Below, in pieces: positions 1 through 64,000 of a DNA stretch of 64,000 nt. The notes beneath the pieces were generated by a model. That model was not told where the DNA came from and did no database searches. It saw nothing but the letters and a program-made list of their open reading frames with translations. The stretch's first letter is position 1. Each line of letters starts with the position of its first letter. The DNA is taken from positions 39,604-103,603 of the forward strand of contig JAZARR010000256.1 of NCBI GenBank assembly GCA_037389465.1. Reading direction: 5' to 3'. The translations under genes were made by a program, and so were the position numbers. This stretch comes from Baylisascaris procyonis (taxonomy: Eukaryota; Nematoda; Chromadorea; Rhabditida; Ascarididae).

Positions 1-2655
1 AGCGCACACATTGCTCATTCAATATCATTTCACTACTTCGAATCGGTCTGTTCTTTACTTGCTTCATCGTTAGCGGTACTGTTGATCGACTCTTCGATGA
101 TGCTTTAGAGTAATCCATAGGCAGCTGATCCACAACTGCAATCTACTGTTCCGCAGTCCCGACCAACTCAGAACGAAACAGCACTTATAAATATTTGTTG
201 TGCGCTGATAACATTGTTGGATCCGCAAACTCGTTTAGGGTATGCAGCCTCCTCTTTGCACAGTTTCGATCTTCATTCGCATATAATCATATCGCACCTA
301 TCAGCCATTACTTTCCTGAAAGTTAGCTAATCTATTTGACTTAATTGCATGTTCTTCTATATAATTGAACAAATCTTTTAGGACTACAATTTTTTAGAAC
401 TACAAATGCATGACTCAAAAGAGCACAACAGGAAAAGCATCATGTTTAAAGCATTTGATTAAGAGCAAGGTCTCAACGATCATTCTCATCCGCACTTTAG
501 AATAACAATTTCCATAAAGATTACATTTGTAGTATACACGAAATGAAAGATGCAACAAGATATTTGAATGTGTGCTGTAAAATCATATAAATCTTAAAAA
601 CAGAATAAAGCGGCTAAGGGTGTGCTTATGGAAGAATAGGTTCACAACAAATTGTCCCACTGATATAAAAATCATTTTTCCGATCTCGACCAGTTTTATT
701 TGTTTGTCAGTAAAAACCACGATTTTGCCGTTGCAGGTTTGCATATGTTTTTATGTGTGCTGCGAACATAGTGTTGATTGTTTGATCATATTTTCTTTAC
801 GAATTTGGACAAACAAAGTAGAATTTTTTTTGAGGGAATATAAGTTTTCAGAAAGATAATAAAAAGTATTAAATATCATTACAGCTAACCAGATATAACT
901 CTATGGAATATAATGCTGACGCTCAGTTGCCGAATAAGGCTGCATCAAAATCTGTTTTATCATTCGCTACGGACGAGAGGTAAAAAAACCAGTTGATTTA
1001 AGAACGAAGTAGTCTCTAATAGATGGACAACTGAGAGCACGTGCCAACGTAACGCAAACAAAGGTACGTATGATAACAGCAGGGATGTGAAAGAGTAGTC
1101 GTTAGGCTAAGCTAGACTGTGATGTTGATTGTGTCTAAGGAACTCGCTTCCTTCGGAGAGATGAGGAAGTGATATATTTTACTCCACGATCACTTTCATC
1201 TCCAACTGCACACCTAATTGATTTATGAATATTTTTGACGATTAGCAATCACTTATTTCTATGACATCTTTAATTTTAGCTTATTGCAATATAACAAACG
1301 TTCACGCCCATTCAATCACCTTGAACCAATCCGATCGCCTGAACATTCGACGGTTATGAGGATACTCACACGGATGCTCGACGAGGCAAGTTTCATGCAA
1401 AAACCGACCGGTCCCATAAATGAAACCAATCCGATATCGCCAGCTGCAACATGCATCAGCATTCGACACAAAAATATAGAGGAAAGTTGCTTTAGTTATG
1501 ATGGCATTATGAGTATGTTTCGTACGTTCTCTCAGTTATTTAACGAATTTTTATTCCTTTTGCGGGCGTTCTACATTAAATCCATTGTTTGTATCCTCTC
1601 TTAGATATTGCTTTTTCTTCTCTTTTTTCTTGCGTAATACTTTTTATTTGTTCAACAATCTAATTTTGTGCTTTAGAAGTGCGAATTAATTTCCATCGAT
1701 ACAATCAGCTTGATTTTTTTCAGTGTCGACCTTTGGTGGCTTATTTGTTATTTTCAATTGCCTTATATTTAACCGCACTTGCTATTTTCCGACGTCGTTT
1801 AATATCGTTGCCATTCAAAGGGCCAACCTCAACGGTTAACTGGACATCCTCCGATAATTTTTCAAATACACAGGTTTTATATTTACCATCATTAATCATT
1901 AAAGCTTTAAAATATTGCAGGTCATGTCTCATGGTGAAGTCGTTCTTAGTCTGGTACAAGTCACGAGTGGAATCCGTGCGTTTTGATGAATGAATGTTCT
2001 ATCCAACTGGAAGGACACGAACCCACCCCCCCCCCCCTCCTCTACCTTTCTGCTTTTCTTTTAGGACGTTCACCTACCAAATCTCTAATTGAAAATATCG
2101 TCTAATCGCTATCTTTTTATTATGCGACATTTATTTAGAAGTTTTGGAATTTGAAGCGATTTTATAATCGGAATGACCAAATTCAATATATCGCAAAACA
2201 CTCTCAGCTTATTCGCACTTTCTGATCCACCATCCGAATGTTATTCTTTGAACAGAGAGACTAAAGAGAAGTTCGTAAAAATGATTCAACCATTTTCACT
2301 ATTTAAATTTTTATGAGTACTGTTATGGAGTTCTTGATAAACTGACGAATGAACATTTTTCTTTTCTTATATATCGTACTGATCGGCACTGATGAAACAA
2401 TGTCCCATTAATGTGGTTCAGTACCTTTCCCACCCCATCTTCCAGGGCAGCAGTAAAGAGGAAAGGAAACGGAAGTCCAGATCCTTTCCATACAATCTGT
2501 CGAACAGTTTAGAACTATTCTGTTAGATCTTTCGAAACATGGAATTGAAGTATTTCTTAAACAGTCTTCTAGCATACTTAAATTTCCGTTAAAAGAAGTT
2601 CGACGTGCTCATTTTTATAAAGCGAATTTCTATTGCGTATATTGCGTACATTTAG
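1..2655. other. Upstream flank, no gene recognised
   Basis: AT-rich DNA in which I see no supported exon. It lies upstream of the antiporter gene and may contain that gene's first exon or promoter. A C-rich run sits at about 2025-2040. A hydrophobic open stretch after a TTTTTTCAG-like acceptor near 1723 could be an early membrane exon, but it does not join in a recognisable way to the exon at 2656. Confidence 0.4.
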
Positions 2656-5600
2656 ATGTATATAGCGTCAGCATTTTCTTTGATTATAATGCTAACATCT
2701 TCCACAATGGTCGGTTATCTCATCTCGTTAATACAATTACCTACATTATTTGGTAAGGGATAAGAATGACTTATCGATTTGAACCAACTTAAAACTTCAC
2801 TTAAATCATATTTTGAAGCGAAATTGAATTATTAAGCCAAATTGCCTGAAGCTACAAAGCGAACATTTTTAAGAGTAAGGCGTTCACTGAGCAAAGGTGA
2901 TTGTTTCTTTCCTCAAAACGATTAATAAGAGATGTAATTGAGGTTGAAAGCAAGTAAGTGGTGATGGAATTCGGCTTTCATGTTAATATATTCTATAGAG
3001 AAAAATCTGCTTTTTGAAGTTTAGCCGAAAGTGAGTTATCAAATGAAATGGAGCGGTTCTATATCGATCTCTGCATGCTACTATTTGCAGGTATGCTGGC
3101 GACCGGTATCCTTCTTCGCAATACCGGCATCGTAGAGTTGTTTTTATTGAAGGAATGGGGCATGGTTTTAAGAAAAACCGCTTTTGTAGTTATACTCTTG
3201 CGTGGAGGGCTTGGTCTGGATTCGAGTGCCCTAATGCGTCTCAAGGCATGTCCAGTTTGTTTCATTCATTTCCGTAGGAAAAAGTTCGTACACATTGTCT
3301 GCTCATCCAAATCCAATGGAATTTGGTTCCACTTTCTGATTAACATGGTAACTGATGAGGTAATGAAGTATTGATTGTAGTCGGTTTGCTCGATCAAGAA
3401 ATAAATAACTGACACTAATTCCTTTAAATTTATTGAATGTTTCAGCCTCGGAATGATCGTATAGAATTTTGCATTTGAGTATTCATGAGATCCATGACCG
3501 TTTTACTAGGGGAATCTTTTAGTTGAAAAGAACTGGAGGGATCCGTTTAGTAATTGCAATGATGGAAGCATCGTTTCATCTGCACATGACATCGTTGTGA
3601 CAAATAACTTCAACAGTAGCTCAGAAGTAAGGGATGTGTTTCTGTCTTGCCACTTAAGTTTCAATTATTCCGATTACCATAATTGCAGGGTGCATGTTTC
3701 CGTCTATCATTTATACCATGCAGCGTGGAGGCTATAACCATTGCTATTGCATCGTTTGCAATTTTTCGACTTTCCTGGCTACTTGCCTTTGCACTTGGGT
3801 AAGTCAGAACAGTTTTCAACATTTCTCAGCACATATCAGTGTTAAAGGAGGAAAGAATACGCTGGATAGATTAAAAGGGGAGGGACACAACAATTCGAAT
3901 GAGCCACATATTAAATTGCGAATAAGGTTAGCCACCTTTTACACCTGAATCAATTTTTGAACTAATGAAGCTAAAACCACCCCATAATCATTTCCAAACA
4001 GCTCGAACAAAAATAAGACTATGTATTCCATACATTGTTAGCCTTGAATATACAATTTGCTTGTTTCGCATTTGTTGTTACTGCCTTACTTTCAGCTCGG
4101 AATCCAGAAGAATTGTCGCAAGTAGTAAAATGCAAATGAAATATATCGTTATGAATCTTTTGGAGGTGATCTACATTTTGAGATGATTTAACTACGAGAC
4201 CATACAGCAAAAACTTCATGAGCATGGATAGTTCGAGAAATAAATGTTTAACATCCAGAAATTCTGGTAGAGGGGTTGCACAGCTCTACCGTAAGCAGAA
4301 AAAAAGAAGCCTTTTGAGAAGTTGTTGCATGATTATTTTCTTTTAATCAAAGCACTCATAAGCAGGGGCGTCATCGTACCAAAAAATATGACACTTTTCC
4401 TGCTAAATTTGTACTTATACCGAGTACAGCATAGTGATGTAGCAAATCTGCGGCCTTGAATGCAATATGAATCCACTACCGCCTATTTTCTGAAGTTTCA
4501 TATAACTGCAATATTGTAGCAGTTTTGGGAGGAAATATGAGTCATTGCATCATCCTCTAGCTGTATTTGCACCTGAAATATAAGTTAGTTTTCTTGATTT
4601 CGAAATTAGCGACATTGTTGCGCTTTTCCGGCGTCAAATTTGAGCGTTGAGCCGCCAAGCCCGTCTAGCTTAGAGGCTCGACAGAGATGACAAATTTGTT
4701 TGAAAACGCGAAGCTGAGTTTCGTGTATTAAATTTTTGGTAGTATCAATAAATGGACCGAGTCATTTTGTGTCGATCTCTTTGTTTTTTAGTTTCTCCGC
4801 TTCTGTCTAAAGCGTTCGTTTTCTCTCTTTTCAGTTATATTTTAATCTTCTTTATATGAATGAGTTTGATGAAAAGAATTTCAAATATGCAAAATTTTTT
4901 GCAAATTTTTAAAGTAATCTGCCTTTTTTCCGCTCAAATCCTTGGCATTCTGTGACACTAGTTTCCAAACATTATAACCCAGTTTATTCTGCTTTGAACA
5001 GCGTCTTTTGAATTGAAAACTTCTAGAAAATCAGATCCTTTAAAACTGCATTTTTTAAATAAACGAAAATAGCTTTCGTTGACAAAATATGGCAAATGGT
5101 ATTTGCGTATATTTTTTTTATTTTTCGAGGAGTATGCTTCCCTGTTCTCAGGATTGTAGAACGGCCGACATTCCATATCTTCGTAGTGAATCACTCTCAA
5201 CCTGCCCAGTAGTTGGGGTCGAAATCGAAGCTTTGTGGACAAGATCTGACAACCATGAACTGACGTGTCTCACTAGGGCAAAAATGAAGTAAAGGAATGA
5301 GCTATAATATTTATAAATCCCTTTTAATATAATCCTGCAGGTGGTTATTCTTCCAATGAGGTGTTTTTCTGTTGAAATTTAAGTGTCTTTAGATGGTTAT
5401 TCGACTATTATAGCTTTGTGTTAGCTGCCGTGTCTCCCGCAGTGCGTATTTGAGAATGCTACATGAAGTCGATATTCAGAGCTGAGAGAAGCATTCTGCT
5501 GTCACAACGCAAAATAATAGAAAGTGCACCTTACAATAGTGTTTAAAGACTCGTGAAGAATATTGCTAAGGGAGCTCGGACAAAGCAGAAAAGAAGAGCT

Positions 5601-8600
5601 GCAAAAGCTTCCCCTAAAGGTGCTGGCGCTGTCAAATGTCTCTGAGATTGAGCTATGCTAAATATGCGATTCCGAGAAGGCATTTTACCGCCTTCTGGAA
5701 GGGCCATTGCAAAATATCAAAAAGACGATTGTGCTAGTAATGAAAGCGCTGATTACTCCATTCGGGAACGAGAACTTCTTCATGAGTTGCTTAGAGAAGC
5801 CTTCGGAAATAGATGAGAAAGGAATGAGCTGTAATATTTATAAATCCCTTTTAATATAATCCTGCAGGTGGTTATTCTTCCAATGAGGTGTTTTTCTCTT
5901 GAAATTTAAGTGTCTTTAGATGGTTATTCGACTATTATAGCTTTGTGTTAGCTGCCGTGTCTCCCGCAGTGGTCGTACCTGCGATGCTGCGCATAGCCAA
6001 GCGAGGTTATGGTGTTGTGTCTGGAGTGCCCACGGTGGTTATCGCCGCTGCGGCCATCGATGATGTATATGCAATAACTGGATTTGGAGCTTTCATATCA
6101 GCTGCTTTCTCTCAAGGTTGTTGTTATTGGCGAATAAATTAACTTACAAAAATCTGCAGTGCACAAACAATTAAAAAATCGAAATTATTGAACGATGTGA
6201 GCATGAAATAAGACAAACTAAAAAGTCATTGAAAGAAGTAACCAAACACGATTTTCATTGCTCTCATTTTCGAGCATCTATTAATCGGTTTTCTGCAATA
6301 CTGATGGTGGCAGAGAATCTGCGCATATCTTGGGAGCAAACGAAATAACTTAACGTCTCCCTGCTCGTTCAGATGGGATATGAGCAAGGGGATGGATTAT
6401 TGGCCATTATTGTTATATTTCTTAGAAGGAATTTGTTGCAACCTTTCTTCTTCTGTTGTAGTTATATTGAATTGACTTCCATTGCTCTTTAATACCGATA
6501 ACTACGAGTAACTGGGTTAATGTGCGAATCCCATGATGTCAAATCGTGTTATAGGAGGCATTATTTGGACCATTTTGCGAGCACCTATTGAAGTAGCAAT
6601 TGGAGTCATTACTGGTGGAACTATTGGTATGTTTCTGGTGATTCAAAGAATGAGTAATTAGTACATGAAACAGAATGGCCAATAGCAAGTATTAAAAGAA
6701 GTTTTGAAACCCAATGGTCAGTAGGAAAAGAGGTAAATAACAGGCTTGCCTGCTGTGTGCTCGAACTGAAGAATACAGTCAGAATTTCAATAAACTGGCA
6801 GTCATCTTATGTAGGTTAGGAGAGAGTCACCTTATGTAGGTTAGATTATATGCCTTCCTTTAGCCGCTGAGGTGTTGCGAGGAGGAAAATAATAAAAGCA
6901 CATGAAAAATGACCACGATCCCGCTAAATGAGTTCAATAGAAACAAGAAAACGGAATTTTCACCTATAGAAGTTGTTGCGTTATACAACTAAGCATTTCG
7001 GGGGGTGTTGAGGGAGTGTGAAAAGAAAAGACAAACGAAATACGGAATACCTTGATTGCAAGCTACATTGAGCAGAAAAAAAGCGAAAGTGTTCATCAAC
7101 GTGTATTGTTTTGGATAATATATTTTCATAAACTCTTATTTTTATAGGTATTCTGTTATGGTTTATACCAGGAAAACATGGACGAGTACATTTTACAAGA
7201 GTGGTTCTACTTATCCAAATTGGTACCACATCGATGTTTGGCACTGAAGTACTCGGTTTTACTTCAGTTGGACCGATCGCCGTGCTTGTATCAGCGCTTG
7301 TTGCTGGATTTCGATGGAAGAAAGAGGACATTAGCGATGAACAAGTGAGCTATTTCTAGTTGGTCTTATTCTTAAATTTGGAAAATAAGTATAAGCATTA
7401 GAAATCGTTAAGCACGCCTTTACCTCATTAGTGAAGATGCTTGTAGTATGCTTGTGGTGCCATTTAATGCTCAGTGGTATAGTCAAGGATGATGCTGCAG
7501 GAAGTGAATTTTAGAGGAATATGCTTCAGAGAGCAATTGAGTGTAAATAAGCTTACATTGAATGACTTTGGCTGTCGCGAATAGCGAGTACATGCATGAA
7601 GGCTCATGCCGTCATGGCGACTCGCTGGCGCCGCTGAATAGCAAAAGACGGTCAGCCGTCTCAGCGGCGCCAGCTAAGATGGACAGCCGATGCATGTGCA
7701 CCGGAAACGAAACAATGCTAAAAGGAATCATGGCCCACAAAAAGAGGCGAGAGACCGAATCGGAAAGGGTCAACGTAATGGAAGGCGGAGTTGAGCAAAG
7801 GGATATAAGCAGCCCAAGCTCAACTCCGCCATTCGCCTGCTAGCCGTCGGCCACTTAGTGGCCTTCAACGCTTCGCCTCCGTCGCCTTCAACAGTACCTC
7901 TTCTTCAACAGTGCCTCACCTTCAACCAGTGCGTCGCCTTCAACAGTGCCTCGCCTTCAACAGTGCCTCACCTTCAACAGTGCGTCTCTTCAACAGCGCC
8001 TCACCTTCAACAGGGCTTCGCCTTCGGTCATCTTCAACAGTGTTTCGCCCTCGTACGCCTGCCATTGCCTCGCTTCCGTTCTACCCTGCTTCCACTTCAG
8101 CGTGATCTACTGAACGTGAGTATTTCGTAATCCTTTCAAAATACCTAGCCCAGCTCGTTCAGTACATGGGGGCTCAAGCCAGAGCGTAACCGTGAGCACC
8201 AATGGCATCCACTGCATACCAAGCGTCTCTAAAAGTGAAAGCTAACCTATTAAAGGCTGCTACCAGCAGCATACGTTTTCCCGACTTGCGTCAGCTCGCC
8301 GCAGAACCTGGCTCACAAGCGGCATTCCGGACAGCCATTTTGCAAGTGGAGGCGGCAATTCGAAAACTCGAACGCCATATTTCCGATGTTGAGGCTGACC
8401 ATAGCGCATGGCACGAATATATAAAGCAGCTACGCACCGTCGCGGAAAAAAACCAACGAAGCTTCTATTTATCAGGCTCTCGTGGAAGCACCAGGTCATT
8501 TTCTGATCGTATTGGGTGAAGCCCGAAACGTGCTTGATGACCTTATTACCGCCAAGCAAAATCTTGAGCTGCACATAACCCGACCAATCTCGCCAAGTGG

Positions 8601-11600
8601 TAGCGTCCCTACGGGAAACAGCACGCCTGTGCACCAACCGCAGCAGACTACGCCTATGAACACGATCCAGTTGCCTAGAATGCAAATTCCGAAGTTCGAT
8701 GGACAATACCGCAAATGGCCACAATTCTGGGCCACGTTTCTTCACACAGTTGACTCCCAACCGCTCGCAGAAATCCAGAAGCTTTCCTATCTGCTGTCTT
8801 TCCTCGAAGGCAAAGCGCTAGAGGCAGTAGGTGGATTCACGGTAGCCCCGGAAAACTATGAAGCCGTCAAAACAACGCTCCAACAACGATTCGGGAGATC
8901 AGAAGTGCTATTGAAGTCATTGTACGCGGAGTTACAAGACACAGCACCCCCCGCAAAGGACCTCGAAGAATGCGTTGCGACCGTCGAGCGTATTCTACAG
9001 CAACTGGAGCAAATGGGAGAAAATGTCGACAATGCGCAAACCGAGCTTTGCATTGAAAAACGGCTCCGCGTTGGGCGCTATTGGAAGTTGAAAAAGCTAA
9101 AGAGGCCGATGCAGCCTGGAGCGTTCAAAAACTGAGGAGCAAACTTCAAGCAATTGTCCGCATTCGGGAGAACATGCGAAGCGTGATCACAGAGAGGGCG
9201 CCATAGGAGAACCGCAAGCCCAAAGACACGACGGAAGGCGAGGACGAAGAAATTCGGGAGGTGCAAAACGCGAAGAATGTTTGAGCCATGCGTCAGCGTT
9301 ACCCGCAGTAGCGAAGCGGCAAATCGAAAGCAGGAAAGCACGCGAATCTAACCGAACGGTATGTGCGTTCTGCAATGAAGACATTGGGCCGATGCTTGCC
9401 CACATCATGCCACTTTGAAGGAGCGGTTTGACCGCACCAGGCAATTACGCCTTTGCTTTAAATGCCTCAGAGAAGGACACAATCAAAACGATTGTACGCG
9501 AAGTGTCTCCTGCTACCATTGCAAGCGCAAGGGACATCCAACGGCATTATGCAAAACGTGGCATCGATCCAGCAGCAGAAAGAAGAGAATCGCCGCGGAG
9601 AGACCCAAGCTCAGATGGTTCGCACAGCGACAGCTATCGCGACACCAGACCAGCAAACACAAGACAGAACGGTGTTACTCCTGTCTACCATTGTCGACGT
9701 GAAGGCGGATGCGCCACATGCGAAGACGCTCAAGGTGCCTGTGCTATTCGATACAGGGAGCGAACGCTCGTTTATCACGGAAGAAATGGTCCAGAAACTA
9801 GGCATAAGGACGGAGCACAAGCAACCGTTGGTTGTCGACGGATTCGGTGGAACGCAAACTATGCGCTGCACGTCTGCGCGCAACAAACTCAAGATGAAGC
9901 GCATTGATGGACGATCGTTCATCATGTTCGCAAACTCAGTACCAAAATTGGTAAGCGAAATTGCAGTCGCCAGGCTAACGGGGAAAACACTACAGCAGAT
10001 CAGTTCGGCAAGGAGCGTCAGTCTACCGACAGTCATGGTCAGGCCCCAGATCCTCGTGGGAACGGACTATTTCCATGAAATCTTCAGAGAGAGCTCCTCA
10101 ACAAAGCTGCCTTCAGGATTCCATTTAATACGCACCTGTCTCGGCGACATGGTCAGCGGAAAAGGACGTAGCAAGCGGTACTGCGGCTTTTCAAAGACCC
10201 TAACAAAACCTTCGAACCGTTATTGCTGTAATGTTGCCAACGTAAAGGATGAGTGGGAAAAATTCTGGTCGCTGGAACTGGTAGGAGTCCAGGACCCCCT
10301 CTACAAACGAACGACGAGCTCGCCACGAAACAATTCAATGAAAGCATTACCTTCAAGGACGGGCGATACTACTGCAGGTGGCCCTGGAAGCGTAATGGAA
10401 ATAAGCTTGGCAGCAACTTCGGCCTTTGTTTGGGTCGCCTAAAGACGTCACTTAAACGGCTCCAAAAGGATCCCGACCTGCTCAAGGCATATGAAAAGAC
10501 ATTCGACGAGCAGCTGAAGATGGGAGTAATCGAAGAGGTCACAAATGCAAAGCCAGAAGGCCCACTGTACTACATGCCACACCAGGCCGTCGTTCGACCA
10601 GACAAGGCTACAACGAAATTCAGGATCGTATACGACGCGTCCTCGAAAGCTTCGGGCCCGACTAGCTCCGATACTCATAACCGCGGACGTCGAGAAAGCA
10701 TTCTTACAGTTAGGTCTGCATGACGACCAACGAGATGCGGTACGATTCATTTGGGTGAAGGACGTAACCGCGCCAGTCGATTCGTCAAATCTAAGTGTGT
10801 TCAGATTTACTCGCGTACCCTTTGGTGTAATCTCCTCACCATTCCTGCTGAACGCCACAATCCGACACCATCTAAAAAGGAAAACGACCGAGTTGAGAGA
10901 GGAGATACAAGACAACATTTACGTGGACAATGTATTCCTGACCGCACAGCAGGAGTCCACGGCAATCATGAAGAGCCAAGAAGCAAAGAGCATCTTTGAA
11001 GAAGCTCATATGAATCTTCGAGAGTTTCGAAGCAACAGTTTAGAAGTCTTTTCTGCATTGAACGAGGACTCAGAACAAGCGCAGCACAGGGCTACGTTAC
11101 TGGGAGTCACATGGGACCTCCGGAACGACAAGATGATCTTCAACACCAAGAAGTGCAGCAAAAGCCCAGCAACCAAACGACAATTCCTTGCATATACGGC
11201 AGAGTTCTACGACCCCCTGGGGCTACTCACGTCGGCCACGCTTCCGTTGAAACTATTTCTTCAACAGTTGTGGAAGAAGGAATACGACTGGGATCAACCC
11301 TTCGACAACGCTGACCGTCAAGGTGCTGAGACACTACTGCAGCGTTTTCAAGGGCAGTCACTCAAGCTGGACCGGAAACTCACAGCGGAATTAGACAAAG
11401 AGTGCGCCGAAATTCACGTCTTCGTGGACGCCTCTAAAGATGCGTACGCCGCCGTGGCGTATTTACGCTCATACAGCGAAAATCGTTATGTAAGCTCACT
11501 GCTGATGTCCAAGAGCAGAGTGGCTCCAATACGCGGCATTACGATCCCGCGGCTCGAACTGATGGCAGCCCTAATCGGCAGCAGGCTGCTCCGTTTCATA

Positions 11601-14600
11601 CAGGAACAGCTGAGGCACACCGGACCGACGTTTCTCTGGAGCGATTCGCAGGCAACCCTGCACTGGATCGCGACAGCTACCACCGTGGACCGCTTTGTCG
11701 ACAATCGAGTTGCCGAAATTCGCAGAAGCCCGGCACAGTTTCGCTACGTTGAGAGTGCCAACAATCCTGCGGACCTAGCATCCCGTGGTCTCACCATCGC
11801 AGAACTTGAGCGATGCATCCAATGGTGGCAAGGACCCTCATTTTTGCAACAAGGAAGCGAGTACTGGCCTACATGCACGGTTCCACACAACCCAGTGACG
11901 CTGGTGACTATCTCAAAACTGCTACTGCCGGCCGGCATTATTGAATGCGAAAGGTTCAGCTGCTTCAACAAGCTTAGACGAATAACAATACAAGTGCTTC
12001 GAGCGATCAAGCGCATGCTGAGAAGCACCCAAGTCCACCTACAACGGCAGTTCTGGGAAGTGGTAAGAGTGGAGGGACCCGCCACGGCGAGCGAACTGGA
12101 GTGGGCAGAGGTTATCCTCATCTCACAGGAGCAAACTAAGGCAGGCGAGGAAGTCGAGCGGAACACCGGCGACGTCGACCTTTATCAGGACGAACGAGGA
12201 GTTTGAGATGCATAGGAAGGCTGCAGCATGCAGCACTACCGGAAGAGACGATTCACCCAGTCTTCCTCCCGAAGTCATCGGCCCTCACTAAACTCATTAT
12301 CCTAGCCCGACACAAGGAATCGGGGCATACTGGAGTGTCACAGACGTTGGCCAGTGTCAGAGAACGCTGCTGGGTTCCACAGGGTCGAGCGACGGTCAAG
12401 CGCGTACTTCGACGACACTGCATGACGTGCCGCAAATGGAATGCACAGCCCTTCAAACTTCCGGCCTTCTCTCCATTACCAGAGGAGAGGACACGTGCAA
12501 CGCGAGCCTTCCAGAACGTTGGCCTGGACTGCATGGGACCTATAACAGTACGCGACTCTGGAGGCCTTTGCAAACGATGGATAGCCCTCTTTACCTGCCT
12601 GGCCACTCGAGCCATCCACTTGGAAACCGCAAACAACCTGTCAGCAGAACAGTTCCTACACGTCTTGAGACGGTTTATTGCCAGGAACGGTTACCCTACC
12701 AGTGTGATACTGGACAACGCGCCTCAATTCCAGTTGGTCAAACAGGTCATGCAGAACGCCGTTGCCACATCTATTACATGGCGATTCATTACGCCCTTCG
12801 CACCCTGGCAAGGAGGAGTATATGAACGGCTGGTAGGCCTAACTAAAACAGCTTTCCGCAAAGCAGTCGGCAGAAGGCTGCTGACCGAGGAAGAATTCAC
12901 AACGTTAGCGATTGAATGTGAAGCTATAGTGAATAGCCGACCACTCACCTACGTAGACTCAGCCATTGGAGAGATACTAAGGCCAATCGACTTCCTCCGA
13001 CCGCGGGCAATTATAGCAGAACGAGAACCAAGCTCCGACAGCGACAAAGACCCAGACTACACAGAAGGCAATCGCGGAAAGCTGCTGAGGCTCTGGAAGG
13101 CAACAGTCGGTAGCTTAGACCGTTTCTGGAAGCTCTGGACGCAAGAATATTTGTTGAGCCTCGGAGAAAGGTACCGCAGGGAACATCAACAGTCCTGCCG
13201 AGTTACGTGCCGTGCACCACGAGAACAGGAAGTCGTCATAGTCGCCGAAGATGGTCTGCCCAGAGCAGAATGGAAGCTAGGCAAAGTTGAAAAGGTGCAC
13301 AAGGACAGCGGCGGGAAAACAAAGACGGCAGACGTCAGAACGCCAAACGGTCATGTGCTAAAGAGACCAGTGAACATGCTCTATCCCCTCGAAGTGTCTG
13401 AGGAAGAAAAGGAAACGCAAATAGCGCCACACAGGGAAGAATTCGTGAAACACCCTGCAGACGGAAACCTGCAGGAAGAGGAAACTGAGGAAGCGGAGGA
13501 GAATCGAAACGAGCGTAAAACTCCCAGAAGATTGTACTCACACACGTTGTCCACAGTAATGGTCGTACTACTCGCAACCTTCGTATTGGCAAGCAGCGCG
13601 CCAGCGAAACCACTGTTTCACATATGCGTCAAACGTGGCCACCGCCTGTGTGTGAAGATGCCCGACAAATTAAACTGCACAGACGTCCGCGAGGAAACAC
13701 ACGACTACCCGCAAACCGTGGAAGTGTTGAACAGAGCGTTCATTTCGGCGAATGCAACTTTCTGCACACAAATAACGCGCACCGTCTGCACCAAGTGTTT
13801 CTTTCGATGGAGTTTGGCTGTCACCCGCGACGAGACAACAGTCCACAACGTCACTCCATCGCAATGTTGGGAGATGCGACAAACACTGGAGCTCAGTGGC
13901 ATACGTCTCGAAGCAATTGACGAAAACCGATGGGCGTCCAGACAGCCAACTGAGTATAGCTACGGTTGGATCGGAACACGATGCCATGCAACCACGAATT
14001 ACCGTATGGAACAGGGAGTAATCAAGCTCTACGATGGCTCAAGTCGTTCATTGGGATGCGACAAAACTCTGGGAAAATGCGTCACAGCCACGGAGACGAT
14101 ACTGTGGGACCCGAGCAAAGTGGCCGATCAATGTCCTTATCGAACGCTGGGAAAGGTTTCCGCTCAAGTATCAAACCGATTCATCACAATCCCTTCAATG
14201 CAAGCCGTATTCGTCAGAAACAGAGATACGCAGAACGGTACAAGCGTCGGCACAATATGCAAATTTCGGAGAGCCGAGATGATGAAAAACGGAATCACTA
14301 TAGAATTCAGTCCCGAAGGACAGCTTTCTCGAGAAGAACGAAATCGTGTGCTCAGCGGGAGGACGCTGTTTGTCGAATAACTATCAGAAGAAATCAATAA
14401 GAAAAGCGACCTCTCCGTGAACGCTAAGTTACAATTCCTGTGGAACAGCCTCAATGAACGAGAACAAGGAGTGACTCGGGAAATTCGACACAGAACTTGT
14501 GAGCAACACAACCGCCTCCTTTGGCTCATCGAAGCTCTGAGCAGAACTGACCCAACTAAGGCAGCGCGAATACTCCTCAAACGGATGGATATCACTGCAG

Positions 14601-17600
14601 AGAATATAGGAGACCTGCTGAAAGTATTCCCATGTAAGAAACTGGAGATATCCAAGGTCTTCATAGACCACAAAGTCGGCGGCAAGTGAGACCACAAAGT
14701 CGGCGGCAAGTGCTACCGAGATCTCCCGGTACGCTACAAGGACAGGATCTTGTTCGTCCAGCCAAGATCACAGGAACTCAAGACCGCAGCGGAAGAAATC
14801 GCCCGTAGCGAGATCAGAACGAAACAGGACAAAAGAATTGCGGAGGAATGGGCACGTCAAACAGACGAAGAGAAACCAATTTTCGACGCGCCACCGCTCA
14901 CGGACATATCTGAGGAAAGGCTTCAGTCCATGCTGAACATGTTCGAGAGGGCGCACCAAGCATGGGAACAACCCTCAAAGGAAAGGGAAAAGTCGATGGC
15001 CGACTCCATACGGGACGAAGCGGAGGAAATTATCGAGGCTGCCAGCGAAACACTCGACAAATCCACTGTCACTATCGCGAAGGAACTCGAGGACATCGCC
15101 TCGCAATGGCTGTGGATCATAGTTGCGGCGATCGCGGTGGGATTAGGAGTCGCAGGCGCCGCGGCGGCATACTTCGGGCGACAGTACGTCCTCTACCTGA
15201 CGGGATGCTGCCGTGTAAGAAGTTGACAGAAGAAAAGAAGAGCGACTGGAGCAGCACATGAAGAGACAGAAACTCCCACGAGGATGCAGAGGTTTGAACC
15301 GATCTGGGTGTCTCTTGCAAACTTCCAAGGCCGCGGGAGTGTCGCGAATAGCGAGTGCATGCATGAAGGCTCATGCCGTCATGGCGACTCGCTGGCGCCG
15401 CTGAATAGCAAAAGACGGTCAGCCGTCTCAGCGGCGCCAGCTAAGATGGACAGCCGATGCATGTGCACCGGAAACGAAACAATGCTAAAAGGAATCATGG
15501 CCCACAAAAAGAGGCGAGAGACCGAATCGGAAAGGGTCAACGTAATGGAAGGCGGAGTTGAGCAAAGGGATATAAGCAGCCCAAGCTCAACTCCGCCATT
15601 CGCCTGCTAGCCGTCGGCCACTTAGTGGCCTTCAACGCTTCGCCTCCGTCGCCTTCAACAGTACCTCTTCTTCAACAGTGCCTCACCTTCAACAGTGCGT
15701 CGCCTTCAACAGTGCGTCGCCTTCAACAGTGCCTCACCTTCAACAGTGCGTCGCGTTCAACAGTGCCTCACCTTCAACAGGGCTTCGCCTTCGGTGGTCT
15801 TCAACAGTGCTTCGCCCTCGTACGCCTGCCATTGCCTCGCTTCCGTTCTACCCTGCTTCCACTTCAGCGTGATCTACTGAACGTGAGTATTTCGTAATCC
15901 TTTCAAAATACCTAGCCCAGCTCGTTCAGTACATTGGCTCTTAAAACGTAAAATGGCTAATAGCGCTAAAATGAGTGTCTTCTGGCGCAGAATCATTTAA
16001 TTATAACGGCTACATGTTGTCTTTGCTGGTCATTAAGGTTATGTACAAAATGAAAGTAAGTTAAGTAATGCTCAAGACTATAATAGATAAGGATGAACTC
16101 TTCAAGGGCGGTAGTGCGGTGGAAGAAGATGCATTAGGGATGCTATGGGATTTCGTTTTACAGCCAGTGCTATTCACTTCAATTGGTTTCGAATTGAATA
16201 TTACGAAGGTAAGTTGTTTTATAAGTTTTTTTTTTTCACCTGATTTGTTCGAAATTCTGCAGTCAAAGAGGAAAACTGGTAATGTTGGTTGTATTGGATA
16301 ATAATCCGTTTAGTATTGGCACATCTTTTATTTACAAATCGAACGATTCGACTGTTGTTCCTTTCAATAATAACCTATTTTTCACCATATCTTTTAAAAT
16401 AAGGCGCTTCTTTTCAACTCAAGAATGCTTCACTAGTTTGCCTTATAGCGTTGAAATTGATTGCATCTAGCAAGAAACTTAGCCACTCCTTCAATTTTCC
16501 GTAGCAAATAAATTTCAGTTTAAGGGTATTAAATTGACGATCTGCAGTAACAAGCAGTAACCTTCATAAGTTTCGATGGTGAGATGATATCCCACCAATA
16601 AACATTGATAATGCTTAAGCAGGCATCTTTTTGAGGCGAATTTCATAGAGTCAACAGCTCTAAAAACTACTTCCAGGGCAGACGATTTTAATACTTCGTG
16701 CGCTGCTCAAGAAGCATCTCAAGTCAATGGCTTCTTGAAGCTGATGTTTAAACAAGGGATTTCAGGGTCCTACTGCGCTTCAGGAGGAAGAGGTATGACT
16801 GCCGATCTTCTTTCTGGAAACTGCCACCTCCGTCTTCTCCCTTCCCCAACCTTCAAAAACTCATTTATCGACTGCGCGATAAATCAACAGAACTCAAAAA
16901 AGATGGTCTTATTAAAGAAAGAGAATTTTTAAGGTGGGAACGAAAGCCTTTCTTGGCGTCATCGTGATCTCAATCGGTTTAATTTCTCGTATGATTGCTG
17001 CTTTTTGTGCAACATTCGGTGCTCGATTTAAATGGAGAGAATGTGCATTCATCGCATTCGCTTGGATACCAAAGGCTACCGTACAAGTACGATTAGCTTT
17101 TCATCTAGATTATTGCAGCCAATTAACAAATTTTTATAAACATGATGAGCATTTTGTTGAAACAGCTAGCTTCTATGCGTGAAAGTCCCTTTGTTGAACC
17201 TTATAATGTTCGAAAGTCGGCCTTTTTTCTACTTTGTTTAAGTGAGCAGAAGTTCATTTTTACTTGAAAATATCTCGCTGTTTTCTATAGGCACACTTCC
17301 TTTCCTGTCAGAAATTTTTCAAAGGACGACTTGCCTATCACGCTACGGATAACAGAGAAAAGAAGCGACATCTTTTCGCTTAGAATGAACCATCTTAAAT
17401 TCATTTACTATGCAGATTTCTGTGCTATTCTATTAGTGTGAATGATTGCAGGCAGCGTTATCACCGATTGTGCTCGATATGGCCATAGCTGAATCGATAC
17501 AAGATGAAAGCCATCTAACTGCTGGCTTGATTATTCTCACCGTTGGTGTGCTGAGCATTCTTATATCAGCGCCTTTAGGTGCATTCTTCATTCACATTCT

Positions 17601-17694
17601 AGCTCCAATTTTGCTTTCGAAGGATGAAACTGATTTGGGGAAGTCGGCATCTCACAAAATCGGGAATGCTGTAAGTGAGGATGGAATTGTTTGA
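2656..17694 (+). CDS. SLC9B: SLC9B/NHA-type sodium/proton antiporter, nine exons found
   Basis: Membrane antiporter exchanging Na+ (or Li+) for H+, CPA2/NHA family. Exons: 2656-2752, 3091-3245, 3689-3798, 5941-6116, 6555-6626, 7148-7344, 16077-16208, 16934-17086, 17452-17694. All junctions keep phase. Family motifs appear in order: IQLPTLFG then GMLATGILLRN, RGGLGLD, SPAVVVPAML, the ion-binding double Asp in AIDDVYAITGF, LRAPIEVAIG, SVGPIAVLVSALVAG, FAWIPKATVQ, and a final SAPLGAFFIHILAP helix. About 445 codons are visible against roughly 530 in the family, so an N-terminal exon is missing or upstream. The intron after 3245 starts with GC instead of GT. The 8.7-kb intron 7345-16076 holds retrotransposon BEL1. 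The terminal exon could also splice at a GTAAGT inside it (about 17671). Identity is firm; the outer exons are less certain. Confidence 0.87.
5291..5444 (+). repeat. Direct repeat copy 1 with a partial antiporter exon
   Basis: A 154-bp segment almost identical to 5818-5971, 527 bp downstream. It includes intron sequence, the TATTATAG splice acceptor and the first 31 bases of the exon encoding FVLAAVSPAV. It then breaks off into unrelated DNA, so it cannot encode the rest of the exon. It is a decoy acceptor and exon start lying upstream of the real one. Confidence 0.85.
5445..5817 (+). other. Spacer between the repeats, degraded coding-like fragment
   Basis: DNA present only between the two 154-bp repeats. 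It has short open stretches, such as a Lys/Arg/Ala-rich piece near 5570-5640 and a charged piece ending ADYSIRERELLHELL before a stop at 5814. These lie in different frames with stops between them. It looks like a decayed insertion or pseudogene piece of unknown origin. Confidence 0.3.
5818..5971 (+). repeat. Direct repeat copy 2 with the functional exon start
   Basis: Second copy of the 154-bp repeat. This one continues into the complete antiporter exon 5941-6116, so its acceptor is the productive one. Only a few substitutions separate the two copies. Confidence 0.85.
7625..7673 (+). other. GC-rich hairpin in the LTR U3 region
   Basis: A perfect 13-bp inverted repeat, CTGGCGCCGCTGA at 7625-7637 pairing with 7661-7673. 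The loop itself contains a small GACGG/CCGTC stem. The equivalent in the 3' LTR is at 15392-15440. It may be a transcriptional or RNA element of the LTR; its function is unknown. Confidence 0.7.
7801..7810 (+). promoter_or_regulatory. Putative LTR TATA box
   Basis: GGATATAAGC lies about 230 bp into the LTR, just upstream of a C-rich segment that could hold the transcription start. The identical site in the 3' LTR is near 15568-15577. From there, transcription would read into the antiporter's downstream exons. Confidence 0.5.
8167..8184 (+). other. Candidate primer binding site of BEL1
   Basis: The bases directly after the 5' LTR begin TGGGGGCTCAAGCC, starting with TGG as expected for pairing with a tRNA CCA end. 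I did not assign the tRNA. Confidence 0.45.
8202..9550 (+). pseudogene. gag: BEL1 gag with CCHC zinc knuckles, frameshifted
   Basis: Structural protein region of the retrotransposon. The N-terminal part (8202-8480) is helical. After a frame change near 8480 comes the DUF1759-type core, with the motif LPRMQIPKFDGQYRKWPQF at about 8670-8730. Near 9450-9545, in another frame, are two zinc knuckles: CFKCLREGHNQNDC and CYHCKRKGHPTALC (both CX2CX4HX4C). At least two frame changes are needed to read through. Gag packages the element RNA into particles. Family assignment is firm; this copy is not a clean open frame. Confidence 0.75.
9650..10150 (+). pseudogene. BEL1 aspartic protease (A16/DUF1758-like)
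   Basis: Part of the open frame 9462-10442. It holds the retroviral-type active-site motif LFDTGSERSFIT at about 9748-9783 and a later LVGTDYFHEIF segment typical of the end of the BEL peptidase domain. It would process the Gag-Pol polyprotein. It follows the zinc knuckles directly, as in BEL/Pao elements. A frame change separates it from the reverse transcriptase downstream. Confidence 0.7.
10430..12206 (+). pseudogene. pol: BEL1 reverse transcriptase and RNase H
   Basis: The RT start, with EQLKMGVIEEV and RIVYDASSKASG, lies in the frame ending at 10723. The remainder lies in the frame 10545-12206. This part has ITADVEKAFLQLGL (first catalytic Asp), RFTRVPFGVISSPFLL and the BEL-type YVDN box. 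RNase H follows at about 11400-11790, with FVDASKDAYAA, LELMAALIGSR and LWSDSQATLHW. Between YDASSK and ITADVEK, roughly 25-30 residues usual for the family are absent, so this copy has a short internal deletion plus a frame change. Confidence 0.85.
12203..13400 (+). pseudogene. pol: BEL1 integrase
   Basis: Inserts the cDNA into the genome. The zinc-binding H-H-C-C domain is at about 12310-12440 (HKESGHTGV ... CMTCRKWN). The rve core follows: FQNVGLDCMGPI (first Asp), VILDNAPQF (second Asp), then APWQGGVYERLVGLTK (Glu). A C-terminal domain has VNSRPLTYV and later W(K)LGKVEKV. The frame continues uninterrupted into the env-like region to 14380. It is off by one base from the RNase H frame at about 12203, which suggests a 1-bp deletion. 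Confidence 0.85.
13537..15226 (+). pseudogene. BEL1 env-like glycoprotein gene, interrupted
   Basis: A third gene after integrase. It begins with a hydrophobic signal-like stretch near 13555-13600 (VMVVLLATFVLASSAPA). A Cys-rich ectodomain follows with Asn-X-Ser/Thr sites. Near 15110-15180 is a strong transmembrane helix with a short Cys-containing tail. A stop at 14380 and another at 14689 split the frame. An envelope-type gene is known in some nematode BEL elements (for example Ascaris Tas and C. elegans Cer7). I infer the role from position and topology only. Confidence 0.6.
15340..15933 (+). repeat. BEL1 3' LTR
   Basis: 594 bp, aligned without length change to 7573-8166. Most of the differences I see are in the CTTCAACAGTG array. 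The last bases ACA are followed by the TTGGC target duplication. It lies about 140 bp upstream of the next antiporter exon. Confidence 0.92.
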
Positions 17695-20600
17695 GCTTGA
17701 TGCATTTTTATTGACGACACAACCAGAAAATGAACGTGTGATAAAACCTGGCTTTGCTTGTGATATTTGGTGGTCTAAAACGACCACATGAAGCATTTAT
17801 ATCATAGAACACTCGCCAATCGTGCAAGCTTCATTATCTTCAATGCAAATTTTACACCTATACAAAAATGTCAATGCTGTATCCATGGTGCAGTATTCTC
17901 CATAATTGTTCGTGGTATGGATTTTCTGGGATAACGTAATTAATTGATGGCAAAGTCTTGTGCATATGTTGAAAACGAACTTTCGAAGTTGTGTTAACGG
18001 ATTGCAGAACAGTACGGAAATCACGTTGCATTCGATTTTGGTCCAAGTGGAATATTTCTCGATGAAAGATGATGATGGCCTTTAAACGGGGATATTTTCC
18101 TAACGAAATAACCTGAGGAGAAAATAGACACCAAAAGCCATTCACTTTTTTGTCCCCAGTATCACTCCGTGTATCCGACCTCGGCAAAATAGAGCGAGGA
18201 GGCAGATATGGGAGGGCTCTTCCACTTCTTATATGGGGTTGCAATACGCAATATGTCATAGTCTTTTTGCGATTGTTAAATCTTTTAAATCTTTGTCAGT
18301 GGAAGTTGTTTAAGAAATATGACATCCAGATATTGCTGTTTAAGGAATAATAAACTCAGACCTGTTGGCTGGTGCCATTAGTATTCTTCATTCGATCTCA
18401 ATGATGATAGCGCGTAATCGTTACGACCACCAGCTTGCTTAGTACTAGACATAATTAATGGGCGTTCGGCATTTGCATATTATTGCTGTAAATTTGATCT
18501 CTTATACAATATAATAACTGCGTTGTTAGGCCCGCCTCTATATCCACTGACAATCATTTGCACGCTTAGTTAGGCATCCAACCAGTGGAGTTGTTGCTAA
18601 TTACCTTGCCAACCGGCTTCACACATTTAATAAAGTTTTATTTATCGATCATTGGATGAGTCGTCACTCGACCGGCAACCATACTTGCATATTTAAAGGA
18701 ATATCAGCCGAACCGCCATTCACCTTTTGATATGTTCGTCGCTGCCCCAAGTGTGATATATAGTGCTTATGTTTGATGCTTTTGTAAAAAAGGAGAGATC
18801 CCTCTTGCAAGAGGTACCTGGCAACGCCCTCCCCCCCCCCTCGCTTTTCAGTACTGACAAGTTAGTGTCATTTTTTGAAAACACCGGACGCTTCACCGAA
18901 AGGTTCCAGCACACTGCATCATACTGAAAATTGCTCGTACATATTTTCCTGACGATGCCATAAGTGTCTAAACATAGAATAAGCTACCTTCGTTATCGGA
19001 TATTTGGTGTTTGCCTTCAGCAATGCAAAATTACTACGGAACACACAATATTGCTGACATTAATTTTCGAATACGTTCGGCAAATGTTTGTGGTTTACTC
19101 ACAATTCGTGGAGCTGTTATTCATCGTGCAATTATTTTGCATCACTTTAAATATCGCTGAGTTGAGAGCGAATCCCCGACACTGCCAACCCAATATTTCC
19201 AGTTAATCCTCGATACTTACTCTAAAAGCCTCTTGTTAAATCAAGTGGGAATATTACTAGTGCACTCATTTCCTCCACTACTGTATTCCTCCATCTTTAC
19301 AACTCTAGGATTTCTTATTGGGCTATAAAATATCAAGAAGCATACATGTGCACATAAAAATAAGTTGTTGAAATAAATTCTTTAATTAAATTAACGTTAG
19401 CAAAAAACTGGAAGTAAATTCCCCTCGAGCGTTTTCATAAGAGACCGTTTGCTCCTGTCGGATTCTCACGTAATGTTGGTCAGAATGCCCAAGCACAAGA
19501 TAAATTACTAAAAGCTTCATTCAAGACATGAATATTGAAGTCGTCCCTTCAACGAACGACGTAACATACGACCTGCATTCATGAAATAACAATAAAAGCC
19601 TTGACATTTGAAGTATAGAATAGAGAACTAGGTAGTGCAGAACAAGCTTCGATGATGAGCTGAATATTGTGAAAGCGTCATCCAACTTCAGATACTGAAA
19701 GGTTGAGCACACTAGCTCATCACAGAAGCCGTGAACATTTTGCAGACATGCCGAAGACAGATCGGTCGCATCATTCCCATAAAGCATATATGTAACCAAC
19801 ATTAAGCTCAACAACTCATACTTCATACAGTAACCGGCAGCCAACTTCGAATTGAACAATGCAAAGTGAGTGCATATCAGCAAAAAATAATCCCACGAAG
19901 ACATCAACGAAACAAACACAACTGCACCTAATAGAAAGTCATCATTGCAATATACACAAAAAAAGGCCTACATTCAGAATAGGAGAAAGAAATCAGCTTT
20001 CAGGAAATGACAGAAGTATTCGACGTTGAAGAGGATGGAGAGCAGCCTATTCCCTTAACAAAACGCTCGGTATAAATGCAACAGAGAATGAAAACTGCGG
20101 ATAAAAATGCAATCAAAAATGAAAAGAAAAAATTCAAGAGCTAGGAATATTTAGGAGTTTGGCGGAATGTGACCATTAACCGTTTTGCTTCTGAAGACCA
20201 TATACGCTTTTATTTCGCGACGTTTCTAATTAAAAAGAACGAGCAATATAATAGCATGTTATGGAAATTCAATAGTCTTTTAGTTTGAATAGCTTTATAG
20301 AAGACAAAATGAAAGACGGAACAGCGCCTGCGCCCTATTCAATTGCAGCAATACGAAAACACAACACGTAAAAAACAACAAGAATAATACACGATACTAG
20401 CCGGGAAATTCATGTGGCGAAAAAATTCGACAAATTAGTCGACTACATACTTCGACAACCTTCTATCATGGTAATTTAAACCAAACCTGCCAAACAAAAA
20501 TGAACCATGAACGGGTGTTCTGCTGAAATAAACACAGAACCGCACAAGACATTGCACATAAAATATTATAAGATTGTACGAATGTTGCATTCATAATACA

Positions 20601-22409
20601 CTAAAAAACGAGAAACTGTCATAGCGAATCAAATGAAATGAACAACTAACTCTTCACTATAAACCTTTCGAATTCAAAAAAAAAACCTTTCTAGTTAGTC
20701 AACACTAACAACTGTACAGCTGAAATAGTGGTGAAAATTGCAACAACCAAGTTTATCGACTGGTGCTACATATAGTATCATTAGTGACTTGAATGTAACA
20801 AATAGGCAAGTGAGCATAACTAACACAAAACTAGAAGCTTTTCAATGTCTTTATGAGCGATGTTTAGCTTGAGCTAATAGAATAATCGATTAATAGTCAA
20901 TGAAAATAAATCAACAGCACACAGAAAATAAATCAATAGCACACACGAGTTTAATCACGAAGATTCAATTTGCTCTTGAAAGAACAAATAAGCATAGCAA
21001 AAATAAATGGCTAGCCAATACCGATCGCTCTCTAAATGAAATATCTAAAAATTATCTTCTTCATACGAAACTAACTGCCGAAAATGCAGCCAACTACCTT
21101 AATGACCCGACGATAGAAATACAAAAAAGCAGTGCAGAGAAATTGCACGATTTATCACTGTTATGAAAGCAAAATAATGAAAATATGATATGGAAGAGAA
21201 GAATTGCTCCCGTTGATAAACATTAACTAATCGGAATCTCTTCCCGGAATTCACGAAGTCCATTCCGTTCCCCTATTTATACGAAGAAATAATTCAAACG
21301 CCTAACACTGAAACATCACGAAAATACACAATGTCCAACAACAACGCTTAACAACATTCGGTTTCACAAGACTATGCATACATGGATATGAGTCAAATGG
21401 TGGAAGGGAGCAAAAAAAATCGAATCAATAAGCAGAACCGCATTGCTGAAGAACGAAACTTCTTCGGTGCAAAAAGATTGCAAGAAATGAGAATCTGAAA
21501 ACAAAAAAATTATAAAACTGCAACTGTATTAAAATATGCAAGGGCGTGCACTAGAATTTGAATGAAACTGTTGTGAGGTGAATTGCAAAGCTTTCCAATC
21601 ATTAACCCCCTTAAACGGGGTGATAACTCAATGAACCATGGAATTTCTCACCTAAAAGGAGGGAGACCACAACATTATCGTCTCTCAGAGATATCCATAA
21701 TTATCAGTCATCATCGCCTCGTGCATGAAGCCTGCGAGCACGATCTCTGTGCAAACCCTATTTAAGACTACCTGAATACGCAATGTAACAGTGTAGTATA
21801 GAGTGTCGATTCACCTAAGCGAGAAATTAAAATCGATTAAATTAAAATAATTAAATCAATCCACATTAACATCACCTCTTAAGCATGCATCACTTGTTTG
21901 CATCAACTCGACTCGAATATTATAATAATAAATCTCCAACTATGAAAAGCGTTAGTCTTTTTGAAAATTTGAAGCAAAAAATAAGCAGTCTTTTGCTACT
22001 TTTATTTTAAATTATATTTATGATCATACAGAATCTCATTAATATCTACTCAGTCACGAAAGACACACTTTCAAAAACGTCAGAAATGGACTCTATAATA
22101 GCAACAATTAATTCGGCAGTCAGCGAATTAACCGAAAAAAGGTAAAATTCGCATAGAGCATTCCATGATCGAAATATCGGAAAAGTATCGAAAAAGAACG
22201 TATAATTTTTTTACGCCTCCGGAATAGGAAGTTCGCTGCTTCTGAAACACCTACCAGAAGGATATTTGCTGTAGACGCTCAGAGATAAAACAACGCTTTC
22301 CTTAACCGTCCGCTTTCTCGTCATCGGCATCTTCCGTTTTCCTCTTTGATTTCTAAATAAAACAGATACTTAAGAACCTCCTTTTGCGAACACATAGGAA
22401 ATGAATATA
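17695..22409. other. Intergenic DNA between convergent genes
   Basis: AT-rich DNA between the ends of the antiporter (+) and the GCNA gene (-). I see no recognisable family. One possible minus-strand exon at 17858-18112 is listed separately. A C-run is at about 18830-18840. Confidence 0.5.
17858..18112 (-). CDS. Possible terminal exon, unknown protein
   Basis: An 85-codon open stretch from a TTTTCTCCTCAG-like acceptor to a TAG stop, phase 0. It contains the segment PRLKAIIIFHREIFHLDQNR and ends HHGYSIDIFV. The composition looks coding, but I cannot name a family or find the preceding exon. It lies tail-to-tail within 170 bases of the antiporter stop. Confidence 0.3.
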   Translation of the reverse strand, partial: VISLGKYPRLKAIIIFHREIFHLDQNRMQRDFRTVLQSVNTTSKVRFQHMHKTLPSINYVIPENPYHEQLWRILHHGYSIDIFV

Positions 22410-25271
22410 TCAAATCAACTGCAAAATATAATAGCATATACTCAGCTTAAAAACAACATCCTTCATACGTTTCAAATTCAAAAATTGAGAAATCGAGTCG
22501 GTTAGCAGCCCAGAAAACTTATCTCGATTAGGTTCAATCGCTTCCCTTAAATACCAATTAGAATTAACCATTCTCTTCAGCTGAATAGCATCCTTCTCCT
22601 TAGCTAACAGCCTTATCACATATTCGAATCGAGATGCCTTGCTTCCGAAAGCATCGTAATCTTTTAGGTATTCACACCTCCTTTCCCTCTAAAGAAGTAC
22701 GTGCACGCTTTTAAACTTATCAAAAGCAATGCCAAAGTGATCAAATGGCATACCTCTTTGAATTTTTGCGAAAGGATTTTCATCACTTCGCCATGCTTCA
22801 TGCCAACCTTCTTCACCTCAGCATAGTTATCTTTAACGAATTCAGCAAACTTGTTCGTCCGTTTCGTCGTTTCAATCGCCCTTCCGTCACTTCTTTGCAA
22901 CTCGAAACGTCCTTGACATAATGCGCAAATTTTACGTTCTGTATCCAATGACTTTGTGTGTCGTTTGATGCTTCAATTACAAACATATAACCAATATGAA
23001 TCAATGCAAGCAATCATCTTAAAACAGTACTGAGATTCTTTATGTCATACATCGATTCTTTTTATACGCTTTTGCAAAATACGTAGTTCAATGACGATTT
23101 CGTTCTGTGCGTATATGTCTGCTTAAATGTGCAACAGTCAACCACTGAAATTAGATTTATGAAATTGAGTGCACATCATATACACTAAAGGATGATTTCC
23201 TGTGCCCTATTTCATGCTGATCCATCATCACGAATGCTAAAGGAATTTAAAGATGGGAAAGTCTGTATACTTATTGTGCTAGCTGAGTCACAAAAAAAAC
23301 GAACTGTTCGTGGAAGATTTATGCAGGCGGTCTGTCAATTGGTATATGAAGGCAATACTTTCTATATTTTGCTACAACGAAAAAATATTCGTCTCATGGA
23401 GCGATAAAAATGATTTTTACTGGCCCTTAATACAACCATTACCAAATCTGAGGGAAAATGGTTGCCAAATGACAATATTTTTTCTGAAAAATCCGAAGTT
23501 TAAGAGGAAATATCCCAACTCTTGGGGGTATTAAGAAATTAAGAAAATAGGCGGAAACCAGCAGAAAACGAAATATTGTGACTGTCTAACGAAAAAATAT
23601 TTAAAAAACGCATTTTCAACGGCTAGAGCCAGCAAAAGAACTGAGAAAATAAATTTTCAAAGCACACTCAATATAATTTGCATTTTTACCTACTCTTTCC
23701 AGGTTAAATGTGACTATAAACAATCGGCAACTTTTAATTTTTCCACCGTTGTCGAACACACCTCAAATATGCCTAAAAGTGATAGTTCAAATGATTTGTA
23801 CAAGTAAACCATCACAAAAAAGGAACCAATTCAGAGATTGCCGCAAAATTTTTGGCGGAGAAATTAATAAGAAAAAGACGGAATATTCAGATAAAGAAAC
23901 ATACGTCTGTCCACATCTATTGCATACATAAAGGAACTTTGCGTCAATTTTATAGTTGTGGCATCGCTCAATCGGTGGAAGTGAACTGAACACTGCCACA
24001 CAACGCATCGCCCTTAACAATATACTAAGAATGAACATTGCACAGATCATGTTACTTCACAGACGAAACGATAAAAGTTGGAAATATGCGCATCTAGTGT
24101 GGCGTTTTAAGTTAAAATTTGCAGCCATTATGCCGAGCACAAAAAACAAAAGGTACTTTATGTTTTCACTATGCTTTAGTTCTAACTATTAGAGCAACAT
24201 CTCACAGGATTCAAACTCATTCTTTAACTCGGGTTAGCTGCATGCCATCATTTGCAAGTCATGCCACTTCCAACTGCATGGTGGAGGCGCTTTTTACGGA
24301 TGCCCAAGATTCTGAAGATTATATCGTTATGAATCCTACAAAACCCGTATTCAATTTTCTGCTGGATCTACGAAATCATCGAAGCATCTTAAAATACTAA
24401 GCCAATCAAGTACAAAACTTTTAAAGTGAGGGAATTCGGCATAAGATACAAAGTGACGAACGGCTTCAGCAGTTGCAATTTAAAGGAAGTTTTACGAAGC
24501 AAAATTCGTAAAATGCCCTTTTTAACCAATAAACGAAGTGGCACCTTCTCAAGATTCTGCTGAAGAAAAAGTGCGAGATACAGATTTGAAGAGATGTTAT
24601 CAGCACGGAGGCGGAACAAAGGGAGGGACAAGTGAGGTAGTAATGAGGACTGCGACTACGCCAAAGTAGCACATACTTGTTTTCCTTGCACTGCGCTAAC
24701 AAAGTTGATGTATTGAACATTAGGGAAGAAAAGAACTCCAAGGAAACACATGGGTGTAAATTGTGATCCACCTAACAGGAACACCTACAAAACACAGAGC
24801 TGAGCAAGGGTGTCACATAGGTCTGAAATTAGGAGGGGGAGAGAGGAAGATGGGGAATGGAAGAACTACATATAAAAATCTGAACATCTCGAGAATGAAC
24901 CTAGACAAGAATAGAATGACAGCAAATGTAGATCCAATAACTTCAACGAACAGCCCAGTCCAACTGCCACCAGTTTGAGAAAAAATAACAAAAGCCTCGA
25001 GACCTCTGCAGACAAGTTTCATGGGAACCCTCTCCTCTCGCGGTAACCTTTGTCAGATTGCGAGTGGAAACAGAATGTCATATCTGATTACGGCAAGGTG
25101 TTTCATGGTAAGATATTTTTGAGAATTTCTGCAACGAAAACAAAGAAAAACATTTTAAACGAGCATACCAATATTTCCATATAGGGCCATGGCCACCATT
25201 TGCAACATGATCGATAACCCAAACAACGGCTGCGTGACACAGTTCACGCAAAAGTGTATCGCGAACTCGCT
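22410..25271 (-). CDS. gcna-1: GCNA-like SprT metalloprotease / HMG-box protein, 3' half
   Basis: GCNA acts in germ cells on DNA-protein crosslinks and chromatin. Exons (minus order): 25161-25271, 23905-24012, 22754-22970, 22410-22688, with matching phases; the last intron is 65 nt. Exon 1 has the SprT core RDTLLRELCHAAVVWVID followed by GGHGPIWKYWYAR. Exon 2 has PPIERCHNYKID and the zinc pair CNRC. Exon 3 completes the zinc ribbon (KRHTKSLDTER, CALC) and carries an HMG box (NKFAEFVKDNY ... HGEVMKILSQKF). Exon 4 (93 codons) is not recognised and might belong to another gene. The active site normally reads HExxH; here the first His is Arg (codon 25246-25248). The N-terminal half is not found; transposons occupy the intron upstream. 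Confidence 0.83.
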
Positions 25272-25294
25272 CTGTAAGAACAATGTGGCTGAGG
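25272..25294 (-). promoter_or_regulatory. Splice acceptor and left copy of a 10-bp target duplication
   Basis: On the minus strand TTGTTCTTACAG ends at 25272, directly before the SprT exon. The sequence GTGGCTGAGG at 25285-25294 recurs at 29498-29507 on the other side of the foldback element. The transposon therefore sits only about 14 nt from the acceptor. Confidence 0.7.
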
Positions 25295-25479
25295 GGTCGG
25301 CGCACTTAGCCAAAAAGAGACGGAGAGAGACCGCGCGCGTCCTCAGCGAGACGGAGAGAGACCGCGCGCGTCTTCAGCGAGCGACGCGGCACTGGTCACT
25401 CTGAAATAAATCGTCGCAATAAATGTGAAAATATACAGTAAGGAAATGAGATTCGAACAACGGATTTCGACACATTCGA

Positions 25480-26105
25480 AAGAGCATTAAAGGCTCTATC
25501 AGAATCAAAAATAATCTCGGACAAAAACAAGAACTTTTCTATTAGATCGATCATTTATATGACGTGCAATTGAGAAAAATTGCATGGTCATCGATAAATG
25601 AGGGCCTATAACTGTATAAAGGAACAAGATTTGGGAAGAGTGACTAGGTACATTCGAAAGAGCATTAAAAGCTCTATCAGAATCAAAAATAATCTCGGAC
25701 AAAAACAAGAACTTTTCTATTAGATCGATCATTTATATGACGTGCAATTGAGAAAAATTGCATAGTCATCGATAAATGAGGGCCTATAACTGTATAAAGG
25801 AACAAGATTTGGGAAGAGTGACTAGGTACATTCGAAAGAGCATTAAAAGCTCTATCAGAACCAAAAATAATCTTGGACAAAAACAAGAACTTTTCTATTA
25901 GATCGAATTTTTATATGCAGTGCAATTGAGAAAAATTGCATAGTCATCGATAAATGAGGACCTATAACTGTATAAAGGAACAAGATTTGGGAAGAGTGAC
26001 TAGGTACATTCGAAAGAGCATTAAAAGCTCTATCAGAATCAAAAATAATCTCGGACAAAAACAAGAACTTTTCTATTAGATCGATCATTTATATGCAGTG
26101 CAATT
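25480..26105 (-). repeat. 178-bp tandem repeat array, left arm (about 3.5 copies)
   Basis: Unit of 178 bp containing AAAGAGCATTAAAAGCTC and TGCAATTGAGAAAAATTGCA. Copies differ by a few substitutions and by a variant with CGAATTTTTATATGCAGTGC instead of the ATCGATCATTTATATGACG form. Short open frames across it arise only from periodicity. Confidence 0.9.
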
Positions 26106-26555
26106 GAGAAAAAATAGACGTGCTGACATGTAGAGGCGATGGAAGAAAGAAATCGCTCGTTGAACTATGGAAATCCTATTACTGGTTCGAAGTGGCAGCC
26201 GCTGTCGTTTCTTGTCAGAATCGTCGGTCTCTGTCGTTGAGGCGAAGGCAACATCTGGAATGTTAAATATAATGATGATCACGACGAAAGCATACTACAT
26301 AAGTAATGGAAGTTTTGTATAGCTTGAATTAATAACATTAAAGATATAATTTTTTCTCTTTCTTAAATTTCGGTGAGTTTGGTGCTATTTCAACTGATAG
26401 CTTATCGTGGAAAAAATCAGAGATGCGCAGTCTATGTTTGACGATAATGTAGGAAATATAGCCTGCCGAGCCGGATGTAGCTATTTCTTCGAAGTATCCT
26501 TGCCAGATTCCATTCATCCCAGTGTACACGTAGATGTTCAAGTCGAAGCGAAGCA

Positions 26556-26557
<2 letters not shown>

Positions 26558-26606
<49 letters not shown>

Positions 26607-26626
26607 AATATATATATATATATATA
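26558..26626. repeat. TA microsatellite, left arm
   Basis: An almost uninterrupted TA run with one CAAA break. It is mirrored at 26930-27028 in the other arm. Confidence 0.95.
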
Positions 26627-26728
26627 ATTGACATAACGCGAATCAAATTTTATTTCCCTCACCCCAGCCTGTTATGCGCAAGAAAAACAGTTAGACTACG
26701 AACTGCTGAGTGCACGCGTCCACAACTA

Positions 26729-26825
26729 ATATATAAATAAATAAATAAATACATATATATATATTTATTTATTTATTTACTTATTTATTTATTTATTTAT
26801 TTATTCATTTATTTATTTATTTATA
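26729..26825. repeat. TTTA/AAAT repeats at the palindrome centre
   Basis: AAAT units on the left switch to TTTA units on the right around ATATATATAT near 26755-26765. This is the symmetry centre of the foldback element. Confidence 0.9.
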
Positions 26826-26927
26826 TATTAGTTGTGGACGCGTGCACTCAGCAGTTCGTAGTCTAACTGTTTTTCTTGCGCATAACAGGCTGAGGTGAGG
26901 GAAATAAAATTTGATTCGCGTCATGTC

Positions 26928-27028
<101 letters not shown>

Positions 27029-27464
27029 TGCTTCGCTTCGACTTGAACATCTACGTGTACACTGGGATGAATGGAATCTGGCAAGGATACTTCGAAGAAA
27101 TAGCTACATCCGGCTCGGCAGGCTATATTTCCTACATTATCGTCAAACATAGACTGCACATCTCTGATTTTTTCCACGATAAGCTATCAGTTGAAATAGC
27201 ACCAAACTCACCGAAATTTAAGAAAGAGAAAAAATTATGTTATTAATTTATACAAGCTATACTTATGCAGTATGCTTTCGTCGTGATCATCATTATATTT
27301 AACATTCCAGATGTTGCCTTCACCTCAACGACAGAGACCGACGATTCTGCCAGAAACGACAGCGGCTGCCACTTCGAGTAGTAGGATTTCCATAGTTCAA
27401 CGAGCGATTTCTTTCTTCCATCGCCTCTACATGTCAGCACGTCTATTTTTTCTCAATTGCACGT

Positions 27465-29320
27465 CATATAAAAATTCGATCTAATAGAAAAGTTCTCGTT
27501 TTTGTCCGAGATTATTTTTGGTTCTGATAGAGCTTTTAATGCTCTTTCGAATGTACCTAGTCACTCTTCCCAAATCTTGTTCCTTTATACAGTTATAGGC
27601 CCTCATTTATCGATGACCATGCAATTTTTCTCAATTGCACGTCATATAAATGATCGATCTAATAGAAAAGTTCTTGTTTTTGTCCGAGATTATTTTTGGT
27701 TCTGATAGAGCTTTTAATGCTCTTTCGAATGTACCTAGACACTCTTCCCAAGTCTTGTTCCTTTATACAGTTATAGGCCCTCATTTATCGATCACCATGC
27801 AATTTTTCTCAATTGCACGTCATATAAATGATCGATCTAATAGAAAAGTTCTTGTTTTTGTCCGAGATTATTTTTGATTCTGATAGAGCTTTTAATGCTC
27901 TTTCGAATGTACCTAGTCACTCTTCCCAAATCTTGTTCCTTTATACAGTTATAGGCCCTCATTTATCGATGACTATGCAATTTTTCTCAATTGCACTGCA
28001 TATAAAAATTCGATCTAATAGAAAAGTTCTTGTTTTTGTCCGAGATTATTTTTGATTCTGATAGAGCTTTTAATGCTCTTTCGAATGTACCTAGTCACTC
28101 TTCCCAAATCTTGTTCCTTTATACAGTTTTAGGCCCTCATTTATCGATGACCATGCAATTTTTCTCAATTGCACGTCATATAAATGATCGATCTAATAGA
28201 AAAGTTCTTGTTTTTGTCCGAGATTATTTTTGGTTCTGATAGAGCTTTTAATGCTCTTTCGAATGTACCTAGTCACTCTTCCCAAATCTTGTTCCTTTAT
28301 ACAGTTATAGGCCCTCATTTATCGATGACCATGCAATTTTTCTCAATTGCACGTCATATAAATGATCGATCTAATAGAAAAGTTCTTGTTTTTGTCCGAG
28401 ATTATTTTTGGTTCTGATAGAGCTTTTAATGCTCTTTCGAATGTACCTAGTCACTCTTCCCAAGTCTTGTTCCTTTATACAGTCATAGGCCCTCATTTAT
28501 CGATGACCATGCAATTTTTCTCAATTGCACGTCATATAAATGATCGATCTAATAGAAAAGTTCTTGTTTTTGTCCGAGATTATTTTTGATTCTGATAGAG
28601 CTTTTAATGCTCTTTCGAATGTACCTAGTCACTCTTCCCAAATCTTGTTCCTTTATACAGTTATAGGCCCTCATTTATCGATGACTATGCAATTTTTCTC
28701 AATTGCACTGCATATAAAAATTCGATCTAATAGAAAAGTTCTTGTTTTTGTCCGAGATTATTTTTGATTCTGATAGAGCTTTTAATGCTCTTTCGAATGT
28801 ACCTAGTCACTCTTCCCAAATCTTGTTCCTTTATACAGTTTTAGGCCCTCATTTATCGATGACCATGCAATTTTTCTCAATTGCACGTCATATAAATGAT
28901 CGATCTAATAGAAAAGTTCTTGTTTTTGTCCGAGATTATTTTTGGTTCTGATAGAGCTTTTAATGCTCTTTCGAATGTACCTAGTCACTCTTCCCAAATC
29001 TTGTTCCTTTATACAGTTATAGGCCCTCATTTATCGATGACCATGCAATTTTTCTCAATTGCACTGCATATAAAAATTCGATCTAATAGAAAAGTTCTTG
29101 TTTTTGTCCGAGATTATTTTTGATTCTGATAGAGCTTTTAATGCTCTTTCGAATGTACCTAGTCACTCTTCCCAAATCTTGTTCCTTTATACAGTTATAG
29201 GCCCTCATTTATCGATGACCATGCAATTTTTCTCAATTGCACGTCATATAAATGATCGATCTAATAGAAAATTTCTTGTTTTTGTCCGAGATTATTTTTG
29301 ATTCTGATAGAGCCTTTAAT
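27465..29320 (+). repeat. 178-bp tandem repeat array, right arm (about 10.4 copies)
   Basis: Same unit as the left-arm array in opposite orientation, with three times as many copies. The variants alternate in a higher-order pattern: the stretch from about 27830 to 28185 is nearly repeated at about 28540 to 28897. Confidence 0.92.
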
Positions 29321-29507
29321 GCTCTTTCGAATGTGTCGAAATCCGTTGTTCGAATCTCATTTCCTTACTGTATATTTTCACATTTATTGCGACGATTTAT
29401 TTCAGAGTGACCAGTGCCGCGTCGCTCGCTGAAGACGCGCGCGGTCTCTCTCCGTCTCTCTCTTGCGCCTGCGCTTGTGGCTAATGTTACCCTCACCGTG
29501 GCTGAGG

Positions 29508-29690
29508 ACCCACAGTTGGACGAATGAATGAATTTACTGACATAGAGTGGCGCTTTTATACGCTTTTACAAAGAAGAGTGGCGCTTTTATACGCTTTTAC
29601 AAAGAAAAACATTCTGACAAATGATTCACATTTTTGTTTCGAAGAATTCATAGATATGAGAAATAAACATTTCCAAGTCAAAACAATTTG
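29508..29690 (-). repeat. BEL2 3' LTR remnant with duplicated TATA segment
   Basis: On the minus strand a unit of about 30 bp containing GCGTATAAAAGCGCCACTCT occurs twice in tandem. CTATGTCAGTAAATTCATTC follows, then an end near TCCTCAGCCAC. The last part matches the TATAAGC...CTATGTCAATAAATTC sequence at 59541-59570, which supports an LTR R/U5 origin. I could not place the LTR start exactly. Confidence 0.55.
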
Positions 29691-29737
29691 AGAAAGAGAA
29701 GAGTTTTGGATCGTATGAATGACTGTTTTGAGAATTG

Positions 29738-31620
29738 TTAGCCGACAACGGCATTTTCGTTATGTTCAGTGTTTGCTTCTTCTCGACACTCCCCGCGGGA
29801 AGTTTTCGTCGTTCGCATTGTTCTGGTCTCTCGGAGAATCGAACTTCTTAGTGGAGAGAAAATCATTTCTGGTTTACTTTCCACTCTTTCCTTCAATTGC
29901 ACCTCTTGGAGTGTCCTCTGTGGAATAGTATGGCTTCGTGGCGCTTTCTGCAGTTCCGCTCCTGTGTCTTCCGTTTCTGGCACCCGAAGTTGCACTTGCA
30001 CTTGTTTCGTCCGCCGTTTAATTTCGCATCTACACGTCAGCACTGCGCCTATTCCAAGTGCGATGAGGATGGAAACTGTTATTGTGGTTTTAATCGCGAC
30101 ACCACTGACATCATCCAGAGCTTCTTGAATTTTGTGTGTGGCCACGCCAATTTCTCGTTCGGCTTCCCACAGTAGTCGTTCACCTTCATCACGTGGGGAA
30201 TCAATTCCGCTTTTCCGTATCCCACTTGAAATTGTGCCACCTTCCTTGAAACGTTTCATCTCTGCTGAAAGCATGGACAAGGCGAGGCTGATTCTTTCTT
30301 TCTCGATTGATGGCAAAGCTCCTGCCTTGAACGTTTGATGCCGAATTGCTGGGATATTTCTTGAAGAGAAGTTATCGAAGCTCTCTATCCCCTTTTCATT
30401 GCAAGGATAGATGAGCAATGAATTTGTGTCCCGTAGAGTTGCGCAGACATCTTCCCTTTGCAGTAGCATTCTCCCAGCCACAGTTGGAGGTGCTGCTTTG
30501 GCGTTGATTGTGAGTGCATTCGTTAATTCACAAACTGATCTCCACACAGCCCGAAACTTTTCGTTAATCTGATCTTTCAAAAGCTCATAAACAAATCGTA
30601 GCTTTGCGTTTATGGGATCATGTGAAGCTTCCGATGATTGAGGCGAATTGGCAAAAATTGTCGCATATTCTACACACGGTTTACGTGTGTCTCCGTCAAT
30701 ATCGTCGATGATGGGTCTGTTCGCTTCAAATGCAACCAATTCATCCGATTAATCTCGACTGGATGAGATTTTATCCATTGCCTGAAGTCTCCTGAGACTC
30801 TTGTGTCATTGAAGACGACGATGAAGTTGTTGTCCATCCAGTGCACTCCACTCAAGCTGCATTCACTGAAGGACCCAGGGTATTCTCAAAGGTAAAGGAA
30901 GCTTCCAAATCGGGAACAAGTACAGAGTGAGAAGTTGCGAAAACTTCATGCTCTCCGAGAGATTGAAAGTGGCAAATTGATTTTGCCTCTGAAGCATTCC
31001 ATAGGAGAGTGTAGTCCGTGAGACAGAAACTATCCGTGATTTTACATTTTGTTGTGAAGTCCGCGGTGGTTGTGATCAATTTGTCGTCATTGTAAATAGC
31101 TAAGAAGCCGAATTGAACGACGTAGTTTGACGTTGTGATACAACGTGTGCCTCACAGTCCGTAAGAGAATCCTTCGGGAAAGTTTGTCTCCCAGCGGTCA
31201 CGTGCTCGTTGTACCATTGGACTTTCGTTGAACTGTTTGTTAGTAGCCAACTCTGAACATACTTGGAGGGAGATCGCACTAACATTTTTATAATCGGCCG
31301 TTAACTGCAGAGTCCAGTGGAGAAATGAGTTCGTGCGCAATGTACGAGAAATGTTGGTGCAGGACACGGCTGGAATCAAAACGTGAGTGCGGCTGTAAAT
31401 TGTGGCCTTTGTCCAGACTGTGGTCTCTGAATTGCTGATTTGCGAACAGTTTTGAAGGTGGGGATATCTCAATTGCACCCCGGCTTTCGATGCGTTGTAC
31501 CACAATTGTGCCGACGCGGCGTTTATCCTACTGCTAACAACGGTAATTAACATGAGGCAAGCGACAACCGATAGATTCACGCCGAGTTGGCGCGCTTTGG
31601 AACGGATGAGCGGACCTCCG
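29738..31620 (-). pseudogene. BEL2 env-like gene, broken
   Basis: Follows integrase, as in BEL1. It starts with a hydrophobic signal-like stretch near 31530-31590, then a Cys- and Asn-X-Ser/Thr-rich ectodomain in several frames. A long open frame (29738-30739) follows, with a transmembrane helix near 30030-30090 and a charged cytoplasmic tail of about 90 residues. At least two breaks lie between 30740 and 31160. The role is inferred from order and topology. Confidence 0.55.
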
Positions 31621-34600
31621 TGAACTGAGGTCGAATTGTCCTTGCCCGAATTAGCGTCTTCATGGCTTTCTGGATTGCTAGGCTCCTCCGACTCCGAGCG
31701 TGAGGCGTCACTATCAGTGATCTCAAGTGGAAAAAGGAGGTTTACTGGACGAGTAATTTTTCGTTGAAAACCACACTGAAGTTCGACGGAACGAATTTTC
31801 CCGTCTTTTCCTTCGATTAGTTTTGAAATGATGCCAAGCTTCCATAAAGCTCTTGGCTTTGATTCATCGTGAATAAGCACTACATGACCCGGTTGAGGCT
31901 CGTTAGCGTTAACTAACCTTGGGGTCCGATGTTGACGTTGCGAGCGTTCTCGTAAGGCAAGTAGATACTCGGTCTCCCAGACCTTCCAGAATCGTTCAAC
32001 GAATCTGTTGGATTCTGACCATGCATCCAGTAGTTTGTCGCAGTTGTTAATTGTTGGGTAGTATTCTTCTCCAGTATCTGAGTTTGCTTCCGTTTTTACG
32101 ACAACTTCCATTGCCTTGTTTGGTGTCGCAGCAATAAGATCGATTGGTCGAATCACTTGTAGTGACTCCTTATCGACATATGTCAAAGGTCTTGAGTTGA
32201 CGATAGCTTCGCACTCGCTCAGTAAGGTTTGCAGAAGTTCGTCGTCGACAAAGGCTGTACCAATCATTCATCGAAGGGCTTTCTTCGTGATTTGAACCAT
32301 CCTCTCGTAAATGCCCCCTTGCCAGGGAGCCCTTTCTGTGATATGTGTCCATCGAATTTCATTTAGGATCTGGTCAGTCGCCCTTTCCGCGAGGAGGAAC
32401 GTGGAAGCGTTGTCAGACAATATTGTTCTCGGTTGACCTCTACGAGCTATGAATCGACGTAGGCATAATAAGAAGGCTTGACTTGAACAGTCGGAAACGA
32501 CTTCGAGATGAACAGCCCGGGACCACAGACACGTAAAAAGTGCTATCCAGCGTTTTGTCCCACCCTTTCCATTTTCTTCGACGCTCTTGTTTTTGACATG
32601 AATGGGCCCGAAATAGTCAAGTCCGACGTCTGCGAAAGGTTTGCCAGGAACGGTGCGAGCAGTTGGTAATGGTGGAAACTTAGGAAGTCGAAACGGTCGT
32701 GCACGCCAGCGTCGACAGTCCATGCAATATCGGTTGATCGTCCTTTGGACAGTTGCCCTCCCCTGAGGGATCCAGAATAGTTGTCTCATTGTATTGAGTG
32801 CTTGAGCAGATCCAGCATGAGCGAGTCGTTTGTGTGTTTCCAAGATCAGCAGACGAGTCACAGTACTATGTTTGGGCAGGAAGATTGGACGGATTGACGC
32901 TGCTGGCAGCCTGGAGGTTATTATTCGTCCTCCACATCTATACACCCCGTCACTGCAGGACATTTCGAAAGAGTTAATTTCAGTTTCACCGATAACCTTT
33001 TGCGCGTCGCGAATGAGGCACTGTTTTGCTTCCTTGAAGTCGGTTGCAGAGAATGGTCCTGTCGCGCTGATTTTCATCCAGCAGGCCGATGAATGAGGTT
33101 TACTGATTTTCCGAAGAAATCGGAGTGTGGTTGCTGTAGTTCTTAGCAGGCGGTTCCAGCTGCTAAATCGATCGGCATTGAAAACGTGCTCAGCTGAATG
33201 TTGCCTCTCGAGTACCTCACAGACGGTGCTATCGACAACTTTTGCACCGCTTGCTGGATTTGGATCAGTTGGTAGTCCAGTCTGATCAGGCCAGTTGTCC
33301 GGTGCTTTTGAAATAAAAGAGGGTCCTTGCCACCACTGTAAGTTGTTAACGAGTTCTTCTGGTTTGAGACCTCGTGTTGCCAGGTCCGCTGGATTCAGAT
33401 CTCCTGGTACGAAGCGAAATTGAACATTCTTTACGGCTCTGATTTTTTGTATTTGGTTTCGGACAAACCGATCTCGTTCATTGTTGAAGATTACCCAAGA
33501 TAATGCAATTTGACTGTCGGACCACAAATACAGTGGAACGTTTAAATTCATTTGCCTGCTAACGTAATCGATTAGTCGGGAGCCTATAAGAATTCCTAGA
33601 AGCTCGAGACGCGCAATTGTCATTCCTTTGATGGGCGCTAGACGATTCTTTGACATGACAAGAGAAGAACCTTCTGTGGAGGTAGCGAACACTACGGACG
33701 CGTATGCCGCTTTAGAAGAGTCGACAAAGCAATGAAGAGACTTCGGTTGCCCAATTTGCCGTTTGATGCTAATAGGTTGACTATGCCATCCTTGAATAAG
33801 TGTTTTTGCTCGCTGAAACTCAGCTTTCTTGAGCGTATCGTCCCATCCGTACTCCACGTGCCAGAGCGTTTGGATAAAGACCTTGATCGGCAGCGTTGCT
33901 GGTGTCAGATACCCAAGTGGGTTGAATACGCTGGCTACCCACGATAGCAACGTTCGCTTTGTCATGTCACCGAACTCGAATTTTTTTAATATAAACGAAA
34001 TTTTGTCTGTGCGCACGTCCCATGGGATGTCGAGAATTTTTGCATTTGTCTCGTTTTGACGATCCTCTACTTTCCAACGCTCTCGAAGTGCTGCGGAATT
34101 TGAATTTAGCTCTCGTAGATTCATTCCCGCAAATTGGAACAGTTTCTTGCTTGCATCACATTTCTTTGCAGCCTCGTCAGTAGTTGCTGCTGTGAGCATG
34201 ATGTTGTCCACGTACATGTTGTGCAGCAGCTCCTGTGCAACAGCTGAATCGTTGTGTAGTTTGAGGTGATGGCGAATTGTAGTCGCGAGAAGAGAAGGTG
34301 AAGCGACCACGCCGAAAGGGATTCTCGCGAATCGAAATATACGCAGATTGTCCCTCGTCGGTTGGCTATTCAGATTCTTCAGCCACAGGAAGCGAGTAGA
34401 GTCGCGATCACTTTCCCTCAAACCGATCTTAAAAAGGCTTTCTCCAAATCTCCCATGACTACTACTGTCGGAACTCGAAACTGCAGTAAAATACCTGTCA
34501 AATCAGGGAGATATATTGGCCCTCGCAAGATCGCGTCATTCAAACTATAACCATTTTTTCTCATTTTGCTCGATGCGTCGTAAACGAGTCGAATTTTCGT

Positions 34601-34639
34601 TGTGCTACTCGTTGGTTTCATAACAGCTTGAATGGGCAT
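31621..34639 (-). pseudogene. pol: BEL2 pol: RT, RNase H and integrase
   Basis: The RT start (KIRLVYDASSKMRKNG, YLPDLTGILLQFRVP) is at 34418-34639. After a one-base frame change the main frame 32268-34421 has FRFARIPFGVVASPSLL, YVDNIMLTA, an RNase H with FVDSSKAAYASV and LWSDSQIALSW, and integrase with CMDCRRWRARPF, FADVGLDYFGPI, TILSDNAS and APWQGGIYERM. An in-frame TGA then interrupts integrase (CGA TGA ATG), after which the same frame continues to 31152 with VNSRPLTYVDKE and LWKLGIISKL. Dead copy. Confidence 0.85.
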
Positions 34640-34960
34640 TGTGAAGCTCCGACCAGAGTGTTGGCTCCGTTCAGCCGAGCCACCCCGTCCAACACCTCAT
34701 CGGGACAAGTGTGGTGGACAAGTCCCGGCAGTCATAGGAGGAACGACGGTGAATCGGCTCGTCAGCATCCGATGGGCAGGAGATGAGCCTAAGCCCTAAC
34801 CTTCACGCGACCAACCTGCAAGAAGGAGAGGCCGACCTAAAGACCACGGGAACCAACTGGACCAGAGAGGCATTGGGTCAGAGTAGGCGGAAGCGATATG
34901 AAGAGACATGTATTCATAATGAATGCTGTGTTCATTGAAATAAATAAATAAATAAATAAA
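34640..34960 (+). mobile_element. 5'-truncated RTE-type LINE 3' end with 12-bp TSD
   Basis: Ends with GAAGCGATATGAAGAGAC, an AATGAATGC segment and an AAATAAATAAAT tail, the same 3' end as the RTE copies at 51.4 kb and 59.8 kb. It is flanked by perfect 12-bp duplications TTGAATGGGCAT at 34628-34639 and 34961-34972. It splits the BEL2 reverse transcriptase, so it is younger than BEL2. Confidence 0.88.
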
Positions 34961-35070
34961 TTGAATGGGCATATAGTATGTATGCTTCTGTTCGGGCTTG
35001 TTCGTAACATCCTCGATGATACCTGCCTCTAGCTGCTCCTTGAGAAGTTTGTCACATTGCAGGAGCAGAC

Positions 35071-36312
35071 AAACAGCAACACCACCTATTGAGCAGTCAA
35101 TCTTGGCCGTTGAAAGAATTCTACTAGTAAGATTTGACCAATGAAAAAATTTGATTAAATACAATCAGAACTCCGCCCATTGCTACTAATAAGAAAGTCC
35201 AATATGTCTGTCGGCCAGTACAGCGCATTTACGAAGAGAAGTGCTTGCAAATTTCAGCTGTAAAAAACCAAACAATTTCCTTGAGATTTACTGCTAACAT
35301 ATGGATAGAAATAGTGAAAAAAGATTCCACGATTTCTATTTTTATAATCACCCATCATCGAACTCTTCGAAATTTTTTATGTAACATTTGTTCAACTCGA
35401 TTCCTTCTAAAGGTAAAGCAACATAGCGAGTGAGTGAATATACGGCTACTATTGCCTTTCATTCATTTGCTCATGTAACAAGTGAATCATAGCCTTTTAT
35501 CAGTTCAACTGACCGACTGACCAGATCCAAGATTAACTTATTTAAAACCAAATCCTGAATAAATGGTTGGAACTGACCTTAACCTTTTGACGGAGGTCTT
35601 TGATGGCAATCCTAGAAGTAGAGTTCATTCTATAAATTCAATAAATTTGAGCATCTCGTTGCGATAGTGATAACTCATAGTGGAGACAATATCATCGCAT
35701 ACGTTATAAAGATGTGTACCCCAATGCACAAATTTCAATACCTGTGATTGCAATGTGAAGCAGCTACTGAAATAAGAAAGAATATATTCTCTACACTCTC
35801 TTATAAACAATATTGCTCAATTTTTGAAGTGAAACTCTATAAAGTTGCATCCAATCGTGTACGATAAACTAGTGAAGAACCAAACTAGAAAAGTTTTCGC
35901 AGTGAACGAGGTGCATAAGATGGGGATAAACCGATTAACTCCTCGAATCGGATCCATATTAACTCCTTTTCGAATCGGATCGGATCTGATCTTTCATATT
36001 TCTTTTTATCTAGGATAATCTTTCACTGCAGTTTATTTAGTCGTCCACCGTTTTAACAACTTTGTTTCAATTGTCATAATAAGTAACGAATGCTCCATGC
36101 CTTATTATTAAGGTCTAGCAAATTCGCTTCACAAAATTGCAATATGATGACGTCATATTCGTGTACATACATATATGTATATCTATCTCATATCAGCTTG
36201 AAAAGCGTTGAAACCGGAATTAAGAAATCAGTTGGCTGTAACGTACATTAAATGTGGTCGCATATATCATCTTTCACAATGATCTATGCAATTTGAGATG
36301 AGCTACAAATAT
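35071..36312. other. No gene recognised
   Basis: AT-rich DNA between the truncated BEL2 end and a possible minus-strand gene end. A 62-codon minus-strand open stretch at 35625-35810 has no recognisable motif. Confidence 0.4.
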
Positions 36313-36844
36313 TTAAATGTGCTGAAGATTTGTGTACATTTTACAGCAAGATGCAATTTGTGCAATAAGCTGCCCCCTAAGAGCCCAAATGGTTCCTTTC
36401 TGATATTTAAAGGCAGCGCGAAATCAAGAAAGGAAAACAAGAGAATGAAACTACAATTAAAAAGACTCTGTAATAATTAACGTTCGTTGTGAAATTTCGG
36501 GCAATTAAGAACTGAAAACTCATCAATAACTGCATAAAACTTAGCACTATTTGTACTTTTCAAAAATGTATTTATTGCAAACAGTTCTAAAGGGAACAAT
36601 ACTCCTCGCAAATTTACTTTGCAGAACTCATTGCAGCAAAAAATAAAACGATGATGGGCTCACCCTTGGAGAACATTCCTGAAAAGTTCGTCTATACTCA
36701 GTTTTGAGTCACTAATATAATCATCCATCTCGGCGATACGTCTCAACTCATCATCAAGCAAATCTTCAAAAAATCTCTCCTCATCGTTAGCTGACCATTG
36801 TTCAGCATCGACAATGTGCAATGATCTCTCTATTACATTTTCAG
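36313..36844 (-). CDS. Two terminal exons of an unrecognised gene
   Basis: Exon 36664-36844 has a TTTGCAG acceptor and a GTGAGC donor. It encodes an acidic helix-rich segment (DEERFFEDLLDDELRRIAEM). A 21-codon exon at 36313-36376 after CTCTTAG joins in phase and ends in TAA. The clean splice sites and unbroken acidic frame support coding. It could be the 3' end of the gene at 38.7-41.6 kb or of a separate gene. Confidence 0.4.
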
Positions 36845-37040
36845 CTGCAAATTAAATTTCTGAAATATTCGTATTCGGATCGAGAGTATGAGGAAGAATC
36901 CAATGAAAAGAATAATATTACGTCTGAATGTACCATATAAAATAAACAATCAGTTTATTCGTAATCATGTCCCATTAAAAATTACAAGCTTATATGAGCC
37001 TAACTGTGACTACGGTCGTGTTTAATCCAGACTGTTTAAG

Positions 37041-37504
37041 CTAAACGATGTTGGCCATGGTCACATCCGCTTTCTTAAGTGAAAACTCCCAGGCGATAAA
37101 GGAACAAGCGGAGAAGCCAGCAGATTCCATCTGGAAATTTTTGAAATCCTTTTGACGAAAACGACCTTTTTTCGATAAAAGATGAGGGGGGATGCAGTGA
37201 GGGCAGAAAATTTCATATGTAGAGGCGGCCATCGAAGACTGCACAGCTTCAGAATACGGCGAAAGGAAAAGAGCGAAATCAAATAGGCAGTAAACATATT
37301 CATCAAAACCTTCCGAAAAACTTCAGCTCTCCGATAACAGAAAAAGAACAGTGAAAACGAACACGTTGTAAGTTCGATCGATTTCTGCTCGAAAGGTTTC
37401 GACAGTATCCAAATATCTTCCAAATCATTGGTAAACAAAGCAACAATCCTGAACGCCATCCATTGATATGCCGCTTCATATGCACGGAATGCACAGACAT
37501 TTAC
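37041..37504 (-). other. Ambiguous open region, possible exons
   Basis: A good acceptor (ATTTGCAG) at 37505 opens a 148-codon frame. A second frame over 37041-37260 contains EIFCPHCIPPHLL and ends in TAG. I cannot decide which frame, if either, is used. It lies between the 38.65-kb donor and the 36.84-kb acceptor of minus-strand exons. Confidence 0.25.
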
Positions 37505-37919
37505 CTGCAAATGTGGACATTAGTACTCTGCAAAAATTCCATTCAAATTTAAGAGAACAACACGAGTAAACAAAAACAACGAGAATAACCTGTCAATGCG
37601 TCGTTCGCGTAACAAACCTATGCTCGTTCTAGAGTGCAAACTTACTAGCAAATTCAGAAGTGACATAGAGACTGCATTTGTGCTGTCCACGTTCACATGT
37701 GAACTGACTTTAGGATATTTGGCGTTGCATGCTTGATGACGCGATACGATTAAAGAAAATGTTCGAAGCTCGAAGTGTCCTTAGCAAGGAAACGAAAGAC
37801 CGACATTGGAGACCGATCCACTTCTTTCACTTTCCGATTCCATCTCTCCTCCACTTAATAATGTTCATATATTTGAAATATACATAAGAGTGAATAAACT
37901 AACAGTACTGCCAACTGGA

Positions 37920-38472
37920 TATTTCGTTGCGATGTTTCCTTCACAATTTGAAACATTTCTGCAAATTCCATAAACAGCCTGCCCCTTCTAAATCCCGTCA
38001 ATTATTTCGATTCCTACATAATTCCACTTTATCGCTGCGTTTACAACACAACCACGAGCAGCTAATTCAACGCTGTGATCATACCTGCAAATCCATACCA
38101 ATACTCCCAGATTGTCCAAACATGCTTTATCGGGAAAATTTCAATTTGCCCTTCCTCCTATTCGACATGCGCTTCAGTTCCGCTTGACACAAGATGCTGC
38201 AGCACGAAATGTTCTGCATAATTTCCAGCTTTACTTTATACGAGTCTGGAATGTGTTCCCCACCGATATCCTTAATGCATCCATTCCTACAGCTTTCAAG
38301 CTGGGGCTGAGTTGTTTCGATCTACACACTCTACTGCTCCTCTAACGTATTAAATGTCTATTCGCCTAAATTATGACTTGGCGGAAGTTTTGTATCTCAT
38401 CGCTCTTCATACTTACACACTTGTGTATGCCTTCTCACCTAGAGATGTTGAAATAAATGAATAAATAAATGA
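37920..38472 (+). mobile_element. 3' end of a LINE, truncated
   Basis: Encodes a degraded C-terminal tail typical of LINE ORF2 (FIRVWNVFPTDILNASIPTAF near 38240-38300). After the stop near 38343 come about 90 bp and a GAAATAAATGAATAAATAAATG tail-like end. The 5' limit is uncertain. It differs from the RTE family at 59.8 kb. Confidence 0.6.
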
Positions 38473-38653
38473 CTGGAAAAGCATTTAAAAACAGATAGCA
38501 GGGGACCTTAAAGTGGTTTCTTTGAGCAGTCCAAAACTTTAGCTGATTCGATCGAGTATAAAATAAAAATCGAAAATTTGAGCTAATTTGATCGGATATC
38601 CGCCAAAACATCGAATATATAAACCTTTATTCCAAATGGTTCATCAAAATTAC

Positions 38654-41590
38654 CTCCTCTTTGCAATACTGTACGATGCGTAGGTGAAATAACACAAGGA
38701 ATTGTTGTATCTGTGTCCCAGTTTGCTTTGTCGGCTGCGACGACGATAGGTAGGTCGGGTGGTAGGCAGAGCTAGTATAAGCACTTTATTGGGAAAATGT
38801 AAACAGGCTTCCAGATGAAGCAGAGGAGGAGCAAGGCTGAGACGATAGAGATGAACACTGACGGGAGAGCGTGACGTACACCAGAAGAGGACTGCATCTG
38901 ACGGGCTGAGAGCCGCCTTTTATAGGCCTCAGGTACCGTCAAAGGCACAAAGACAGACAACGGCATTATGTACGGCCACTCAACAAGTGCATGTGAAACT
39001 GTGATGATTCGCCAATTAAAAAGTGCAAAGCGATTACTACACTGTTTCATCACAATGGGATATCCTGGGTTGGCTCTTCTGTGCCATACCCAACAGGAAT
39101 TTTAAAAGGCATTCGACAGTGCAACTCTCTCTGAAGTCACCATTCGAGCTTTGATTAAAGATTTCACCAAGACCATTAGCAGGTGTTTCACTAAAAACAA
39201 AAGTGAAACAATAGCCATTGAACAAAACACTCCAGTAAGTAAACAATCTACTCTATTATCAAAATGCAACGAAAGCATCATTTATTAGAGAAAATCCGAT
39301 AGGTAACTATAAAATTATAACGATACCTTTATGAATTGATCATATTCAAGAGGTGAGAGGGATGACAACAAAGTTGCCTATAATTTCTCATTAAATAATA
39401 CTTTCCACACATGAAAAGTCGAAAATTGTTACCGATTCTGAAGGCTGTATGGGAATATCAATGGCTTTAACGCTAAGAACAGGAAGTGGAGACAGTACAA
39501 GAGTCCTTGAATTAAGCTTAACTAGTGAATTTAAAGGCAACACTTTCTATCATAGCAATCACTCTAATAGAAATTCTATAAAAACTCTACCTAATCGTTC
39601 GCATGCGCATAGCGCCCAACCTGACAGTCAGTAGAGATAAAAAGGAAGAATGAAGATGGCAGTAAAAATAAAACACCTCGTTCCATTCGTGTACCGTGGT
39701 AAGGCATCAAGCTCCCAAGCGGATACGACCATACTGCCAGATGCATGCAATTCCACATGTCCATTCATCATATCAAAACGATAAAAGTTAGGATGTTTCT
39801 TCACAAAAATATACCATTCTTCGATATTGTTGCCAATTTCACATTGAGCAATCTGAAAGCATCAATGATGATATACAAACTAAAGTTGATATTTGCAGCA
39901 TTAGCCAAGAAGATAGTTTATTTCTGACTGAAAATAATATTCACTCTTGTTTATTAATGATGCTCACTAGAAAATATTTACGCTCTTCCCACACGGTCGA
40001 TTAACCACTAATATCTCTTAATGCTCAATTCATTTTACATCATTTTGCACCGTCAACACACTTAAATATTTAGGAAGAAAAAAGAAGTAAAGAAAGACGA
40101 AGGAAGAATCAAAGAATTAATAAACACTTCAAAATAATTATTCGCCTATGTGCGTTTTTCGCCGATAATCGGTTATTGCGTAAACTTGCTGAAAGATACA
40201 TATTTGGTGATGAAAGGAGGTAAAAAATAAGTTGAGATTAATGAATATCACCGATTTTGACAGTCTAAGAAATGCGATTGCATATCAATGCTGCAGTAGG
40301 GAACATAAAAGAATTTCCGCAATATCAGGCAACATTTTTATTTCTATAAAAAATGTATATAAATACGAGAAAAACATGAACAGAAAAAGAAATCACAGAT
40401 CATCTCATGAGAAGAAAACAATAAACATTACAGTGCTGTCAATTTGCACCTACAATATCAGAAATTTATCGTTTTTTGAGTATTACTTCTTCGAGTATCT
40501 TCGAGTATTCCCCATCTTCGAGTATTACTTCCCCATCAGTATTCCCATCTTTGAGTATAGTATACCCCATCTTCGAGCATTACTTCAACTGACACCTATC
40601 TCAGGTAAAGCAGTTAAACTGTAACATAAACAAAATTGTGTACCAATTGACATTGCGAGATAATACGACCGGCAGTCACGAGTGTACGTTCTTGTGGTGC
40701 AATATTCATTAGAGGTTCGATGGCATAGGCGAATGCTTCACGATGATCGGTCGAATGATTGCAAACACTATTAAAACTTAGTTTGAATATATTCGAGCGT
40801 TTGCCAATAAAATCTACCATTTCGGATTGTATGTTGAAAGTTATCTGAAATCTTTACTTTCAATTTTATGATGAAGAAAATTGTTATCAGTGATATAATT
40901 ATTATTAGTGCTTTAAACGTAATTAATCTGTGAAGAATCCTACCATCAAAGCGCTCCTCATTAGATTCCACTGTTGCTCAAATGTCTTGTAATAAGGATT
41001 TATTGAATACAATTTTTTGCTTTGTAACATTCAAGTTCATTCGCGTAATGAAAGTTTTGTAATTAAAATTATACAATGAAATAATACAATTTATGATCTA
41101 GTACAACTAACAAATGTACTACAGAAAGGAACCCTGCGTTTAATTGTCGGCTAATCTGTAACATATGGTACGGTTGGTGAATGAATTGATGTGAAGCATC
41201 ATTGAATGGAATGTGAAGCGAAAAAGGCATCGCTTTATGTTATGAGTATGGAAACTAACATAAATTAATGCATAAATCATCAATTCATTACTGGTGCCAA
41301 CTATATATCACCTTGGATTATAATAATTAAATAAAGACTTTAGAAAAGATAATCTAAGTAAATCATAGTGCTAACCTCACGAGCAGCAACGTATAGTGAG
41401 TGCATTGACATTGAGACGACCGTATTCAGCCAATATTTCATCGAGTACGGTTACTTGTTGTCTTTCCTTCGCGATTTCTTCATGAGAAAATTGTGGATGA
41501 TCTTGTAGACAATGTGTGTTCATGATAATTGCGCACTGAACTAGGTGCAGATATGGATCAAACGAGTTGCTTGGATATAAACTTTGTATT
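38654..41590 (-). CDS. Conserved-looking multi-exon gene, split by a solo LTR
   Basis: Exons (minus order): about 41381-41580, 40644-40844 (acceptor uncertain), 39677-39852, and 38654-39190 minus the LTR. Phases of the last three agree. Segments include VLDEILAEYGRLNVNAL, then MVDFIGKRSNIFKLSF, and FVKKHPNFYRFDMMNGHVEL. The second and third look like winged-helix repeats of the kind in LOTUS or Egalitarian N-termini, in which a helix pair is followed by a F-x-[FL]-...-G-x-V-x-L wing. That identity is a weak inference. Removing the LTR and one TSD copy leaves a 139-nt exon that reads through to a GTAATT donor. Start and end of the gene are not known. Confidence 0.5.
38703..39095 (-). mobile_element. 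Solo LTR inserted in a coding exon, 5-bp TSD
   Basis: 393 bp with ends TGTTG...CAACA, flanked by GGAAT at 38698-38702 and 39096-39100. On the minus strand it has a TATAAAAGG box (about 38916-38924) and AATAAA (38785-38790), which gives its orientation. No internal retroviral sequence is present. It splits the exon 38654-39190. Confidence 0.85.
40480..40585 (+). repeat. Short imperfect tandem repeat
   Basis: Units like CATCTTCGAGTATTACTTCCC recur four to five times with variations. It lies in an intron of the minus-strand gene. Confidence 0.6.
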
Positions 41591-43785
41591 CCACTTACGT
41601 GGATAGCCTATTTCACGTTCTTGCAACAGGTATGCGAAATGATACATTCACATTTTTGATCAATCATATGGTTGGGATGAATCTCCTGATACGAGCAAAG
41701 ATGGAGAGAAGAGGAAGGAGAGGAAGGGGAGGACCGGTTTCACAAGGGGACCCCTTTTCCTCAGCAAATTTTTTACATACGGGAAAATTTTTGGAATTTC
41801 AATGATTTCTTTTTGAAAGGTTTCCTTGTTTCAGTGAAGAAATAGCCCATATATGAAGTTGTTCGAAGTTATATTCACCCTTGTTGACGGCCGAAAAGTT
41901 TCCTACACCAAACTGTCCACACTTTATCTCTTCCATTTCCACAGTTACTGTTGAAAAATGTTGAAAAATTTAAGAGACACTGAAAATCTTTGGCGAGATT
42001 GGAAAAACGAAGAAAATTTTTGATAGAAAAAACAAAAAAAGGAGAAAAAAATCTTTGCGATGATGGTATTTAGGCGAATAAACAAAACGGCCAAGTTATA
42101 GCATTCGCAAAGGAATCTTCCAAAAACACGGTGAAATTCCAAAATTCGCTTATTTGCACCTTTTAACACGCTAGTCTCAAGATGAAAAATCCGTCAATGC
42201 AAAGCTCTTGTCTCGTGTACTGTCGCATCGACATCTGAACGGAAAATATCTTCATCGAATCTGATTCTATCACCATAATACTCACTTCTAGGAATTATGG
42301 TGTGAAATAGAACGCTAGCTTACTCAATGAAATATCGTTGTCTCGAAAGGTGTTAGATTTGTTTCCCATTATCTAAGTGAATAAACCCTCTTTTTAACGC
42401 CGTAGCGTTTTGCCTTCAAAAGTTTTCATTGATATTCTACAGGTACATGGTTTCTGCTTGGAATTTGAATGTGCTTTAAATGTTCATCTGGTGTTTCGCG
42501 CTTTCCAAAGATGGTTTTCCGTGTGTTCTGGAAGGGGAAAGCACTTTCTTCGATGCCTTTCCACGCGTTATTGCTTATTCGTGTTTGTATGGCCCGCTGT
42601 GGCAGCATCCTGTGTGGGTGTGAGCACAAGTCAGTCAGTCCGTCTATCCGGTAGTTTACTTCCCCAACCAAACAGAACTAGAGTTCTCGAACTTTATGGG
42701 AATAGGGTACGTCAGAGGTTACCTGCAATATCGACTATCAAGTCAATCCGTCATCTTCTACAGGTAATTAAAGGTGCTAAAGATCAGCATTTGTATTGCA
42801 AGCGGTTCGATTGAATAGTACACTAAGTGGAAGGTTTGTGTGTTAGTTGAATCAACTGAAATACGAGAGGCAAGCATATATTCAGTATATTTAATCATTC
42901 ATTTCTAATTGATAAAAACATGTGATATGCTAATGCAAACAGATTCAATCCAGTTTATTATTGTCGTAATGTTTATTTTGCAAACAAATAAACATATAAA
43001 AGTTTCATCGGAAACAAATATGTTTCAAAAACAACAAATAAAGAAGAAGATAAAAAGTGCAAAATGCGGTTTTCCATTCTGAAAACGTCCTCACTTTGTG
43101 CATTTTACATAATTTGCAAATGAGCACAATTTCCGATGTAGGTACCCGGCGAAGCTGCAAGAAGGATGAAAACGAAATTCTCAATATAATCTATTCCATC
43201 CATTGATGCCCGAATAAAATTTCGATGATTCAAAGGATAGAAAAGGCAGAGGGCAATTTTGGAGGCAGCTATTCTTTGCTTCTCGATAGCCAACCTCTAG
43301 AATTTAGAGAGATACTTTACTTGTGCGGTAAATTTCGTGATCATCTGTGCTGAATATTATGCAGTGGCTGTTCAGATGCCTTCTCAATTAATTTTCCCGG
43401 GCAAGGAAAGTTTGAAATGCAAATTTGAAGTGCTTTCAAAAAAGCGAATCTCCTCCTCTTTCTCTCATGGATTATAGTTAACTTCTTTAGTCTCTTGGCA
43501 ACTGCATCGCTTCATATGAGCTTCATGCAACTTCACCTCTGCTAAATGAGTGTGTTTCATATTCCACTCATATCTATAAACGAGGCAGCGTGAAGGATAC
43601 CATCAAAATAGACCCTACGAGTGCAATTTTTTATTGTGATGCAATAATGCAAGTGCGTTATTTATTCGCCTAATGTTCAAGTCAGAATTCAAAGCGAACT
43701 GGACAAAGTGCGAATTTCTGCAAAAGTTAGGACCTTTAATGGTATTTGAGTTGCGGCTAGTACCCGGTTGGAATCTGACCGCCGT
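41591..43785. other. Mostly no gene; one possible plus-strand exon
   Basis: Intergenic or intronic DNA between the gene at 38.7-41.6 kb and the collagen 3' end. The only candidate is the segment 42443-42763, listed separately. Confidence 0.4.
42443..42763 (+). CDS. Possible internal exon, unknown
   Basis: A 107-codon open stretch between a TATTCTACAG acceptor and a CAG|GTAATT donor, phase 0. It is rich in Phe, Cys and Val and then Arg/Ser, without a motif I know. Both splice signals are good but no partner exon was found. Confidence 0.22.
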
Positions 43786-45097
43786 TTATTTGAGCACCTG
43801 GGTTTCTATCAGAGAGATTTCTCCAGTGTCTGGTGATGGCAGGCAACTTCCATCTCGCGAAGGACAAGGACAGTATTGGGCATCTCTACCAGGCAAGGCT
43901 GCATTCCCTGGTATTCCTGCCGCACCTTCGGGGCCCGGAGCACCCGGCATTCCAGGTGACCCTGGTGCTCCTTGCGGTCCTGGCGCACCGGGCGCCCCAT
44001 CCATTCCTTGTTTGCCAACACTTCCAGGCACACCAGCGGGTCCAGGTGGTCCTTTCGGTCGTGGAGGTCCTTGTCCTCCCACTCCATCTTGTCCTGGGGG
44101 TCCGGGCGACCCAACTGGCCCAGGTTCGCCTGAAACGCATGATAGAGGCGCTTTTTGGGACGTCGCGTTGAAAGTGTAACAGGTGCTCTGGGCGCTTTCA
44201 TATATCATGGATCTGCTTACACCAGCGCGTAAAAAGGGGCTCTCTGAACTTGCGGTTTGAAGATTATAGAAAGAGCTCATTTAAATAAGAATTAAATCTA
44301 TGCTATTTTCTATACCACTAAATTACGGGGTGAAGATGACGCCATAAACCCGATGCATTTGTGTCGTAAATTAGAAATATGAGTTTCTAGTTTACAGCTA
44401 AACTGCTTTCGGCTTTTGAAACACGCATATAGCATATTTAATGTATAAATTACTGTTAACATATTTATTTGTACTTGAACCTGCTTTCCAAGACGCAACC
44501 TACCAGGTGTTCCAGCATCTCCAGGTGGTCGGGGGGTCCAGGAATTCCAACTCCGTCTCCACTGCCTGGCGTCCCCGGCATTCCACTCAGTCCAGGAGGT
44601 CCAGGTGGTCCATCGGGTCCAGCAGGACCAGGTAGTCCCGCTGAGCACTTGATGCATTCACCACTGCTTCCGAGGTATTCCGAGCTGCCTGCCTTTCCGC
44701 GTCTTCCGGGTTGTCCAGGCACTCCATCCAGCCCTCTATCTCCAGGAACTCCCAGTGGACCTGGGGGACCTTTTGGGCATCCGGTAGCCTGCGGGGCGCA
44801 GTTGCATTGCTGTGATGTCGGGTATGGTCCCGTTGCATAAGTGCTTCGTTTAGTGCGAGCGAAGAGCGTGTTGAAGTTGATATAAGAGCCTTCTTCAGCA
44901 ATCGGAGCTCCCTGGCTGACACGTGTCATCTCCTTCCAGACATCATTTGCTAACGTTTTGAACTCTGCCATATCGCCCATGACATCATCATAAAGTGTGT
45001 TGATATCTCGGAGAAGCAAGCAGACAACAATGAATGAAGTGGCTGTTACGGGACAGCTGCCAAAAGAGGCGATCCATACGACATGTGCTGTGCGCAT
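43786..45097 (-). CDS. Cuticle collagen
   Basis: Secreted structural protein of the nematode cuticle. Exon 1 44504-45097, exon 2 43786-44129 (stop). ATG at 45097 opens a nematode cuticle N-terminal domain with a signal-anchor helix near residues 15-30, then a subtilisin-like site RTKRS at about residue 85, a [10 protein letters not shown] cysteine cluster, and Gly-X-Y blocks split by [11 protein letters not shown]. Exon 2 has a long Gly-X-Y run and ends in a Cys motif [11 protein letters not shown]. About 312 residues, the usual size. Two oddities: one base is missing near 44530, which breaks the frame before the donor, and one Gly of a triplet is Arg (codon 44059-44061). Without the missing base the exon ends with a G that pairs in phase with exon 2. 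Confidence 0.9.
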
Positions 45098-47608
45098 CGT
45101 ACAGTCTCACTGCAATAATCCCTTTACAACACTCATGTAATCAATATTTATTTAAGAAGGAAAACTATGATTGAGTGACCACATCTGTTAGGAGAGATTG
45201 GGATACCACCCGTGTTATTTCGAACGGCGTACTTACTCGTCGATTTACGATGTCTAGGCAGTGAATAAGTGGAACACTAAGAAACATATTCGAATAATCT
45301 TCCGGGCAAACAAAGAATAGTCGAAATATTTGGGAGGGGGAAGAAGGAAACATAGGCATCACACATTCCAAAAGTCGCATTAAGTTGCAAGCAACATTTA
45401 CCGTTTCATGGCTCAAATGGAATAACTGCCACAAAAAGCAGAGACCGCTTTATGCGAGTGAACGAGGCGGTGGGGAAGAAGCGGATTTACTATTTTTTGC
45501 CAGGTAGCAAATTTATCAAAGTCTATAAGCAATAAAGTGGATTTATATCAAAAATTTGCAGTTTTGAGCAGGTGAAAGAGAGGACTTAACGGTATAATTT
45601 GTAATGTAGACTCACTGGAAAAGAGCTAAATGTTCTACGAAATTTACTTAAACTTTGAAATGTTACCTGCGACTCAGACGAACAGGATTCCCATTCCGCA
45701 TCCCCTCCTGCCCCCTCCTCCCTCTCCTCGTGGACCGAAGTATAAGGCCAATTTCTACTAGCGTAGAAATTTATAAATGACCATCACATAAGTAGGGGAA
45801 GAAAAATAGCGAATAAACTGTTTACTGAACATTCTCGAATATCCCCTCCCTCCTTCCCCTATCCCCTCTCATGAAATAGAACCGCTCTCAAAATCTGGAC
45901 GATGTCTGTCACCATCTGTCACCGCAACAGGCTACTCTGAAGCAAAACTAACCGTTGAAAAAGTAAATCAAGAAATATTAGATCGTTCGATGGACAGAGA
46001 GACGTCTACTTGTGTTACCACGATCGGTACTTAATATACGATTTTCCAACCTATCGCTCTACGCTGGAGTACGCCTAGTAATGCGCTGCACGGCTACGGG
46101 CAGTCCTCATCGCAAAACTCGTTGTTTTTGGCCTTCACGAATGGTTTTATACTGAAAATGGTTACACATAAACTGCATTAGGCAGTTGTATCGCAAGCTA
46201 ATGTCTGAACGGCCTTGAAGGAAGGCATAACGCAACGATGCGACGCAACCACATAATTAGGAGGTTGCGAGAACCTTTCACATCCATCGTCTTTGCAGCG
46301 TTCAGCAGATGTTCCTTATCCTTCAAGCCATCACTGCCTTCATTCTACCGAAGGTAATGAATGGGATACCAGATAAATTTATATAAAATTACCTCTTGGA
46401 AATTTCATTGACTCCTGCCCAAATATTTCTTCAAATTGGATTTTCCTTTCAAAAATCATGGCACTTAAGAAATTCATTTTATCCTTACCAAACTCACGAG
46501 TGCGCATTTCGATTAATTTATTGTAAAAAACGACTTAAACGATTCCATTTTTTTGGGGAACCATAAACAGTTTGATTAATTAATTTTAAGTGAAGTTGCA
46601 TCCTTTCAATGCAATTCAATGTTCCCATTAAAAGACTCTTCAAAAAGTACTTTTTCAAAAGTTTGTGGCGTCATAGGTCAAAGACATCAGAGCAAGCATT
46701 CAAGAGCACGATGCTCCAATCGATTATTCTAAGCATTGCTGAAGTGAATAGTGATTGCTGATTACGCATCATAAGATCCGATAAGTGTCAAATAAATCGA
46801 TATTTCGCACATAACATCCTAAATTTTAATCGATTTTCACCGATCCTGAAAGATGCTATTTGAAGTTCTGCTCCCTCTTCACTTCTCGTTGTATAGTTGT
46901 TCAAAAAACTTCTTAGATGGTATCATTTCATGCACAACGAAAATGCGCCAGTAATGTTTCGTCGGCGGACGATTTGTGCCAAACAGGAGTACTCCATCAA
47001 GAAGCGATTTAGCGAGAAGCATTCCTCTCCCGAAGTCAGGAAACGTTTTCACAGGAAGAGGGAGGGGCTTTTTGACGATGAACTTCACGAGCAATTTATC
47101 TGGGCTGGAATAAGTCAAGGCGAGATTTAGCTAAGGTGAAAAAAAGGAGCATCATGATGATAGGTCATGATGCACCTTCCATCTACTCGATGAGGGTTCC
47201 CTCTAAAAACTATTTTTCGGCGCCTTCATGCTTAAGCCTCTCTATGGAAGCTTAACGATGTTCTGCACTCTTTTCAGATCATTCTTATATCTCAATCATC
47301 CTCGACCCACTAAGCTTTACGAGCACAATGATGTTAGCATGAACTTATGTTATTTCCACGGTTTATTAGCAGTGTGGTGAAGAGCCTGCAAAAAATTTTG
47401 CGTTACTTAGCACTACCAGGTTTTGGATGCTTTTTTTTCGAAGTAGGTTTAAGCAAGTGAGCTAATCTTCTTACGCGCACAGAGTTCAATGAATTTTTAA
47501 AAAGGCAAGCACATTTAAAAACCATAAGCCCTTAGGAGAACTCAAATTTGGCGGTTTTCACTCCTCTCCCCACTACGGCGACCCTTTTCCCTTTTATGGT
47601 TTCCATCA
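45098..47608. other. No gene recognised upstream of the collagen
   Basis: Should contain the collagen promoter. Pyrimidine-rich blocks occur at about 45700-45725 and 45840-45865. A 77-codon open stretch at 46897-47130 overlaps one of similar length on the other strand, so neither is convincing. Confidence 0.4.
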
Positions 47609-49161
47609 GGTGAGGGTAACGGTGAGGGTAACATTAGCCACAAACGCAGGCGCAAGAGAGAGATGGAGAGAGACCGCACGCGCCTCCAGCGAGCGACGCG
47701 GCACTGGTCACTCGGAAATAAATCGTCGCAATAAATGTGAAAATGTACAGTAAGAAAAGGAGCTTCGAACAACAGATTTCAACACACTCGAAAGAGCATT
47801 AAAAGCTCTATTAGAATCAAAAATAATCTTGGACAAAAACAAGAACTTCTATAAGATCAGTTTCTTATAAGCAGTGCAAGTGACATAAATTGCAGTGTCG
47901 CCTTATCCATTATCTCATGCGTTATAGGTTGTGCATTTATGATATTGTTCTTAATGAAAAACTCAATTCATGACACACCTTGACGATCTAATGAATTGAC
48001 AAGATCATTCATGAATTAGTTTAAACTCGCTGTGGCTCCTTATGAATGGATCTTTCATGCGATTGTTACATGCACCAGTTAAAAATTCTTCAATTCGACA
48101 GTTATGGGCTTCCTTCGTTTCGTTTCTTTCCTATATGGGTATTCTGACAATGTCCATTGTAAGTTCGCTTGATGATAGAAAGGCCAACCGACGCATTCAG
48201 CATGTGGTTAATTGTATTGTCATACGTTGATTGCATGCAACATAGGTAACTTGCACGTGTGGCAAGTGCTTCTTTAGACGTTATACAGCCATTCTAGATT
48301 AGTGGTTCGAAACGAGTTTCTTGTTAGCTCCATCTTCTTCTCATCTCCTCTACATCCTGGAACTGGCTTTATAGCTATAGTTGTGCTCTTCAATGTAAGC
48401 AGTCGTTTCACTGCTTACGTTGAAGGTTCCCTGCCTTGTAAGCACTTGTGGTCCGCTGCCATGAAAATTTCAATTTTTCCAATTGGGAGTATGCAGCGTT
48501 CGAATCGCTTTTCCCGTCTCAATCCTGATGGGTCTATGTTGGAAAGCAATTGTCGTATGCAATCAGCGCGTGACAATGCAGTTAACCACATGCTGAATGC
48601 ATCGGTTGGCTTTTCTATCGTCCAGGGAACTTACAATGCCCATTATCAGTATGCCTATACAGGAAAGAAACGAAATGAAGGAAACCCATAAGTGTCGAAT
48701 TGAAGAATTCTTAACTGGTGCATGTACAATCGCATGAAAGATCCATCCATAAGGAGCCACAACGAGTTTAATGTAATTTATGAATGATCTTATCATTTCA
48801 TTAAATCGTCAAGGTGTGTCGTGAATTGAGTTCTTCATTAAGAACAATATCATAAATGCACAACCTATAACGCATGAGATAATGGATAAGGCGACACTGC
48901 AATTTATGTCACTTGCACTGCTTATAAGAAACTGATCATACAGAAAAGTTCTTGTTTTTGTCCAAGATTATTTTTGATTCTAATAGAGCTTTTAATGCTC
49001 TTTCGAGTGTGTTGAAATCTGTTGTTCGAAGCTCCTTTTCTTACTGTATATTTTCACATTTATTGCGACGATTTATTTCCGAGTGCCCAGTGCCGCGTCG
49101 CTCGCTCGCTGGAGACGCGCGCGGTCTCTTTCCGTCTCTTTTTGGCTAAGTGCGCCGATCC
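47609..49161. mobile_element. Foldback element 2, same family as element 1
   Basis: Inverted repeat arms of about 600 bp (47609 to about 48235 and 48560-49161) around a loop of about 320 bp. The left end reads GGTGAGGGTAAC (duplicated) then ATTAGCC, matching the right end of element 1. The right end reads GGCTAAGTGCGCCGATCC, matching the left end of element 1. Each arm holds the first part of one 178-bp unit (AAAGAGCATTAAAAGCTCTA), then diverges into its own sequence. The flanks TTTCCATCAG and CTTCTATCAG look like an imperfect 10-bp duplication. No transposase. Confidence 0.78.
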
Positions 49162-51020
49162 CTTCTATCAGTTCCCGGTTATGGCGATTGTTCTCCTAAA
49201 CCACATCAGGCATTTCTCATGCCCACAGATGCGATGAAGGAGAGCAACATTAAGAAAGATCACTCCCTCGTCACTCCCGGGAATTTAATTCCTTCCTTTT
49301 GCGCAAAATTCTTTTCTTTCGATCTTTGCCATTCAAAAACCTCCATCCCACAAAATCTTCGCATTCCGTGGCAGATATATCGGATACGTATTCATAGAAC
49401 TACATGAAACAAATCAATATATGAAGGCAAAGTTTTAAAAAAGTGAACAGCAAAGTGAGTTGAAGGCAAAGGGAAGCAATTCAATCAAAGCGACTATATC
49501 GTCTCATTATTTCAAAAATTGCACCTCAAAAAAGCGACATCTACTTTGAAGAGAAGCAAACGCCACCGAATGAAAAATGGCACCGCTACTCGATTGAAGC
49601 ATTTCATTCCTTTCTCTAAAGTTCCTCGATGTTTGCCAAATTCAACGAACAAATACAACATATTAACGCCGATCAGTTGTTACATCGAAAAATTCAGTCG
49701 AAAATATTAGCGAAAAAAACTATGATTCTGATTAACATTGAGATGGCTGCCACGCTCATTCTGATCCCGTTACTCATTAGTTGTTGCAGTGAAGATCTGA
49801 ATAAATCGGTCCTAGTTGCGGTAATGGCCATGTCTGACCGATGATCATATGCTGACGACTTAAACTCGCTCTTGATTGGGCAACCCGTCCCGATAGGGGT
49901 TGAAGCTGATCGACTATTTTCCCTAGGAAGGAGTTCAATTCGAACTCGGTTTTGGGTATGACTGAGTTTAACTAAGAGCTTCGTATTTGAGTTATCGATC
50001 ACAACTCGATAAAATAAAACGACACAAATCTTGGAATTGCCCATCTTGCGTTCAACTAGAATCGTTCGTTGAATAATATAAAAGCAAAGTGAGGAAACTG
50101 AACAAACGGAATCATAGTTATACATCACATGAGTACCAATGAATCAAAAAAATTCACGAAATTTCTCTTCAGCCGATGTACACTGTATTTCTTGCAATGA
50201 AAAAACAAAAGACAAAAAAATAGAATTGCACTTATTGCATTTAATTCTGCGATCTGAGATAACATAGGTAAACGAATATTTCAAGATGTCATGTAATCAC
50301 ATGAAATAATTAAAGAACCTGAAATGAAGTCACTATAAGCTTTAAAAGATTCAAAAGAATAGATAAAAACAAAACAGATTAGAAGTGAAACGCAGATGAA
50401 ACTCTCTCGTGAGAACGGGTCATAAATAAACGCATATGATGAAGCACGAACTACTGCTAAAATGCATGCAAATTCTTACTGAATGAACACAATTTATGCC
50501 TTATCTTTCGACCCGTATAAGTTGTAGCCTATAAAACTGTCAACAGCCATGCTCAGATGGAAATGTTTGTAATATGAAAAACGAATCGGTTCGTTTTTTA
50601 ACACTGATTTGCAATAACTCAGCTTATCTTATAGGAATTTTCAATTTCACTAAAAAACCTCCATCACATATGTAGCATTCTAAAGTGAAAAAAAAATACT
50701 GTCTATGATGGCATCAAAAAGTCCAATCAAACATCGAATATAGGGATGAAAACTTGTCAATTTTATTCAAATGATTCAGCCCTCTAAGTGACAAAAGAAG
50801 TTCAAAGATCTATTCAACAATTCATTTCAAGTTTACGAGTAAACCTTGAAATGAGCTCCAGCAATCTCCTCAGCATGGGACCCTTTCAAGCTTTTGAAAT
50901 CCTTACTGATAGCAATATATTCACAAACTAAATTAACGAAGAACCCTTAGACACAAAAAAGCAAAGGCACATATAAACAAATAAAAATAGCGCACCATGT
51001 AAAAATATGAAGCAATTAAC
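49162..51020. other. No gene recognised
   Basis: AT-rich DNA. A 144-codon minus-strand open frame (49694-50128) has no known motif and no clear splice or start context. Confidence 0.4.
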
Positions 51021-51021
51021 C

Positions 51022-51092
51022 AACCAAATATACGACTCAACCAAATATACGACCAACCAAATATACGACCAAATATACCAAATATGCGACTC
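51022..51092 (+). repeat. Minisatellite next to a LINE insertion
   Basis: Four to five units of about 14-17 bp of the type CCAAATATACGAC(TCAA). A further ATATACGACTCAACCAA occurs after the LINE tail at about 51437, so the repeat straddles the insertion. Confidence 0.75.
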
Positions 51093-51436
51093 AGGAATCA
51101 AATTAGTGGAGAGAAAAACCAACGAATGGCTTCGAGGTGTAACAAAGGTAAAGGATTGGGTGACCGAGGCCGGAATGAGGAAATTTAGATGGGCGGCGAA
51201 GATATCCGCAGTGAAAAATGACGACTGGGTGAAGCGAATAACAGAATGGACACCACGGATTGGCAAAAGAAATAGAGGCGACCTGCAATGAGGTGGAGCG
51301 ATTCTTTAAAAAAGACCGCAGGAACCAACTGGATCAGAGAAGCATTGATTCGGGACAAGTGGAAGCGATATGAAGAGACCTTCATTCGTAATGAATGCTA
51401 TGTTGATTGAAATAAAGAAATAAATAAATAAATAAA
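51093..51436 (+). mobile_element. RTE LINE fragment (3' end)
   Basis: Matches the last ~340 bp of the RTE copy at 59.8 kb, including the region encoding KLVERKTNEWLRGVTKVKD, and ends in AAATAAATAAATAAATA. Heavily 5' truncated. One base appears lost near 51290, breaking the frame. Confidence 0.9.
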
Positions 51437-51930
51437 TATACGACTCAACCAATCGTTTTTATTTTTAATCGCTCGTCCCCCACACGATTAAAAGCCCGTG
51501 AATAAATAAAATAAGAGCCACATCAACATATGATTACATTGCTAGTTTCGGTTTACTGTATCAAACTTTCGACCACTCACCTATTCCTGTCAAACTATCG
51601 ATAGAGCACCATTCCAACAACTCCTCATTGATCAGTAGTTGAGTATTGCTATTAGGTAATATGTGATAGCAGTTCAACAATGGAAGATGGACAATAAAGT
51701 GTGCACAAACAACAATACATTAAGGCAATAAATACCGCAAAAGTTCAAATGCAAAAGCTTTGCAACGAATTATGTTGTGGAAGACGATGGCACAATGTGC
51801 ACGGGTTACTCCCCGATGCTCATTCACCACCACAACATTCGTCTGCTAAAAATGTTGCCCTGTTTTGTAACTATGGCTCCACTATTGTAAAGAGGCGTTG
51901 AAATTGCCCGCATATGGTTGTATGAAGCAA
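51437..51930. other. Presumed 3' flank of the ankyrin-FYVE gene
   Basis: Nothing recognised. It lies between the LINE tail and the minus-strand stop codon at 51931-51933. Confidence 0.4.
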
Positions 51931-54900
51931 TCATCGACCATGCCCCAACGTAAGCACATCAGAGCAAATCTCACAAACACGTACCGCCTTCTGCAGGTCA
52001 TATTTCAAAATAGGTATCGTCCGATCCGAGCATCGCGCACATACCAATCGTCCACAGTGCCTTAACGTAACAACTGTGAATGATTACTATGAACTGTTAA
52101 AGATAAACCAAGCGCAACATTCACAACTGTGCGTCTGCATTTGTGCTTCTGAATGTTAATGTGCAGAGAGAAAGAACTCTTCACAGTCTACCCAATCGAA
52201 TAGGTATTTGTTTGAGAAGGGGTGCGGTGAGCATAAGAAATGTGCCAATTTCAGTATTTTCATCTCAAATCTGGGAAAAATTTTTCTCTACTTTTATGCG
52301 CCTTATAAATTTTCATTTATAAAGAGCGTGAAAGCGGATGAACTATTCCTCAATTCTATCATTTAGAATTTAGAAGTGCATTTCGTGTCAGCTCTTGCGA
52401 TAAGATTTTCTATTTATTACATAATGAGCACAACGAAAGCTTCAGATAAATAGAACACGAGGTGTCCCTATAACCACCGGATTATTCTGCGTCTGAAATG
52501 CGGCGGGGGAGAGCTCCCGAAAACCTCAAGGGAAGAGACCCGTGCATACATAGTATTATGCGCAATACAAGAGAAACTCCTACGCCAACATCCAAGTCAG
52601 CCCACCAACTTCAAAAGAATACCTAAAAATAGTCAAAAACCAGCAAGCATTTTCCTCGGTGTGCATTTCACTTTGCATTGGTCAGGTCGCTTAGCAGAAG
52701 ATCCATGCGAACGAATCAGGTCAGTCTGAAAACTGGACGCTTTATCGCGCATTTTTTCATCTTAGCAATGCATTTAGTTCGTTAGTTTGATGAATAGAAT
52801 TGCAAAGGCTCATACCGTACCAGATCCATCGGATGCTCCGTTATCTGGTGCAACCAGAAATAAACGAAAAGTATGGTAAAAAACCCTAATTTGCCTACAG
52901 TCTAATGTAGCACAAAGGATTTGAAAATAAACCGAAAACACGCAGCGGCATAGCTGCCACCCATTACACTCACCTACAGTGGTGCTTGCGCACAGTCAAT
53001 GTGAACTTCGCACCACATTCCGAGCAAACGTCACCGTCAGACCATTTAGGTTCACTCTCCAAGCTATCTGAAACAACAACGATACATTTCTATCAGCCAT
53101 CAGAAGAGGAATTGTTTCATATCATCAATTCATAGAAAAACTAGATCCACATCATCATATCTTCAGATTATTATCCACGGTGAAAAGTTTCTTGATATAG
53201 AGAAATCGAGTATTAGGTTGAAGCTGTACTTCCGAACGAGTAGAATTCATGTAGTCAGCATCTGGATGGATTAATGGACAAAGGGCATTTGCACAACTGC
53301 CATCCGAATCTAAGCATATTTAATCTCTTCTTTATTCCTCTCGTGAAGTAATGAATATGGAGAAGGATAAAACCTAAATCTGTTTATGAAATGAAACGTA
53401 CGGCCCATATCATTATATTTTACTCGCTAACCTTTATTAAGCTGTTTCGGGCAAATCAAATTCATTTAATCGGCTAACAAATTTGAAAAAAAACCAATTT
53501 GTTTCGTATTTTCCTTACCGATTATTCGCTATTCTTAAGGCAATTCGTTATTATTTTGAGGGAATTTATTATTTTGTCTACCAATAATAAAGTAAAGCCA
53601 TTAGCGATAATGACCGTTAGGCGATAGAAAGAGCCAATTTAATGAGAAAATTAAATAAACGGCCGCCGCCCTTTTCGATAGACTTTTTATTGTTACAACA
53701 GTATTCGTACATTTCACTGGCTAAGTAGACAAAAAATTGAAATAACTATACTATAAATGAAAAAATCATGCTAAAAGATTAAAAATAAAAGTTTGCTTCA
53801 CTATCCCCATCCATCACAAAGAAAGCTTGTACAAAAATGCAACACATTAAATAGAATATATTCATGTACATTCAAGGCGCCAATTATTTAACTCATAAAA
53901 ACTGTAGAGATTAGATAAGTGGAATCGTTGCATGGCTGAGCACCCCAAGTTCGACTTTAATAGACGTGGAAGGCAGCGGGTAGAAAATGGTAAATAGCTC
54001 ACCAAGTAAAGAGAAAAGAAGTTGCTTTGTTGGCGTCTCATAGTTGAATACCGATACGCCGTAGTTATTCGTCACTGCTAAACATACTCCACAACAGAGC
54101 GCACTTTTACATAGTTCCGCATTGCCATTCATATAGGCCAACAGAAACATTGCAAACCTCTGTTCACAATGCGTACTGCACAGAGTTTAGAAATGAATTT
54201 ATAGAACAAAGATTATCAATTAAAAATTACACCTTACAGTTTACAAAAGTGCTAAATACCTTTAAGGTTCGAAGCTCTGCCGATGGACATTCAGAAGACA
54301 TTCGAACAGTGAAAGAAAACGGTTTGGATGAGGGAAAGAAAAGAAGAAAGGATCTTTCTAAGTTACTGACGACGAAATATCCGCAAAAATTAGAGTTGAA
54401 CGACTCGAAGCTGAAAGATTTGCGACTGCTTCTCTATTTCGTTCAAGTTTTGCATGAAATTAAACGGCTTTACGTGAATTCAATTTCTTGAAAATAGGCA
54501 GTTTCACTCCTACTGTAATAATATTTATTAAACATCCTTTTTTAAAGGTAAATGCTCGCTCAAAAACCGACAAACAACATCTTAACAAAAGCATCTGCTC
54601 TAATAATCTATAGAAAGATTAAAATCCTAATCTCTTTATTTAATGTCGCTACAGCCAAACGCAATCTTCAAGAGGTATAACATCAGTATATGATGGAGTG
54701 AAAGAGTCGCATATTTCTGCAAACGATGGATGCAAAAAATTGTGAAAACTCATTTTTACAGTAAAAATAGCAAACTTTAAATGAAAAACGAAACTTTGAA
54801 GACCTTGCCGATCGAAAAAGAAAAAAACAGAAACCAATGACAAATCAAAAGAAGAATGGAAGAAAATGAAAGATTGAAACTAAAAAACTAAAAATTAAAG

Positions 54901-57900
54901 AAAATCGATAAGAAATCGTTTTTCTCACATTTGTCTTACCTACATAGAATAAACGTAATGATATTACATGTATTTCCGTTGCAATCCGTTGCATCGACCG
55001 GATATTCCGGATCCGCATTTATAAACATTTGGAGTATATCCAACGAATTTGGCGTTGCGCCAATTGTTGCTGCTAGTACCAGCGGTGTTTGTTGCCTACA
55101 ATAATAAGCATGAATGGTCATTTTCCTAATTTCCGAGTTTTGGCATACGGCCAACTATTCTCCTTGACAAAAGCAAATAGCAAAAACAACTCGAAGGGGA
55201 AAGCAGAGTAATACTTTTAAAAAACTTCCATCACCTTTTATTAACAGCTCGTGCATTCACTTCCGGGTTGCCCAACAACACATTCACCGATGAAACACTT
55301 CCTTGGAGAACGGCTGCGTGTAATGCTGCAATCAGAATTCAGTGAACTCAATGAACTAATAGAATGAGTGGAAGGCGGTGACGGTGGTGATGCAGAAGCA
55401 AATAGATCCATCCAGCCCTCCTCTCCCCCAGCTCTCTTCTTACTTAACTACGTATTCAAAACCTGAATAGTATGTTTCCATTTTCAGTTTTCATGTTTTA
55501 ATGCCTTTACTGACCAACCTGCTTCTGTTCCATCGCTCTTAGCTTTAGTTTGCAACCAATCTGAAACTTTATATCCCCAAATATACTGTTCTCGCAGTTC
55601 TTCGCCTATCACAGCGCACGATTTTCTTCGCGCAATCGAAAATGTTACGATTAGCAAAACATAGTAAGTGTTCTTTGATGACGAAGTGCTGACAACCGCT
55701 GCGACCAAATACATCGAACTGGTCACAAGCATTAAGCAATCATCTCTTTCCCTACCAGTACCGCCACCTCTCACCCAGATCCAACTGCAGGCTTCCAGGT
55801 GCGCATACTAATTTCCGGTTCCCCATTGCCAGTGCCATCCTGCAGATACTAATTTTGAAAATTCACCTGTGGGATATAAGCACATTTCTTCTCCTCTTCT
55901 AGACAGCGAAAAGCCGCGGAGGAAGAGAAGAGGTAGTTTCTGGCATATGATCTGGCGTGCCGAATGAAATGAAAGTGAAATTTTGAATGCTGTCCGGTGC
56001 CATGTGTGATGTTCCCCTACATCGATCTTTACCCAAAAAGTGAACGAATTCGTATGTCCCGAAAGCGAGATAATAGGGAATTTCGAGTAAATGCTGTTGC
56101 ATTTATTCATCAAATACGATAAAACCTAATGACGAATGTACAATAAAGCAGTCATATAATAAGAATAATAGTAATGATTGCCCACCCATTCAACCACAGA
56201 CGTCAACAAAGTTTGCTGAAGCGAAAAGGAAAGACGTGAGACTTCGCCTACTCACACAATGCTAGTGAGGACAAAGATGCGCAAGTTTCAAGAGCAAAGA
56301 AAAAGATGATCATATAAACGACAATCAAAGACACTGCGAAGTGTCCCAAATGACCTGACCTGAATTTTTGCTAACATTTTAATAAACAAGCGTCGGAAAC
56401 ATTCATTGAGGAGAAATGCAGCTTCCTTCCCTTTCAACCGCTCACATCCTTCTAATACCTCTTAAGAATAATTCATAATTCGTTTTGTTTCCGTTCAACG
56501 ATAAACGTGAACTAAATAAAAGAGTACTGCTGAAAATATAATAACCAAACTCGAGCAGCTTCCATTAATAAATACAAATGCACTCACGCGTATTGCCATC
56601 GCAGTCGATAAGATTAGGAAAGGCGCCATTCTCCATTAAAATCATACATAATGCTTCATGATTGTTATATGCGGCAACGTGTAAAGGTGTGAATCCTTTT
56701 GCCGATGTTGCATTCACTTCCGCACCCGCCAACAACTATAAATCACTAATTTGGCTTAATGGGAAGTTGAGTGGAGATTTTTCCTACATTTATGCTCTGC
56801 AAAATTGCAAATATCAGCGCATACCCGTGTGGACAAATGTTCAATCTTTCTGAAACATGCTCCAAAAATTGTTGTTATCACCCCTCGCAACCCCTCCCCT
56901 CCCATCCATCCAAGACATCGCACTATGTTTCGGAAAATATACTCGCCATTCAAAAAAGTTCTTATAAAAAAACAGACACCTCAGAACACCTTATGAAAAC
57001 TAAGCAGGAGGGTTGCCCTCCCCAGTTTCGTGCTTCCAGTTGCGGAATGCAACAGGCACGAGTAACAACGCCCTAAAGCCCTGCTAATATTAGTTTGAAA
57101 GAGCGAACAACCGCTTACGAATAATAAAATTATTTAAAACGCTAAAAAGTTGAAACTTTTCGTGAAGCAATATTTCTTCCATATTCAATTAAAATTAACA
57201 ATACTCCTAATGGAAATTTTACATTAAAAAAGATATATGCATAAAAATGGTTGAACAGAAATGAAGTTAATATTTTTGTTCGGCACACAAACCAACATAG
57301 TGCTGCTTCTTATTCGCATGTAACACTGCAATTCTGTAAATCTCCAAATCAAGATCTGACATACAAAAGCTTCTTAATGAATCTATACTTCTTAGTACTC
57401 TATCAATGCGATTATGTGCTTGCCGAATTCGGTGCACAACATCAACAGTTTACTTTTATTCCTCCAAAGCATGACTTTGAATATTTGTCTTTGATCGAAG
57501 AGCAGTCGATGAGGTGAGCTGATGATGAGAAGAGAAATATAAATGTCACGATCTTGTTGAAACGAAGGTATAATCGAGGGATGGATTGTGACCGAAGAGC
57601 AACTTATAAAACTTGCAGATATATCAGCGCGGGAGAATGAGAATTTAATCGAGAAGAGATTCATAACCATAGTTTTGGAATAGGCTGGCTTCACCAATGG
57701 GTGCGCAGGAAGTGTAAAAAAACAACATTTCCACACGCGTTACCGCACTGTTCTTTTCCTCAGACAGCACGCACATTCGCAAAAACAAAAGGCACTTCCC
57801 AATTGGCCCTTTGTGTACAGGGGGAAGGGTGAGAGAGGATGAAGTGCTGGTGATCTCTGAATACGATCGGGAATAGTGACCAGATTACGCATGATCATCT

Positions 57901-59167
57901 CGTCTCCAGTTTGTGCACATATATGCAATGCAGTAACTCGAGAACCGTCTTGTGTGCGCACGTTGACATCCGTCTGTAGCGCTAACAGAAACAGCACAGA
58001 CTCGAGATCACGATTCTTGACCGCACTGTGAAGCAAGTTTTCACCGTTGCCATTCATCTACAATACTAACATATATAAAGGTTCATACATGAGGGACTGA
58101 CAAAATCCTTTCTGGTTTATTGTTGGAATTTTCTATATCCCCTACCAAATCAAAATTCTGGACTACACGAACATATAAAAAATTCGCCTCTTCCTTTAGC
58201 CTAGACACTTTCTACAAAAGCTGACTGACCAAGTTGAGATTATCCTACATTGCACTAAAGTGCATTAAAGCATCTCTCGAACTGGAAGTGAAACTACCGA
58301 AGGGGCAGAGAGAAGCGCAGACATTTTTGCTGAGATGAGTTTCTTTTCCCCGATATACAGATAAATACATCCCATCCAAATCAACTGGCTACCAGGTGCT
58401 ATAACGTATAATCCTCAACAACTTTAAAATACTACCGTACTCACTAGAGCATATGGTCCGCTGTGATAAGCTTAACAGGATCAGTCCAAATATTGTTGGC
58501 CACAAATCTTTAGTAAGTGGCTGCCGACGTATCTGATAAGACATAACAATCAAACATACTTGCATAACAGCATGCGGTGCCTTTTTGACAATGGCTTCAG
58601 CAGCACAATTATAACGGTTTTGCATAGCGATAACCAAGGCACTCGCACCATAACGATCCTTGAGCAATAATGAGCTTGCATCGCACACTGATAGCATTGC
58701 TTCCAGCACAGGCATATTCTGTTCCATGACCGCCAGATGCGCCGCATTCGCCCATCTGCATCCTAAAATTACCCTTAACGCAACTGCTATTTATAGAGGT
58801 ATTATTAATGCAGCGTATGTTCCATCTTTGTTATGCAATTTTCCTTCTTTGTTTAAGCATCAGTTCAATCATGTAATAACTGATGAAATAAGTGTGAATT
58901 ATTTGGCTTAAAATTTTCATTTAAAAAAATGACGATCGAATACGATTATTTAGAACGGAAAATACTGCTTACGTTCGATAGCAATAGCCGCAATCGTTTA
59001 TTAATAAGAGAACAAAAATGGGTACCTGCATATCGACACTGGCTCCCTTCTTCATAAGCGCCAATGCTACATCAGTCAAATTTCATGCGATACACGCATG
59101 TAATGGAGTCTGCTGGTCATCCGTTTCACCTTTCTCGTATCCCTTCAACGCATTCACATCACATCCA
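51931..59167 (-). CDS. ANKFY1: Rabankyrin-5-like ankyrin/FYVE protein, 3' part
   Basis: Endosomal Rab5 effector that binds PI3P. Exons (minus order): 59026-59167, 58560-58762, 57881-58057, 56588-56735, 55235-55325, 54940-55095, 54003-54157, 52974-53067, 51931-52060. Phases agree apart from the lesions below. The first six exons encode ankyrin repeats (QQTPLHACIA, LLHSAVKNRDLESVL, FTPLHVAAYNN, GNTPLHAAV across a junction, QTPLVLAATIG). Then come FLLAYMNGNAELC and FNYETPTKQLLFSLL, which are diagnostic of the family. The FYVE zinc finger spans the last two exons: WSDGDVCSECGAKF, RKHHCR then HCGRLVCARC, and VRVCEIC before the stop. Exon 59026 has an in-frame TGA at 59083-59085. Exon 58560 lacks one base near 58746. 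The BTB-bearing N-terminus lies outside the window or is lost. Confidence 0.88.
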
Positions 59168-59460
59168 CTATAAGTGCATAGCTCAAATCAAAGCAATTCG
59201 CTAACTATTCTATGAGAAACCAATCCTTCTTGAAAATGCTTATCTGCAATTAATGACTACAACAATCAGATATTTTGTTTTATTTTCTGGTTTGTATTTG
59301 CTCGGAAGCAGTCATATGCACATTATGTCGAGAAGAATCGATTCCTAAGCATATCGAAGATGCCGTTCTCGGCTGGCGCTGATAAGATTCACAAAATTTC
59401 CCTTTCAAATTCGTTTGGATTTAAAAATGCTCATTTCTCAGATTTATGAACTCTTCAAAA

Positions 59461-59826
59461 CAAAATGCAAATTATCCATCAAAGAATTTGCCTAAAGCAA
59501 TGCAAATTATCTATTAAAGAATTTGCCCAAGTAAACTGTATATAAGCACCGCTCTATGTCAATAAATTCATTGGTTGGTTCATTCGTTGGATCATCAACA
59601 GCGTGTCTCCGCCACGTTTGGGCGCAATCAGCCGGTGATCGAAATTTGGGGGCTCAGAAATGTCCCTAACGAGATTCTACGCCCTGCCAATCCAAGCCCT
59701 TGCGAAGAGGCTCCATCACAACATCGAGATGGTGCCAAAGTTCGACCTTCAAAGCACAGCAGCTCTCGAAAATTTGCGGGCCTACCTGTCCGACCTCCGT
59801 CAGAAGTATCGCTTATGGTCACGCAC
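59461..59826 (+). mobile_element. BEL3: LTR end and gag start, cut by the RTE insertion
   Basis: Two ~35-bp repeats (AATGCAAATTATC...AAGAATTTGCC) precede TATATAAGC and CTATGTCAATAAATTCATTGG, the same R/U5-like block as in the BEL2 LTR. From about 59661 a frame with MSLTRFYALPIQALAKRL resembles a BEL gag start. It is cut at about 59826 by the RTE 3' tail. The LTR start is not resolved. Confidence 0.55.
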
Positions 59827-59846
59827 TCTTTATTTATTTATTTATT

Positions 59847-61195
59847 TCAATCAACATAGCATTCATTACGAATGAAGGTCTCTTCATATCGCTTCCACTT
59901 GTCCCGAATCAATGCTTCTCTGATCCAGTTGGTTCCTGCGGTCTTTTTTAAAGAATCGCTCCACCTCACTGCAGGTCGGCCTCTATTTCTTTTGTCAATC
60001 CGTGGTGTCCATTCTGTTATTCGCTTCACCCAGTCGTCATTTTTCACTGCGGATATCTTCGCCGCCCATCTAAATTTCCTCATTCCGGCCTCGGTCACCC
60101 AATCCTTTACCTTTGTTACACCTCGAAGCCATTCGTTGGTTTTTCTCTCCACTAATTTGATTCCTGTCATGATTCTTTCCATTCTTCTTTCTGCCACCGC
60201 TAGCAGCTTGCGCACTGTTTTAGTTGTTACCCATGTTTCAGAACCGTTGGGAACTGTTGGCATCACGCTTTTTTCGAACAGTTTCCCCTTGAGACTCATC
60301 GGTACTTTTTTCTCACGATAGAAGTCTTTATTCTTAAAAAATGCTTTCCAGCCTTGTTTGATCCTGCGTCGTACATCTGCTTCCATTCCTCCGCTCATTG
60401 TTACACATCTGCCCAAGTAAATAAATTCATTTACACTTTCAATCTTCTCTCCTCTTACAACGATTGCCGACTTCAGCTCTCTGTTGCTCATCAGCTTCGT
60501 TTTGGAGGTGTTTAATCGTAAGCCAACTGCTCCACTTCTCACCCCGAGTTCTCTGACCATTTTCTTTAATTGGTTGAAGTTGTGAGATATCAAGACTACG
60601 TCGTCTGCGAACCTCAAGTGCGAAATTCTTTTCCCGTCTACGTTCACGCCCTTGTTTTGCCAGTCTATCTCGTCGAACACGAGCTGTAGAGCTGCGTTGA
60701 ACAGCAGCGGAGATACGCAGTCTCCCTGCCGTACTCCTCTCTTTACCTGTATTGGTATTTGCCTTTCATGCACGAAAATTGTAGTTGTCGATTTACGTTG
60801 GATTTCTTGAAGGATGGAAATTATTGAAGGGTGTATCGAGGCACTTTCCAAAGACTTCCACAGAGCGGCGTGTTCGACAGAATAGAAGGCCTTTTCGTAG
60901 TCTACAAACAGCAAGTAAAGGGGCAAGTTGTACTCTTTGGTTTTCTCGATAAGCATGGTGAGCACATGGATTTGGTCGATTGTTGACTTGCCCGGCCTGA
61001 AGCCTGCTTGCTCGATATCTTGCTTCTCTTCAATTTGTTGCTGCAATCTTTTGCATAAAACTTTCGAGAAACACTTTGAGATTGTTGGTAGGAGTGATAT
61101 AGGGCGATAGTTTCTGATATTATTTAGATTGCCCTTCTTCGGCAACAGAATTGTTTTTGAGAAGGCAAAATCTTCAGGGATGTGTTGATGTTCGA
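59847..61195 (-). pseudogene. RTE reverse transcriptase, C-terminal part
   Basis: An open frame of about 450 codons reading back from the nested insertion. It has KTILLPKKGNLNNIRNYRPI, QAGFRPGKSTIDQI, LFVDYEKAF (first Asp), GVRQGDCVSPLLF and the catalytic FADDVVLIS. A C-terminal domain (VSGSETWV-like, KTNEWLRGVTKVKDWV) and stop at 59847 follow. It would be joined to the upstream half at 62522 if the insertion were absent. Confidence 0.85.
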
Positions 61196-61197
61196 TG

Positions 61198-61268
61198 TAT
61201 TGACCACCCTTTTTGTTGGTGGGTGTGTAGTGTGTATGTGTGCGATGATGTGTAAAGGTGGTCAATAA
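61198..61268. other. Hairpin at one end of the LTR-like insertion
   Basis: TATTGACCACC just inside the terminus is matched by GGTGGTCAATA about 60 bases in. It forms an 11-bp stem with a GT-rich loop. Confidence 0.7.
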
Positions 61269-61735
61269 TTAGATTATATATGTTAGTTTGTCCCCAAAGA
61301 TTCGTGAACAAACAATAGAGAACGAATAAGACAAAGGAAAATTACGGATTAACAAATTGGCCTACGTTACTGTTGCTGTCCGATGTCGACTGAGCTGCTG
61401 CTCGCTTCTCGGTACCCGCTTTTGTCACTTCCGAGTTGACGTGTGCGTTTCTGATCCACCGTCGACCTGTCTCTTTGCCACTGGTGTCGATCTAACCACA
61501 ATCGCCGCTGGAGTCGACGATTCTGACCACTGAGCTCCCTTCTGTGACCCGTCTAGTTGTCGCGACACTCCGGTTTAATGACGCCTTCCGCTCGCCAATG
61601 ATCACCTTTTGGGATTCTGTCAGTTACCCAAGAATACTTCACGTTGAGGTGGCTGCTCTTAGAATACCAATATCAGATGCTGTTGGTGCAACCGCCTTGT
61701 GCACCTTTCCACTGCTGTGTGAGCCACGCCTCAAT

Positions 61736-61757
61736 CTCAAACTTGGGTAATTAAACC
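61736..61757 (-). other. Perfect 22-nt copy of nematode spliced leader SL1
   Basis: On the minus strand the bases start GGTTTAATTACCC and end AAGTTTGAG, identical over all 22 positions to the conserved SL1 exon. It is not an SL RNA gene: the leader is followed by ATTGAGG, with no GT splice donor. An AATAAA directly precedes it. It lies about 410 nt downstream of the TATA box of the LTR-like insertion. Confidence 0.93.
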
Positions 61758-61867
61758 TTTATTCGCATTTAAACAATCAAAACGCGACGCAAAAACATTT
61801 ACATATCAACAGTAAAGGATAATATGATAGTAGGTTAACATGTGATTAAGTAAACTCATATATGGTT

Positions 61868-62105
61868 ATAAGACAAGTACGTAATGTTATAACTTCTTAT
61901 AACCCGACGGAAAGAACATGCATACTTATTAGTATAACTCAACGAAAAGAATACGCATACTCATTAGTAAATCACATAACTGATGCTGAGTAGAATTATA
62001 ACATTACACTTAAGCGAACTCAAGTACAATTATCTCCCGTACGTAATGTTATAATACCTTATAAGCCGACGGAAAGAATACACATACTTATTCATAAGCA
62101 AAAAC
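61868..62105. repeat. Partial tandem duplication in the LTR-like insertion
   Basis: Segments of the form ACGTAATGTTATAA...CGACGGAAAGAA...CATACTTATTA occur twice (about 61876 and 62040), with a shorter third partial copy near 61930. Confidence 0.7.
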
Positions 62106-62165
62106 GTTGAGCGCACAACACCGATTCACGTTACACATTGTACAGTTACCGAAACTTTGGGGTTT

Positions 62166-62177
62166 GTTTATATAGCC
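62166..62177 (-). promoter_or_regulatory. Putative TATA box of the LTR-like insertion
   Basis: Minus strand GGCTATATAAAC, about 340 bp from the TGTCGCGG end, as expected for a U3/R boundary. Confidence 0.5.
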
Positions 62178-62521
62178 TTCCTGCTGACATCTTCTTGAAG
62201 CTTATGGTCCGCCCCTTCTTTGTGCCATTAGTTGAGTTGACAATTAACATTGTTCATGGGATGACTTGATCCGCATGTCCTCATGCCCTTTTGAGAAACA
62301 AAGCGTTCCCATGCCTTGTGAGCTTCCCACGCGCGTTGCCCTCTCTTTGAGCTCAACACTTCTGAGTGGCCGACTAACAATCTCACTTTCATAATCCATT
62401 TGCACTACTTCGTTTCTCATAACTTTCTCACGTCCGCAAAATTAACTTTTGGAGCTTTAATCATCTTTCACTTTATTTATTTCTACGCACTCATTCACTC
62501 GCGCGAAGCCGCGACATTCGA

Positions 62522-64000
62522 TCATGTTGTTGAAGAGACTTTTCAGCGGTGTTATTAATAGTTCCTTCCCGAGTTTCAGCATGTCGCCAGTTAATCCATC
62601 GATACCTGGCGCCTTCCCGTTTTTCACGCTTTTGATCGCGTTTCTTATTTCTGGGTCGATGATTTGTAGAAATGGTTCATCGCTGTTCCTTGCAACAAAC
62701 GTGCAATCGGTCTCTCCTCCATACAGTTTCGTATAGAATTCCTGAATGATTTTATCAATTTCTTGCGTTTCTGTCGTGAGTGATCCGTCACTTTTCCTCA
62801 GCTCAATTATTCTTTTCTTGTTGTCAACTAGCGAACTTCTCGCCCTCTTTAATTTACCGCTAGCAGCAGCTTGCTTCATTATATTCAGATATTTCTGATA
62901 ACGGTTTTCGCATATCTTCTTTTTGATTAGCTTATTAAGTTCGCAGAATTCCAGGTTAGTTCGAAAATTAGCATCTCGTCTCCTCTTTCTTCTTTTTTCA
63001 AGCAGTACTTTTATTTCTTCCGTAAGAGGCGATGTTTTTGGCCTTGTCGTCGTAGCCATTTGCGCGGCTTGGCTGATTTTTGTAGTAATATTTGCATAGG
63101 TCGGCTCGCTCTCTGTTAAATTGGACTGTTGCAATGCGTATCTATATAAATTTGCGTCGAAAAACCTTTCAGTGCTTTTCTTCCTTTGTCGTCTGGCCCA
63201 TAAACGTTTATCCTTTAGCTTAAGTTTTGCTCTAACTAGGCGGTGGTCGCTGCCTGTCTGGAGGTGGCTCTACTTCGGTGTCTTTGACGATTATTGTCTT
63301 GTTCACCAAGATGTGGTCTATTTCGTTTTTTGCATCGCCGCTGGGGCTTCTCCAGGTCCATTTTTTACCACGTCTTTTTTTAAAAAACGTATTGGTAACT
63401 TTCATCCCGTTGTTTTCGCAAAAATCAACTAGTTGTTGTCCGCGTGGATTCCGCGCTCCTAGTCCAAAATTTCCGACTGACTGCTCTCCCGGTGTTCGTG
63501 TTCCAACTATAGCGTTAAAATCGCCCATTATAACGGTGAATGTAGATCGCTCTCCATTAACTACCTCAGTCAGATCATCCAATATTTGGGTATATTCTTC
63601 ATCAGTTTGATCTCCGTGAGGTGCATATATTTGATTAGTCGCATGTTCGTTTTCCTATTGATCTTAACTTTGATTTGCGCAATTCTTGTACAGTGAGAGG
63701 AGAATGACAATATTTTAGCTTTCAATCTTTCGAAACATAAAATCCGACTCCACCTCGCGATGATTCTGGATGATTGGTAGTTAATGGAGAGCGATGCTAA
63801 TTTTCGAACTAACCTGGAATTCGTGCAACTGATTCATCCTCTCCCCGATAAAACAAACAGTTACCGTTTGGCCGGTCGACGGCCTTTGCCTTTCCTTCTT
63901 ACTTCTGCTAGGCCGATTACATCGAAATTGATTTTAGTTGCCTCTTCTTCCAGTTCTTCCAACCGTTCATTCGATAGCAGCGTCCTTGCATTATACTTAC
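62522..64000 (-). pseudogene. RTE endonuclease and start of reverse transcriptase
   Basis: From the window end: APE-type endonuclease pieces (FDVIGLAEVRRKGKG, MGDFNAIVGTRTPGEQS, EIDHILVNK), then a charged linker, then the RT start with SVKNGKAPGIDGLTGDMLKL, ending at the nested insertion. Frame changes near 63135-63230 and 63600-63900 break the protein. Confidence 0.8.

Follow-up and report, generated by a model that had tools for sequence, protein, structure and literature searches.

SL1 spliced-leader sequence at a fixed place in the LTRs of three BEL/Pao families of Baylisascaris procyonis, and its possible part in element copying

The window considered here is the whole stretch of 64,000 nucleotides that was analyzed, from a contig of the nematode Baylisascaris procyonis, and it contains a LINE reverse transcriptase ORF that has been split by the insertion of an LTR. 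The 5' part of this ORF (62522–63269, minus strand) and its 3' part, which includes RVT_1 (59847–61190, minus), form a single open LINE frame when the two flanks are joined, with about 130 codons across the insertion site. Alignment to the LTRs that enclose gag/pol in other copies gave the inserted sequence as a 1321-bp LTR of BEL/Pao family A (61196–62516, minus; boundaries TGTCGCGG...CAATACA), flanked by two copies of the target-site duplication TTCGA (61191–61195 and 62517–62521). An earlier note on this DNA had placed the SL1 sequence within a TG...CA insertion, and the TGT...ACA ends and 5-bp duplication of the LTR agree with that description. Because no primer-binding site follows it, the LTR is regarded as a solo LTR; the same immediate flanks occur on two further contigs (L032, L033).

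The exact SL1 22-mer (61736–61757, minus), recognized by sequence match and by sibling contexts and proposed below as the start of R, lies directly downstream of AATAAA (61758–61763, minus), a candidate poly(A) signal at the end of U3 that is found upstream of SL1 in 29 of 30 LTR loci (L031–L060). It is followed by an extra ATTGAG (61730–61735, minus), apparent from comparison with sibling LTRs, and further into U5 by the anti-SL1 box CTTGGGTAA (61624–61632, minus), complementary to SL1 nt 8–16, and by a second complementary stretch, ATTAAACC (61572–61579, minus; SL1 nt 1–8), which is exact in 12 of 23 rows. The insertion had also been credited with its own TATA box; a candidate exists, TATATAAAC (62166–62174, minus), but at 417 nt upstream of SL1 it is too distant for a start to be placed at SL1. 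Elsewhere in the window lie a second BEL/Pao element (7573–15933), whose 594-bp LTRs (by TG...CA ends) are 98% identical, contain 17-bp tandem repeats and are associated with the duplication TTGGC, and a third BEL/Pao pol fragment (29738–34502, minus); no SL1-like site with up to six substitutions was found in the LTRs of the former or at the latter. Arrays of a 178-bp satellite, apparently in opposite orientations, occupy 25472–26113 and 27447–29334.

The match to SL1 is complete (22/22) and is the sole site in the window with three or fewer mismatches; a rescan of the window allowing up to six substitutions found no further SL1-like site. The earlier note was right that such a match is too unlikely for chance, none having appeared in 100 shuffles, and right that the lack of a donor sets it apart from an SL RNA gene: the window SL1 runs into ATTGAGGCG, with ATTGAG rather than GTAA after it and hence no GT donor, and an Rfam scan of the window gave no match at gathering score. 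Across the 272.8-Mb assembly there are 981 exact SL1 22-mers (333 plus, 648 minus), as against 0 matches for a reversed control pattern. If SL1 followed by GTAA is taken as an SL RNA gene, 666 belong to that class and 315 do not; the next base is other than G after 43 of the 981. At least 189 of the 315 copies without GTAA fall in the 35-nt contexts of BEL/Pao LTR families A, B and C. SL1 was also seen in a diverged repeat (L001, L004, L019 and L020; around 1501–1522). At L001 it stands between 28-nt inverted-repeat arms that match the other loci (L004, L019, L020) in both orientations, and the RTGTGCYA motif of this repeat follows 14 exact genomic SL1 copies. The search of viral contigs for SL1 returned 0.

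Comparison of flanks among the first 30 loci distinguished three SL1-bearing LTR families. Family A, that of the window, has LTRs of 1.27–1.33 kb in measured loci, with the candidate TATA at −417 and AATAAA at −6 relative to SL1. Family B LTRs are about 1.14–1.15 kb long (the 3' end being approximate), usually spaced about 6.57 kb apart, with a weak TATA-like site at −37 and AATAAA at +608 and none just upstream of SL1. The family C LTR is 1225 bp long and carries AATATA or AATACA at −7. On their Pfam matches A, B and C are assigned to BEL/Pao: DUF1759, DUF1758, Peptidase_A17, RVT_1, H2C2 (an integrase zinc finger) and DUF5641 were found in L064 (A) and L065 (B), with rve below cut-off, and DUF1759 and DUF1758 in L066 (C), of which three scanned pieces gave no RVT_1 or Peptidase_A17 match. 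The LTRs have the TG...CA ends and short target duplications of this group. A 5-bp duplication was present at 9 of 19 family A loci examined, representing six separate sites including the window's; loci without it mostly have a primer-binding site after the LTR or lie within arrays, and one (L048) is solo-looking with no duplication. A family C copy is flanked by ACGTA. Candidate primer-binding sequences after the LTR are TGGTGCCACGAGCCGGGA in A and B and TGGTGCGTCTGG in C. The members of eight LTR pairs (seven B, one C) are 96.8–100% identical, indicating that the copies compared are young. Among 6 proteins found for the gag-like ORF of family B, the nearest named ones come from Anisakis simplex (61% identical across 64% of the query) and Ascaris lumbricoides (68% across 37%), matches that point to a probable ascaridoid host. 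Head-to-tail family A units with a period of about 7137, in which neighbors share an LTR, were observed at G000:C22:38945–62007. Regularly spaced family C places were observed on SL RNA gene contigs (G000 C89, C109, C191–C194), for example in an array at C89:2715916–2734855 with a period of about 6313, and some of these contigs carry SL RNA variants such as G22C.

SL1 occupies the same place in sibling LTRs. Places were sought with 35-nt contexts that include SL1, allowing up to three mismatches, a procedure that strongly changed SL1 copies escape; places that were not fetched were called LTRs from these contexts and their spacing. SL1 is exact in 52 of 66 family A places, in 86 of the 100 listed among 138 family B places and in 51 of 61 family C places. 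Among 77 pairs of neighboring same-strand places 4.5–9.5 kb apart, some of them in tandem arrays, both members are exact in 67, nine share a variant, three of the nine lying in a single tandem array, and one pair differs. Selection by LTR similarity alone, in a search that scored 40 of 123 candidates, yielded loci L031–L060, in which SL1 is exact in 27 of 30. Thus a fixed and mostly exact SL1 is present in three families and in both members of most pairs, and is lacking in the LTRs of another BEL/Pao element of the window. The earlier note had left a choice between a one-off capture, which an SL1 confined to this single copy would have indicated, and an SL1 kept in the R region of the element. 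With siblings in three families carrying the leader, and in both LTRs, an SL1 limited to one copy is not what is seen, and the second option is favored; the use in strand transfer that was attached to it is something we infer, as set out below.

The downstream edge of SL1 varies in a restricted manner. At 24 of the 30 loci L031–L060, SL1 or a variant of it is followed directly by GCGTGG. The window insertion (three loci) has ATTGAG between the two, an LTR at another site (C270, L034) has TTTGAG, and both C101 LTR loci have GTTTGAG. Among 26 distinct family A rows, SL1 and the 300 nt downstream of it show no indel of two or more nucleotides besides these 6- and 7-nt repeats of the SL1 end. The TTTGAG repeat would be the residue expected if splicing of host SL1 had used the internal CCAAG and not the terminal TTTGAG; such splicing would fit less well with the 7-nt repeat of C101, whose end is not on an AG. 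Either slippage or the attachment of an incomplete strong-stop DNA to the end of R would account for both. Genome-wide, exact SL1 with TTTGAG in the next 16 nt occurs at four places, namely the C101 and C270 copies and one on C195 that looks unrelated to them, and the genome search found no full SL1–SL1 tandem. L030, a family B LTR 92% identical to L005, differs strongly in the last 15 or so bases before SL1, as if its U3 edge had been rewritten.

Complementarity to the leader is present within U5 as boxes of 9–11 nt, CTTGGGTAA in A and CAAACTTGGG (SL1 nt 11–20) in B and C. Of 200 shuffled U5 sequences, those with a box as good numbered 3 for A, 2 for A27, 1 for B, 1 for C and 4 for C21, and 38 for A22. 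The A box is exact in all 22 distinct family A rows (a count that leaves out a 23rd row, a C-family LTR inside L035), is exact in the diverged L027 and is one base off in L022. The B box is exact in seven of nine distinct rows and one base off in two; that of C is exact in L017 and in the C-family LTR of L035, and in L021 it differs by one base, which gives a G-U pair. In the SL1-less window element, complementarity of the LTR to SL1 nowhere exceeds 5 nt. Predicted folds pair SL1 with the box in six of nine leaders (A, A39, A27, B, C and C21), and such pairing is absent from the predicted folds of A22, B23 and B30.

How the leader entered these LTRs can be approached through its surroundings. 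The A flanks align with neither the B nor the C flanks, and the U5 regions of B and C are similar (0 of 60 shuffles as good). When LTR flanks were compared with those of SL RNA genes, the best of 14 comparisons (C upstream, A downstream) had 2 of 60 shuffles as good, and neither match recurred in C21 or A22. An origin by recombination with an SL RNA gene was discounted for want of a recurring common flank, and a retrocopied host mRNA was rejected because in sibling copies the LTRs enclose gag/pol. Since only the 22-nt exon is common, and trans-splicing yields just such an exon with other sequence attached, capture via trans-spliced RNA is strongly indicated as the best origin of SL1 in the LTRs.

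The RNA of an LTR element must carry one and the same sequence at its 5' and 3' ends. By exchanging the 5' end, trans-splicing should block replication. The reading that we prefer, at a probability of roughly one half, is that the 22-mer is the host SL1 exon, placed at or near the U3/R boundary of BEL/Pao LTRs, and that trans-splicing would restore the 5' end of the element RNA. Transcription would begin upstream of SL1, and the leading part of the transcript, an outron, would be removed by SL1 trans-splicing at an acceptor that the final bases of the LTR's own SL1 would provide (TTTGAG/G). The mature RNA would then begin with host SL1 followed by U5, and its 3' end, derived from the 3' LTR, would carry the SL1 encoded there, such that strong-stop cDNA ending in anti-SL1 would still match at the first strand transfer. 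The trans-splicing step would thereby restore itself in every cycle, and the element RNA would keep the host leader with its cap. A start of R at SL1 fits the anti-SL1 boxes of U5, the duplications at the SL1 edge and, in A, the AATAAA just upstream; the signals at −6 in A (AATAAA) and −7 in C (AATATA or AATACA) would allow polyadenylation close to the SL1 end. That SL1 currently starts R, with trans-splicing restoring the same sequence, is nevertheless argued less firmly than its entry through trans-spliced RNA.

Several observations count against a start of R at SL1. TTTGAG is a poor match to the nematode acceptor consensus. Family B has no poly(A) signal near SL1, the predicted folds pair SL1 with the box in only six of nine leaders, and the 30 nt upstream of SL1 in A are conserved equally well, with 2 variant cells of 780 as compared with 3 of 660 for SL1 itself (30 loci). 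Variation in family A U5 is higher (162 variant cells of 7788 in 26 distinct rows; Fisher p 0.0017 for SL1 versus U5, to be taken only as a guide, since the two counts draw on different sets of related rows). Five variants of SL1 (T8G, T9C, A14G, A21G and G22C) are shared by the two members of a pair. Two of the five are known from SL RNA genes (G22C in 11 genes, T9C in one), T8G, A14G and A21G having been sought there and not found, compared with three of four control variants from single LTRs (T3C, C13T and G16A present, T18C absent), and recopying of SL1 from host SL RNA in each cycle is thus unsupported. A21G and G22C abolish the proposed acceptor AG and yet stand in both LTRs of a pair, so that these lineages, if they retrotransposed, used RNA unspliced at that point; LTR conversion or tandem duplication may instead have placed these variants in both LTRs. 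For elements with pair-shared variants, inheritance of the LTR's SL1 copy would be at least as good an explanation.

Inheritance could be extended to all copies, SL1 having been acquired by an ancestral LTR in one or a few events via trans-spliced RNA and being now ordinary LTR sequence with no current splicing. We consider this unlikely, albeit a serious alternative. It draws support from the pair-shared variants that are absent from SL RNA genes, from the conservation of SL1 in A no better than that of the adjoining 30 nt upstream, from the similarity of B and C in U5, and from pol pieces in which A is nearer to B (44% identical) than to the SL1-less window element (37%); its identity to the third window fragment is 34%. 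The same comparisons weigh against it, since A and B are only 44% identical in pol and have flanks that do not align, yet both carry SL1 at 22/22, and B is as near to the SL1-less element (43%) as to A, so that a single capture would need losses; these identities leave SL1 with no clear tie to one clade. The anti-SL1 boxes also suggest use.

In Ascaris, the promoter of the SL RNA gene includes the SL1 sequence itself. Transcription could start at SL1 nt 1 in the LTR, giving an RNA that carries the leader with no splicing at all. TATATC 37 nt upstream of SL1 in B, a weak common TCGC...TTGTTT motif about 30 nt upstream (discerned by eye), and AATAAA at −6 in A, which would make a short R, speak for such a start. 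Apart from the AATATAA adjoining SL1, however, TATA-like sites come no nearer than −105 in A, where the canonical one stands at −417, and no nearer than −55 in C, upstream DNA has no recurring match to that of SL RNA genes, and edge duplications are not predicted, leaving the explanation improbable. Slightly more doubtful still is trans-splicing that serves only the capping and translation of mRNA, with the reverse-transcribed RNA conventional, started at an upstream TATA and having a long R that contains SL1. The candidate TATATAAAC in A, the acceptor-killing variants in both LTRs and the precedent of Cer1 in Caenorhabditis elegans, whose 2.4-kb mRNA occurs with and without SL1 and whose 8-kb RNA is not trans-spliced (PMC3315495), are consistent with it, but an LTR-encoded SL1 at the splice position is left unexplained. 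Chance, an assembly artefact or an SL RNA gene can be dismissed as having next to no probability, given 315 exact genomic copies lacking GTAA, 0 of 100 shuffles and the absence of a donor at the window copy.

An association of SL1 with PAO elements is already known from Brugia malayi, in which 120 SL1 sequences were reported outside SL RNA genes, 60 being no more than 1 kb from a PAO element, with two same-strand copies sometimes flanking an element; the authors infer that leaders were joined to expressed element RNA, which then integrated (PMC7181701). SL1 stands beside PAO elements there as it does here, but the available portion of that account contains no in-LTR position, family comparison, role in R or strand transfer, anti-SL1 box or edge duplication (PMC7181701). 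Nematode BEL/Pao elements such as Tas of Ascaris lumbricoides have gag/pol domains like those of A and B, and the available portions of these accounts say nothing of SL1 within an LTR (PMC554778; PMC3118150); the terms 'leader' and 'trans-splic' are absent from the main text of the former (PMC554778). Cer1 resembles A–C in being an LTR element with SL1 trans-splicing, in its case of the 2.4-kb mRNA, but is Gypsy/Ty3-related rather than BEL/Pao, and the available text describes no SL1 in its LTR; the lack of trans-splicing of its 8-kb RNA counts against a start of R at SL1 (PMC3315495). In dinoflagellate retrogenes a relict leader derived from reverse-transcribed, trans-spliced RNA is likewise a genomic remnant, although these are host gene copies, unlike the mobile-element part seen here (PMC12014239). 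Our literature search, with subscription journals mostly outside it, found no fixed in-LTR SL1 across families, R-region model, part for SL1 in strand transfer, anti-SL1 boxes or edge duplications. As a whole, a system in which a host leader serves as the start of R, with its 5' copy supplied by trans-splicing, the LTR copy kept for annealing, dependence on the SL1 snRNP, a box that folds or recruits the leader, and perhaps repeated origin, seems possible on these sequence patterns, though we would put it at somewhat below even odds.

The presence of a host leader at a fixed place in several LTR families suggests that the host's leader-adding reaction is used for copying. A leader encoded at that very place would resolve the conflict between trans-splicing and the need for matching RNA ends, and would make host RNA processing part of the copying cycle of the element. 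Element RNAs would in addition gain the leader that is borne by many host mRNAs, and SL1 in LTRs would provide a genomic mark by which the trans-splicing of retroelement RNA may be followed in nematode genomes.
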